A stretch of DNA of 44,968 bases from Bacteroidota bacterium (GTDB lineage Bacteria; Bacteroidota; Bacteroidia; Chitinophagales; Saprospiraceae): NCBI GenBank assembly GCA_016234735.1, contig JACRAN010000018.1, positions 1 through 44,968 on the forward strand. Reading direction: 5' to 3'. Of the stretch, positions 1 through 44,968 are shown one piece after another. Every line of letters starts with the position of its first letter. The first letter of the stretch is position 1. The position numbers were made by a program, and so were the translations under genes. The notes under the pieces were generated by a model, which had not been told where the DNA came from, made no database searches, and saw only the letters and a list, made by a program, of their open reading frames with translations.

Positions 1-3000
1 GGCTTGAACCGGCTCGACCGGCGCAGCAACAAGTTCACCCGTTTTCAGTACGATGCCACCGACCCGCACTCCATTGCAAGTAACAACATCAATGAAATCC
101 TGGTGCGCAGAAACGGGCAGGTCTGGGTAACTACCGAGGGGGGAGGCCTCCAATTTTTTGATGAAAAAAACGCTCGTTTCCGCCGCTTCCAGAAGCCGCA
201 GGTGAGCAGCAATTACTGCGATGCAATGCTTGAAAGCTCCGAGGGCGAACTTTGGCTGGGCACATATTTTGGATTGAACAAGCAGGGGGAAGATGGGCGT
301 TTTTCGCTCACCGACAGCCTGCCCCGCCTGCCTGGTCAGCCGAAGGTGCTGAAAGCGTTGGCGGAAGATGCGTCGGGCAACCTCTGGCTTGGGATGAGAG
401 ACGGCGGCCTTTTCTATTTTGAAAAAAAAACGGGTAGCATCGTCAGGGTTCCCCTGTCGCCCGACGAGGAGCGGGAACCGAAGCTGAAACACGTCTGGGA
501 CATCCTCGTGGACAGCCACCGCAACGTCTGGGTCGGCACGGATGGCGGGCTGTTCCATCTCTCCCCGAAGCAGTTGGCAGTTGGCAGTCAGCAATTGGGA
601 GTCAGGGATAGTGGTTGGGAGGTTTCAGCATTTCCACTGGGCGATGCGAAGCGGGCATTGTCCATTTGCGAAAGCAGGGACGGCGTGGTGTGGGTGGGCA
701 CGAACGCCGGGGTGCTCGTGCTCGTGCCCCGGCACAAGCAGTTCCAGCACTTGCTCCCAACCAAACCGGGCGAGCCTGCCACGCAGCGGCGGGGCGTCAC
801 TTCCACCGCCGTTGCCTCCGCCTTTGGCGGAAAAATCTGGGTGGGCACGACCCGTGGGTTGTTCCAGTTCGACCCGGAGCAGATGCATTTCCACCGGGAT
901 TTTTTGGAGAAACACCCGGCACTGCGCCACTTCGACGAAGAAAACATCGCCGCCATTTTCACGGACCGGCAGGGCAACCTCTGGGTTTCCACCATCACCG
1001 ATTTCAACACCGGATTCGACGTTTTTTGCTACACGCCCCAGCGCCAACTGGTCAATCTTTCGAACCGCTGCGTCCCCTTTCGCTCCCACGTCACTTTCAG
1101 CATTTGCGAAGATGGCGAAGGCAACCTCTGGTTCGCCAACGGCGCTGGGCTGGTGCGCTTCCATGTGGCAAGCGACAGCCTTCAAGTGTTCCATCACGAC
1201 CCTGCCCGCCAGGAAAGCCTGGGCAGCAACTTTGCCAACCGGGTCTTTTTTTCAAAAAAAACCGGATTGTGGGTTGGGCTAAACGATGCCGGGCTGGACC
1301 ATTTTGACTTTGAAAACGAGCGCTTTCACCACTACCAACCTGCTTCGGGAGACCCAACTTCCATCAGCCACCGGCAAGTCCTGCACATCTTGGAAGACCG
1401 GGCAGGCAAGCTCTGGCTCGGCACGGCGGGCGGGCTGAACTGCTTCGACCCAACCACCGGAAAGTTCCAAAATTGGTTTTCCCGGCACGGCCTGCCAGAC
1501 GAGTTGGTCAATGGCCTGCTGCAAGACGACTCGGGTCGGCTCTGGGTCAGCACCCATCATGCACTCTCGTTTTTCGACGCTGAACGGCAGGTTTTTTTGA
1601 ATTTTGACAAAACGGATGGCATCGCCGAAAAAGAATTTTGGGACCGCACCGGCTACCGGGACATGACGGGCCGCATGTATTTCGGCGGCGAACTCGGCCT
1701 GACCGTTTTCCACCCAGACAGCATCCGCACGAACCCGTTTGTGCCGCCAGTGGTGTTCACCGATTTTTTGCTGTTCAACAAAGAAGTCGTGCCTGATTCC
1801 GAGAGCCGCCTACTGCCGGAACACGTCAGTTTGGCCAAAAAAATCACGCTTCGTCCCGACCAAAATGTGTTCACCTTCCACTTCGCCGCCTTGAGTTACA
1901 TCAGTCCCGGCAAGACGCAGTTTTCCATCAAAATGGAAGGCTTCGAGGATGACTGGCAACCCATCGGCAACCGCACGGAGGCGACCTACACCAACCTCGC
2001 ACCCGGCCACTACACTTTCCGGGTGCGGGCGGCCAACGGTGACGGCATCTGGAACGAGTCGGGGGCGAGCATCGAGGTCGTGGTGCTGCCGCCCTGGTGG
2101 CGGACGTGGTGGGCGCTTGGCATTTTTGCGGCGCTGGCGGCTGGCGCTGCATGGCTGTTCCATCGGGCCTCCGTCAAGCGCCACCTCGAGCAGGCGGAGA
2201 CGCATCGCTTGCAAGAGTTGGACGAGTTCAAGACCCGTTTTTACACCAACATCACCCACGAGTTCCGCACCCCGCTGACGCTGATTTTAGGCCCGGTGGA
2301 AAAGGCGCTGAAAAACCTGCTGCCGCTCGAAGCTCCCGACCTGGAACTGGTGAAACGCAGCGGCAGGCGCTTGCTGCGGCTGGTCAACCAGATGCTCGAT
2401 TTGAGCAAATTGGACGCCGGGCATTTGAAGATTCACTCCGTGCAGGGCGACGTGGTCGCTTTCCTGCGGTACGTGGCGGAGTCGTTTCACTCACTGGCGG
2501 AGAGCAAGAATGTGGAGGTTGTTTTCCATGCCGAGCCGGAGCAGTTCGTGATGGATTTCGACCCCGAAAAACTGACGGACATCGTCGGCAACCTGCTGTC
2601 GAATGCGCTGAAGTTCACGCCGGCGGGAGGCAGGGTGGCGTTGAAATTGGAAATTGGAAATTGGGAAATTGGGAAATTGGGCGGCTCGTCAAATTTCCCA
2701 ATTTCCCAATTTCTAATTTCCATCAGCGACACTGGTGTCGGTATCCCTTCGGAAAAATTGCCGCACATCTTCGACCGATTCTACACGGGCAGCATGAACG
2801 GAGAGGAGGGCACGGGCATTGGGCTGGCGCTCACCAAAGAACTGGTGGAACTGCTTGGCGGCACGATTTCGGTGGAGAGCAATCCCGATAGCAATCGGGA
2901 AGGCGTGGGTTCGCTGTTTAAGGTGACGCTGCCGGTGACGCACTCACCCCTGACCCCACTCCTTGGCGGTTCAAAAACTGCCCCGATGTTTCGTAGCGCT

Positions 3001-3813
3001 GTTGCAGCGGATATCATCGAGCCAAACAACAATTCAACAATCCAACAATCCAACAATCCCCTTGTCCTCATCATCGAAGACAACCCCGACGTGGCCCGTT
3101 TCATCGCCGGGTGTTTGAAAAATCAGTTCCAAGTTGAGTTCGCCGCCAACGGCAGGGAGGGCATCGAAAAGGCGCTGGCACTCGTGCCCGACCTCATCGT
3201 GAGCGACGTGATGATGCCGGAAATGGACGGTTTTGAAGCCACCCGCCTACTGAAAAACGACGAGCGCACCAGCCACATCCCCGTCATCTTGCTCACCGCC
3301 CGTGCCGATTTGGCATCCCGCCTCGAAGGGCTGGGCAGGGGCGCCGACGCCTACCTCGCCAAGCCGTTCAACGAAGAAGAGTTGCTCGTTCACGTCGAAA
3401 AACTGCTGGAACTGCGCCGCAAACTGCAAGCCTTCTACCTCCGGCAGGCGGGGTTGGAAGAAGACACCGCCGTACCAGCCGAAGCGGAAACGGCGCTGGA
3501 AAATGCCTTCTTGCGAAGAGTGCGCACCTGTCTCGAAGCCCACTTGGACGATGCATCATTTTCGGTAGAAGACCTGAGCCATTCGGTCGGCATGAGCCAC
3601 TCGCAATTGCACCGGAAAATGGTGGCGCTGACGGGGCATTCCACGCAAAAGTTCGTCCGCACGGTGCGGCTGCAAAAAGCGAAGGTGTTGCTGCGCACTT
3701 CGGAACTGACGGTGGCGGAGGTGGCCTACCAGACGGGGTTCAGCGAGCCGGGGTATTTTACCAAAGTTTTTGCGAGAGAGTTCGGGGCGACGCCGACGGA
3801 GTGGCGGGGGTAA
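1..3813 (+). CDS. Hybrid two-component system sensor/response regulator with AraC-type output (HTCS), 5' end outside window
   Basis: The reading frame is open from base 1 and begins in the middle of a propeller blade, so the true start lies upstream. Visible order: beta-propeller repeats with LWxGTxxGGL-type blades (about residues 1-590), a Y_Y_Y domain (about 630-700), one membrane segment at about 700-722, HisKA with the phosphate-accepting His near residue 752 (THEFRTPLTLI), HATPase_c (N box, DTGVGIP, GTGIGLAL), a receiver domain with phospho-acceptor Asp near residue 1068 (SDVMMPEMDG), and a C-terminal AraC helix-turn-helix. In Bacteroidota such single-chain systems bind a ligand in the periplasmic propeller and activate nearby genes, often for glycan use; no SusC/SusD pair is visible here, so the regulon is unknown. 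Three short-repeat tracts and a small palindrome are read in frame inside the gene. Confidence 0.95.
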   Translation, partial: GLNRLDRRSNKFTRFQYDATDPHSIASNNINEILVRRNGQVWVTTEGGGLQFFDEKNARFRRFQKPQVSSNYCDAMLESSEGELWLGTYFGLNKQGEDGRFSLTDSLPRLPGQPKVLKALAEDASGNLWLGMRDGGLFYFEKKTGSIVRVPLSPDEEREPKLKHVWDILVDSHRNVWVGTDGGLFHLSPKQLAVGSQQLGVRDSGWEVSAFPLGDAKRALSICESRDGVVWVGTNAGVLVLVPRHKQFQHLLPTKPGEPATQRRGVTSTAVASAFGGKIWVGTTRGLFQFDPEQMHFHRDFLEKHPALRHFDEENIAAIFTDRQGNLWVSTITDFNTGFDVFCYTPQRQLVNLSNRCVPFRSHVTFSICEDGEGNLWFANGAGLVRFHVASDSLQVFHHDPARQESLGSNFANRVFFSKKTGLWVGLNDAGLDHFDFENERFHHYQPASGDPTSISHRQVLHILEDRAGKLWLGTAGGLNCFDPTTGKFQNWFSRHGLPDELVNGLLQDDSGRLWVSTHHALSFFDAERQVFLNFDKTDGIAEKEFWDRTGYRDMTGRMYFGGELGLTVFHPDSIRTNPFVPPVVFTDFLLFNKEVVPDSESRLLPEHVSLAKKITLRPDQNVFTFHFAALSYISPGKTQFSIKMEGFEDDWQPIGNRTEATYTNLAPGHYTFRVRAANGDGIWNESGASIEVVVLPPWWRTWWALGIFAALAAGAAWLFHRASVKRHLEQAETHRLQELDEFKTRFYTNITHEFRTPLTLILGPVEKALKNLLPLEAPDLELVKRSGRRLLRLVNQMLDLSKLDAGHLKIHSVQGDVVAFLRYVAESFHSLAESKNVEVVFHAEPEQFVMDFDPEKLTDIVGNLLSNALKFTPAGGRVALKLEIGNWEIGKLGGSSNFPISQFLISISDTGVGIPSEKLPHIFDRFYTGSMNGEEGTGIGLALTKELVELLGGTISVESNPDSNREGVGSLFKVTLPVTHSPLTPLLGGSKTAPMFRSAVAADIIEPNNNSTIQQSNNPLVLIIEDNPDVARFIAGCLKNQFQVEFAANGREGIEKALALVPDLIVSDVMMPEMDGFEATRLLKNDERTSHIPVILLTARADLASRLEGLGRGADAYLAKPFNEEELLVHVEKLLELRRKLQAFYLRQAGLEEDTAVPAEAETALENAFLRRVRTCLEAHLDDASFSVEDLSHSVGMSHSQLHRKMVALTGHSTQKFVRTVRLQKAKVLLRTSELTVAEVAYQTGFSEPGYFTKVFAREFGATPTEWRG
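571..606. repeat. Short tandem repeat, word GCAGTTG, in frame in the HTCS propeller
   Basis: Two copies of a 7-bp word (GCAGTTG) are followed by degenerate copies (CAGTCAGCAATTGGGAGTCAG). The tract is translated as QLAVGSQQ within the propeller region, probably a loop. The 22 bp at 572-593 recur exactly on the other strand at 39716-39737 inside the topoisomerase gene. Confidence 0.75.
2644..2720. repeat. Inverted tandem-repeat element (GGAAATT / GGGAAATT words) in frame in the HATPase domain
   Basis: The left arm has about five copies of GGAAATT or GGGAAATT (2644-2680). The right arm has the complementary AATTTCCC words (2691-2720), separated by a short loop, so the tract can fold into a long hairpin. 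It is translated without a stop as an extra loop between two strands of HATPase_c, just before the DTGVGIP box. The same GAAATTGGGAAATTG word is present at 39598-39612. Confidence 0.8.
2884..2899. repeat. 16-bp palindrome CCCGATAGCAATCGGG in frame in the HTCS gene
   Basis: CCCGATAG and its complement are joined around a near-symmetric centre, giving Asn-Pro-Asp-Ser-Asn-Arg in the protein after the G2 box region. A closely related perfect palindrome lies at 29528-29543 in the GHMP kinase gene. Confidence 0.6.
3025..3060. repeat. Short tandem repeat, word CCAACAAT, in frame between HATPase and receiver
   Basis: Three or four copies of an 8-bp word (CCAACAAT, with one CAACAATT variant) are read as an Asn/Gln/Ser-rich stretch in the linker between the kinase and receiver domains. 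Confidence 0.7.
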
Positions 3814-3951
3814 AAACGCCCCGCTGCAAGATTTTTCCCATCTTTTGACAGAAAATTCCAAGCCTGTCTGCTGCGCAACAGGGCAATTTTGACGCACTGT
3901 ACAGCCGAACCCCCAGTTTGGCTGCCAGCTCACCATCAAAAATTGTCCACC

Positions 3952-4785
3952 ATGAAAAAATCACTGTTTCATCGCATCGCAACGCTCGTCAGCCTGTGCC
4001 TTTTCACCGCCGGGCTGATGACTCCCTACACGGCAACTTGCCAGGACGACGACCGCATTTACATTCAGGCTGGCTTCATGAAAGTGAAGCCGGGCATGTA
4101 CGACGAGTACGTGAAACTCGAACGGGAAATCTGGAAACCCATCCACCAGGAACGGGTCAAACAGGGCAAAATCACCGCCTGGCAACTCAGCGAGGTGATG
4201 TTTCCCGCCGGTACCGACCGGGAATACGATTTCGTGGTCGTCAATCTCGTCAGGGGTTGGAAGAACATCGAAACCATGTGGGACGGCACGGACGAAATCG
4301 CCAAAAAAGTGCTGAACAAGGAGCAACTCGCCCGCATGGAAAAGACCGACCAGACCCGTGACATGATACGGGTGGAACTCTGGGCAGTGGAGGACATGGT
4401 GTTCCGAAACCCCAACGGCGGCGCCCCCTGGAAGTACATGACCGTCGGATTCAAGGACGTACCCTGGGGCTTCGGCAAATGGGCGGAGTACACCTCGATG
4501 GAAAAGGAACTCGCCAAGCCCCTGCACCAGCAGAAAATCAACGCAGGGAAAATGGCGGGCTGGTCGCTGGAATGGCTCGCCTGGCCTTACGACGCCACCA
4601 AGCCCGGCTCGGTCATCACCATTGATTTTTTTGACAAATGGGAAGACCTCCAGGGCGGCGATTTTTGGGGAGACCTGAAAAAACTCCACCCCGACATGGA
4701 CAACGACTACCTGCGCCGCCGGGTGATGGAGAGCCACAAGTTCCACAGGAACGAGCTGCGGGTGCTGGTAGATTATGCGAATTGA
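3952..4785 (+). CDS. Exported protein with two dimeric alpha/beta-barrel-like domains, function unknown
   Basis: The 277-aa protein starts with a signal peptide (MKKSLFHRIATLVSLCLF..., likely cut near residue 30). The mature part seems to be two related halves. Each opens with a strand of the type YIQAGFMKVKPGMYDEYVKLE or YMTVGFKDVPWGFGKWAEYTSMEK and continues with a helix containing a KPxHQ(E/Q)-like patch (KPIHQERVKQGKITAWQL; KPLHQQKINAGKMAGWSL). That duplication fits ABM/NIPSNAP-like dimeric alpha/beta-barrel folds, but no catalytic residues are recognised. The ATG at 3952 was chosen because it directly starts the signal peptide. The leader CACCATCAAAA is shared with the next gene, suggesting a common expression style or duplication. 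Confidence 0.8.
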   Translation: MKKSLFHRIATLVSLCLFTAGLMTPYTATCQDDDRIYIQAGFMKVKPGMYDEYVKLEREIWKPIHQERVKQGKITAWQLSEVMFPAGTDREYDFVVVNLVRGWKNIETMWDGTDEIAKKVLNKEQLARMEKTDQTRDMIRVELWAVEDMVFRNPNGGAPWKYMTVGFKDVPWGFGKWAEYTSMEKELAKPLHQQKINAGKMAGWSLEWLAWPYDATKPGSVITIDFFDKWEDLQGGDFWGDLKKLHPDMDNDYLRRRVMESHKFHRNELRVLVDYAN

Positions 4786-4818
4786 AACTTCTTTTTCACC
4801 ATCAAAATCATTTCAACC

Positions 4819-5627
4819 ATGAAAAAACTGACCACAATCATCGCATTGGCACTCACCCTGTTCCTGCTGGCCAGGGAAGCATTTGCCCAAACCGGAAAGG
4901 GTTCTCAAACAGGCGCCTGGAAATACGAATGGGAAGGTTGGGAGGGAATTGCCATCATCTCCCCCACCCATTTCATCTGGCTGTTGTCGGGCGAAAACCG
5001 GCAGGAGTTTACCAGCCCAACGCCTTCTGTTTCCGAAAAAGCACGGGCATTCGATGCCCTGATAGCCGCCGCCGGAACTTGGGAATTGGTGTCGGAAAAT
5101 CGTGCGAAGGCTACCAGCCTCTTCGTCGCCAATCCGGAAGCAAAAAAAGTACCACTGTTTGGGATTTTGAGCGGGACGGCGACATGCTGATTGCGTGGAT
5201 TATCAACCCCGATGGCAGCAGACGGGACACACCAATCAAGAGCCGCAAGCTGGCCGATTGGGGCGTTCCCGGCGATATTTCCATGTTCCATGGCGTGTGG
5301 GAGTACGTCGGTCAAAACGGAATTTACCTCCAGGCAGGCAACTACGGCGCATGGTTCATCCTGAACGGGGTGCAACCGGATGCTTCCACCGACGAGGGCA
5401 AGTCCCAGAACTTCGATGCCGTCAACAGTTCGGTAGTCATTGGCACTCCAATCAGCGGCAACCGCCAAGTCTGGAACATCCTCCATTCAAAAGACATCCG
5501 GTACGAAAAAGGGGTGGTTTTCACCACCTGCGAGTTTTCCAACCCGGATTTGTTCAAGATGTGGCATGTGGACCCGATGGGGAATAAGGCTGGCGAAGGG
5601 TGGCAGGTGAAGCGGATTGGGCGGTAA
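4819..5627 (+). pseudogene. Exported beta-rich protein interrupted by a -1 frameshift at an A7 run
   Basis: The first segment (4819-5190) begins with a signal peptide (MKKLTTIIALALTLFLLAREAFAQ) and then a beta-rich domain. Its frame closes at 5188-5190. Reading that shifts back one base at the run of seven A (5142-5148) continues to 5627 with plausible protein (STTVWDFERDGDMLIAWIIN... to ...GWQVKRIGR). The two pieces together give about 269 aa of lipocalin-like character; no family is recognised. In the zero frame the run reads GCA AAA AAA, so A AAA AAA is in the phase of a classical -1 slippery heptamer. It could therefore be a programmed shift, transcript slippage, a true mutation or a sequencing error in a homopolymer. 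The spacing and leader match the gene upstream. Confidence 0.7.
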
Positions 5628-5736
5628 TTTCATGGTTGAACCGAAGTTTCCCCGAAGCCGGGTGCGGCGGAGGGGAAATTTTAAAAATCCTCCAATCCTG
5701 CTGGTTTTTGTGGTAAGCTGTTTACCTTCCAACGAA

Positions 5737-5756
5737 ATTTCATTCATTCACTAAAA
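5737..5756 (+). promoter_or_regulatory. 20-nt leader motif shared with the gene at 10820
   Basis: ATTTCATTCATTCACTAAAA lies 11 nt before the ATG of the metallo-hydrolase gene. The identical 20 bases occur at 10789-10808, 11 nt before the lipoprotein gene start. A TACCTTCC / TACTTTTC-like box precedes both copies by 5-7 nt. A shared promoter or mRNA leader is inferred. Confidence 0.5.
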
Positions 5757-5767
5757 ACCACTCTAGC

Positions 5768-6649
5768 ATGAAAACACCAACCTATCTTTTCCTGATTTTA
5801 AGCTTGTTCTTTTACAATGAAGCAACAGCGCAACCCGACACCCTCGCCGTCGAAAAAGTGGCGGGGAACATCTGGATGCTTCGCCAAAACTCGGCAGGCA
5901 ATGTGGGCGTCTTCGCCTCCAACGACGGCTTCATCATCGTGGATGACCAGTTCCGCACCGATTCGGAAAAAATCAGGGACGGGCTTGCCAAAATCGCCAA
6001 GTTGCCCGTGAAGTACATCATCAACACCCACTGGCACGCCGACCACAGCGAGGGCAACGAGAACTTCGCCAAAACCGGCAGCGTCATCGTGGCGCAGGAC
6101 AACAGCCGGCAACGGCTGACGACCGACCAGTTTATCGAGCTGTTCCAGATGCTGCACGCTGCCCGCCCTTGGGAGGGGTTGCCCTCGGTGACGTTCACGG
6201 AAGACATCACCTTCCACGAGCGGGGCGAGACTATCCACGTTTTCCATGTGCCAAATGCCCACACGGACGGTGACGCCATCGTGCATTTTCAGACATCCAA
6301 CGTCATCCACACGGGCGACGTGTTCGTGCGATACGGGCTGCCGTTCATTGATGATCACCACGGCGGCAGCATCAATGGCACCATTGCCGCAACGGAGCGG
6401 CTGCTTTCTTTGGCGAATGCCGAAACGAAAATCATCCCCGGCCACGGCGCTGTGAGCACGAAGCAGGATTTGATGGATTATTTGGAGATGCTGAAAGTGG
6501 TGCGGGAAAAGGTGGCGAAGGGCATCGAGCAAGGCAAGACGATTGAGCAGATTTTGGCAGAAAAACCTGCGGGGAGCTTTACCACTTTTTTCCTGGTGGA
6601 TGAGTTCGTACGCATGGTGTGGCGGGGGATGCAAAAGACACGGGAGTAG
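5768..6649 (+). CDS. Exported metallo-beta-lactamase-fold hydrolase
   Basis: The 293-aa protein has a signal peptide ending near residue 21 (ATAQ). The zinc-binding signature HWHADH is at residues 88-93. Further expected ligands follow: His in PNAHTDGD, Asp in HTGDVF and His in PGHGAVS. This is the complete ligand set of the MBL superfamily, so a periplasmic hydrolase is well supported. The substrate is not: members range from beta-lactamases to lactonases and thiol-ester hydrolases, and the loop residues here do not identify it as an antibiotic resistance enzyme. It is preceded by the shared 20-nt leader at 5737 and followed in the same direction by an esterase gene. Confidence 0.9.
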   Translation: MKTPTYLFLILSLFFYNEATAQPDTLAVEKVAGNIWMLRQNSAGNVGVFASNDGFIIVDDQFRTDSEKIRDGLAKIAKLPVKYIINTHWHADHSEGNENFAKTGSVIVAQDNSRQRLTTDQFIELFQMLHAARPWEGLPSVTFTEDITFHERGETIHVFHVPNAHTDGDAIVHFQTSNVIHTGDVFVRYGLPFIDDHHGGSINGTIAATERLLSLANAETKIIPGHGAVSTKQDLMDYLEMLKVVREKVAKGIEQGKTIEQILAEKPAGSFTTFFLVDEFVRMVWRGMQKTRE

Positions 6650-6720
6650 TTTGGTGAATGCCGTATCTTTCAGCGTGAATCCACTTCCTTCAGCAAAATC
6701 TTTGACCGATAAAAAAACAC

Positions 6721-7536
6721 TTGCCACTCCTTTTTCTCTTCGTTAATCAATTCCTGTTTAGCCAGGAACCAGGAAAGGTTACTTTGGACAACACAGCGGC
6801 GTTTCCCATTTATTCAACGATAATCAAGGATTCGTTTATCATTCAAATTGCGTTTCCCGACAACTTCAGAAATTCGGAGAAAAAGTATCCCGCCATCTAT
6901 ATTCTTGACTCAAACAGAACTTTCGGGATGGCTAAAGACATCGTGGACTGGCTGTCATTCGGCACCGAAATCCCGGAAACAGTGGTGGTGGGGATTTCAT
7001 ACCAGCAGGATTGGTGGCAAAAGCGGTCCAGGGATTATACGCCAACCACGGGTAAAATGAACAATTGGGGCGAATGGCCAATGGCGGGCGGGGCCGATAA
7101 TTTTATCAGATTTATTGAAACCGAGTTGAACCCGATTATTGAAAGCAGGTATAAAATTGACAGGGACAACCAAACCATCGTTGGGTTATCGTTTGGCGGG
7201 CTGTTCGCCAATTATGTGCTGTTTTCAAAGCCAGAACTGTTTGACAATTACCTGATGATTAACCCTGCCCTGATTTGGAATGACAGGTTCATCTTTGGGA
7301 TTGGCGAGGACTTCAAATCTAAAGTCCAGGATTCAAAAATCAAAGTGTTCACCGCTGTTGGGATGCTGGACGAGGTGAGAATAATTGAACCGTGGAAGGA
7401 AATGAACGAGATGATAAAAAGCCAATTCCCGGCGAATGTTTTGTGGATTTCGAAGGCGTATGAAAACCAAACACATTTATCGCTGCTGCCGGCGGCGCTG
7501 ACGGATGGGTTGAAAATTCTTCTGAATGGTGGGTGA
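6721..7536 (+). CDS. Exported alpha/beta-hydrolase, esterase D-like, with unclear start codon
   Basis: The nucleophile elbow GLSFGG is at residues 155-160 (Ser157), preceded by YPAIYILDSNRTFG, which is typical of the IroE/esterase D group (COG2819). The acid and His are likely the Asp in VGMLDEVR and the His in NQTHLSL. Cleavage of a carboxylic ester in the periplasm is inferred. The start is odd. The frame has no ATG near a signal peptide: TTG at 6721 gives MPLLFLFVNQFLFSQ without a charged n-region, whereas the codons just upstream (6709-6720) read ATA AAA AAA CAC. That would form a perfect signal peptide if ATA were used, or once was ATG. An in-frame TGA at 6703-6705 rules out a longer start. 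Confidence 0.8.
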   Translation: MPLLFLFVNQFLFSQEPGKVTLDNTAAFPIYSTIIKDSFIIQIAFPDNFRNSEKKYPAIYILDSNRTFGMAKDIVDWLSFGTEIPETVVVGISYQQDWWQKRSRDYTPTTGKMNNWGEWPMAGGADNFIRFIETELNPIIESRYKIDRDNQTIVGLSFGGLFANYVLFSKPELFDNYLMINPALIWNDRFIFGIGEDFKSKVQDSKIKVFTAVGMLDEVRIIEPWKEMNEMIKSQFPANVLWISKAYENQTHLSLLPAALTDGLKILLNGG

Positions 7537-7617
7537 AGATGGGTACTGATTCCAAATCAACGCTTGGTCGTCCGCCGTTCTGTTGCTACAATTCTCGAAT
7601 CATGGATAAAATAAAGG

Positions 7618-7653
7618 CCAAAAGGCGTCACCCCGACAACCCGAGGTGACGCC
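7618..7653 (-). terminator. Intrinsic terminator of the beta-barrel gene (minus strand)
   Basis: Inverted repeat GGCGTCACC (7624-7632) / GGTGACGCC (7645-7653), followed on the minus strand by TTTT (7620-7623). It lies directly after the stop codon at 7661-7663. Confidence 0.75.
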
Positions 7654-7660
7654 CATTTTC

Positions 7661-8506
7661 TCAAAACCGCCACCCAATCCCCGCCAAAACACTGGAATGC
7701 AGCGCAGTTTCAGCCCCGCCCGGCGAGTGTGTTTTTTCCGTGCCCACCTGGAAGGCAGCTTTAAAAAACAGGGGAAAAGCAGGATGAACTTCAACCCCCG
7801 CTGTCCCGTAAGCGCCGAGGGCACTGACTGACCGCTGCTCCCCGACCGGAAAACGAACGTCCGCCATGCTCGCCTGCGTCGTCGAAGCCGCCGTTTTTGA
7901 AAACTGAAAACCTGCGCCGAGGAAGGGCTGAAAGGTGGATTTTCCAAAAAACCAGGTTCCGCCGAGCTGTGCCCGCAGGTGTTCCAGTTCCGTGTTCAGG
8001 CTTCCTTGCAGGGTTTGCGGCTGCCCGTGTTGCTGGCTGAAAACGGCAACGGGGAAATCCGCCCCCACTTCGCTCCGGGAGAGGGCCGCCCCGCCTTCCA
8101 CTTGCAGCCGGGGCGCGAGGCGCAGGGCAATGGCCAAGCCAAGCGAGGGGCTTTGTTCTTGGGAAAAACCGCCCTGGCCGGTGTGGCCGGAGGGGTTTCC
8201 GATGAAAAACTCGCCGCCGAGCGCCTCGAACAGTTGCCCGAACAGCGCAGGGTTTGAATAAACTACCTGCTGAATATTGCCCAAGCCGCCGCCGTCGAAG
8301 GTCTGCGCCTCCACGGGGTTGTTCAAAAAATAACTGCCTGTCACCGCAACTTGCCAGCGGGGCTGAAACACATCGGGCAATATTTTCCAACTGTCGCCGG
8401 TGAGGGTGATGGGTTGGAAAACCAGCCGGGTGGACTGGGAACTTTGCGCCGAAATTTGCGCCAGGGCAAGGAAAAAACAGCAGATGGAAATGATATTCGA
8501 TTTCAT
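7661..8506 (-). CDS. Predicted outer-membrane beta-barrel protein, function unknown
   Basis: The 281-aa product starts at the ATG at 8504-8506 with a signal peptide (MKSNIISICCFFLALAQISAQ). The rest alternates polar and hydrophobic residues with repeated Gly/aromatic-ended strands (WQVAVTGSYFLNNP, PFLGAGFQFSKTA, LFFKAAFQVGTEK) and ends in Phe (VLAGIGWRF), the usual end of a Bacteroidota outer-membrane barrel. It lies downstream of the Ala-rich protein gene but behind that gene's terminator, so it probably has its own promoter. No specific family was recognised. Confidence 0.8.
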   Translation of the reverse strand: MKSNIISICCFFLALAQISAQSSQSTRLVFQPITLTGDSWKILPDVFQPRWQVAVTGSYFLNNPVEAQTFDGGGLGNIQQVVYSNPALFGQLFEALGGEFFIGNPSGHTGQGGFSQEQSPSLGLAIALRLAPRLQVEGGAALSRSEVGADFPVAVFSQQHGQPQTLQGSLNTELEHLRAQLGGTWFFGKSTFQPFLGAGFQFSKTAASTTQASMADVRFPVGEQRSVSALGAYGTAGVEVHPAFPLFFKAAFQVGTEKTHSPGGAETALHSSVLAGIGWRF

Positions 8507-8533
8507 GGCAAAGGAATTTGAAAAGTGGTAGGA

Positions 8534-8573
8534 AAAAGCGCCCCGAACCCTGTCCGGGGCGCTTGGTTTTTGG
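8534..8573 (-). terminator. Intrinsic terminator of the Ala-rich protein gene (minus strand)
   Basis: GCGCCCCG and CGGGGCGC face each other around an 8-9 nt loop (about 8538-8563), followed on the minus strand by a T run (GCGCTTTTTCC). It sits between the stop codon at 8587 and the start of the next minus-strand gene at 8506. Confidence 0.8.
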
Positions 8574-8586
8574 AGCCGGGCAGCCG

Positions 8587-10170
8587 TTACTTCCCGTACC
8601 GGTTTTTGAAATCCTGGCTCCATTTATTGCGCAGGTCTTCGTTCAGGATGGCTTTTTTCATTGACTCGTCATGGTTGTTGCCCGTCCCTCGTGCAAGTGC
8701 GTACTGCTGGTAGTACTTTTCCACGACGCTGCCCCAATTGTCGGCAGGGGCCTCGCTGTCGGCGCTCAACACCTTCGCCTCCACGCCCACCGCCTCGAAC
8801 GTGTTCCAAAACTGGGCGATGCCGCTCTCCACGCTTTGGCGGGTCTTCTCGTCCTGCTTCGCAAAAGTGCGCCCGGTGCTCGTCTCGTACTGCCGGATGG
8901 TGTTCGACCGAAAATCCTCCTGCGAGTATTCCTTGCCCGCCAGCGCCGACGAGTAAATCCATAAAGTTTGCTGGATGACCGCTTCTTGCTCCTTTTCCGG
9001 GTTGCCGGAGAACGGGGTCGAAATTTGACCCGACTGCGTCAATCGTTCCAAGGCGCCGGCAACGGCCTCGCGGGCGCTGGAGAGGAAGGGGGCAGCCTCC
9101 GCCGGGTAGCGGTTCAGGTCAATGGTGTAGCCGATGGGCTGGTCGGTCCCCGGAATGGTCGGCACGAAGCTGCTTCCACCCGGCTGCGTTGGAATCCAGC
9201 CCGAACCGGCAGCGGGCGTGAAATCCGTCATGCTGACGGGGCTTGGGTTCACCCAGTTCTCAAAAGGCGGCAAGGCTTCCCCGGCGGGCGCTGGTTTTGA
9301 AAAAACGTCGGCGCACCAGCCTGTCAACGGCACTTCGACAGTGGTGTGGGGCGCTACGGTGACCGGCTCCACCGACTGCACAATGTAGGGCTGGTACTGC
9401 CCGCCGGAGGGGATGAGGAAACCGTCGAGCGTGGCAGTGACGGGCTGTCCGGTAGGGTTGGTCAGCGTCAGGGTGGCGACGTGCCCGGTCGTGTTGCCCG
9501 TGCCAGTAGCGGTGAAAACGAGGTCGTCCATGCTGCCGCCATCGTAGCTGATGTTCAGGCGCTTGCCGTCCTTTTCAGGAAAATTGCGGTCGAACCAGGT
9601 CTTGACTTCCTTGTTTTTCTGCACGTCCTTTTCTATTTCTTCGAGTTTTTTCTCCACTGCCCGCTTCACTGCATCGGGGTCGCAAGGATTTTCAGCACCC
9701 GCTTTGTCGGCGGCCTTCTTGATTTCGTCCTTGATTTTTTCCACCTTCGAATTGTCGGAAGCGGAGGCCCCGTCCACCTTCTTTTTGATGTCTTCGGCGG
9801 CCTTCATGCCGGGGGCGGCCTTGTAGGCGTCGTCAAGTGAACCTTTGGCAGCGGCGGCGGCAGCGGCGGCGTCCTTGGCGTCCTGCTTTTTCTTGTTGTC
9901 TTTCGGCGACTTGTCAGCAGCGTCCTGGGCGTTTTTGGCGGCAGCAGCGGCGGCAGCGGCAGCGGCTTTTGCCTTGTTGACTTCCTTTGCGATTTTGTCG
10001 CAATCCCTTTCGTCTTCCGGCTTGGCGGCTTCGTCTGCGGCAGCTTTGGCGGCAGCAGCGGCTTCTTTCGCCGCTGTCTCGGCGGCTTTTCCTTGTGAAA
10101 ACGCGGGGACGGCGAACAGCAGCAGCGTCCCGGCGAGCATCATGGTAACGAATTTAATAATGGACTTCAT
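8587..10170 (-). CDS. Secreted Ala/Lys-rich helical protein with C-terminal globular part, function unknown
   Basis: The 527-aa protein has a clear signal peptide (MKSIIKFVTMMLAGTLLLFAVPAFSQ). Residues about 27-190 are strongly Ala/Lys/Asp/Glu-biased with long Ala runs, expected to form one long helix or coiled coil like TolA- or stalk-type spacers. The segment about 205-300 looks like an immunoglobulin-like beta domain (YDGGSMDDLVFTATGTGN...TLTNPTGQPVTATLDGF). The last 150 residues are alpha-helical and include a possible surface helix bundle ending in RNKWSQDFKNRYGK. No enzyme motif is visible. The start codon is only 6 bp from the target duplication of the MITE-like element, so its leader and perhaps its promoter come from that element. 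Many alternative frames across the Ala-rich DNA are open only because of GC bias. Confidence 0.8.
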   Translation of the reverse strand: MKSIIKFVTMMLAGTLLLFAVPAFSQGKAAETAAKEAAAAAKAAADEAAKPEDERDCDKIAKEVNKAKAAAAAAAAAAKNAQDAADKSPKDNKKKQDAKDAAAAAAAAKGSLDDAYKAAPGMKAAEDIKKKVDGASASDNSKVEKIKDEIKKAADKAGAENPCDPDAVKRAVEKKLEEIEKDVQKNKEVKTWFDRNFPEKDGKRLNISYDGGSMDDLVFTATGTGNTTGHVATLTLTNPTGQPVTATLDGFLIPSGGQYQPYIVQSVEPVTVAPHTTVEVPLTGWCADVFSKPAPAGEALPPFENWVNPSPVSMTDFTPAAGSGWIPTQPGGSSFVPTIPGTDQPIGYTIDLNRYPAEAAPFLSSAREAVAGALERLTQSGQISTPFSGNPEKEQEAVIQQTLWIYSSALAGKEYSQEDFRSNTIRQYETSTGRTFAKQDEKTRQSVESGIAQFWNTFEAVGVEAKVLSADSEAPADNWGSVVEKYYQQYALARGTGNNHDESMKKAILNEDLRNKWSQDFKNRYGK

Positions 10171-10175
10171 GGCTT

Positions 10176-10183
10176 CAATTTTT
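10176..10183. repeat. Target site duplication, left copy (CAATTTTT)
   Basis: An eight-base direct repeat immediately outside the left terminal repeat of the element, matched exactly at 10385-10392. It lies 6 bp upstream of the start codon of the Ala-rich protein gene on the minus strand. Confidence 0.8.
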
Positions 10184-10384
10184 CTGATTGTAACGGATTG
10201 TAGTGATGTCCGTTCCGTAGGAACGAAATCTTTGTAGAATCGCCGTTCAAGCCTGTTTTCCCGTTCCGTGGGAACGGTATTTTGCTCGGAAGATGCCGTT
10301 CCTACGGAACGGACATTGAAAACTGCCTATTCTACAAAGATGTCGTCCCGCTGGGACGCTATCACTACAATCCGTTACAGTCAG
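10184..10384. mobile_element. 201-bp MITE-like element with 24-bp terminal inverted repeats and 8-bp target duplication
   Basis: The left end (10184-10207, CTGATTGTAACGGATTGTAG...) and right end (10361-10384) are inverted copies matching at 23 of 24 positions. The element is flanked by the direct repeat CAATTTTT at 10176-10183 and 10385-10392, the hallmark of transposition. Inside, further short palindromes built on GTTCCGTAGGAAC/GTTCCGTGGGAAC and a pair of ATCTTTGTAGAAT words are arranged symmetrically. It codes for nothing. An 8-bp duplication fits several transposase families (for example IS1595, ISL3, IS66 and IS256), so the mobilising enzyme cannot be named; none is in the window. Confidence 0.85.
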
Positions 10385-10392
10385 CAATTTTT
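10385..10392. repeat. Target site duplication, right copy (CAATTTTT)
   Basis: Exact direct copy of 10176-10183, directly abutting the right terminal inverted repeat. Confidence 0.8.
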
Positions 10393-10819
10393 AAATGATT
10401 TGAAATATGGTTCAACCGGGTCTTGCGCAAAACACAATGCAAGTTTAAGCCGGGAAGCGGGCGGGCTGCAAGTACGATTTTGGGAGCGCTTCGGCGGTGG
10501 TTTTGTGAAAAAAGGAGGTGGAGGGCAGGCAGGAGATATTGCAACTCGTTGAAAACCAGGGGGTAAGATGCATTGGGGGCTTGTACGCAAAAATGAGGTT
10601 TTCAGGAAAAAGGCGTGTGAAATGTAGCCCGGATTGAGAAATTCGGGCTACACATTTCACCCAAAGCCGACACCAGCCACGATTTTTTGATGTCATGGCA
10701 AGGGAAACTTTGGGAGAAAAAAAATGGAGGAAAATAAATAGTAGCCGCACAGTAAATAAGACAGTTGCAAACCGTACTTTTCACCGACATTTCATTCATT
10801 CACTAAAATCAATCTCACC
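10393..10819. other. Intergenic region without a convincing gene
   Basis: Short open frames exist but none has protein-like composition or a plausible start. The only clear structure is an inverted repeat at 10617-10660: GTGAAATG(TG)TAGCCCG arms around GATTGAGAAATT, of the REP-like kind. The right end carries the 20-nt leader motif (10789-10808) for the next gene. Confidence 0.6.
10789..10808 (+). promoter_or_regulatory. 20-nt leader motif shared with the gene at 5768
   Basis: ATTTCATTCATTCACTAAAA, identical to 5737-5756 and at the same 11-nt distance from the start codon. TACTTTTC lies just upstream (10775-10782). Confidence 0.5.
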
Positions 10820-11371
10820 ATGAAAGCAAAACTTTTTTTTCCACTACTTTTCTGCGTCGCAACGACGCTGCTTTTCACTGCCTGCCAGCCGCCAGCCGTC
10901 AATCCCGACGCCGCCAACGAGGCACTCGTGAAGCCGATGACCGAAATGATACTCGACATCTGGAACAATGGAAACATGGCACAGCTTGAACAACTCTACG
11001 CGCCCGACTTCACCCGCAGGGACATCGGCGGGACTGCGAAGGGGTACGATGAGTTCAAGGCCTCCTTCGAAAACATCAAAAAAACGTATTCCAACTTCAA
11101 GCTGACCCTCAAGGAAAGCTGGGTCAAAGGCGACAAGGTCACGTTCGTGTGGAATGTCTCCTCGACCCACAGCGGGCCTTTTGGCGAGGGCATGCCTGCC
11201 ACCGGCAAGCCCGTTTCTATTGATGGCGTGTCCATTCTCACGCTGAAAGACGGCAAGGTGGTGGACGACTGGGCAGTCTTCGACCAGGCGAGCGTGTTAA
11301 CCCAAGTGGGCTACACCTTCCAGCCACCTGCCACTGCCGCCACGACATCGGAACCGACACCTGTCAAGTAA
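10820..11371 (+). CDS. SnoaL-like (ester cyclase/nuclear transport factor 2 fold) lipoprotein
   Basis: The 183-aa product begins with a lipoprotein signal (MKAKLFFPLLFCVATTLLFTAC, lipidated Cys at residue 22). Residues about 35-160 match the SnoaL-like cone fold: LVKPMTEMILDIWNNGNMAQLEQLYAPDF...GYDEFKASFENIKKTYSNFKLTLKE and a C-terminal DGVSILTLKDGKVVDDWAVFD strand pair. This scaffold includes polyketide cyclases and many domains of unknown role, so the reaction is not predicted. The Thr/Pro-rich tail is probably disordered. A strong terminator follows 24 bp after the stop, so the gene is probably monocistronic. Confidence 0.85.
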   Translation: MKAKLFFPLLFCVATTLLFTACQPPAVNPDAANEALVKPMTEMILDIWNNGNMAQLEQLYAPDFTRRDIGGTAKGYDEFKASFENIKKTYSNFKLTLKESWVKGDKVTFVWNVSSTHSGPFGEGMPATGKPVSIDGVSILTLKDGKVVDDWAVFDQASVLTQVGYTFQPPATAATTSEPTPVK

Positions 11372-11394
11372 ATGGGCGTGGTTTCAAAAAAGGA

Positions 11395-11436
11395 AAGCCT
11401 TCCGGCAGCAACGCCGGAAGGCTTCTTTGTTTTTCA
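11395..11436 (+). terminator. Intrinsic terminator after the SnoaL-like gene
   Basis: AAGCCTTCCGGC (11395-11406) / GCCGGAAGGCTT (11413-11424), a 12-bp stem with a 6-nt loop, followed by CTTTGTTTTT. Confidence 0.9.
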
Positions 11437-11516
11437 GCGGGCATTGCTGGAAATAAATGGAGCGATAATTTACCCCACCTTGTTCCGAGCGGAAATTCTA
11501 ATTTTTGCTTGAACCA

Positions 11517-11636
11517 TCAGCACCCGAAGGCCTGTAAAAAAAAATGCTTTCTGGCTAAAACCTCCGGCTTGGTATCCTTGCCAGTGATTTTAGCCATAAT
11601 TCGACTTCGTTGTTCTTTTGAAAATTTTTCAGCCAA
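11517..11636 (-). pseudogene. vsr: Truncated very-short-patch-repair endonuclease (Vsr), N-terminal part only
   Basis: From the TTG at 11634-11636 the frame reads MAEKFSKEQRSRIMAKITGK and then DTKPEVLARKHFF, which is the N-terminus of Vsr (MADxFSxExRSRIMxxIxxKxTKPE). It stops at residue 39, whereas the family is about 130-150 aa long, so the catalytic Asp/His core is missing. The start overlaps the methyltransferase stop, as in many dcm-vsr pairs. Vsr repairs T:G mismatches left by deamination of 5-methylcytosine. The remnant sits next to a run of nine T on its coding strand and then unrelated intergenic DNA. Confidence 0.75.
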
Positions 11637-12660
11637 GATGTGAATCCAAATGGTCTTTGATGTTTTTGGATTGCAAGTAACTAAACTTCGGTGGTAAAGC
11701 ATTACCTATTAGCAACGCAAGAGACTGTTTCGAAATATCGGTTGGAAAATTGTAGCCTTTCGGAAAAGATTGAAGTAAAGCTGCTTCTCGTGCTGTGATG
11801 CTACGATTTTGCTCTGGGTGCAAAAACCTACCTTTAGACGGGTTCAAACATCCTCCGGTGATGGTGGTTGAAAAATCGTCCCACCTCAATCTGCCATAAA
11901 CGTCATTGAAACCGACGTTTTCCTTTTTATGGCATTCTAAAACGTATTCTTTTGGCAAGTCTTTTCTTCCTCCACCGTTCTTGGGGATAAGTTCAATCAT
12001 CTGTAGAATTTTAGGTGTGTGGATGGCGTGTATCTTATGCAAAGGGTCTTTGGTTTCTTCTACTGACTCCATATCGCCAATAATTTGTCTCACGGAAGCA
12101 ACTGGTTCGTTTCCTTCAAAAATATCCAAATCCCCTAACCGGGAACCCACCATGACTAAACGTTTCCGCGTTTGTGGGACACCATATTCTTTCACATCTA
12201 CAATTTCCTTTTTCGGGTTGTACCCAAGTCGTTTCAGTTCCTTGAATATGTGCAGAAAATGGTAGTAATTTTCCAATCCCGGTACGTTTTCCATCATTAT
12301 AGTTAGCGGTTCCAATTCGATGGTGAGACGCAAAAATTCTAACACCAATGAATTTCGGCTATCCTTAACGACTGCTTTCCTATTCAACCGGCGTAGGCTC
12401 GAAAATCCCTGACACGGTGGACAACCAGCGAGAAGGTGCAGGGGTCGATAATTGTACGCCGACTTTATCCTGGATTTGGTAACGTTCCTGATGTCCTCTT
12501 GGAAAACCTTTGCTTCGGTGTGATTCAACACATAAGCGGAAACAGCATCCCGGTCAATCTCGACGGCTGCTTTCACCTTGAATCCGGCTGCTCTCATCCC
12601 TTCGGAGAGTCCACCACAACCGGCGAACAAGTCAACGCTGATGTACTGTCTTTTTTTCAA
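11629..12660 (-). CDS. DNA (cytosine-5-)-methyltransferase
   Basis: The 343-aa protein has the full C5-methyltransferase motif set: motif I DLFAGCGGLSEG (residues 10-21), motif IV GCPPCQGFSS with the nucleophile Cys83, motif VI ENVPG (124-128), motif VIII TRKRLVMVG, then SITAREAALLQSFP and motif X IGNALPP. It transfers a methyl group from S-adenosylmethionine to cytosine C5 in a specific DNA site; the target recognition segment (about 190-260) does not let me name the site. Start: a TTG at 12658-12660 is the only reasonable one (MKKRQYISVDLFAGCGG). The low GC of this region compared with its neighbours, the vsr remnant behind it and the divergent helicase-nuclease suggest a horizontally acquired restriction-type island. 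No partner restriction enzyme is obvious. Confidence 0.93.
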   Translation of the reverse strand: MKKRQYISVDLFAGCGGLSEGMRAAGFKVKAAVEIDRDAVSAYVLNHTEAKVFQEDIRNVTKSRIKSAYNYRPLHLLAGCPPCQGFSSLRRLNRKAVVKDSRNSLVLEFLRLTIELEPLTIMMENVPGLENYYHFLHIFKELKRLGYNPKKEIVDVKEYGVPQTRKRLVMVGSRLGDLDIFEGNEPVASVRQIIGDMESVEETKDPLHKIHAIHTPKILQMIELIPKNGGGRKDLPKEYVLECHKKENVGFNDVYGRLRWDDFSTTITGGCLNPSKGRFLHPEQNRSITAREAALLQSFPKGYNFPTDISKQSLALLIGNALPPKFSYLQSKNIKDHLDSHLG

Positions 12661-12681
12661 TTAAAAATGGTTTTGTCGGGT

Positions 12682-12689
12682 CAAATTTA
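12682..12689 (-). promoter_or_regulatory. Candidate -7 element (TAAATTTG) for the methyltransferase
   Basis: On the minus strand TAAATTTG fits the Bacteroidota TAnnTTTG box. A TTTG lies 22 nt further upstream, a slightly long spacing. The transcript would start about 15 nt before the TTG start codon. Confidence 0.4.
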
Positions 12690-12800
12690 CGAAGTTAGTA
12701 CATTTACGGCGCAAAGAAATTGGGCGGAGGCAGAAAACGCCTATTTTTTTACAAACCGTTGATTATCAAAATCATATCTGAACAAAAACCGCCAGTCGTC

Positions 12801-15764
12801 ATGCCCATTGATACCGTCCTCCGTGAAAACTTGAATGATGCTCAACGTTTGGCTGCAACCGACCCCGCACAGGAAGTGCTTTGCTTGGCTTGTGCCGGTT
12901 CCGGGAAATCCAGGACGCTGGCGTATCGAATCGCCCGCCTCATTGCCGAAGGAAACCCGCCGGATAGCATTGTTGCTTTCACTTTTACCGAAAAAGCTGC
13001 TGACAGCATCAAACGACGGGTTGCCGATGCTTTGGAAAAATCCGGCTTTCCTGTTGCTTTGGTAGGGGCAATGTACATTGGCACAATTCACTCCTACTGC
13101 AAAACTCTCCTGGGCGAAATGGATGCCCAGTATCGGCAATTTGAAGTTTTGGACGACAACGGCCTTCGTCTTTATCTACTCTCGCGGTATCCGGCACTCG
13201 GGCTGCGTCGAATACGAGACGCACGGCGGGATGCTCGAAGGCAAACTCGTCCGGACAGCGATGTTTATCAATTTGAGACTATCAAAGAAGTAGCCAATGC
13301 TTGGAAGGTAGCCAATGATGAAATGATTGATTATCGCACCATCGCCCAACACGACCAGGTTTTGGGCAATACGTTGCAAGCTATTTATGATTCCTTGGTT
13401 AGAGACCAGTTTATTGACTTTTCTCTAATGGTGCGACACGTAGTGGATGGCATCCGTGCCAATACTCCCGCAATTAATAGAGCATTGGCAGATGTCCGTC
13501 ATTTGATGGTGGATGAATATCAGGATGTCAATCCGTCCCAAGAAGAACTTATCAGGGGGATGAATAGCCGAATTCAAACTCTGTTTGTGGTCGGTGACGA
13601 TGACCAATCTATTTACGGATGGCGAGGGGCGGACGTGCAAAATATAATTGAATTTGACCAACGCTATCCTAACTGTTCGTCACATACGCTATCTACTAAC
13701 TATCGAAGCACCCAAGCCATTGTAGAAACCGCCGATAATTTTATTCGGATGGAATTGGCTACCAGCCGTATCCCGAAAACCCCCACCTTTAATTTAAACG
13801 GTAACATTAGACATTTTGGCAATCTATGGTTCAATTCCAGACAAGAGGAAGCTGAGTGGGTCGCAAGCCGCATTACCGAACTGTTGGGTATGGAGTATTG
13901 GGTAGATGAACATGGAATTGAAAGAAGGGGACTGACAAAATCGGATTTTGCCATTCTTATCCGCTCTGTCAAAGGAGGGACAATGGGCGGTAATCCTCCG
14001 TATCACAGAGAGTTCACAACCGCTCTGGAAAATGCCGGTATTCGATACACCATTGAGGCGGAAGGGAGCATTTTCGAGCGCCCTCATTCCAGAGTTCTCC
14101 GTGATGCAATGGGGTTGCTTCGTGATGCAGGGGCTATCAATCGAAATTCTGCACGGGATTTTTTCAACACTTGGGTTATTCCCCACTACCCCCAAGCCGA
14201 CCTAAATGCTTTTTTTATTGTGCTGTACGAATGGAGTCGTGAAATCCATGTTCCGGCAGGTGGAGCGAGAAGAAAAGTGTACCCGCAAAAATTAGTTCAC
14301 GATCTCCTGAATGCTTTCGGTGTCTCACGCACCCCCTTTGATGATGTGGTAATGCGTGACTTGGGCGTTTTCAGCAGTATCATTCTTGATGTTGAAAAAG
14401 TGTATATCAGTATTGACAGGACTGACCGTTATCGGGAGGTTCTCAACTTTCTCAATCATGCAGCGAATACGTACGATTCCACTTCCGTAGAACTTTTGGC
14501 GAGACCCGATGCCGTCACCGTTTCAACGGTACACAAGATGAAGGGGCTCGAATTTCCCGTTGTATTCCTAGTTGATGTGGTAAATGCCCGTTTTCCGCTT
14601 AACCGAAAAGCTTACGATGGTTGGTTACCCCCTCAAATTATGCAACCAGTTACGGCGAGAGGACTTTACGAAACCAACCATCCAGCGGAAGCACGGTAGT
14701 TTTATACTGCCGTCACGCGGGCAGAAAGGTTTTTGTATGTTACCGGAAGCGCAAACCAGCCGGGCCTTCTCAGGGCAAAACGACCTTCAAATTTTAAAAA
14801 TAGGCTTGCACATGGGGAGATAACTACCGACCGAACCGCCTTACCCCAAGGAATTTCACGATTGCCAGAACGCAGACGAATAGACGACAACTCGATGCCG
14901 ACGAGTTTCACGGAAATCAAAGATTACCTGGAATGCCCGACGAAATACAAATTCCGCAAACTGTATGGGTTTAGTCCTGCCGTTCCTGAATTGTTCGGAT
15001 TTGGTCTCACAACGCATACCGCTATTAGCAAACTTCATCAAGACTTTCCAAACCAAGCTCCCACCAGGGAGAAAGCAGAACAAACACTGGAAGAGGTCTT
15101 TCACCTGAAACACGTTTTTCCATCCGCCGACCCAACACGTCCTGGTCCTTTTGAAAATGCCAGAGGTCGAGCAAAACAAGTGGTAGGTAATTATGCTAAT
15201 GATTATGCCGCCGATTTTGCCCATAGCCGACGCATGGAGTATCGTTTTGAAATCAAGGCAGACCGGGCATTGATTACAGGTTCAATTGACCTTCTCTTGC
15301 GAATGGACGACCATGAAAATATTATCGAAGCGACGGTTATTGACTTCAAAACGATGGATATGGAGGGAGGCAACGACCCAAACTTTTGGATAAACATGGC
15401 ATTACAAGTTCAAATGTATGCTCACGCCGCTAATATCGTCTTGGGTGAAAATGCGAAAACCGGAGCGGTGCATCTGCTCAAAGAAAGAAACACCGAGGAA
15501 AGACCCAATAGAGTGGAAATCCCTGTTACCGATGATGCAGTAAATGCAGCAATTGAAAATGTGAAATGGGCTGTCGAAAGAATACTGCAAGGGGATTTCC
15601 CAAAACGTCCGAGTCACTCCAAGTGTACCGACTGTGACTTTAATCTTATCTGCTCAAAAACGCCTGAACAGTTTGCAGACACAACAATTCCGCCGGAGGT
15701 ACACATCCCCCAAACGGACAGCATTTCGAGAATTCGGGTAGCGGCTTTCAGCGATGTGTCATAG
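12801..15764 (+). pseudogene. UvrD/PcrA-type helicase fused to PD-(D/E)XK nuclease, split by an in-frame amber codon
   Basis: One frame runs from the ATG at 12801 to 15764 (987 codons) with a single TAG at 14697-14699 (codon 633). The first part has superfamily-1 motifs: Walker A CAGSGKSRT (31-39), Ia AFTFTEKAA, II DEYQD (238-242), III GDDDQSIYGWRG, IV TNYRST, V TVHKMKGLEFPVVF. After the stop, motif VI resumes as FYTAVTRAERFLYVTG. The family reads RRLFY here, so TAG replaces a TTG leucine by one base. The C-terminal third is a RecB/Cas4-like nuclease (GSIDLLL...ATVIDFKT, then QVQMYAHA) with four Cys suited to an Fe-S cluster (LECPTKY and CTDCDFNLIC). Such enzymes unwind and degrade DNA in repair or phage defence. 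As written the protein would stop at 632 aa without motif VI or nuclease. Sequencing error, recent inactivation or readthrough are all possible. Confidence 0.85.
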
Positions 15765-15906
15765 TTGCTGCTTAAACTGTACTTTTAATCAGTTACCTGT
15801 CGCAACCGCCTTGATGCAGAACGACGAGCAGGACGCCCTGCAAAAGCTCGCACGTTTCAAGCAATGCCTCGAAGCGAAAATAGATGCGGCGTTCTTTTCA
15901 GGATGA
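15760..15906 (+). pseudogene. Possible C-terminal remnant of an interrupted gene
   Basis: After the helicase stop, a frame ending in TGA near 15906 encodes ALMQNDEQDALQKLARFK and then QCLEAKIDAAFFSG. Its GC-rich codons are like the host genes and unlike the island just before it. There is no credible start and no recognised family. I read it as the tail of a host gene whose front was lost where the island ends; chance is an alternative. Confidence 0.35.
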
Positions 15907-15950
15907 CAAAAATGTGGCCGTGCCCACTAACATTTCGGGTGCTGCCCGCC

Positions 15951-15958
15951 TATCTTTG
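15951..15958 (+). promoter_or_regulatory. Candidate -7 element (TATCTTTG) for the aldehyde dehydrogenase
   Basis: TATCTTTG matches TAnnTTTG. The -33 TTTG is not well preserved. Transcription would begin near 15965, leaving a leader of about 65 nt before the ATG at 16032. Confidence 0.45.
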
Positions 15959-16031
15959 CGCCCCGAAAAAATGACTTGCGTCCTCGCAGGCCATTTCCTT
16001 TCGACTCCGTCAATGATTCAAACCTTCATCA

Positions 16032-17561
16032 ATGAATAAGGATTTTCTGAAAAAACTCGGCCTCAAAAGAAACAACGCAGGCACCAGCACCGGCCTCGAA
16101 GCGGTGACTTCCCGCAAGTACATCCAGTCGTTTTCCCCCGTCGATGGCCAGTTCATCGGCAGCGTGAGCCAAACCACCCGGGAGCAGTACGAAGCCGTCA
16201 TCCGCAAGGCGGAGGCGGCGTTCCTCACCTGGCGGGAAATCCCGGCACCCAAGCGGGGCGAAATTGTGCGCCAGTACGGCGAAGAACTCCGCAAATTCAA
16301 AGACCCGCTGGGCCAACTTGTCAGCTACGAGATGGGCAAGAGCCTCCAGGAAGGCTTCTGCGAAGTGCAGGAAATGATAGACATCTGCGACTTCGCAGTC
16401 GGCCTCAGCCGCCAGCTCTACGGCCTCACCATGCACTCCGAACGCCCGCACCACCGCATGTACGAGCAGTGGCACCCGCTCGGCGCGGTGGGCATCATCT
16501 CGGCATTCAACTTCCCGGTGGCCGTGTGGTCATGGAACGCCATGATTGCGCTCGTCTGCGGCGACGTGTGCATCTGGAAACCTTCGGAAAAAACGCCGCT
16601 CTGTGGCGTGGCTTGCCAGAATATTTTGCGTAAAGTCCTGAAAAACAACAACATACCCGAAGGGGTCAGTTGCCTCATCAACGGCGACTACCGGGTGGGC
16701 GAGTACCTGACGAAGGACGCACGGGTGCCGCTCCTGAGCGCCACCGGCTCCACCCGCATGGGCAAAATCGTGGGGCAGACCGTCGCCGGTCGCCTGGGCC
16801 GCAGCCTCCTCGAACTCGGCGGCAACAACGCCATCATCGTCACCCCCAGCGCCGACCTGAACATCGTGCTGACCGGGGCGCTCTTCGGGGCAGTGGGCAC
16901 CTGCGGCCAACGCTGCACCACCACCCGTCGCCTCATTGTCCACGAGAGCATTTTCGAGGAGGTGAAAAAGAAATTGGCGAAAGCGTACACCCAACTCCGC
17001 ATCGGCAACCCCCTCGACCAGCACAACCACGTCGGGCCGCTCATCGACCAGGCTGCGGTGAGCGCCTACCTCAGCGCCATCGAACAACTGAAGGCGCAGG
17101 GCGGCCAATTCCTCGTGGAAGGCGGGGTGCTGGAAGGCGGCGAGTACGGCAGCGGCTGCTACGTGAAGCCGTGCATTGCGGAAGCGAAACCGGACATGCC
17201 GGTGGTGCAGCACGAGACCTTCGCCCCCATTCTTTACCTGTTGAAATACAAGACGCTGGACGAGGCCATCGCCATCCAGAATGGGGTACCGCAGGGCCTC
17301 AGTTCGGCCATCATGACGACGGACATGCGGGAAGCGGAAAAATTCCTGTCCACAACTGGCTCCGATTGCGGCATCGCCAACGTGAACATCGGCACCAGCG
17401 GCGCCGAAATCGGCGGTGCTTTTGGCGGTGAAAAAGAGACAGGCGGTGGCCGGGAGAGCGGCTCCGATTCCTGGAAAGCCTACATGCGCCGCCAGACGAA
17501 CACCATCAATTACAGCAGCCATTTGCCATTGGCGCAGGGGATTAAGTTTGACCTGGGATGA
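16032..17561 (+). CDS. NAD-dependent aldehyde dehydrogenase, ALDH7 (aminoadipate-semialdehyde dehydrogenase) type
   Basis: The 509-aa protein matches the ALDH superfamily throughout. The nucleophile is Cys295 in GTCGQRCTTTRR, the general base is Glu261 in LLELGGNNA, and the coenzyme site includes GIISAFNFPVAVWSWN and KPSEKTPL. The CGQRC context, the FGGEKETGGGRESGSD segment and the C-terminal YMRRQTNTINYS stretch are characteristic of the ALDH7/antiquitin group. That group oxidises alpha-aminoadipate semialdehyde (in equilibrium with piperideine-6-carboxylate) in lysine degradation, EC 1.2.1.31. The role in lysine catabolism is inferred from the subfamily; no other lysine gene is near. It stands alone, with a short repeat tract directly after its stop. 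Confidence 0.93.
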   Translation: MNKDFLKKLGLKRNNAGTSTGLEAVTSRKYIQSFSPVDGQFIGSVSQTTREQYEAVIRKAEAAFLTWREIPAPKRGEIVRQYGEELRKFKDPLGQLVSYEMGKSLQEGFCEVQEMIDICDFAVGLSRQLYGLTMHSERPHHRMYEQWHPLGAVGIISAFNFPVAVWSWNAMIALVCGDVCIWKPSEKTPLCGVACQNILRKVLKNNNIPEGVSCLINGDYRVGEYLTKDARVPLLSATGSTRMGKIVGQTVAGRLGRSLLELGGNNAIIVTPSADLNIVLTGALFGAVGTCGQRCTTTRRLIVHESIFEEVKKKLAKAYTQLRIGNPLDQHNHVGPLIDQAAVSAYLSAIEQLKAQGGQFLVEGGVLEGGEYGSGCYVKPCIAEAKPDMPVVQHETFAPILYLLKYKTLDEAIAIQNGVPQGLSSAIMTTDMREAEKFLSTTGSDCGIANVNIGTSGAEIGGAFGGEKETGGGRESGSDSWKAYMRRQTNTINYSSHLPLAQGIKFDLG

Positions 17562-17608
17562 TTGTTGAATTGCTGGATTGCTGGATTGTTTTTTTGACAA
17601 CCCAGCAA
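17562..17608. repeat. Short tandem repeat, word GGATTGCT, after the aldehyde dehydrogenase
   Basis: Three copies of TTGCTGGA-type words begin within a few bases of the stop codon. A partial inverted copy (CCCAGCAAT, 17600-17608) follows a T8 run, so the tract may act as a terminator hairpin. Confidence 0.6.
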
Positions 17609-17645
17609 TGTCATTTCTCTTGCAGTTCCATTCGGCAGTAAACCT

Positions 17646-17653
17646 TATTTTTG
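17646..17653 (+). promoter_or_regulatory. Candidate -7 element (TATTTTTG) for the T9SS cargo gene
   Basis: TATTTTTG lies 30 nt before the ATG at 17683. A TTG lies about 22 nt upstream of it. Confidence 0.4.
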
Positions 17654-17682
17654 AGACCTTGAACTCAAACCAATCCTGTCCA

Positions 17683-18597
17683 ATGAAAAAGCCAATCTTC
17701 CTTTCCTGCTGCCTGCTTGCCGCTACCCTCACGTTTGCCCAAACTTATCAGCCAATGGCGCTGGAAAATGCACATTGGATAGTGTATGCCATCGGCGAGA
17801 ACCAGACCGACCACCATGTTTTTTCCACTCAAGGTGACACAACCATCAATGGTCTGACCTACAAAAAGACCTGGTGGCAAAAAATCCAGAGCGATGCGAC
17901 CTCCTCGGCTGAGTTTGTTCCACCCTTTTTCACCGAAAACAGCGTACTGATTGGTGCCATGCGGGATGATACCCTTGGCAAGCAGGTTTACTATATTCCA
18001 TTTGCCCCGCTTCATACTGAAAATGACACTTGCGACTTGTTTGAGGAGTGGTTGATTTACGATTTCTCCATTAACCAAGGGGATACCATTTGGGGTTGCT
18101 TGCAATATGAACCGGACTATCCGTTTATAGCGCTATCCATCACCACGGAGTATTTATGGGATGAAAACCGCAAGGTGATTGACTGTGACGGCTCCGCTAA
18201 ATTAGTGGAAGGCGTAGGCACAGGTATGGGGCCATTTTGGCCAATTTACGCTTGGCCGCACCCAGCCAAGCCGAGTTTTTTGTATGCCTATTGCGTGGGA
18301 GAGGATGACTACTGTAGCCTGCTGCCCGTCGCAGCACGGGAGCGGCTTTCCGATTGGCAAATCGTCCTGTCCCCAAACCCCGTGACCGACCAGTTCACAG
18401 TCCAATTGCCCGAAAGGCTGCACGACAAATTCTCGCTGACGGTCTCAGATATTTCTGGCAAAATGATTTTTGAAAAAAACGCCGAGGGCGGTCTCTCATC
18501 GCTCCAACTCCCCGTCAGCGACCTGCCCGCCGGGCTGTACCTGCTCACCATCCGCTCTGAATCGGCGGCTGCGGTTCGCAAATTTGCGAAGCTGTAA
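17683..18597 (+). CDS. Secreted protein with type IX secretion C-terminal sorting domain
   Basis: The 304-aa protein has a signal peptide (MKKPIFLSCCLLAATLTFAQ). The last 80 residues form a type-A sorting domain: LSPNPVTDQFTVQLP, then FSLTVSDISGKMIFEK, LPVSDLPAGLYLLTI and a final basic RKFAKL. This domain directs passage through the type IX secretion system and anchoring at the cell surface, known in Bacteroidota. The central part (about 25-220) is Trp/Tyr/Asp-rich with no recognised family. The ATG at 17683 was chosen because it starts the signal peptide; a longer in-frame extension to 17578 is the translated repeat and leader. Confidence 0.9.
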   Translation: MKKPIFLSCCLLAATLTFAQTYQPMALENAHWIVYAIGENQTDHHVFSTQGDTTINGLTYKKTWWQKIQSDATSSAEFVPPFFTENSVLIGAMRDDTLGKQVYYIPFAPLHTENDTCDLFEEWLIYDFSINQGDTIWGCLQYEPDYPFIALSITTEYLWDENRKVIDCDGSAKLVEGVGTGMGPFWPIYAWPHPAKPSFLYAYCVGEDDYCSLLPVAARERLSDWQIVLSPNPVTDQFTVQLPERLHDKFSLTVSDISGKMIFEKNAEGGLSSLQLPVSDLPAGLYLLTIRSESAAAVRKFAKL

Positions 18598-18695
18598 CTC
18601 ACTGATTTTTATCAAGCCCAATCGATTTGGCCACCTGTCTATCCGCATTTTCCTACTTTCGCCGTTCGTTTTTTCAAACAACCAGCAACCAACAC

Positions 18696-19268
18696 ATGCT
18701 AAACCTCATACTTTTTGGCCCTCCTGGCTCCGGCAAGGGCACACAGGCAGCTTTTCTGGTGGAGAAATACCAGTTGCTCCACATCTCCACCGGCGACTTG
18801 TTCCGCTACGAAATGGGCAACAACACGCCTCTCGGCCAATTGGCGAAGAGCTACATCAACAAGGGCCAACTCGTGCCGGACAGCGTCACCATTGGCATGT
18901 TGAAGAACAAGGTGGATGCCAACCCCGGCGTGAAGGGCATCATCTTCGACGGCTTTCCCCGCACGGTGGCACAGGCCGGGGCGCTCGACTCGCTGCTCGA
19001 CGACATGGGCAGTTGCGTCTCCGTCCTCATCGCCCTCGACGTGAGCGACGAGGAAATCACGCAGCGAATCCTGCTGCGGGGCCAGACCTCTGGCCGTGCC
19101 GACGACAACGACCCGACCATCATCCGCAACCGCATCGACGTTTACAAAAACGAAACAACACCCGTTTTCGACTACTACGCCCAGTCCGGCAAGTCCTTGA
19201 AAATCAACGGTGTAGGCAGCATCGAAGCAATTTTTGGGCGGCTTTGCGAAGCGATAAATAAGCTGTAA
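18696..19268 (+). CDS. adk: Adenylate kinase
   Basis: The 190-aa protein has the P-loop GPPGSGKGT at residues 8-16, the AMP-binding segment [18 protein letters not shown] and the LID-side arginines ([21 protein letters not shown]). It interconverts ATP, AMP and ADP in the cytoplasm. The short length and lack of a Cys-rich zinc LID place it among the short-LID adenylate kinases common in Bacteroidota. The ATG at 18696 precedes [11 protein letters not shown]; the in-frame stretch upstream is not protein-like. It is followed after a repeat tract by obgE in the same direction, a frequent Bacteroidota pairing. Confidence 0.97.
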
Positions 19269-19271
19269 TTA

Positions 19272-19335
19272 GGAATTGGGTATTGGGTATTGGTCAATAC
19301 CCAATACCCAATACCCAATTCCCAATACCCAATTC
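19272..19335. repeat. Inverted tandem-repeat element (GGGTATT words) between adk and obgE
   Basis: Forward words AATTGGGTATTGGGTATTGG (19274-19293) are followed by the complementary words CAATACC(C) repeated five to six times (19295-19335), giving a long hairpin. It fills nearly the whole gap between the adk stop (19268) and the obgE start (19343). Confidence 0.85.
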
Positions 19336-19342
19336 CACCCTC

Positions 19343-20362
19343 ATGGCCGACCAGAACTTTGTTGACTACGTGAAAATCTGCTGCCGCTCTGGCAAGGGCG
19401 GGGCGGGCAGCGCCCATTTTCACCGGGACAAATTCACCTCCCGTGGCGGCCCCGATGGGGGCGACGGCGGGCGGGGCGGCCACATCATCCTGCGGGGCAA
19501 CCGCAACACCTGGACGCTGCTGCACCTCAAGTTCCGCAAGCACGTCATCGCCTCCGACGGGATGCCGGGCGGGGCCAGCACCTCCACCGGGGCCAGTGGG
19601 AAGGATATCATCCTCGACGTGCCACTCGGCACGGTGGCCAAGGATGCTGAAACCGGCGAATTCCACTTTGAAATCACCCGCCACGACGAAAAAATCGTAC
19701 TCACCGCAGGCGGCAGGGGCGGCCTCGGCAACGACCATTTCAAAACACCCACCAAACAGACCCCCGAATACGCGCAGCCCGGCGAACCGGGCCGGGAGGA
19801 ATGGAAAATACTGGAACTCAAGGTGCTGGCAGACGTGGGCCTGGTTGGGTTCCCCAATGCGGGCAAGTCCACGCTGGTGTCAGCGCTGTCGGCGGCCCGG
19901 CCAAAAATCGCCGACTACCCCTTCACCACGCTCGTGCCGCAGCTTGGCATGGTGGCGTACCGGGGTCACCAGTCGTTCGTCATCGCCGACATCCCCGGCA
20001 TCATCGAGGGGGCGCACCTCGGCAAGGGACTGGGGCTTCGGTTCCTGCGGCATATCGAGCGCAATTCCACGCTGCTGTTCATGGTGCCCTGCACCGCCGA
20101 GGATTTCCGCAAGGAGTACGAAATCCTGCTGAACGAAATCCGGCAGTACAACCCCGAACTGCTCGACAAGCCGCGTGTGCTGGCCATCACCAAGTGCGAC
20201 CTCATCGATGCCGAAATCATCGAAATGCTCCGCCGGGAGGCATTGCCGGAAGGCATCCCCACCGTTTTCATCTCCTCCGTTGCCGAACAGGGCCTCGACG
20301 AACTGAAAGATGTGCTCTGGAAAACGATGAACGAAACCTCCACCACTGACGAGGAAGAATAA
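19343..20362 (+). CDS. obgE: Obg-family GTPase (CgtA/ObgE)
   Basis: The 339-aa protein has the Gly-rich Obg fold at the N-terminus ([38 protein letters not shown]) and the GTPase domain with G1 GFPNAGKST (169-177), a switch region ending in TTLVP, G3 [10 protein letters not shown], and G4 as TKCDLID. Obg proteins associate with the large ribosomal subunit and act in ribosome assembly and the stress response. The C-terminal variable domain of some homologues is absent and the tail is a short acidic stretch. ATG at 19343 is the family start ([11 protein letters not shown]); the frame upstream is translated repeat. Confidence 0.97.
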
Positions 20363-20407
20363 AAAAAACCGGCAGCGCTTTCGCATCCGCCGGAATGTGT
20401 CACAATA

Positions 20408-20461
20408 GTGTGAGGGAACTGAGGTAGAAGATGTGAGAAGTGAGAGGGTGAGAAAGTGAGG
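20408..20461. repeat. Degenerate short tandem repeat, word GTGAGAA
   Basis: Runs of GTGAGGG, GTGAGAA, GTGAGAG, GGTGAGAAA and GTGAGG, that is six imperfect 7-9 bp copies. Confidence 0.6.
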
Positions 20462-20560
20462 TTCTAAATTATTGAATTTCAATGTTTTAGCTTACCTGCT
20501 CTCGCAAACTGGCCCATGTCTCAATAGTTAATCTGAGGTTCCAAGTGGTTTGAAAAAGTG

Positions 20561-20592
20561 CATCATCCCTCATTCCTCGCCCCTCATTCCTG
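20561..20592. repeat. Dispersed CCCTCATTCC repeat, copy 1
   Basis: CATCATCCCTCATTCCTC followed by GCCCCTCATTCCT; 29 of 31 bases match the tract starting at 26758. Confidence 0.75.
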
Positions 20593-20952
20593 AGAAATCC
20601 CAAGAAGCGCTGCAACTCGTGTGTTAAAGTCACAGCGCTCAAGGTTGAAGGTTTTTCACGCTTTTTTTGAAAGAAAATGAAGTCTTCGGTTTCCGGGAAA
20701 ACCAGCCTTGGGATGCGGTTTTCGGAACAATCAAGGGGAAGTGAAGTCGTAAATTACTCACCAAAAATGCCTGCCACGACTACCACATTATTTTTTCAGC
20801 TAATGTCTCAAATGTATTGCCATTTGCGGGAAAGCCAAGAATGAGGAGGGATTTTTTTTAAACTTTTTTTTTGCACAAACAAGCGGCAGGCAACGGCGGT
20901 GCCTGCTCCCAGGCGGCGCGTTGAATTTTATGCAACCTTCGTCGGGCACGGG

Positions 20953-22431
20953 TCAGAACTTGAAGCCCATCGTCAGGAGGAAGTGCGTCCGGGCATCATC
21001 GAGGCTGACGGTTTGCAGGTTCCCGGAACTCGTGATGTACGGCACGTACTCGCTGGTGGACAACTGGCGCTTGAAGGCCAGGTCGAGGAAAACATCTTCC
21101 CACCGGATGCCCGCACCAACGCTCAGGGTGCCCACAGGGTCGAAACCTTCCTTGTACGGTGCCTGCATGATGGAGTAGCCGCCCCGGAACCTGAAAATAT
21201 CGTAGGCGTACTCGCCACCCAGCCGGATGTTCAGTGCCGAGGTCAGTTCATTGACGATTTGCTGGTTGAGTTCCGCTTGGTATTCCAGGTCGCCCGAGTT
21301 GTCGGTGTTGTTGAAATTGTATTTGGCTTTGGTGTAATCGAGGTACTCCACCTCGGCAGCGAGGAATCCGCTTTTGCCAAAAATGAAACCGGCACTGCCG
21401 ATGAGCCGCCAGGGTGTTCGCAGCCGGTACTCGAACGTGCCGTCGGGGGAAACTTTATTGTTGGCGTAGGTGGCACCGCTCAGGGTGTAGCTGTAATCGA
21501 GGGTGGTCGAAAAGCTGTCGTCGAAGCCGATGCCGGTCGGGGTATGCACGGATGCTCCGAGGCGCACCGTTTGGTTGAGGCGGTAAATCAGGCCGAATTT
21601 GAGGTTGATGCCAGCCCCGCTGGTGCGTGTTTTTTCGGTGAAAGTCAGTTCGTTGAAAACCAGGTTCGTGCCTCCCTCGTCAGATTCCTGGTAGATTTTC
21701 GTTTCCTCGAACGAGATGATGGGCACACCCAGCGTGGCACCAATCATCAGTTTTTCCCTGTAATTTCCGGCGTAGGAAAACACGATTTCGTTGTAGGCAC
21801 CCTTGCGGCGGATGCTCTGTGATTTGTACACTGATTCGCCCAAATCGAAGTCACTGAGGTAGTTCGTAGGGTCATTGTCCGGGTCGGGTTGGTAAATGGC
21901 CTCGGCATCAAAGGCAAGCCCCGCCTCGAAGCCGTCGAGTTCATTGGGTGCCAGCCCCTGCGCCTGGTCGAGCCAGCGGTCGGTGATGGAGCCTGCGGAG
22001 GTGCCGTCGTAGTTGATATTTTGGTAAAAACCGGCCAACCTGTTGAGGCCGATGCCGAAGGCCGTGTTCGTCCAGTCTGGGTTCATTGGCCGTGCCGGGA
22101 ACACCAGGCCGATGTTGTTGAAGTTGAAATTCGAGCGAGTTTGGCTGAAGGTTTCGTTGCCGGTGCCTTCCAGTTGCGCTTCGTCCGTAATGCTGACGAA
22201 GGCAGGGGTGAACGTCAACTCTGACCGGCGGAACGTGGCCAGCCCTGCCGGGTTGGTGCTGAGTACCGAAAAATCGGCACCGATGGCACCGATGCCGCCG
22301 CCGATTCCCACCGTGCGGGCCGTGCCGCCGACTTCCAGAAAGGAATACCGGACGGCATCGCCGAGGGTCTGGCTTTTTAAAACAAAGGGCGTGAGAAAAA
22401 GCGCCAACAAGGAAAAAGTGAAATATTTCAT
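20953..22431 (-). CDS. Outer-membrane transport protein, OmpP1/FadL/TodX-like
   Basis: The 492-aa protein begins at the ATG at 22429-22431 with a signal peptide (MKYFTFSLLALFLTPFVLKSQ). The mature N-terminus contains GGTARTVGIGGGIGAIGADFSVLSTNPAGLATFRRSEL, a form of the FadL hatch sequence with the conserved NPAGL. The remainder reads as about 14 amphipathic strands and ends in the outer-membrane signal LLTMGFKF. FadL channels pass hydrophobic molecules such as fatty acids across the outer membrane; the substrate here is unknown. On the minus strand a TATCTTTG box lies 61 nt upstream. Confidence 0.88.
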   Translation of the reverse strand: MKYFTFSLLALFLTPFVLKSQTLGDAVRYSFLEVGGTARTVGIGGGIGAIGADFSVLSTNPAGLATFRRSELTFTPAFVSITDEAQLEGTGNETFSQTRSNFNFNNIGLVFPARPMNPDWTNTAFGIGLNRLAGFYQNINYDGTSAGSITDRWLDQAQGLAPNELDGFEAGLAFDAEAIYQPDPDNDPTNYLSDFDLGESVYKSQSIRRKGAYNEIVFSYAGNYREKLMIGATLGVPIISFEETKIYQESDEGGTNLVFNELTFTEKTRTSGAGINLKFGLIYRLNQTVRLGASVHTPTGIGFDDSFSTTLDYSYTLSGATYANNKVSPDGTFEYRLRTPWRLIGSAGFIFGKSGFLAAEVEYLDYTKAKYNFNNTDNSGDLEYQAELNQQIVNELTSALNIRLGGEYAYDIFRFRGGYSIMQAPYKEGFDPVGTLSVGAGIRWEDVFLDLAFKRQLSTSEYVPYITSSGNLQTVSLDDARTHFLLTMGFKF

Positions 22432-22491
22432 GGCTGTATTTTCTTGCAAGGTTAGATGTTTGTGTTTGCTGCGAATGGCTCGCCATCCGGC

Positions 22492-22499
22492 CAAAGATA
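22492..22499 (-). promoter_or_regulatory. Candidate -7 element (TATCTTTG) for the FadL-like gene
   Basis: TATCTTTG on the minus strand; transcription would start near 22485 and the leader would be about 55 nt. Its -33 region would overlap the terminator of the upstream gene. Confidence 0.45.
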
Positions 22500-22505
22500 G
22501 GCATT

Positions 22506-22545
22506 AAAAAAGTGGGTGGAGGAGTCGCCCCTCCACCCACTTTTC
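22506..22545 (-). terminator. Intrinsic terminator of the Tyr/Gly/Ser-rich protein gene
   Basis: AAGTGGGTGGAGG / CCTCCACCCACTT (22510-22543), a 13-bp stem with a 6-8 nt loop, followed on the minus strand by six T. Confidence 0.9.
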
Positions 22546-22577
22546 AAAGAATTATCAACAAATAAAAACTGTCAAAG

Positions 22578-23876
22578 TCAATTGTGCCTGCCGCCACTTT
22601 TTGAGCTTCCGCCACTGCTGCTGCCACCGGAACTGCGGGAAGAACCTCCACTGCTGCTGTTGCCGGATGAGCTACGGGAAGAAGAGCCGCTGTTGACGTT
22701 GCCGCTGCTCCTCGAAGAGGAATTGTTGCTTCGGCTGTTGTCGAAACTTGGGCTGTTGCTCCTGGAGTTGCTGTTGCTGCGGCTGTTGTCAGCCCCGCCG
22801 CCACGGTTGCGGCTGCTGCGGTTGTTGTCGGTGCCACCGTCCGAATGCTGGCGGGACGGAGCCTGGCGGGTGTCGTCGCTCGGACGGCTCCGGCGTTCCG
22901 TGTCGATGTTCCGGTCGCTGCCGTTGCGCTCGTTTTGTTGCGTTTCACCGTTCCTCGATGGGCGGGTGCTTTCCATGTCCGGCCTTGCAGGGGTTGTCTC
23001 ACGAGGATTGCGCACGTTTTCATCTTGCTTCGGAGCAGTGTTCGTGCGGCCTTCGTTCAGTTCCCGGCGGATGCTGTTCTTTTCGGCTTCCCGATTGACG
23101 GCACCGTTGTCGGAGGGCCTGTTGATGACTTCCGGCGAATTCGTGTCGCCCCGGCGGCCAGTGGCGCCGTTGAAGGGGACTTTGCTCGGGTTGCTGGAAC
23201 CCGTTCTCCTCGAACCGTAATAGCTGTTGTTGGTGTTGCTGACGGTGTTGTAGGAGTAGCCATTGCCCCAGGTCGGAGGGCAGTAGTAGTTGCTGTACCC
23301 ACCACCGTAGTAACCGCCTCCATAGCCATAGCCATCGCCGTAGTAGTTGTTGACGACGTAGGTATTGCCCCAACCGTTGTTCCAGCCACCGCCCCATCCA
23401 TTATTCCAACCCCAGGGGTTGTAGTAGCCATTGCCGAAGTAGAAACTCGTACCGCCCCACGAACTCCAGCCGAAACCGTAGTTCCAGCGGTTCCACCTGC
23501 GCCAGGGGTTGTAGTTGTCGTAAATCAGCATCGTCAGGCCAGGCGACCAGAATGGGTCGTAGTAGGCCAAATCGACGTACACGGGGTCAAAGTAGTTGAA
23601 CCCGTAGTAGGGCCGGTGAAAACGACGGATGCGCGACGAGTAGTAATAGTTGTAGTCGTCGTAATCATTGTAATCATCGTACCCATCATCGTCATAGCCG
23701 TAATCTTCATCATTGCTGCGGCTATTGTCGTAATTGTCCGATGAGGAGGTGGAGGACGAATAGTAATCACCGTCTTTGTCGGGGTCGTAGTACACGTCAT
23801 CGTACTGAGCCATGCCGACGTTCGCCAAGCCGAAGGCAAAGAAGGCAACCAAAGCGAGCAACTTATTCTTTTTCAT
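22578..23876 (-). CDS. Exported low-complexity Tyr/Gly/Asn/Ser-rich protein
   Basis: The 432-aa protein has a signal peptide (MKKNKLLALVAFFAFGLANVGMAQ) and then three compositional blocks. Residues about 25-80 are Asp/Tyr/Ser-rich (YDDDGYDDYNDYDDYNYYY). Residues 85-225 are Trp/Tyr/Gly/Asn-rich with repeated NNGWG and YGGGYY units. Residues 225-432 are Arg/Ser/Asn-rich and end in SSGG repeats. Such composition suits a surface matrix or a disordered, adhesive or phase-separating protein, but that is inference. Similar poorly characterised proteins are widespread in Bacteroidota. It is a single-gene unit with a strong terminator. Confidence 0.85.
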   Translation of the reverse strand: MKKNKLLALVAFFAFGLANVGMAQYDDVYYDPDKDGDYYSSSTSSSDNYDNSRSNDEDYGYDDDGYDDYNDYDDYNYYYSSRIRRFHRPYYGFNYFDPVYVDLAYYDPFWSPGLTMLIYDNYNPWRRWNRWNYGFGWSSWGGTSFYFGNGYYNPWGWNNGWGGGWNNGWGNTYVVNNYYGDGYGYGGGYYGGGYSNYYCPPTWGNGYSYNTVSNTNNSYYGSRRTGSSNPSKVPFNGATGRRGDTNSPEVINRPSDNGAVNREAEKNSIRRELNEGRTNTAPKQDENVRNPRETTPARPDMESTRPSRNGETQQNERNGSDRNIDTERRSRPSDDTRQAPSRQHSDGGTDNNRSSRNRGGGADNSRSNSNSRSNSPSFDNSRSNNSSSRSSGNVNSGSSSRSSSGNSSSGGSSRSSGGSSSGGSSKSGGRHN

Positions 23877-24193
23877 TTTTCAGATATTTTTATTGGTAAT
23901 TACTTCGACGCGCTCTTTCGAGTTTGCAGTCACGAAATTATTAGCTTTGCGCCACTTTTTTGTTAAGGGGGAACTAAAATTCGATTTTCCCGCTGTTAAA
24001 GTTTTTGATAAGACAGATTTTCCTGACACACGGTTTTTTCAAGTCCTCTAAGATTTTCTTAAAACACGTGTTTTTGAGGTTGAAAAGCGGTGTTTCGGGT
24101 CTTTTTTTAGTTAAAATCCAAAAAGTAGAGGGTCGCTGGCAATTCGAAACATGGCTGAAAATCCATCGTAAAATGCCACCGACAATAAAAATT
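23877..24193. other. Promoter-leader region between divergent genes
   Basis: Holds the start regions of the minus-strand low-complexity protein gene and of proS. A TAGCTTTG box at 23942-23949 faces proS, which would leave a leader of about 240 nt. The leader includes the palindrome AAAACACGTGTTTT (24061-24074). No riboswitch or T-box pattern was recognised. Confidence 0.5.
23942..23949 (+). promoter_or_regulatory. Candidate -7 element (TAGCTTTG) for proS
   Basis: Fits TAnnTTTG; a TTTG lies only 15 nt upstream instead of about 19. Confidence 0.35.
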
Positions 24194-25660
24194 ATGGCAA
24201 AAGAAATCACTTCCAGAGAGCAGGACTACTCCCAATGGTACATCGACATCGTTCAAAAAGCCAACCTCGCCGACCACTCGGCGGTGCGGTGCTGCATGGT
24301 CATCAAGCCGAATGGCTTCGCCATTTGGGAAAACATACAGGCCCAGTTGGACAGGATGTTCAAAGAAACCGGCCACGTCAACGCCTACTTTCCGCTTTTC
24401 ATCCCCAAAAGTTTCCTCAGCCGGGAGGCGCAGCATGTCGAGGGCTTCGCCAAAGAGTGCGCCGTCATCACCCACCACCGCCTGATGAATGCACCGGACG
24501 GCAGCGGTGTCATCGTGGACCCGGAGGCCAAATTGGAGGAGGAACTCATCGTGCGCCCGACCTCCGAAACCATCATCTGGGACACGTACCGCACCTGGAT
24601 CAACAGCTACCGTGACCTGCCGCTGCTCATCAATCAATGGGCGAACGTTGTGCGCTGGGAACTGCGCACCCGCCTGTTTCTGCGCACCACCGAGTTCCTC
24701 TGGCAGGAGGGCCACACCGCCCACGCCAGCAAGGAAGAGGCCGAACGGGAGACGCAGACTATCCTCGATGTGTACGCCAAATTTGCGGAGGAATGGATGG
24801 CCATGCCCGTGATCAAGGGCGTGAAAACAGCCAACGAGCGCTTCGCCGGTGCCGTTGAAACCTACTGCATCGAGGCGCTGATGCAGGATGGCAAAGCACT
24901 CCAGGCTGGCACTTCGCACTTTTTGGGGCAAAACTTTGCGAAAGCGTTCGACGTGAAATTTTCCAATAAAAACAACGAACAGGAGTACGTCTGGGCAACA
25001 TCGTGGGGCGTTTCCACCCGCCTTGTCGGTGGCCTCATCATGACCCACTCCGACGATGACGGCCTTGTTTTGCCACCAAAAATAGCCCCCACGCAGGTGG
25101 TCATCGTGCCCATCCCGAAGCCTGGTGCCGAGATTGACGAAGCTGCCGAAAAATTGATGAAGGAACTCAAAGCCAAAGGGGTGCGGGTGAAATACGACAC
25201 GGACGACCAGAAACGTCCCGGCTTCAAATTCGCCGAGCACGAACTACTTGGCATCCCCGTCCGCCTCGGCATCGGTGCCCGCGACCTCGCCGAAGGCAAG
25301 GTGGAAGTCGCCCGCCGTGATACAAAAGAAAAATCCAACCAGCCGCTGGAAGGCATCGCCAACTACATCATCGACCTGCTCGACGAGATTCAGCAGCACC
25401 TGTTCGACCGCTCGAAAGCGTACCGCACCGAACACATCACTTCGGTGGACACCTTCGACGACCTCCGGGAAGTGCTGGACGGCAAGGGCGGCTTCGTCTC
25501 CGCCCACTGGGACGGCACGACGGAGACGGAGTTGAAAATCAAGGACTTAACCAAAGCGACCATCCGCTGCATCCCGGTGGACAACGAGTTGGAGAATGGA
25601 AAATGTGTGCTCACCGGGCAACCTTCCAAGCAGCGGGTGCTGTTTGCGAAAGCCTATTGA
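24194..25660 (+). CDS. proS: Prolyl-tRNA synthetase, short eukaryote/archaeon-like type
   Basis: The 488-aa protein has the class II synthetase motifs: [16 protein letters not shown] and the motif-2 loop [18 protein letters not shown], then motif 3 in [22 protein letters not shown], followed by the anticodon-binding domain ([12 protein letters not shown]...[14 protein letters not shown]). It charges tRNA-Pro with proline. The protein lacks the large editing insertion of the typical bacterial form and carries the C-terminal extension of the archaeal/eukaryotic-like form, normal for Bacteroidota. The ATG at 24194 was chosen ([16 protein letters not shown]); the open frame upstream to 24005 is leader. 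Confidence 0.96.
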
Positions 25661-25663
25661 CAG

Positions 25664-25732
25664 GTATGAGGGATGAGGAGTCTGGGATGAATTAACGCCT
25701 CTGATTCCTGATCCTTCATTCCTCATTCCTAC
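25664..25732. repeat. Dispersed GATGAGGAATGAGG-type repeat with both orientations
   Basis: Words GTATGAGGGATGAGGAG (left) and CCTTCATTCCTCATTCC (right) form an imperfect inverted repeat between proS and the convergent nucleotidyltransferase gene. The stop codon of the latter (25716-25718) lies inside it. Confidence 0.75.
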
Positions 25733-26633
25733 CTCGCCCCCACAACGGCACCGGGTACTTCCCCGCACGGGTCATTTCGACGAATGCACGTTGCACGGTT
25801 TCCTTGTCCTCCCGGTAGGTGACTCCGTACCATTTCTCGTCGTTGGGCAGCACCTTGAAGGTGGCCGTGCCGCTGTTGATGAGGTCGTTTGCGAAGCTGG
25901 AAATGTAGAATTCCGCTTTTGAATTGGCGGCGTTTTTCTCCACAAAATCATTGAAACCTTTTTGCAGCAGCTCAAAAATATGCGGGTGGAAACCCCAGAT
26001 GTTCATCGACACGAGCGAGTTGCCGTTGAGTGGTGCCTTGCCGTTTTCTGATTTGTAAAAAATGCCTGACTGCGTTTCCTCGATGCCCGTACACTCGGTG
26101 ACGGTGCGCAGCAGGTGGTTTTCGTCCATTGAGCAAACGCCTCTCGACACCGCCCCATTTTCCGAAAGCGTGTTTTTCAAAACGTAGCCCACCATGCCGT
26201 AATGTGTTGACTGGCAATCGCTTACAAGGAACTCAGCCATTTTCTGAAAGCCCGAAAACCCGTAAAAATCATCGGCGTTGATGGCCACGAACGGCTCCCT
26301 CACCACGTCCTTGGCCACCAGCACGGCATGGCCGGTTCCCCAGGGTTTCGCCCGCTCCACCTGCCCCGGCACGGCGGGCACGTAGGTGTCCGGCCCCTGA
26401 AAAGCAAACCCGATTTCCGTTTTCCCCTCCCAGCGGCTGGCGATTTTTTCCTTGAACTCCTGCTCGAAATCCCGCCGGATGACGAAGACGACCTTGCCAA
26501 AACCGGCTTTCAGTGCATCGTAAATCGAGTAGTCCATGATGGCTTCGCCTGCCTGGCCGACCTCGTCGAGTTGCTTGAGGCCACCGTAGCGGCTGCCCAT
26601 GCCTGCCGCGAGAATGAGTAACGTGGGTTTCAT
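25716..26633 (-). CDS. Sugar-nucleotidyltransferase-like protein (NTP_transferase fold)
   Basis: The 305-aa protein begins MKPTLLILAAGMGSRYGGLKQLDEVG, which has the nucleotide-binding signature LAAGxGxRxGxxKQ (residues 7-21). FVAINADDFYGF gives the metal-binding Asp pair. The fold is that of glucose-1-phosphate nucleotidyltransferases, and members activate sugar phosphates with NTPs. The subgroup lacks a clear sugar-specific motif, so the substrate is not predicted. The C-terminal residues Arg-Asn-Glu-Glu and the stop are encoded by the dispersed repeat at 25664-25732, so the original end was probably different. It stands alone, convergent with proS. Confidence 0.85.
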   Translation of the reverse strand: MKPTLLILAAGMGSRYGGLKQLDEVGQAGEAIMDYSIYDALKAGFGKVVFVIRRDFEQEFKEKIASRWEGKTEIGFAFQGPDTYVPAVPGQVERAKPWGTGHAVLVAKDVVREPFVAINADDFYGFSGFQKMAEFLVSDCQSTHYGMVGYVLKNTLSENGAVSRGVCSMDENHLLRTVTECTGIEETQSGIFYKSENGKAPLNGNSLVSMNIWGFHPHIFELLQKGFNDFVEKNAANSKAEFYISSFANDLINSGTATFKVLPNDEKWYGVTYREDKETVQRAFVEMTRAGKYPVPLWGRGRNEE

Positions 26634-26757
26634 TTTTTTACTGGAAAATTGAGTGAAACGAAATCCCGAACTGAAGGTCGGGAAGTGAAAAGTTTAAAGG
26701 AAAAAGTGAGCCTCAAAGAGGCACAAACATAGCAGTTTTTTGGCAAGACAGACACTT

Positions 26758-26790
26758 CATCATCCCTCATTCCTCACCCCTCATACCTCC
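26758..26790. repeat. Dispersed CCCTCATTCC repeat, copy 2, containing the bcp stop codon
   Basis: CATCATCCCTCATTCCTC followed by ACCCCTCATACCT; 29 of 31 bases match 20561-20591. The stop codon of the peroxiredoxin gene (26781-26783) is inside it. Confidence 0.8.
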
Positions 26791-27236
26791 AGAATCTGTT
26801 CGGCATGGCGCTTCGACTCCACCTTGTCGATGACCTTTTCGATGATGCCGTGTTCGTTGATGATGAACGTGGTGCGCAGCAGCCCGTCGTACTCCCTGCC
26901 GAACAGCACTTTCGGCCCCCAAACGCCGTAGGCATTGATGATGGCGTGGTCTTCGTCCATCAGCAGCGGGAAGGGCAGGCTGTGCTTTTTGATGAAATTT
27001 CGGTGCTTCGTGGCGCTGTCGGGGCTGACGCCGAGGAGGTGGAAGCCCTGCTTTTTCAGTACCTCGTAATTGTCCCGGAGGTTGCAGGCCTCGACGGTGC
27101 AGGTGGGCGTGTCGTCGGCAGGGTAAAAGTACAGGACGAGTTTTCTACCCTTGAAATCGGCCAGCAAAACCGGGTGGCCGTGCTCGTCTTTGCTATTGAA
27201 GTTCGGGGCTTTGTCTCCCGTTTTCAGGTGTGTCAT
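26781..27236 (-). CDS. bcp: Thioredoxin-dependent peroxiredoxin, BCP/PrxQ type
   Basis: The 151-aa protein has the PrxQ signature YPADDTPTCTVEACNLRD, with the peroxidatic Cys46 and the resolving Cys51 five residues later, as in atypical two-Cys enzymes. It reduces hydrogen and organic peroxides using thioredoxin. Length and motifs are normal for the family. The start (MTHLKTGDKAPNF) is the only ATG close to the conserved region. Its end lies in a dispersed repeat, so the last few codons may be recent. Confidence 0.95.
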   Translation of the reverse strand: MTHLKTGDKAPNFNSKDEHGHPVLLADFKGRKLVLYFYPADDTPTCTVEACNLRDNYEVLKKQGFHLLGVSPDSATKHRNFIKKHSLPFPLLMDEDHAIINAYGVWGPKVLFGREYDGLLRTTFIINEHGIIEKVIDKVESKRHAEQILEV

Positions 27237-27346
27237 GCAGTGCTGTTTTCGTTAAAAATTCTTCGCAAGAAACATGCTTTCGGGCAAATGGTTGCGATGA
27301 TTTTCATCAAAACCCGTCCACTCGGCCGGAGTTATTTTCCAAGCCA

Positions 27347-27354
27347 TATCTTTG
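27347..27354 (+). promoter_or_regulatory. Candidate -7 element (TATCTTTG) of purD, just before the 18-copy repeat
   Basis: TATCTTTG matches the Bacteroidota consensus. The start of transcription would be near 27361, exactly where the ATCGTAA array begins, so the predicted purD leader is almost wholly repeat. No TTTG is found at the ideal -33 spacing. Confidence 0.5.
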
Positions 27355-27360
27355 CCTTCA

Positions 27361-27486
27361 ATCGTAAATCGTAAATCGTAAATCGTAAATCGTAAATCGT
27401 AAATCGTAAATCGTAAATCGTAAATCGTAAATCGTAAATCGTAAATCGTAAATCGTAAATCGTAAATCGTAAATCGTAAATCGTAA
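27361..27486. repeat. Perfect tandem array: 18 copies of the heptamer ATCGTAA
   Basis: 126 bp of exact 7-bp units, with a degenerate AATCGTCA at the right end, stopping 8 bp before the purD start codon at 27495. There are no spacers, so it is not a CRISPR array. The perfection of the copies implies recent expansion. The array has no Shine-Dalgarno-like element. Confidence 0.98.
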
Positions 27487-27494
27487 AATCGTCA

Positions 27495-28766
27495 ATGAAA
27501 ATCCTCCTCCTCGGCGGCGGCGGCAGGGAACACGCCTTCGCCTGGAAAATCAGCCAGAGCCAGCACTGCTCGAAACTCTACATCGCACCCGGCAACCCCG
27601 GCACGGCCACCTGCGGCGAAAACGTGCCGCTCAACCCCGAAGACAACGCCGCCGTCCACGATTTCGTGGTGGCCAATTCCATCGAAATGGTCGTCGTTGG
27701 CCCCGAAGCACCGCTCGTGAACGGTGTCTGGAACCACCTCCGCAGGTCACGCCGCACCGCGCACGTGCCCGTCATCGGCCCCTCGGCGCAGGGGGCGAAG
27801 CTCGAAGGCAGCAAGGCGTACGCCAAGCGGTTCATGCAGGAATTCGGCATCCCGACGGCGGACTACCGGGAGTTTTTTGCCAGCAACACCGCCTCGGCGC
27901 TCCGTTTTTTGCAAAAAAAAGCCACGCTGCCCATCGTGCTGAAGGCCGACGGATTGGCTGCCGGCAAGGGCGTGGTCATCTGCCAGGAGCGGGACGAGGC
28001 TGTGGCGGAAATGGCGGAAATGCTCGGCGGAAAGTTCGGCGGTGCGAGCCGCAAGGTGGTCGTCGAGGAGTTCCTCAGCGGCATCGAATTCAGCATTTTT
28101 GTGCTCACCGACGGCGAATCTTACAAAATCCTGCCCGTGGCGAAGGACTACAAGCGCATCGGCGAAGGAGACACCGGCCCGAACACGGGCGGCATGGGTG
28201 CCGTGTCGCCGCCGCCCTTCGTGGATGTGGCGATGATGAAAAAAGTGGAGCAGGAAATTATCAAGCCCACCATCGCAGGGCTGAAAAAACGGGGCATCGA
28301 GTACCAGGGCTTTATTTTTTTGGGGCTGATAAAAGTTGGCGACGACCCGTTCGTCATCGAATACAACTGCCGCATGGGCGACCCGGAGACGGAGGCCGTG
28401 CTGCCCCGCCTGAAAAACGACCTCGTGGAATTGTTCACCGCCGTGCGCGACCGCCGACTTTCGGAGGTCAAAATCGAGGAGGACGAGCGGGCGGCCACCA
28501 CCATCATCCTCGCCTCCGGCGGCTACCCCGGCGACTTCCACAAGGGCAAGCCCATCACCGGGCTTGACAAAACTCAGGGCAGCATCGTCTTCCATGCTGG
28601 CACAAAAACCGTTGGCAATCAATTGGTTACGAGCGGTGGGCGGGTCATGGCGGTGACTTCCTTCGGCAAAACCTTCCGGGAGGCGCTGGCGGTTTCCAAT
28701 AAAAATGCGGCGCTGATTGAGTTCGAGGGGAAGTATTTCCGGCGGGATATTGGGTTTGATTTGTGA
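27495..28766 (+). CDS. purD: Phosphoribosylamine-glycine ligase (GAR synthetase)
   Basis: The 423-aa protein has the family features: the N-terminal MKILLLGGGGREHAFAWK loop, the PGNPGTA segment, VVGPEAPLVNG, the ATP-grasp KADGLAAGKGVV loop, DYKRIGEGDTGPNTGGMGAVSP, and the metal-binding EYNCRMGDPETEAVLP. It makes glycinamide ribonucleotide from phosphoribosylamine, glycine and ATP in purine synthesis. It is complete, and its start is set by MKILLLGGGG. The unusual feature is the leader, which is the 18-copy heptamer array. No other pur gene is adjacent. Confidence 0.97.
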   Translation: MKILLLGGGGREHAFAWKISQSQHCSKLYIAPGNPGTATCGENVPLNPEDNAAVHDFVVANSIEMVVVGPEAPLVNGVWNHLRRSRRTAHVPVIGPSAQGAKLEGSKAYAKRFMQEFGIPTADYREFFASNTASALRFLQKKATLPIVLKADGLAAGKGVVICQERDEAVAEMAEMLGGKFGGASRKVVVEEFLSGIEFSIFVLTDGESYKILPVAKDYKRIGEGDTGPNTGGMGAVSPPPFVDVAMMKKVEQEIIKPTIAGLKKRGIEYQGFIFLGLIKVGDDPFVIEYNCRMGDPETEAVLPRLKNDLVELFTAVRDRRLSEVKIEEDERAATTIILASGGYPGDFHKGKPITGLDKTQGSIVFHAGTKTVGNQLVTSGGRVMAVTSFGKTFREALAVSNKNAALIEFEGKYFRRDIGFDL

Positions 28767-28795
28767 GTTTTCTAAAACTTTGTGAAGCAAAAATG

Positions 28796-28803
28796 TATTT
28801 TTG
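28796..28803 (+). promoter_or_regulatory. Candidate -7 element (TATTTTTG) of the DUF433/DUF5615 module
   Basis: Lies 16 nt before the start codon at 28819, implying a very short leader. The -33 part is not convincing. Confidence 0.35.
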
Positions 28804-28818
28804 TAAAAAATCAGAACC

Positions 28819-29049
28819 ATGCAGGAACTCATCAACCGCATCACCATTGACCCAGAAGTTTGCCACGGAAAGCCCACAGTCCGAGGCTCCCGCCTCATGG
28901 TTGCCACCGTTTTAGAATTGATGGCCAGCGATATGACCGTTGATGAAATCTTGGCCGATTATCCTGCGCTGGAAGTGGCAGATATTAAAGCTTGTTTGCA
29001 GTATGCTGCCATGCTTGCCAAGTTTCAAAGTATACCGCTTGCAGCATGA
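28819..29049 (+). CDS. DUF433 antitoxin-like protein
   Basis: The 76-aa protein reads LINRITIDPEVCHGKPTVRG then SRLMVATVLELMASDMTVDEILADYP, the diagnostic DUF433 pattern (IxxDPxxxxGKPxIxGTRI with a helix-turn-helix-like EILxxYP). In other genomes DUF433 partners with PIN-like DUF5615 toxins. Here the next gene is exactly such a protein and overlaps by four bases (ATGA), so translational coupling is likely. The expected role is binding and repressing the partner and its own promoter. Confidence 0.9.
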   Translation: MQELINRITIDPEVCHGKPTVRGSRLMVATVLELMASDMTVDEILADYPALEVADIKACLQYAAMLAKFQSIPLAA

Positions 29050-29399
29050 AATTCCTCGTTGACGAACAACTTCCGTGGGCGCTGGTCAAATGGCTGGCAA
29101 GTCAAGGGTACGATGGGATTCATGCAACGTCGCTCGGAAAAAACATTCGGATAACCGACCGGGAAATATGCAAGGAAAGTATCCAGCAACAACGGGCAGT
29201 CATCAGCAAGGATATTGATTTTTTGAACAGCTTTTTGATAAAAAAAGAACCATGGAAACTCATTTACCTCACCACTGGCAATATCTCCAACCGTGAATTG
29301 CTTTCGCTTTTACAATCCAACTTGTTTCAATTGGTTGGTTTATTTGACAAAGCAAATGTTGTCGAAATGAACCAGCACAACATTCTTGTCAGGCTTTGA
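29046..29399 (+). CDS. DUF5615 PIN-like toxin-type protein
   Basis: The 117-aa protein begins MKFLVDEQLPWALVKWLASQGYD, with the first acidic residue of a PIN-like (Mut7-C type) nuclease site. Later acidic positions are DREICKES and SKDIDFLN. The family is thought to act as the RNA-cleaving partner of DUF433 proteins; activity is inferred from the pairing. Length is normal. The start overlaps the DUF433 stop by four bases. Its own stop is overlapped by the TTG start assumed for the GHMP kinase, which suggests a longer transcript 28819-31113. Confidence 0.85.
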   Translation: MKFLVDEQLPWALVKWLASQGYDGIHATSLGKNIRITDREICKESIQQQRAVISKDIDFLNSFLIKKEPWKLIYLTTGNISNRELLSLLQSNLFQLVGLFDKANVVEMNQHNILVRL

Positions 29400-30373
29400 T
29401 TACCAGCCAAAACAACTTCCACGCCCACGGCAAACTCCTCCTCACCGCCGAATACTTCGTGCTTGATGGGGCACTGGCGCTGGCTTTGCCGGTGAAGCTG
29501 GGGCAATCACTCGATTTCGGATTTCGTCCCGATAGCTATCGGGATTCGGATTTCGGAAATGCTGGTGAACTTCACTGGCAGAGTTTCGATGAAAAAAACG
29601 AGTGCTGGTTCGAGGTAAAATTTAGCCTTGAAAATTTTGAAATCCTGCAAACCGATGACCCCGCCGTCGCCGACCGCCTGCAAAAAATCCTGCGGAAAGC
29701 CCGAAACCTGAACCCCGGCTTTCAACAATCAACAATCAACAATCAACAATCAACAATCAACAGCCACCTCGATTTCCCCCGCCTCTGGGGCCTCGGCACC
29801 AGTTCCACGCTGGTTTACCTCGTGGCGCAGTGGGCGGAGGTGGATGCTTTCGAGTTGCAGTTCCGCACCTTCGGCGGGTCGGGTTACGACATCGCCTGTG
29901 CCGGGGCCGATGGGCCGATTCTGTATTCTTTGAAAAATGGAAAACCGCATGTGGAGGCTTGCGACTTCCATCCGACCTTCGCTAACTGCCTGTATTTCAT
30001 TTACTTAGGCCAAAAACAGGACAGCCGGGAAGGCATCAAGAATTACAGATTGCGGATTGCGGATTGCGGATTGGGGGCGCAGGAAGCAGTTTCCAAAATT
30101 TCGGACTTGACGAGGCAGTTTCTCGCTTCACAAACGCTGGCCGAATTCGACGACCTCTTCCGGCAGCACGAGGCGCTCGTCGCTGAAACCACCGGCCTGC
30201 CGAGGGCCAAGTCGCTGTTTTTCAGCGATTTCTGGGGCGAAATCAAGTCGCTGGGAGCCTGGGGCGGCGACTTCGTGCTGGCCACGAGCGACCGCCCCGA
30301 AGAAGAAACCCGACAGTATTTCAACGAAAAAGGCTACGAGGTGTTCTTGCCCTACGAAGCGTTAATCCTTTGA
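29396..30373 (+). CDS. GYDIA-family GHMP kinase, with three repeat insertions in frame
   Basis: The 325-aa protein shows GHMP kinase features: an N-terminal HAHGKLLLTAEYFVLDGALALALP, the phosphate-binding LWGLGTSSTLVYLVAQ (Pro-x-x-x-Gly-x-x-Ser motif variant), and GGSGYDIACAGADGPILY, which names the family. GHMP kinases phosphorylate small alcohols such as mevalonate or homoserine; the natural substrate of this Bacteroidota subfamily is not known to me. The start is a TTG at 29396 overlapping the previous stop; no ATG precedes the conserved start. Three repeat tracts interrupt it at 29513-29556, 29721-29763 and 30047-30074, each adding a foreign-looking peptide (RPDSYRDSD, QQSTINNQQSTIN, NYRLRIADCGLG) without breaking the frame. 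Confidence 0.88.
   Translation: MITSQNNFHAHGKLLLTAEYFVLDGALALALPVKLGQSLDFGFRPDSYRDSDFGNAGELHWQSFDEKNECWFEVKFSLENFEILQTDDPAVADRLQKILRKARNLNPGFQQSTINNQQSTINSHLDFPRLWGLGTSSTLVYLVAQWAEVDAFELQFRTFGGSGYDIACAGADGPILYSLKNGKPHVEACDFHPTFANCLYFIYLGQKQDSREGIKNYRLRIADCGLGAQEAVSKISDLTRQFLASQTLAEFDDLFRQHEALVAETTGLPRAKSLFFSDFWGEIKSLGAWGGDFVLATSDRPEEETRQYFNEKGYEVFLPYEALIL
29513..29556. repeat. Palindrome CCCGATAGCTATCGGG flanked by GATTTCG words, in frame
   Basis: The perfect 16-bp palindrome is at 29528-29543, with T/A flanks extending it to 18 bp. GATTTCGGATTTCG (29513-29526) and TTCGGATTTCGG (29545-29556) flank it. A near-identical palindrome, CCCGATAGCAATCGGG, is at 2884-2899. Confidence 0.8.
29721..29763. 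repeat. Short tandem repeat, word AATCAAC, in frame in the GHMP kinase
   Basis: Five copies of a 7-bp word, read as Gln/Ser/Thr/Ile/Asn repeats. A 7-bp unit shifts the reading frame by one base per copy, so the copy number present just happens to keep the gene open. Confidence 0.85.
30047..30074. repeat. Short tandem repeat, word GGATTGC, in frame in the GHMP kinase
   Basis: Nearly four copies of GGATTGC (AGATTGCGGATTGCGGATTG...), translated as LRIADCGLG. Confidence 0.8.
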
Positions 30374-30387
30374 AAAACACGGAGCAA

Positions 30388-31113
30388 ATGGCAGCGACCT
30401 GGCACGAAAGCAAAGTCATACGAATCGAAGATGAAACACCGACGACGAAGCGGTTTTGGTTGAAAACCGAAGGCGACGAAACCTTCGACTTTAAGGCCGG
30501 ACAGTTCGTGACGATGGACTTGCCCATCGGCGAAAAACGCAACCAGCGCTGGCGCAGCTACTCCATCGCCAACGCGCCGGACGGGTCGAACGTGCTGGAA
30601 TTTTGCATCGTCCATCTGGGAGGCGGGCTGGCTACGGACTATCTTTTCGACGAAGTAAAAATCGGCTCTTCGATAAAATTCAAAGGCCCCGATGGCAACT
30701 TTGTGCTGCCGGACCCCATCGAAAACGACCTCGTTTTCGTCTGCACCGGCACGGGGGTGGCACCGTTCCGCAGCATGATTTTCGATGTTTTTCACCAAAA
30801 AAAACCACACCGGGGCATCCACCTCATCTTCGGCACCCGCACGGCGGACGGCATTTTGTACCAACGTGAATTTGAGGAGCTGGCGCAAAAAATGCCCGGC
30901 TTCCGATACTCCATCGCCCTGTCGAGGGAAGGAAACAAGCAATTCCATCACGGCTACGTGCATGGGATTTACCTCAAAAATTACGATGAAAAACGCCCGG
31001 ACATCACGTTCTACCTCTGTGGCTGGACGCAGATGGTGGACGAGGCGGTGGCCAATTTAATCGTAAAAATGGGCTACGACCGTACCCAGGTCAAGTATGA
31101 ATTGTACGGTTGA
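30388..31113 (+). CDS. FAD/NAD(P)-binding oxidoreductase of the ferredoxin-NADP reductase family
   Basis: The 241-aa protein has the FAD-binding barrel with RWRSYSIANAPDG (R-x-Y-S motif), the phosphate-contacting GGGLATDYLF, and the NAD(P) domain with CTGTGVAPFRSMI and FYLCGWTQMVDEA. It transfers electrons between NAD(P)H and a partner such as ferredoxin or flavodoxin; the partner is not identified. No iron-sulfur domain is attached. Two starts are possible: TTG at 30370, overlapping the GHMP kinase stop (TTGA), or ATG at 30388, chosen here as the conventional codon. Translation coupled to the kinase is likely either way. Confidence 0.88.
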   Translation: MAATWHESKVIRIEDETPTTKRFWLKTEGDETFDFKAGQFVTMDLPIGEKRNQRWRSYSIANAPDGSNVLEFCIVHLGGGLATDYLFDEVKIGSSIKFKGPDGNFVLPDPIENDLVFVCTGTGVAPFRSMIFDVFHQKKPHRGIHLIFGTRTADGILYQREFEELAQKMPGFRYSIALSREGNKQFHHGYVHGIYLKNYDEKRPDITFYLCGWTQMVDEAVANLIVKMGYDRTQVKYELYG

Positions 31114-31137
31114 TGAACTTCGATTGGCATTTTCTGT

Positions 31138-31145
31138 TAATTTTG
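31138..31145 (+). promoter_or_regulatory. Candidate -7 element (TAATTTTG) of the second toxin-antitoxin module
   Basis: Fits TAnnTTTG and lies 16 nt before the antitoxin start, the same short spacing as in the first module (28796). Confidence 0.35.
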
Positions 31146-31161
31146 TTGAAAATTGAAAGAC

Positions 31162-31386
31162 ATGGGCCAGACCACAGGACTTAGCAATATTCAGGTTGAG
31201 TTGTTGAAACTCTACGGGAATAATGTTTCAGAAAAGCAGCTTTTTGAAATCAGGATGATGTTGGCAAAATACTTTGCCCAGCAGGCAACCGAGGCGATGG
31301 AAAAAGTTTGGGAAGAGAAAAAATTGACATCTCAGGATATGGTAAACTGGTCGAATGAGCACAACCGCCTTGAAAGTCGTCCTTGA
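31162..31386 (+). CDS. Small antitoxin-like protein of a PIN-domain module
   Basis: The 74-aa acidic helical protein reads SNIQVELLKLYGNNVSEKQL then FEIRMMLAKYFAQQATEAM and VWEEKKLTSQDM. This pattern (xxLLKLYxxxxSExQLxEIKxxLAxYFAxKA) recurs in small genes ahead of COG1569-type PIN toxins. It overlaps the toxin start by 32 bp (31355-31386), typical of coupled pairs. DNA-binding has not been shown for it here; the role is inferred from the pattern and position. ATG at 31162 is preferred over a TTG nine bases earlier. Confidence 0.75.
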   Translation: MGQTTGLSNIQVELLKLYGNNVSEKQLFEIRMMLAKYFAQQATEAMEKVWEEKKLTSQDMVNWSNEHNRLESRP

Positions 31387-31795
31387 TGTCAATATCCTGA
31401 TTGCCATCATCGGCAAATCATCCCCGTTCAGGTGGGTGTTTGATTGCATTGCGGATGGGCGGATTTCGTTGTGCGTGACAACCGAAATCCTTCTGGAATA
31501 CCGGGAAATTTTGGAAAGGAAAAACGGTTTGGAAGTAGGTGAGAACGTATTGAATCTGATTACCGTTATCCCGTTTACAGAGAAAGTGGACGTTTTCTTC
31601 AACTTTCATTTAATCACAAAAGACAAAGACGACAACAAATACGTCGATTGTGCGATTGCAGCAAATGCTGTTTGCCTGGTCTCAAATGACAAGCATTTTC
31701 AAGAAATCAAGCAAGTTTCATTTCCCTCAATTCAACTTCTGACACTCCCTGAGTTTGAGGAAAAATACAAGAATACTCTATCAAAAAATAATTGA
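31355..31795 (+). CDS. PIN-domain toxin of a toxin-antitoxin module (COG1569 type)
   Basis: The 146-aa protein carries PIN acidic residues: Asp in VVLDVNILIAI (residue 11), Glu in TTEILLEYREIL, and DxDDNKYVDCAIAANAVCLVSNDKHF with the last Asp. The overall layout fits single-strand RNA-cleaving PIN toxins. It has Bacteroidota-typical codon use but a lower GC than the flanking nfu gene. The start overlaps the antitoxin gene. It is followed 4 bp later by nfu, so nfu expression may be tied to this module. Confidence 0.88.
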   Translation: MSTTALKVVLDVNILIAIIGKSSPFRWVFDCIADGRISLCVTTEILLEYREILERKNGLEVGENVLNLITVIPFTEKVDVFFNFHLITKDKDDNKYVDCAIAANAVCLVSNDKHFQEIKQVSFPSIQLLTLPEFEEKYKNTLSKNN

Positions 31796-31799
31796 ATCA

Positions 31800-32408
31800 A
31801 TGAATACCGCCACCGCATCGCCCGTCATGCTCTACACCGAGCAGACCCCCAACCCCGAATCGTTGAAATTTGTCACCAACCGCATGTTGCACCGCGGCAC
31901 CGCCGATTTTCGGGAGGAAGCATTCGCACGGGAATGGTCGCCGCTGGCGGCGGCCCTGTTCGACCAGCCGTTCGTGAAGGGGGTGTACATCACCAACAAC
32001 TTCGTGAGCATCACCAAGGAGTTCAACTACGAATGGGCGGACATCATGCTCAAGTTGAAGGATTTCATCAAAAAATATGTGGAAGATGGCGGGGAAATCA
32101 TGCGGGAAGGCTACGCCGAAGCCATGCAAGCCGTGGAGTCGGAGCGCACTGCCCAACAGTTCAGCGGCGAAGACGGCGAGATTGCCCAGCGCATCAAGGA
32201 ACTCATCGACACCTACGTGAAACCAGCGGTGGAGATGGACGGTGGCAACATCGAGTTCAAGGCTTACGAAAAAGGCAAGGTGTACGTGGTGATGCAAGGC
32301 TCGTGCAGCGGCTGCCCGTCATCAACCGTCACGCTGAAATCAGGCATCGAAGGCATGTTGAAACGCATGGTGCCGGAGGTACAGGAAGTGGTGCAGGAGA
32401 TGGAGTAA
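31800..32408 (+). CDS. NifU-family iron-sulfur carrier (Nfu), N plus C domains
   Basis: The 202-aa protein has an N-terminal Nfu_N domain (LYTEQTPNPESLKFVTNRML) and the C-terminal NifU domain with EMDGGNIEFKAYEKGKVYVV then the cluster-binding motif SCSGCPSSTVTLKSGIE (CxxC). Nfu proteins carry a [4Fe-4S] cluster to apo-enzymes. The ATG at 31800 follows the PIN toxin stop by 4 bp, and the frame upstream is not protein-like. A strong bidirectional terminator follows. The organism therefore links a housekeeping carrier to a toxin-antitoxin unit only by position; that may be incidental. Confidence 0.93.
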   Translation: MNTATASPVMLYTEQTPNPESLKFVTNRMLHRGTADFREEAFAREWSPLAAALFDQPFVKGVYITNNFVSITKEFNYEWADIMLKLKDFIKKYVEDGGEIMREGYAEAMQAVESERTAQQFSGEDGEIAQRIKELIDTYVKPAVEMDGGNIEFKAYEKGKVYVVMQGSCSGCPSSTVTLKSGIEGMLKRMVPEVQEVVQEME

Positions 32409-32436
32409 AATTTTAAAACAGCAGGATAAAAGAAAA

Positions 32437-32478
32437 AGGCAAAAGCCGGGTCGCCCCGCTTTTGCCTTTTTTATTTTT
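32437..32478. terminator. Bidirectional terminator between nfu and the DEAD-box gene
   Basis: AGGCAAAAGC (32437-32446) / GCTTTTGCCT (32459-32468), followed by T6 ATT T6 on the plus strand and by a T-rich run on the minus strand. The two genes converge here. Confidence 0.92.
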
Positions 32479-32494
32479 TGAAAACCCGACCGGA

Positions 32495-33964
32495 TTAGTG
32501 GACAAAATTCTTCCTTTTCCTGAAAGGAGCCTTGCCACTGTGGACCGGAGCCTGTTCCCTTTTCCCAAACGGTCTTGTCGGTGGCTTGGAATACGAGCGC
32601 CTTTCAAGGTTGTGCCTCGAGTTGAAAACCGGACGCTCCGGCTCCCTGATTTCAGGGTAGGCGTTCGGGTTGAGGTGGCCGCCGAAGTGCAGTTGCAGCA
32701 GCGATGCCAGCAGTTGCTTGGGCTTGCCAGAGGCCAAAACCTCTTCCGCAAGGTTGTAAAATTCCTGCGAAATCCCGGCATCTGTGGCAGCAAAAACCTG
32801 CTCCTTCATCGCCTTCTTTTTCAGTTCGATGACCTCCTGGCCGGAGGGCAAAAACGCTTTGTTGATGGTCGCTTTCGTCAACTGCATGATGAATTGCAGC
32901 TTGCGCCACTCGCCCGGCACGATGAAGGAAATGGCCTTGCCCGTCTTGCCTGCCCGGGCGGTCCGCCCAATGCGGTGGACGTAGTTTTCGGGGCTGTCGG
33001 GCATGTCGAAATTGATGACGTGCGAGAGGTTGTTGATGTCGATGCCCCGTGCCGCCACGTCGGTAGCGACGAGGATGGTCGCATGGCCGCTCTTGAATTT
33101 GGCGAGGATGCGCTCCCGTTGCACCTGCGTCACGTCGCCGTGCAGCGCCTCCACGTCGAGGCCGAGGCCGCTCAGTTTGGACGCCAGTCGGTCGGCACCG
33201 ATGCGGGTACGGCAAAAGACCAGTGCATAAAATTCCGCCTCCGTTTCGATGAGGCGGTGCAGCGCACGGAGCTTGTCTTTTTCCTGTATTTCATAAAAAA
33301 CCTGCTCCACGTTGGCCGCCGATTGTTGCTTGGCCGCCATCCTCACTTCGTCGTATTCGCCCATGAATTTTTTGGCCAAATTCAAAATGGCGGAGGGCAT
33401 GGTCGCTGAAAAAAGCAGCATCCGGCGCTCTTCCGGCACGTGCGAGAGGATGGTTTCGATGTCTTCGATGAAACCCATGTTGAGCATCTCGTCGGCCTCG
33501 TCGAGCACCACGAACTTCACGTCGTTGAGTTTCAGGGTTTTGCGTTTCAGGTGGTCGATGGCCCGGCCCGGTGTGGCCACGATGATGTCAACGCCTTGCT
33601 TGAGCAGGCGCAATTGCGTGTCCATGCCCTGGCCGCCGTACACGGGCAGGATGCGGATGTCGCGCTTGGCTTTCAGGCTTTCGAGTTCTTCGGCCACCTG
33701 GCTGGCCAACTCGCGGGTGGGCGCCAGCACGATGGCCTGCACTTTGCGCAGGCCCGGCGTGATTCGCTCGATGATGGGCAGGCCGAAAGCAGCGGTTTTG
33801 CCGGTGCCGGTCTGCGCTTGCCCGATGATGTCTCGTTCGCCGGAGAGCAACATGGGGATGGTCTGTGCCTGGATGGGCGTGGGGTTCTCAAAGCCTTTTT
33901 TCAAAAGGCCTTCGAGGATGTCGGCACTGAGGCCCAACTCCTCGAACGTAAGGTTGGAAGTCAT
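32495..33964 (-). CDS. DEAD-box ATP-dependent RNA helicase
   Basis: The 489-aa protein has all core motifs: the Q motif LTFEELGLSADILEGLL and PTPIQ, motif I AQTGTGKT, Ia PTRELASQ, II DEAD, III SAT, IV VFCRTR, V DVAARGID, VI HRIGRTARAG. The C-terminal tail (about 430-489) is basic and Arg/Lys/Pro-rich (NSRHNLERRSYSK...FRKRKNF), fitting non-specific RNA binding. Such helicases remodel RNA in ribosome assembly and cold response. ATG at 33962-33964 fits MTSNLTFEELGL. The leader upstream is long (next entry), reminiscent of cold-shock helicase genes elsewhere. Confidence 0.96.
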   Translation of the reverse strand: MTSNLTFEELGLSADILEGLLKKGFENPTPIQAQTIPMLLSGERDIIGQAQTGTGKTAAFGLPIIERITPGLRKVQAIVLAPTRELASQVAEELESLKAKRDIRILPVYGGQGMDTQLRLLKQGVDIIVATPGRAIDHLKRKTLKLNDVKFVVLDEADEMLNMGFIEDIETILSHVPEERRMLLFSATMPSAILNLAKKFMGEYDEVRMAAKQQSAANVEQVFYEIQEKDKLRALHRLIETEAEFYALVFCRTRIGADRLASKLSGLGLDVEALHGDVTQVQRERILAKFKSGHATILVATDVAARGIDINNLSHVINFDMPDSPENYVHRIGRTARAGKTGKAISFIVPGEWRKLQFIMQLTKATINKAFLPSGQEVIELKKKAMKEQVFAATDAGISQEFYNLAEEVLASGKPKQLLASLLQLHFGGHLNPNAYPEIREPERPVFNSRHNLERRSYSKPPTRPFGKREQAPVHSGKAPFRKRKNFVH

Positions 33965-33986
33965 TAAAAAAGAAATTGAAGTTTAA

Positions 33987-34054
33987 GAGGTGGTTTGAAC
34001 CGATTGGATGGTTTGAGGTAGTTTGAAAATGGTGCGAGGTAGTTTGAAGTTGCC
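33987..34054. repeat. Degenerate short tandem repeat, word GAGGTAGTTTGAA
   Basis: Copies GAGGTGGTTTGAA, GATGGTTTGA, GAGGTAGTTTGAA and GAGGTAGTTTGAA lie just upstream of the helicase start codon. Confidence 0.6.
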
Positions 34055-34363
34055 AGGCAACGGTTCAAATTGTTTCGCAAAAAATCAAACTCCCATGAAT
34101 CTAATGGAACGAAACCCAAAATTCAGAACGTGAAGGCAGATAGTCCCAGCATACTCCCGGTAGGCAGGCAGGCGAGTATGGAGGCGGACTAACACGCTGA
34201 ATATCAATCTCTTGGCAGCCAGTTTACTCGCAAATGAAGATGCGCTCGGTGGCATCTTTTTCTCCTTCAAATCCCGTCTAAACCTTTTAAACGGTTAACA
34301 TTTTTGTTGGAAACAAGACCGTATGGCACAATGTTGCCTGTAAGGTCTTTTTAAAAACAGGCG

Positions 34364-34371
34364 CAAAAGTA
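34364..34371 (-). promoter_or_regulatory. Candidate -7 element (TACTTTTG) of the DEAD-box gene
   Basis: Fits TAnnTTTG on the minus strand. No TTTG is seen 19 nt upstream, so the assignment is uncertain. Confidence 0.35.
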
Positions 34372-34481
34372 GACATCTATTGACAGCTTTCCTAATTTTA
34401 TTTTGAAAAACATTATTTTCGTTCAGCTTGACTGCTGTTTTATTTTGTAATAGATTTCAATCCGCATCAGCAACGCTTGTT

Positions 34482-34512
34482 TTTGAAACAACAAACTGAA
34501 AAGATACCTTTG
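34482..34512 (+). promoter_or_regulatory. Bacteroidota-type promoter TTTG-N19-TACCTTTG
   Basis: TTTG at 34482-34485, exactly 19 nt, then TACCTTTG at 34505-34512. Both elements and the spacing match the known primary sigma consensus of Bacteroidota, so this is the best promoter in the window. It precedes the lipoprotein gene at 34645, with a leader of about 125 nt. Confidence 0.75.
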
Positions 34513-34644
34513 CGAAGCAACCATTTTGACAGCAGCACGACCTACGCTCATTTCGCAGTCTGAAAAAAGCGGTGCTAAAAAAACCTCCGCCTACTTTCGG
34601 GTCGTAAATCGTTGACAATCTTTTATCTACAATCCGTCATTTTC

Positions 34645-35034
34645 ATGAAGAACAGCCTACTTTTTTTGGTCTTCCCAGTCCTCGTTATTCTGGCGACAAT
34701 GGGGGGAGGGTGCTACTACGACAACAATACCTATCTGCACCCTGATATTGCCTGTGATACTACTGCGGTAATGTCGTTTGCCAACGACATCATGCCCATT
34801 TTGAACAACACCTGCGGCACCAACGATTCCTGCCATGGCTCGAACAACACCAGCGGCATTGCCTTGAACAACTACGACGGCGTGAAGCAGATGATAGACA
34901 ACGGCAAGCTTCTGAGTGCCGTGATTTGGGACGGCAATGCCTCCCAAATGCCGCAGGGCAACCTGGAGCAAATCGACAAGTGCTCGCAAGCCAAAATCAG
35001 GAGATGGATTGCCGAAGGTGCTCCCGACAATTGA
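34645..35034 (+). CDS. c-type-cytochrome-like lipoprotein with an atypical C-x5-C-H motif
   Basis: The 129-aa protein has a lipoprotein-type signal (MKNSLLFLVFPVLVILATMGGGC, Cys at 23). The mature part matches a small Bacteroidota cytochrome-like family: FANDIMPILNNTC...CHG, then SGIALNNYDGVKQMIDNG, the methionine-bearing ASQMPQG, and the end RRWIAEGAPDN. Normally the heme site is CxxCH. Here the cysteines read CGTNDSCHG, that is C-x5-CH, so covalent heme attachment is uncertain. ATG at 34645 is preferred over an in-frame ATG at 34612, because it starts the signal. It heads a probable operon with DUF5777 and YceI. Confidence 0.8.
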   Translation: MKNSLLFLVFPVLVILATMGGGCYYDNNTYLHPDIACDTTAVMSFANDIMPILNNTCGTNDSCHGSNNTSGIALNNYDGVKQMIDNGKLLSAVIWDGNASQMPQGNLEQIDKCSQAKIRRWIAEGAPDN

Positions 35035-35071
35035 GTCACACACATAACTTGCTTAAAATGAATCATTTGCA

Positions 35072-35968
35072 ATGAAAATAAAATTTCTCTTTTTGCTGTT
35101 TGCTGCCCTCGTAGCCATGCCAAGCCTGAAAGCACAGAAGGATTCCATCGACCTTCTCAGCCTCATCGGCGAGCCGGAGGCGGCCCACTCGTATGCCACT
35201 GCTACCTTCAAAGGTACCCGGCTCATCAACTTCCACACCGTTGAAGTGCCTGGAAAGCGCACCCTTGAATTTCGGATTGCGCACCGGTTCGGGTCGTTCA
35301 ATTCGGGCTGGTACGATTTCTACGGGCTGGATGGCGGGGCCAGCATCCGCCTCGGCCTTGAGTACAGTTACGACGGTCGGTTGAATGTTGGCCTGGGCCG
35401 CACGTCCACCGAAAAAACGTTCGACGGCTTCCTGAAATACCGCCTCGTCCGGCAGGGCGACAAATCAAGCCCGCCGGTGAGTGTCACGTTGTTTTCGGGT
35501 GTATATTACACCAATATGAAAGACCCAAACGCCCAGGCGAACGGCTTCGACAAGTATGAAAACCTGACCAGCAGGTTTTCATTTGCCCATCAAATCATCG
35601 TTGGGAGGAAATTCAACGAGCGTTTCTCGCTGCAAGTGGCCCCGGTGCTGGTGCATGTGAATTTGGCAGAGGAACTGGCCGATAAAAACGATGCCTTGGT
35701 TTTGACCGCCGCCACCCGTTACAAAATCACGAAGCACATGGCCATCACTGCCGAATACGGCTGGCGGGCGACGGGCTACACCAGTACCAAATATTACGAC
35801 AGCTTCGGCATCGGTGTGGATTTAGAAACCGGCGGGCACGTCTTCCAGATGCACGTGACCAACTCGTTGGGGCTGACAGAAAACCAGTTTCTCATCCACA
35901 CCTCCTCGAAGTGGGGCAATGCAGGCATCCGGCTGGGTTTCAATATTTCGCGGGTGTTCACGATTTGA
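35072..35968 (+). CDS. DUF5777-type outer-membrane beta-barrel protein
   Basis: The 298-aa protein has a signal peptide (MKIKFLFLLFAALVAMPSLKAQ) and reads ATATFKGTRLINFHTVEVPG then KRTLEFRIAHRFGSFNSG, the conserved opening of this barrel family, followed by GLDGGASIRLGLEYSY and RLNVGLGRTS. The strand pattern and Ile end (NISRVFTI) support an outer-membrane barrel of unknown function. In Bacteroidota such genes repeatedly sit next to cytochrome-like and YceI genes, as here, which suggests a shared surface or electron-related task, unproven. A 37-bp gap to the previous gene fits one transcript. Confidence 0.85.
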   Translation: MKIKFLFLLFAALVAMPSLKAQKDSIDLLSLIGEPEAAHSYATATFKGTRLINFHTVEVPGKRTLEFRIAHRFGSFNSGWYDFYGLDGGASIRLGLEYSYDGRLNVGLGRTSTEKTFDGFLKYRLVRQGDKSSPPVSVTLFSGVYYTNMKDPNAQANGFDKYENLTSRFSFAHQIIVGRKFNERFSLQVAPVLVHVNLAEELADKNDALVLTAATRYKITKHMAITAEYGWRATGYTSTKYYDSFGIGVDLETGGHVFQMHVTNSLGLTENQFLIHTSSKWGNAGIRLGFNISRVFTI

Positions 35969-36118
35969 CGAGGCTATTTTTGAAGAAAAAAGAAAGATTA
36001 GGAAATCATTAAGAAAGTAATCCGGCCCAAGGGCGTTATCACTCCGTCTGAAAACTTGAAAATGCCGGAAACGAAAAGCGTTTTGGGTGTTTTTTTTTTG
36101 CCAAAAAAATATTTCACC

Positions 36119-36682
36119 ATGATTCAGTATTTCAAATTGGCCGCATTCGCACTTTTGATGAGCCTTCCGCTGGCAAGCCAGGCCCAGCGCCTTTTCACCC
36201 GCAATGCAAACGTAAGTTTTGATGCCACTTCCAACGCTTCCTTAGAAGAGGTGGATGCCAAAACAAACACAGGTACGCTGGTCATCGACGCTGCCACGGG
36301 CAATGTGGAGGCCGCTGTTTTGATGAAAAGTTTCCAGTTCAAAAAAGCCCTGATGCAGGAGCACTTCAACGAAAACTACGTGGAAAGCACAAAATTCCCG
36401 AAGGCTACTTTCAAGGGGTCGATAGCCGACCTGTCGAAAGTGAGTTTCACCAAAGATGGCACCTACAAAACAAATGTTACAGGCAGCCTTACGATTCACG
36501 GAGTGGCCAAACCCGTCACGGCACCCGCAACAATTACGGTGAAGGACGGCAAAGTGACTGGCCAGACAGATTTTATTGCTGTGTTGAAAGATTACGAAAT
36601 CTCTATCCCGTCGCTGGTAGCTGACAAGGTTGCCAAGCAGGCAAAAGTCAGTTTCGGCGGGGCGCTGGAGGTGATGAAATGA
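36119..36682 (+). CDS. YceI-family periplasmic protein
   Basis: The 187-aa protein has a signal peptide (MIQYFKLAAFALLMSLPLASQAQ). The remainder fits the YceI lipocalin-like barrel: NANVSFDATSNAS, GTLVIDAATGNVEAAVLMKSFQFKKALMQEHFNENYV, FPKATFKGSI, and GSLTIHGVAKPVTAPATITV. YceI proteins bind long isoprenoid lipids in their barrel; the ligand is not known here. The last gene of the cytochrome-like/DUF5777/YceI set, it ends at a very strong terminator. ATG at 36119 was chosen because it starts the signal peptide. Confidence 0.92.
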   Translation: MIQYFKLAAFALLMSLPLASQAQRLFTRNANVSFDATSNASLEEVDAKTNTGTLVIDAATGNVEAAVLMKSFQFKKALMQEHFNENYVESTKFPKATFKGSIADLSKVSFTKDGTYKTNVTGSLTIHGVAKPVTAPATITVKDGKVTGQTDFIAVLKDYEISIPSLVADKVAKQAKVSFGGALEVMK

Positions 36683-36740
36683 GTTGGTAACGGGTGGCTT
36701 GTGGCTTATTTTAGAGCGCCAATCACAACCAATAAAAAAA

Positions 36741-36772
36741 CGGGGCAGCGAAATTCGCTGCCCCGTTTTTTT
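36741..36772. terminator. Bidirectional terminator after yceI
   Basis: CGGGGCAGCG / CGCTGCCCCG (36741-36750, 36756-36765) with a 5-nt loop, T7 on the plus strand and T7 on the minus strand. The neighbouring gene converges. Confidence 0.95.
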
Positions 36773-36804
36773 ATTGGAAACTTTTGAAAATCAATTGATT
36801 ACAC

Positions 36805-37335
36805 TTACCGCACCTCGAACTCCATGTCGAGAATCACGTCGAAGGAGCCTTGCGGAAGGTCGCGCAGGCGCTCCAATTTCACCTGCACGTTGATTTCGTC
36901 CTGCAACACCATCTCCCGGATGTCGTTCACATTGCTGGGCACGAGTTCAAGCTCGCGGCCGATGTCGTAAGGCGTGGGGTCGCGGTAAAAAGATTCCCTG
37001 CCGCAGTTCTCCTTGTTGTCGCCCGGCAGGCAGAGGCGGACGGAGACGGCATCGATGAAGTCGAGGTTGGAATTGCCGAACAGGACGGACATGGTGGCCC
37101 GGCTGGGCCTGATGCTTTTGATGTCGGCGGTGTCGATGCCCTTGGAGGCGAGCAGTGCAAGGGCGTTGGGCTTGACCTCGTTGATGGGGATGTAGTAGGT
37201 GAACGGTGGCTGGATGGAGGGGTCAATGGAAAATTTCAGGTTGGTGATGGGAATTCTGGCCAAGGGCGGCAAGTCGCTTTTTTTACAAGCAAAAAAAGCG
37301 AATGCAACGGACAGAAGTAAGGCGATTTTTTTCAT
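36805..37335 (-). CDS. Lipoprotein of unknown function
   Basis: The 176-aa protein begins MKKIALLLSVAFAFFACKKS, with lipidation expected at Cys17. The mature domain is beta-rich (IPITNLKFSIDPSIQPPFTYYIPINEV and NVQVKLERLRDLPQGSFDVILDMEFEV) and has two Cys (RLCLPGDNKENC) that could form a disulfide. No family was recognised. ATG at 37333-37335 was chosen to start the signal; an upstream in-frame stretch to 37395 lacks protein character. It is convergent with yceI and ends 33 bp from the shared terminator. Confidence 0.8.
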   Translation of the reverse strand: MKKIALLLSVAFAFFACKKSDLPPLARIPITNLKFSIDPSIQPPFTYYIPINEVKPNALALLASKGIDTADIKSIRPSRATMSVLFGNSNLDFIDAVSVRLCLPGDNKENCGRESFYRDPTPYDIGRELELVPSNVNDIREMVLQDEINVQVKLERLRDLPQGSFDVILDMEFEVR

Positions 37336-37439
37336 TGACAAAGGTTTGTTTTTTAAAACGATTTTTACCTGCCTAAAAATTTTATTCACCAACAAGTTTG
37401 ACTAATTTAGACAATATCGTTGTTTTGCGGTAAGTGCGG

Positions 37440-37625
37440 GGAAGGAACGGAGGATTGAAGGATTGAAGGATTGAAGGAAAGAAGGATTGAAGGAACGAGG
37501 ATGGAAGGATTGAAGGAAAGAGTTGGAAATCAACTCATCCGTGTGCAACCCTTCCATCCTCGTTCCTTCAATCCTCCGTTCCTTCAATCCTTCAATCCTT
37601 CCCCACCTTCAATCCCTCAATCCTT
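37440..37625. repeat. Large inverted tandem-repeat element (GGATTGAA / GGAACGA words)
   Basis: Left arm: repeated GGATTGAA, GGAACGAGG and GGATGGAAGG words (37440-37515). Right arm: the complementary words CCTTCAATCC, CCTCGTTCC and CCTTCCATCC (37550-37625). The centre contains a nested hairpin GAGTTG/CAACTC (37519-37535). The symmetry is so strong that open frames on both strands start with the same peptide MKERRIEGTRMEGL. It ends 7 bp before the next start codon. Confidence 0.9.
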
Positions 37626-37631
37626 CAAAAC

Positions 37632-39575
37632 ATGGGCGAAGCAAAAGTATCGGTAGCGAAAGACCAGAGCGAACTCCAGAATTTCATGCGCAACCTGCTG
37701 AACGACATGCAGGCATTGGAGTACATGCTCGACAACCACTGGTTTGAGGCCGGCATCACCCGCATCGGGGCGGAGCAGGAAATGTGCATCGTGGACAATA
37801 AAACGTACAAGCCGGCCAAAATCAACCTGAAAGTCATTGAGGCAATGAAAGATTGTGAATGGCTTGACACAGAACTGGCGCAGTTCAACCTGGAAACGAA
37901 CATGACCCCGGTAGAGTTTACGGGGAATTGCTTCCGGCAAATGGAGGACGAAAACCTCGTGTACCTTGCCAAAATCAAGAAAACCCTCAAGGCAATGGGG
38001 GCGAACATCGCCCTGACCGGCATCCTGCCCACGCTGCGCAAAACCGACCTCGACCTCGAAAACCTGACCGAAAAACCCCGCTACATGGGCCTGATGAAGT
38101 CACTGAAAAACCACCTCATCGGCAATGCGTTCGAGCTGAACCTCAACGGCATCGACGAACTGCACGTGAAGCACGATTCGCCGCTGCTCGAAGCCTGCAA
38201 CACCAGTTTTCAGGTGCATTTGCAGGTAGAACCCAAAGATTTCGTCTGCCTCTACAACATCGCCCAGATGCTCACCGGGCCGACCATCGCCATCGCCGCC
38301 AACTCGCCGCTGGTTTTTGGCAAACGCCTTTGGCACGAGTCGAGGATTGCGCTCTTCCAGCAATCGCTCGACACCCGAACCTCGCAAGACCACCTGCGGG
38401 AGCGCAGCCCCCGTGTGAACTTCGGCACCGGCTGGCTGCAAGGCTCCATCCTCGAAATTTACAAGGAAGACATCGCCCGCTTCCGGGTGCTGATGACCTC
38501 TGACGAGGTCGAAAATTCCTTGGAACAAATCCTCAAGAAAAAAACGCCGAAGCTCAAGGCTTTGCAGGTTCACAACTCCACCGTCTATCGCTGGAACAGG
38601 CCCTGCTACGGCATCAGCGCCAACGGCCAGCCGCACCTGCGCATCGAGGCCAGGGTGCTGCCCGCCGGGCCGACCGTCGTGGACGAGATGGCCAACGCTG
38701 CCTTCTGGCTCGGTGCCCTGGTCGGCATGAAAAAACACTGCCACGACGTGACGACCCTGCTCTCCTGGGAAGACGTTCGGGACAATTTCATGAAAGCTGC
38801 CCGGTTTGGCATGGACACCAAGTTCAACTGGTTCAACGACCGGAAGCTGCCCGCTGCCGAGTTGTTGCTCAAGGAGTTGTTGCCGCTGGCAAAGGAAGGC
38901 CTCCTGGAAAAGAAGGTTGATACTTCCGACATCGACCGCTACCTCGGCATCATCCGGGAGCGGACAGAGGCACACATGACCGGTGCCCGCTGGCAACTCC
39001 GGGCCTTCACGAAGTTGAAACAATCCATCACCACCGACGAAGCCACTGCCGTACTCACGGCCTGCATCGTCAAAAACCAGGAAAAAGAAATGCCTGTACA
39101 TACCTGGGAACTGCCCGACCCCGGCGAACTGGAAGAGTACGTGCCTTCCCGCCTGCGGGTCGAGGAGTTCATGACCACCGACCTCATCACCGTCCAGAAG
39201 GAAGACCTTATCGATTTCGTGACAGAATTGATGAACTGGCGCAAAATCCGCTACATGCCCGTCGAGGATGCCAAGGGCAAATTGGTGGGCCTCATCACTT
39301 CCCGGCTGTTGCTTCGGCACTACTCCCGGAACCAACAGTTGAACGGCAAAGTGCTCAATGCCACCGTTCAGGACATCATGATCACCAAACCCCTGACGGC
39401 TACGACGAAAACCACCATCATGGAGGCGCTGAGAGTGATGCGGGAGAACCAGGTGGGCTGCCTCCCCGTCGTTCACGAAAAGGAAAACGAACTGGTGGGT
39501 ATCATCACCGAAATGGACTTCCTGCGGGTGTCGTCACGCCTGATGGAAAGGCTGGAACTGGCGAATGCGAAGTGA
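37632..39575 (+). CDS. GCS2-type glutamate-cysteine ligase-like protein fused to two CBS domains
   Basis: The 647-aa protein begins with a GCS2 ATP-dependent ligase domain (about 30-480): ITRIGAEQEMCIVD, AQFNLETNMTPVEFTG, LNGIDELHVKHDSPLLEACNTSFQVHLQV, and RIEARVLPAGPTVVDEMANAAFWLG. Two CBS domains follow (about 510-640): EFMTTDLITVQKEDLIDFVTEL...GLITSRLLLRHY, and DIMITKPLTATTKTTIMEALRVMRENQVGCLPVV. GCS2 enzymes join an amino acid to glutamate gamma-carboxylate; CBS pairs usually sense adenosine nucleotides, so allosteric control by energy state is likely but inferred. I cannot tell whether the product is gamma-glutamylcysteine. The ATG at 37632 starts 7 bp after the repeat element. Confidence 0.9.
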   Translation: MGEAKVSVAKDQSELQNFMRNLLNDMQALEYMLDNHWFEAGITRIGAEQEMCIVDNKTYKPAKINLKVIEAMKDCEWLDTELAQFNLETNMTPVEFTGNCFRQMEDENLVYLAKIKKTLKAMGANIALTGILPTLRKTDLDLENLTEKPRYMGLMKSLKNHLIGNAFELNLNGIDELHVKHDSPLLEACNTSFQVHLQVEPKDFVCLYNIAQMLTGPTIAIAANSPLVFGKRLWHESRIALFQQSLDTRTSQDHLRERSPRVNFGTGWLQGSILEIYKEDIARFRVLMTSDEVENSLEQILKKKTPKLKALQVHNSTVYRWNRPCYGISANGQPHLRIEARVLPAGPTVVDEMANAAFWLGALVGMKKHCHDVTTLLSWEDVRDNFMKAARFGMDTKFNWFNDRKLPAAELLLKELLPLAKEGLLEKKVDTSDIDRYLGIIRERTEAHMTGARWQLRAFTKLKQSITTDEATAVLTACIVKNQEKEMPVHTWELPDPGELEEYVPSRLRVEEFMTTDLITVQKEDLIDFVTELMNWRKIRYMPVEDAKGKLVGLITSRLLLRHYSRNQQLNGKVLNATVQDIMITKPLTATTKTTIMEALRVMRENQVGCLPVVHEKENELVGIITEMDFLRVSSRLMERLELANAK

Positions 39576-39580
39576 ACGGC

Positions 39581-39626
39581 TGAAATTCAGGAAATTATGA
39601 AATTGGGAAATTGAGAAATTGCTCAT
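39581..39626. repeat. Short tandem repeat, GAAATTG words, between convergent genes
   Basis: TGAAATT, GGAAATTA, TGAAATTG, GGAAATTG, AGAAATTG occur in a row between the GCS2-CBS stop and the topoisomerase stop. They share GAAATTGGGAAATTG with the tract in the HTCS gene. Confidence 0.7.
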
Positions 39627-39627
39627 T

Positions 39628-42288
39628 TCAAAACAACTTCCCCTGCCCCGTCACCTCGAACTCAATCGTGTCGCCAGTGTGCAACTTGTCACCTTCCTGT
39701 TTTGATTCTGCTGACTGCTGACTGCCAACTGCCAACTTGGAACTGCCAACTTTTTCCGCCAGTTCTTTCACGCCCGTCAGCTTCTGGTCGCTGAGTTTGT
39801 TGCCCAGCGCCTTCCAGCCCTTCACGTCCATGAACTCGCCGAGGCTCACTTCGCCGTCCAATTTGTTGCCCTTGATTTTCAGCGTGTAGTGGATGCGGGG
39901 GTTCTCTTTGACCGAAACAAACAGCAGCCTGGAGTTTTTGTGGTCGCTGAGGTAGTTGAATTTCTCGCCGGTTTTGGAGGTCTCGATTTTGAAACGTTTC
40001 ACCATCGTCCACTCCTTGTTCCCGTCGAAATAGACGGCGTTCACCACCTGCTCTGGGTCGAATTTGCCAATGTGCAGCAGCGTGTTCACGTCGTAGCGGC
40101 GGGTGAGGTCGAAGTCGGTGAGTTCGTAAGTGCCGTCGTTTGAGAGGCACATCACCTGGTCGCCAGTGTCGAAAGCGCCGAGGTACTTGCCCCGCTCGTC
40201 GGTGTTCAGGCGGCCACTCACCTCGTCCATCCAGATTTTGATGGCCCCGATTGTGCTTTGCCCGGCCTCCTTCATCACCACTTTTTTCACCGGGTATTTC
40301 GACACGATGTTGCCCTGCGAACTGCGCCCCTTGATTTCGAGGTCGGCGAAGGCGTAGTCGAACACCTTGATGCGGGCCGAACAGGCCGGGCTGAGGGCGA
40401 TGGTCACGAGTTCCGCCTCGCCGTTGGGGTTGGCGCTAAAATACAGCAGCCTGGAGTTGGCATTGCCCATCGTCAGGTCGTACTCCTTGTCGCGGGTGAT
40501 GGCCGTCACGTTGAAACGTTTGGCCTTGCTCACGCCGCTTTTGCCGTCCAAATAAACTAGGTTGTAGGTGGTGCGCTCGTCGCCTTTTTTCCACACGTCC
40601 ACCTGGATGATGTCTTTGCCCACGAAGGTTTTGTCGGCGATTTTGCTCACCACGAACTTGCCGTCCTTGCGGAACACGATGATTTCGTCGATGTCGGAGC
40701 AGTCGCACACGAACTCGTCTTTTTTCAGCCCCATGCCGATGAAGCCCTCCTTTCGGTCCACGTAAAGTTTGGCATTGTTGGCCACCACCTGGGTGATTTG
40801 GATGGTCTCGAAGCCGCCCGAAATGGTGGTGCGGCGCTCCCGTCCCTTGCCGTATTTTTCGAGCAAATTTTGAAAATAAGCAATGGCGTACTCCGTCAGG
40901 TGGGCCAGGTGGTGCTCGGTGTCTTCGAGTTCCTCGATGAGTTTTTCGATGAGTTCGTCGGCCTTGAAGCCGTTGTATTTCGAGATGCGTTTGATGCGGA
41001 TTTCGGTCAAACGGGTGATGTCGTCGTCGGTCAGTTCCCGGAACAATTTCAGGCGTTTGTCGCCCGCCCCGGCATTGTCAGACGGCGTGGCCACGTACTT
41101 GCGAAGCTCCCGGTAAATCACCGCCACCACCTCCTCCCAGCTTTCGCACTCCTCGATTTGGTGGTAAATCCGGTTTTCGATAAAAATCTTTTCGAGGCTG
41201 GCGAAGAGCCATTTTTCCTCTAATTCGTGCCGTTTGATTTCCAATTCCTGCCGCAGCAGGTCTCTGGTGTTTTCGGTCGAAATGCGCAGGATTTCCTCCG
41301 CCGTGGTGAAAATCGGCTTGTTGTCCACGATGATGCAGGCGTTGGGCGAGATGCTGATTTCGCAGTCCGTGAAGGCGTACAGCGCATCGATGGCCACGTC
41401 GGGCGAGGTGCCCGGCATCAGTTCGATGGAGATTTCCACCTCCGCCGCCGTGTTGTCGTCGATTTTTTTGATTTTGATTTGGCCCTTCTCCACTGCCTTG
41501 CTGATGCTCTCGGCCAGCGAAACGGTCGTCACGCTGTACGGCAGTTCTTTGATGAGGATGAGGTTCTTGTCGGCCTTCTCGATTTTCGCCCTGACCTTCA
41601 CCTTGCCGCCCCGTTGCCCGCCGTTGTAGTCGGTGACGTCAATGGTGCCACCCATCGGGAAGTCGGGGTAGATTTTGACTTTTTTATCTTTCAGAATGTC
41701 AATGGAAGCCTTGCAAAGTTCGATGAAATTGTGCGGCAAAATCTTGGTGGAAAGCCCCACCGCAATGCCGTCGGTGCCCTGCGCCAGTATGAGCGGGAAC
41801 TTCATCGGCAGCGAGACCGGCTCTTTTTTCCGGCCATCGTAGCTCAGTGCCCAGTTGGTGGTCTGTGGGTTGAAGGCCACTTCCAGCGCAAACTTGGTGA
41901 GCCGTGCCTCGATGTAACGGGAGGCGGCGGCAGAGTCGCCCGTGCGGTAGTCGCCCCAGTTCCCCTGCGTGTCAATCAGCAGTTCCTTCTGGCCGAGGTT
42001 CACCAGCGCATCGCCGATGGCGGCGTCGCCGTGCGGGTGGTACTGCATCGTGTTGCCGATGATGTTGGCCACCTTGTGGTAGCGTCCGTCGTCCTTCTCG
42101 TACATGGCGTGCAGGATGCGGCGCTGCACGGGTTTCAGGCCATCCTCGATGGCCGGCACGGCCCGCTCCAGGATGACGTAGCTGGCATAGTCGAGGAAGT
42201 AGTTCTCGTACATGCCGGAAATGGTGACGACGTGGCCTTCGGTGTGGGTGTGGCCGTTGGTGCCGTTGCTATTTGGTGATGTTGCCAT
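39628..42288 (-). CDS. parC: DNA topoisomerase IV subunit A (GyrA/ParC family)
   Basis: The 886-aa protein matches the type IIA topoisomerase A subunit: ILERAVPAIEDGLKPVQRRILHAMYE, NTMQYHPHGDAAIGDALV, and the catalytic Tyr125 in SAAASRYIEARL. It cuts and rejoins DNA with the ParE partner. The C-terminal part is the beta-pinwheel, less regular than GyrA and without a GyrA box that I can recognise, so ParC is preferred over GyrA. A repeat tract at 39703-39753 is read in the last 55 residues (GSSKLAVGSQQSAESKQ). ATG at 42286-42288 (MATSPNSNG) precedes a disordered stretch, then the conserved domain. The YhcG-type gene ends only 19 bp upstream, suggesting co-transcription. Confidence 0.92.
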   Translation of the reverse strand: MATSPNSNGTNGHTHTEGHVVTISGMYENYFLDYASYVILERAVPAIEDGLKPVQRRILHAMYEKDDGRYHKVANIIGNTMQYHPHGDAAIGDALVNLGQKELLIDTQGNWGDYRTGDSAAASRYIEARLTKFALEVAFNPQTTNWALSYDGRKKEPVSLPMKFPLILAQGTDGIAVGLSTKILPHNFIELCKASIDILKDKKVKIYPDFPMGGTIDVTDYNGGQRGGKVKVRAKIEKADKNLILIKELPYSVTTVSLAESISKAVEKGQIKIKKIDDNTAAEVEISIELMPGTSPDVAIDALYAFTDCEISISPNACIIVDNKPIFTTAEEILRISTENTRDLLRQELEIKRHELEEKWLFASLEKIFIENRIYHQIEECESWEEVVAVIYRELRKYVATPSDNAGAGDKRLKLFRELTDDDITRLTEIRIKRISKYNGFKADELIEKLIEELEDTEHHLAHLTEYAIAYFQNLLEKYGKGRERRTTISGGFETIQITQVVANNAKLYVDRKEGFIGMGLKKDEFVCDCSDIDEIIVFRKDGKFVVSKIADKTFVGKDIIQVDVWKKGDERTTYNLVYLDGKSGVSKAKRFNVTAITRDKEYDLTMGNANSRLLYFSANPNGEAELVTIALSPACSARIKVFDYAFADLEIKGRSSQGNIVSKYPVKKVVMKEAGQSTIGAIKIWMDEVSGRLNTDERGKYLGAFDTGDQVMCLSNDGTYELTDFDLTRRYDVNTLLHIGKFDPEQVVNAVYFDGNKEWTMVKRFKIETSKTGEKFNYLSDHKNSRLLFVSVKENPRIHYTLKIKGNKLDGEVSLGEFMDVKGWKALGNKLSDQKLTGVKELAEKVGSSKLAVGSQQSAESKQEGDKLHTGDTIEFEVTGQGKLF
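39703..39753. repeat. Short tandem repeat, CTGACTG and CCAACTG words, in frame in parC
   Basis: CTGACTG twice, then CCAACTG-type words three times. The 22 bp at 39716-39737 are the exact reverse complement of 572-593 in the HTCS gene; in both the peptide LAVGSQQ results. Confidence 0.85.
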
Positions 42289-42307
42289 TTTTTTAATCAA
42301 AAAAAAC

Positions 42308-43342
42308 TTAAGCTTCGGGGCTGTTTTCAAGTGAAAGTTCTTGTCGGATGACGGTGATTTCCCGCTCCAATTCCCTGGCCAGTTCTGCTTCGGTGGGGAG
42401 GTAGAGCATATATTTTGCTGCAAACAATTGTCTGCTTTCTTCGAGCATGGAATACTTGACGATGGCCTCATTTTTTTCGGAACAAAGAATGACGCCGATG
42501 GTCGGATTGTCGCCTTCCACCTTCATGTTTTCTTCATACCATCGCACGTAGGTATCCATTTGGCCAATGTCCTGGTGTTCAAGTCCGCCGATTTTCAAAT
42601 CTGCGAGAAAGAAGCATTTGAGGATATAATTGTAAAAAACAAGGTCAATGTAGAAATGCTTGCCGTCGAGTGTGATTCGTTTTTGGCGGGCTACGAAGCT
42701 GAAGCCCTTGCCAAGTTCCAGCAGGAAATCTTGAAGGTGCTGGATAAGTGCGCTTTCAAGGTCTTTCTCCAAAAACGACTTCCCCGGTTCCAACCCCAGC
42801 CATTCCCAGACGTAGGGATCTCGGATGAAATCTTCCGGCTGTAATTTTGGCAGCCCACTTTCCGCTTCTTGAACTACTGGCTTCTTGTCTTGGCTGGAAA
42901 GCAGCCGCTCGAAGTAAAAGGAATTGATCTGGCGCTCCAACTGGCGGGTACTCCACTGGCACTCCACGGCTTCTTTTTCATAGAAATTCCGAGCAGTTTC
43001 GTTTTGGACTTTCAGGAGTAGGCGGTAATGGGTCCAGGACAAAAGGCCACGCGGCGCGTGGCCTTTTTGGAACGAAAGGTAAAACTGCTTAAAATACTTA
43101 ACGTTTGAGAGGGTAAAGCCTTGGCCAAACTCAGCAGTTAGTTCTTTGGAGAGTAGGCGAATTAGGTTCTCGCCATACACCGCCCTTGCGTTTCCGTTCT
43201 GCTCCTCCTCCACAATCATCCGCCCGATATGCCAATAGGTCTGCACCATGACCGTGTTGGCCACTGCCCAAGTTTTCCGCCGTGCCTCCACGATGAGGTT
43301 GCGGATGTTTTGATAAAATTCGATTTTTTGTAATTCGCCCAC
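42308..43342 (-). CDS. YhcG/DUF1016-type PD-(D/E)XK nuclease-domain protein
   Basis: The 344-aa protein has the N-terminal DUF1016 helical domain (AVNxxVxTYWxIGRxIVEEEQ, LSKELTAEFGQGFTLSNVKYFKQFYL, LSWTHYRLLL) and the C-terminal nuclease domain: DLESALIQHLQDFLLELGKGFSFVARQ, DGKHFYIDLVFYN, and ADLKIG, giving the Asp-x(n)-(D/E)-x-K site. Members appear in type I restriction clusters and elsewhere; the exact role is unclear. The start is a GTG at 43340-43342 (MGELQKIEF). A 12-bp perfect hairpin with T runs lies inside the gene (43041-43068). It is the gene directly upstream of parC. Confidence 0.9.
   Translation of the reverse strand: MGELQKIEFYQNIRNLIVEARRKTWAVANTVMVQTYWHIGRMIVEEEQNGNARAVYGENLIRLLSKELTAEFGQGFTLSNVKYFKQFYLSFQKGHAPRGLLSWTHYRLLLKVQNETARNFYEKEAVECQWSTRQLERQINSFYFERLLSSQDKKPVVQEAESGLPKLQPEDFIRDPYVWEWLGLEPGKSFLEKDLESALIQHLQDFLLELGKGFSFVARQKRITLDGKHFYIDLVFYNYILKCFFLADLKIGGLEHQDIGQMDTYVRWYEENMKVEGDNPTIGVILCSEKNEAIVKYSMLEESRQLFAAKYMLYLPTEAELARELEREITVIRQELSLENSPEA
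43041..43068. terminator. Terminator-like hairpin inside the YhcG gene
   Basis: AAAAGGCCACGC / GCGTGGCCTTTT with a 3-nt loop. Read in the sense direction of the gene it encodes KGHAPRGLL and is followed by TTTTG; read in the other direction it is followed by TTTTTGG. It could be a small REP-like insert that keeps the frame, or chance coding. Confidence 0.55.
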
Positions 43343-43677
43343 AGACTGGTTTGTTTGTGCGCACTGTTTGAAAATTATTTCAGCACACTTTTTCCACCCG
43401 CAAATTTAGCAAATCTCCGCTTTTTTATTCAACAAAATGTTTTTTAAAAATCGAATCCTGTTCAATTTTTTGTTTCAAAAAACCTTCATTCCAAACATTT
43501 GTCAATTTTCCGACCACGCTTGCACTCACACAACCAAAATATCTTCCTACCTTGACGCTGCTTTTGGGGAAAAACGGGCTTCGCCCCTTGCACTACGCAG
43601 CAAACATCCGTTTCCTCACGTTACCCCTTGGTGAAACAGACAGGAGTGCCGTGAGGAACACAGAATCAGCTACTTGA
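43343..43677. other. Intergenic region between divergent YhcG and sigma factor genes
   Basis: A minus-strand TAAATTTG box (43401-43408) is suitably placed for the YhcG gene, about 58 nt before its GTG. For the sigma factor, only imperfect boxes (TACCTTGA near 43550) are seen. The rest has no gene; the short open frame 43437-43634 lacks protein character. Confidence 0.5.
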
Positions 43678-44262
43678 ATGGACATTGCATTATCCTTCAC
43701 CTCCGACGAAAGTAACCTCATCTCCGCTTGCCTCCGCAAGGAGCGTTGGGCGCAAAAGGTACTTTACGAAGAACACTATCCCAAAATGATGGGGGTTTGC
43801 CTTCGCTACGCGGGCAATCAGGACGAGGCACTTGACATCATGCACGAGGGATTCATCAAAGTGTTCAAAAACCTGCACCGCTACGAGCCGGGCACTTCGC
43901 TCAACTCGTGGATCCGGCGCATCATGGTGAACACGGCCATCGACTACTACCGGAAGATGGTGCGCCGCCGCACGGAAGACATCGAAACGGCCTACAACGT
44001 AAGCTCCGACGATGCCGATGCGCTGGCCCAACTCACGGAGCAGGAAATCCTGCAAGCCATCCAGGAATTGTCGCCCGCTTACAGAGCGGTATTCAATTTG
44101 TATATCCTGGAGGGCTACTCGCACAAAGAAATTGCCGAAGCACTGAACATCACCGAAAGCACCTCCCGCTCCAACCTCGTGAAAGCCAGGACCAAACTAC
44201 AAGATGCGTTGCTCCGAAAGAACTCCCTCGGTGCCAACGCTACAGACGTGACGATGAAATGA
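43678..44262 (+). CDS. ECF-type RNA polymerase sigma-70 factor
   Basis: The 194-aa protein has sigma region 2 (LYEEHYPKMMGVCLRYAGNQDEALDIMHEGFIKVFKNLHRYEP then LNSWIRRIMVNTAIDYYRK) and region 4 (ELSPAYRAVFNLYILEGYSHKEIAEALNITESTSRSNLVKAR). It directs RNA polymerase to a set of stress or surface-related promoters not known here. It has the normal length for the ECF group. The next gene starts four bases before its stop (ATGA), so they are translated together, the usual arrangement for sigma and anti-sigma partners in Bacteroidota. Confidence 0.96.
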   Translation: MDIALSFTSDESNLISACLRKERWAQKVLYEEHYPKMMGVCLRYAGNQDEALDIMHEGFIKVFKNLHRYEPGTSLNSWIRRIMVNTAIDYYRKMVRRRTEDIETAYNVSSDDADALAQLTEQEILQAIQELSPAYRAVFNLYILEGYSHKEIAEALNITESTSRSNLVKARTKLQDALLRKNSLGANATDVTMK

Positions 44263-44968
44263 ATACAAATAAGCACCTCGACGAGCAGATAAAAAAGGCA
44301 TTGGAGAACCTCGAAGCGAAGTATGACCCAAGTGCCTGGGAAGCGTTTGAACAGCGTTTGGACAGCCCCGTTGCCAACGGCGAGCCTACCCTGGAGGGAG
44401 TAATCGCCGACAAATTGGGCAACCTCCAAGTGCCGCTCGCCTCTGGTGACTGGACGATGATGGAAAAGATGATCGAAGCGGACGAAGCCGCTGAGTTGAT
44501 TGAAAACGAGGCCGCCATCGACAACCTGATGTATGAAAAAATCGGGCAGATGGAGATGCCCTTCCAGCCCCACCACTGGCAGTTGATGGCCCGCAGGCTG
44601 GAGGAAGAATTCATCCTGCGGTACCAGATTTTCAGGTACAAAGCAGCCGAAGTGGGCCTCATGTTCCTGCTGCTGCTGGCCATCGTCCGGCACATGCCAG
44701 TGATTGACAATTCAGTGAAAGTCAATGATTTAAACAACTTTCCCACTCAACCATCGAACCTCGGCCTACCTTCTGCACCACCTGTTGAAACGATAAATAA
44801 AAACAAGCCAACCACTGCTCCGGCAAAAGCCAAAACAGGGCAACCAACCACACCCATCGCTGCCGCCCAGGCTCCCGTGAAGTCTGAATCGAAGTCAGAA
44901 AAAGCAGTCAAAAACAAAGCAGCCAACGCCACTTCAAGTGCCGGTTTGCTGGTTTTTGAAGAAAACAC
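44259..44968 (+). CDS. Probable anti-sigma-type membrane protein, 3' end outside window
   Basis: The frame opens with ATG at 44259, overlapping the sigma stop by four bases, and is still open at the last base (236 codons seen). The cytoplasmic N-terminal part carries three copies of a Trp-centred helix: DPSAWEAFEQRLD (about 23-35), SGDWTMMEKMIE (about 64-75) and PHHWQLMARRLEEE (about 107-120). One membrane segment follows (VGLMFLLLLAIV, about 134-145), then a Pro/Lys/Ala/Thr-rich periplasmic stretch. I know this layout from membrane proteins next to ECF sigma factors in Saprospiraceae-like genomes; binding to the sigma factor is inferred from position. Confidence 0.7.
   Translation, partial: MNTNKHLDEQIKKALENLEAKYDPSAWEAFEQRLDSPVANGEPTLEGVIADKLGNLQVPLASGDWTMMEKMIEADEAAELIENEAAIDNLMYEKIGQMEMPFQPHHWQLMARRLEEEFILRYQIFRYKAAEVGLMFLLLLAIVRHMPVIDNSVKVNDLNNFPTQPSNLGLPSAPPVETINKNKPTTAPAKAKTGQPTTPIAAAQAPVKSESKSEKAVKNKAANATSSAGLLVFEEN

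Follow-up and report, generated by a model that had tools for sequence, protein, structure and literature searches.

An 18-copy ATCGTAA array in the predicted purD leader of a Saprospiraceae bacterium as a probable expansion, specific to its lineage, of a heptamer common between genes

Heptamer repeat arrays between genes have been described in several groups of bacteria. The GGGAATC / GGGGA(C/T)T repeats of Xanthomonas and Nostoc are intergenic, dispersed and in many cases arranged as inverted pairs; the arrays occupy the same spacers in related species at different lengths, and no gene-class bias and no regulatory role were found for these repeats (PMC4692102). The TAACTGA direct repeats of Beggiatoaceae, Cyanobacteria and some Bacteroidetes are likewise intergenic, often lie just before a start codon, hold stops in the forward frames and run to as many as 43 copies in some members of the last two groups (PMC4679880). 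The hmw1A and hmw2A promoters of Haemophilus influenzae carry 13-38 heptamer copies upstream of a surface adhesin gene, for which both length variation and an effect on expression have been shown (PMC2651432, PMC2424069).

Our analysis concerns a 44,968 nt stretch of DNA (the window; GCA_016234735.1, contig JACRAN010000018.1) from a Bacteroidota bacterium of the family Saprospiraceae, in which 18 exact copies of ATCGTAA precede purD. The systems of Xanthomonas, Beggiatoaceae and Haemophilus are close precedents for this array. Its genome shares with Xanthomonas and Nostoc the dispersed intergenic arrays, the inverted pairs, the length differences between related species and the lack of gene-class bias, and the polarity of the pairs resembles that of GGGAATC; the present unit, however, does not form G-quadruplexes and varies between loci, and the phylum is a different one (PMC4692102). 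The likeness to TAACTGA lies in unit length, in the place before a start codon, in long arrays and in the forward stops, but the unit is ATCGTAA and not that of MacGregor (2015), copies adjoin stop codons more often than starts, and many of the arrays form inverted pairs. Like the hmw heptamers the array lies upstream of its gene; the demonstrated length variation and expression effect are those of the adhesin system.

Table 1. Features of the purD upstream region; gene calls come from a simple script, so that start positions of neighbouring genes are approximate.
Feature	Coordinates	Strand	Basis
Divergent thioredoxin-dependent thiol peroxidase (bcp/PrxQ type)	26781..27236	-	NF006960 169.9 bits (cut-off 140); PF00578
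Element ATGGTTGCGATGATTTTCATCAAAA between the divergent genes	27288..27312	.	Upstream-region alignment; conserved in six genus members
TATCTTTG, predicted purD -7 box, Bacteroidota type	27347..27354	+	Sequence; TA..TTTG box in nine genus orthologues
(ATCGTAA)18, perfect array	27361..27486	+	Exact period-7 tract 27360-27487 (18.3 copies)
AATCGTCA (8 bases), diverged last unit adjoining start codon	27487..27494	+	Sequence; orthologue comparison
purD, phosphoribosylamine-glycine ligase, 423 aa	27495..28766	+	TIGR00877 476.6 bits (cut-off 288); Pfam GARS N, A and C domains

The array begins six bases beyond TATCTTTG, which has the form of the -7 box in Bacteroidota promoters, and its copy number of 18, read directly in the sequence, is that of the assembly consensus. 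An earlier note on this DNA had described 18 perfect copies behind a -7 box and 8 bp before the start codon of purD, and both this reading and the gene assignment hold (Table 1). Since no clear TTTG -33 element was seen upstream of TATCTTTG at the usual distance, the promoter call rests on the conserved -7 box; the transcription start and leader of purD are predictions. The ATGGTTGCGATGATTTTCATCAAAA element is probably a promoter or operator, of either divergent gene. Other candidates for the leader were rejected: the folding prediction gave no more structure than shuffled sequences (z -0.09), which argues against a strongly folded leader, a riboswitch or other known RNA found no Rfam match up to E=1 within 26600-29000, and an upstream ORF in the array is precluded by a repeated unit that contains no ATG, GTG or TTG.

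The purD leaders of 12 genomes of the genus, window included, were compared. A TA..TTTG box lies near the purD start in ten of them (the window and nine others), so that the array sits, as the earlier note had placed it, in a predicted leader behind a box conserved in the genus. From box to ATG the window has 140 nt and the nine orthologues, whose leaders are low in G (3-15%), have 27-41 nt; orthologue leaders carry 0-4 ATCGTAA-like copies. About four such units are found in genome G010, mixed AATCGTA/AATCCAA units in G007 and G001, four copies of CAATCAC in G008 and ACTCAAA units in G004; G005 and G003 show no clear array. Judged from the nine orthologues, the leader has retained its position, box and composition while its unit has been replaced repeatedly, and expansion to a long array is confined to the window's lineage. 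These distances support the earlier claim of a recent expansion, with which the perfection of the copies also fits.

The heptamer is by no means peculiar to purD. At least two consecutive copies of ATCGTAA occur at about 50 sites in the genome, beside unrelated genes and more often at stop codons than at starts, and a purD-specific element was therefore rejected. We classified 51 such instances with a simple gene caller, taking the flanking genes as these calls gave them. Twenty lay at most 30 nt from a stop codon, that of the facing gene, and 7 preceded a start by no more than 30 nt; a further 10 fell inside predicted genes and the remaining 14 in other places. As the forward array has stops in all frames, some of the in-gene cases must reflect wrong gene calls. 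The bias extends to the period itself. Among 52 arrays of about three or more exact copies in a 445-kb sample (mildly biased, as it was taken from contigs with an ATCGTAA dimer), 40 have period 7, six period 8 and four period 6, with almost none at other periods; composition-matched shuffles of the sample yielded no such array at any period from 2 to 20. Of 139 period-7/8 arrays obtained with a looser definition, 90 are intergenic, although only some 20% of the sample is. Spacers are self-similar at lags 7, 14 and 21, most strongly after stop codons, whereas coding sequence shows the codon period only. The purD array is the longest case seen of this genome-wide tendency.

Heptamer arrays were also observed elsewhere. 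Locus L174 (G000 C16, 532-14813) holds many of them (ATTTCGG, CAATTCC, CAATCGT) within predicted coding sequence, and in the window a perfect TCAACAA array of 5.9 copies (29722-29762) lies inside a predicted ORF at 29396-30373 that has no Pfam match. A repeated element of about 150 bp (L124, L136, L140, L141), with ends like GAGGCTGTCTCA, contains ATCGTAA units and resembles a small non-autonomous mobile element. Four-copy ATCGTAA arrays occur in 7 of 150 genomes sampled from the family; a phylum sample of 247 genomes has them in 6, all six in the window's class and four of them outside its family. The period-7/8 tendency is wider than the genus, since Prevotella and Chitinophaga relatives carry spacer arrays of these periods with other units (L052-L092, L047).

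A chance origin of the array is excluded, because the shuffles gave no arrays and the reversed ATCGTAA pattern has no match in the genome. The next longest ATCGTAA array in the genome has four copies; given so extreme a gap, 18 versus at most four, length at purD may also have been selected for.

We consider it likely that the array is a recent, lineage-specific slippage expansion of this common intergenic heptamer in a tolerant, unstructured predicted purD leader. Replication slippage would have expanded the heptamer within a short, G-poor 5' leader, downstream of the predicted transcription start and upstream of the ATG, and the array would be transcribed as part of that leader. Bacteroidetes mRNAs do without Shine-Dalgarno sequences, and initiation in F. 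johnsoniae is tuned by structure and by bases near the start such as A-3 (PMC6847099). As initiation of this kind would need mainly an unstructured leader and suitable start-proximal bases, the array may be largely tolerated: the last eight bases before the purD start fall outside the perfect repeat.

The earlier note had further proposed phase variation or tuning of purD, which is not supported by our data. The array lies past the promoter box and outside the reading frame, so a change in copy number has no effect on frame and on/off switching by frameshift is excluded; the same heptamers stand beside unrelated genes, more of them at stop codons, in a genome prone to period-7 arrays. Any effect on purD would be graded, through leader length, mRNA stability or initiation. 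Graded tuning by copy number is possible, by analogy with hmwA. Copy-number differences at this leader were seen between species. A stronger form of the idea, a contingency locus in which copy number changes often and tunes purD much as the 7-bp repeats of H. influenzae tune hmwA, could draw on the perfect copies, the lineage-specific length and the finding that more repeats generally mean less hmwA transcript (PMC2424069, PMC2651432). We nevertheless hold it to be unlikely, as purD is a housekeeping and not a surface gene, ATCGTAA repeats adjoin many unrelated genes and stop codons, and purD orthologues carry so few copies.

Inverted pairs point to another conceivable origin. Under that looser array definition, an inverted match (10 nt or longer, no more than 150 nt away) accompanies 60 of the 90 intergenic period-7/8 arrays, versus a mean of 4.9 when contexts were swapped between loci. 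Although the unit varies by locus (CTCATAA, CAATACC, AATCCTTC, ATTTCGG and others), the arms of a pair match each other. In the first arm of periodic inverted repeats G outnumbers C 23 times and C outnumbers G once, also between convergent genes. A dedicated process might build the spacers of these Bacteroidota from heptamer or octamer arrays private to each locus and set as inverted pairs with a constant polarity, a G/T-rich arm after the stop and an A/C-rich arm before the start, the arms changing together, and the purD array would then be a one-armed runaway product; we regard this as quite improbable. No inverted partner lies within 150 bp of the purD array, which was therefore rejected as half of a palindrome. 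A search for literature specifically on Saprospiraceae spacers returned nothing relevant. Inverted pairs were also noted at single loci. In the window, a AGGATTGA octamer array and an inverted CAATCCTT array (37441-37628) fill the spacer before an ORF at 37632, and a CAATACC array with an inverted partner (19272-19336) lies in the spacer before an ORF at about 19342. Two species with similar flanks share the same heptamer palindrome at differing copy numbers (L145, about 1215-1285; L213, about 1400-1480).

Less probable still is that the heptamers are sites of an RNA- or DNA-binding regulator, multimerised at the purD leader, as MacGregor proposed for TAACTGA. The frequent place of TAACTGA just before start codons (PMC4679880) and the recurrence of ATCGTAA across several genera of its family and in further families of the class would suit such sites, but the unit differs between loci and between purD orthologues, copies are more often beside stop codons, and no candidate protein was found. 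The least probable alternative is that assembly has partly distorted the copy number, with a real array of which 18 is not the true or sole length: two contig ends (L122 and L131; G000 C72 and C161) overlap by exactly 141 bp, which suggests assembly at k=141 and would make 128 bp about the longest array that could be spanned and 18 a consensus count, and in two relatives, G028 and G010, ATCGTAA arrays lie at or near contig ends, so that lengths there are lower bounds, but the purD array is spanned within its contig with unique flanks and independent assemblies have similar arrays.

A slippage expansion in a tolerant leader would mean that conspicuous repeats in front of a metabolic gene do not have to act as a switch. 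The tendency towards period-7 arrays, known from Xanthomonas and cyanobacteria, is still unexplained. The purD leaders of the genus, with 0 to 18 copies and several units, form a natural series for studying the tolerance of leader length and sequence in Bacteroidota.
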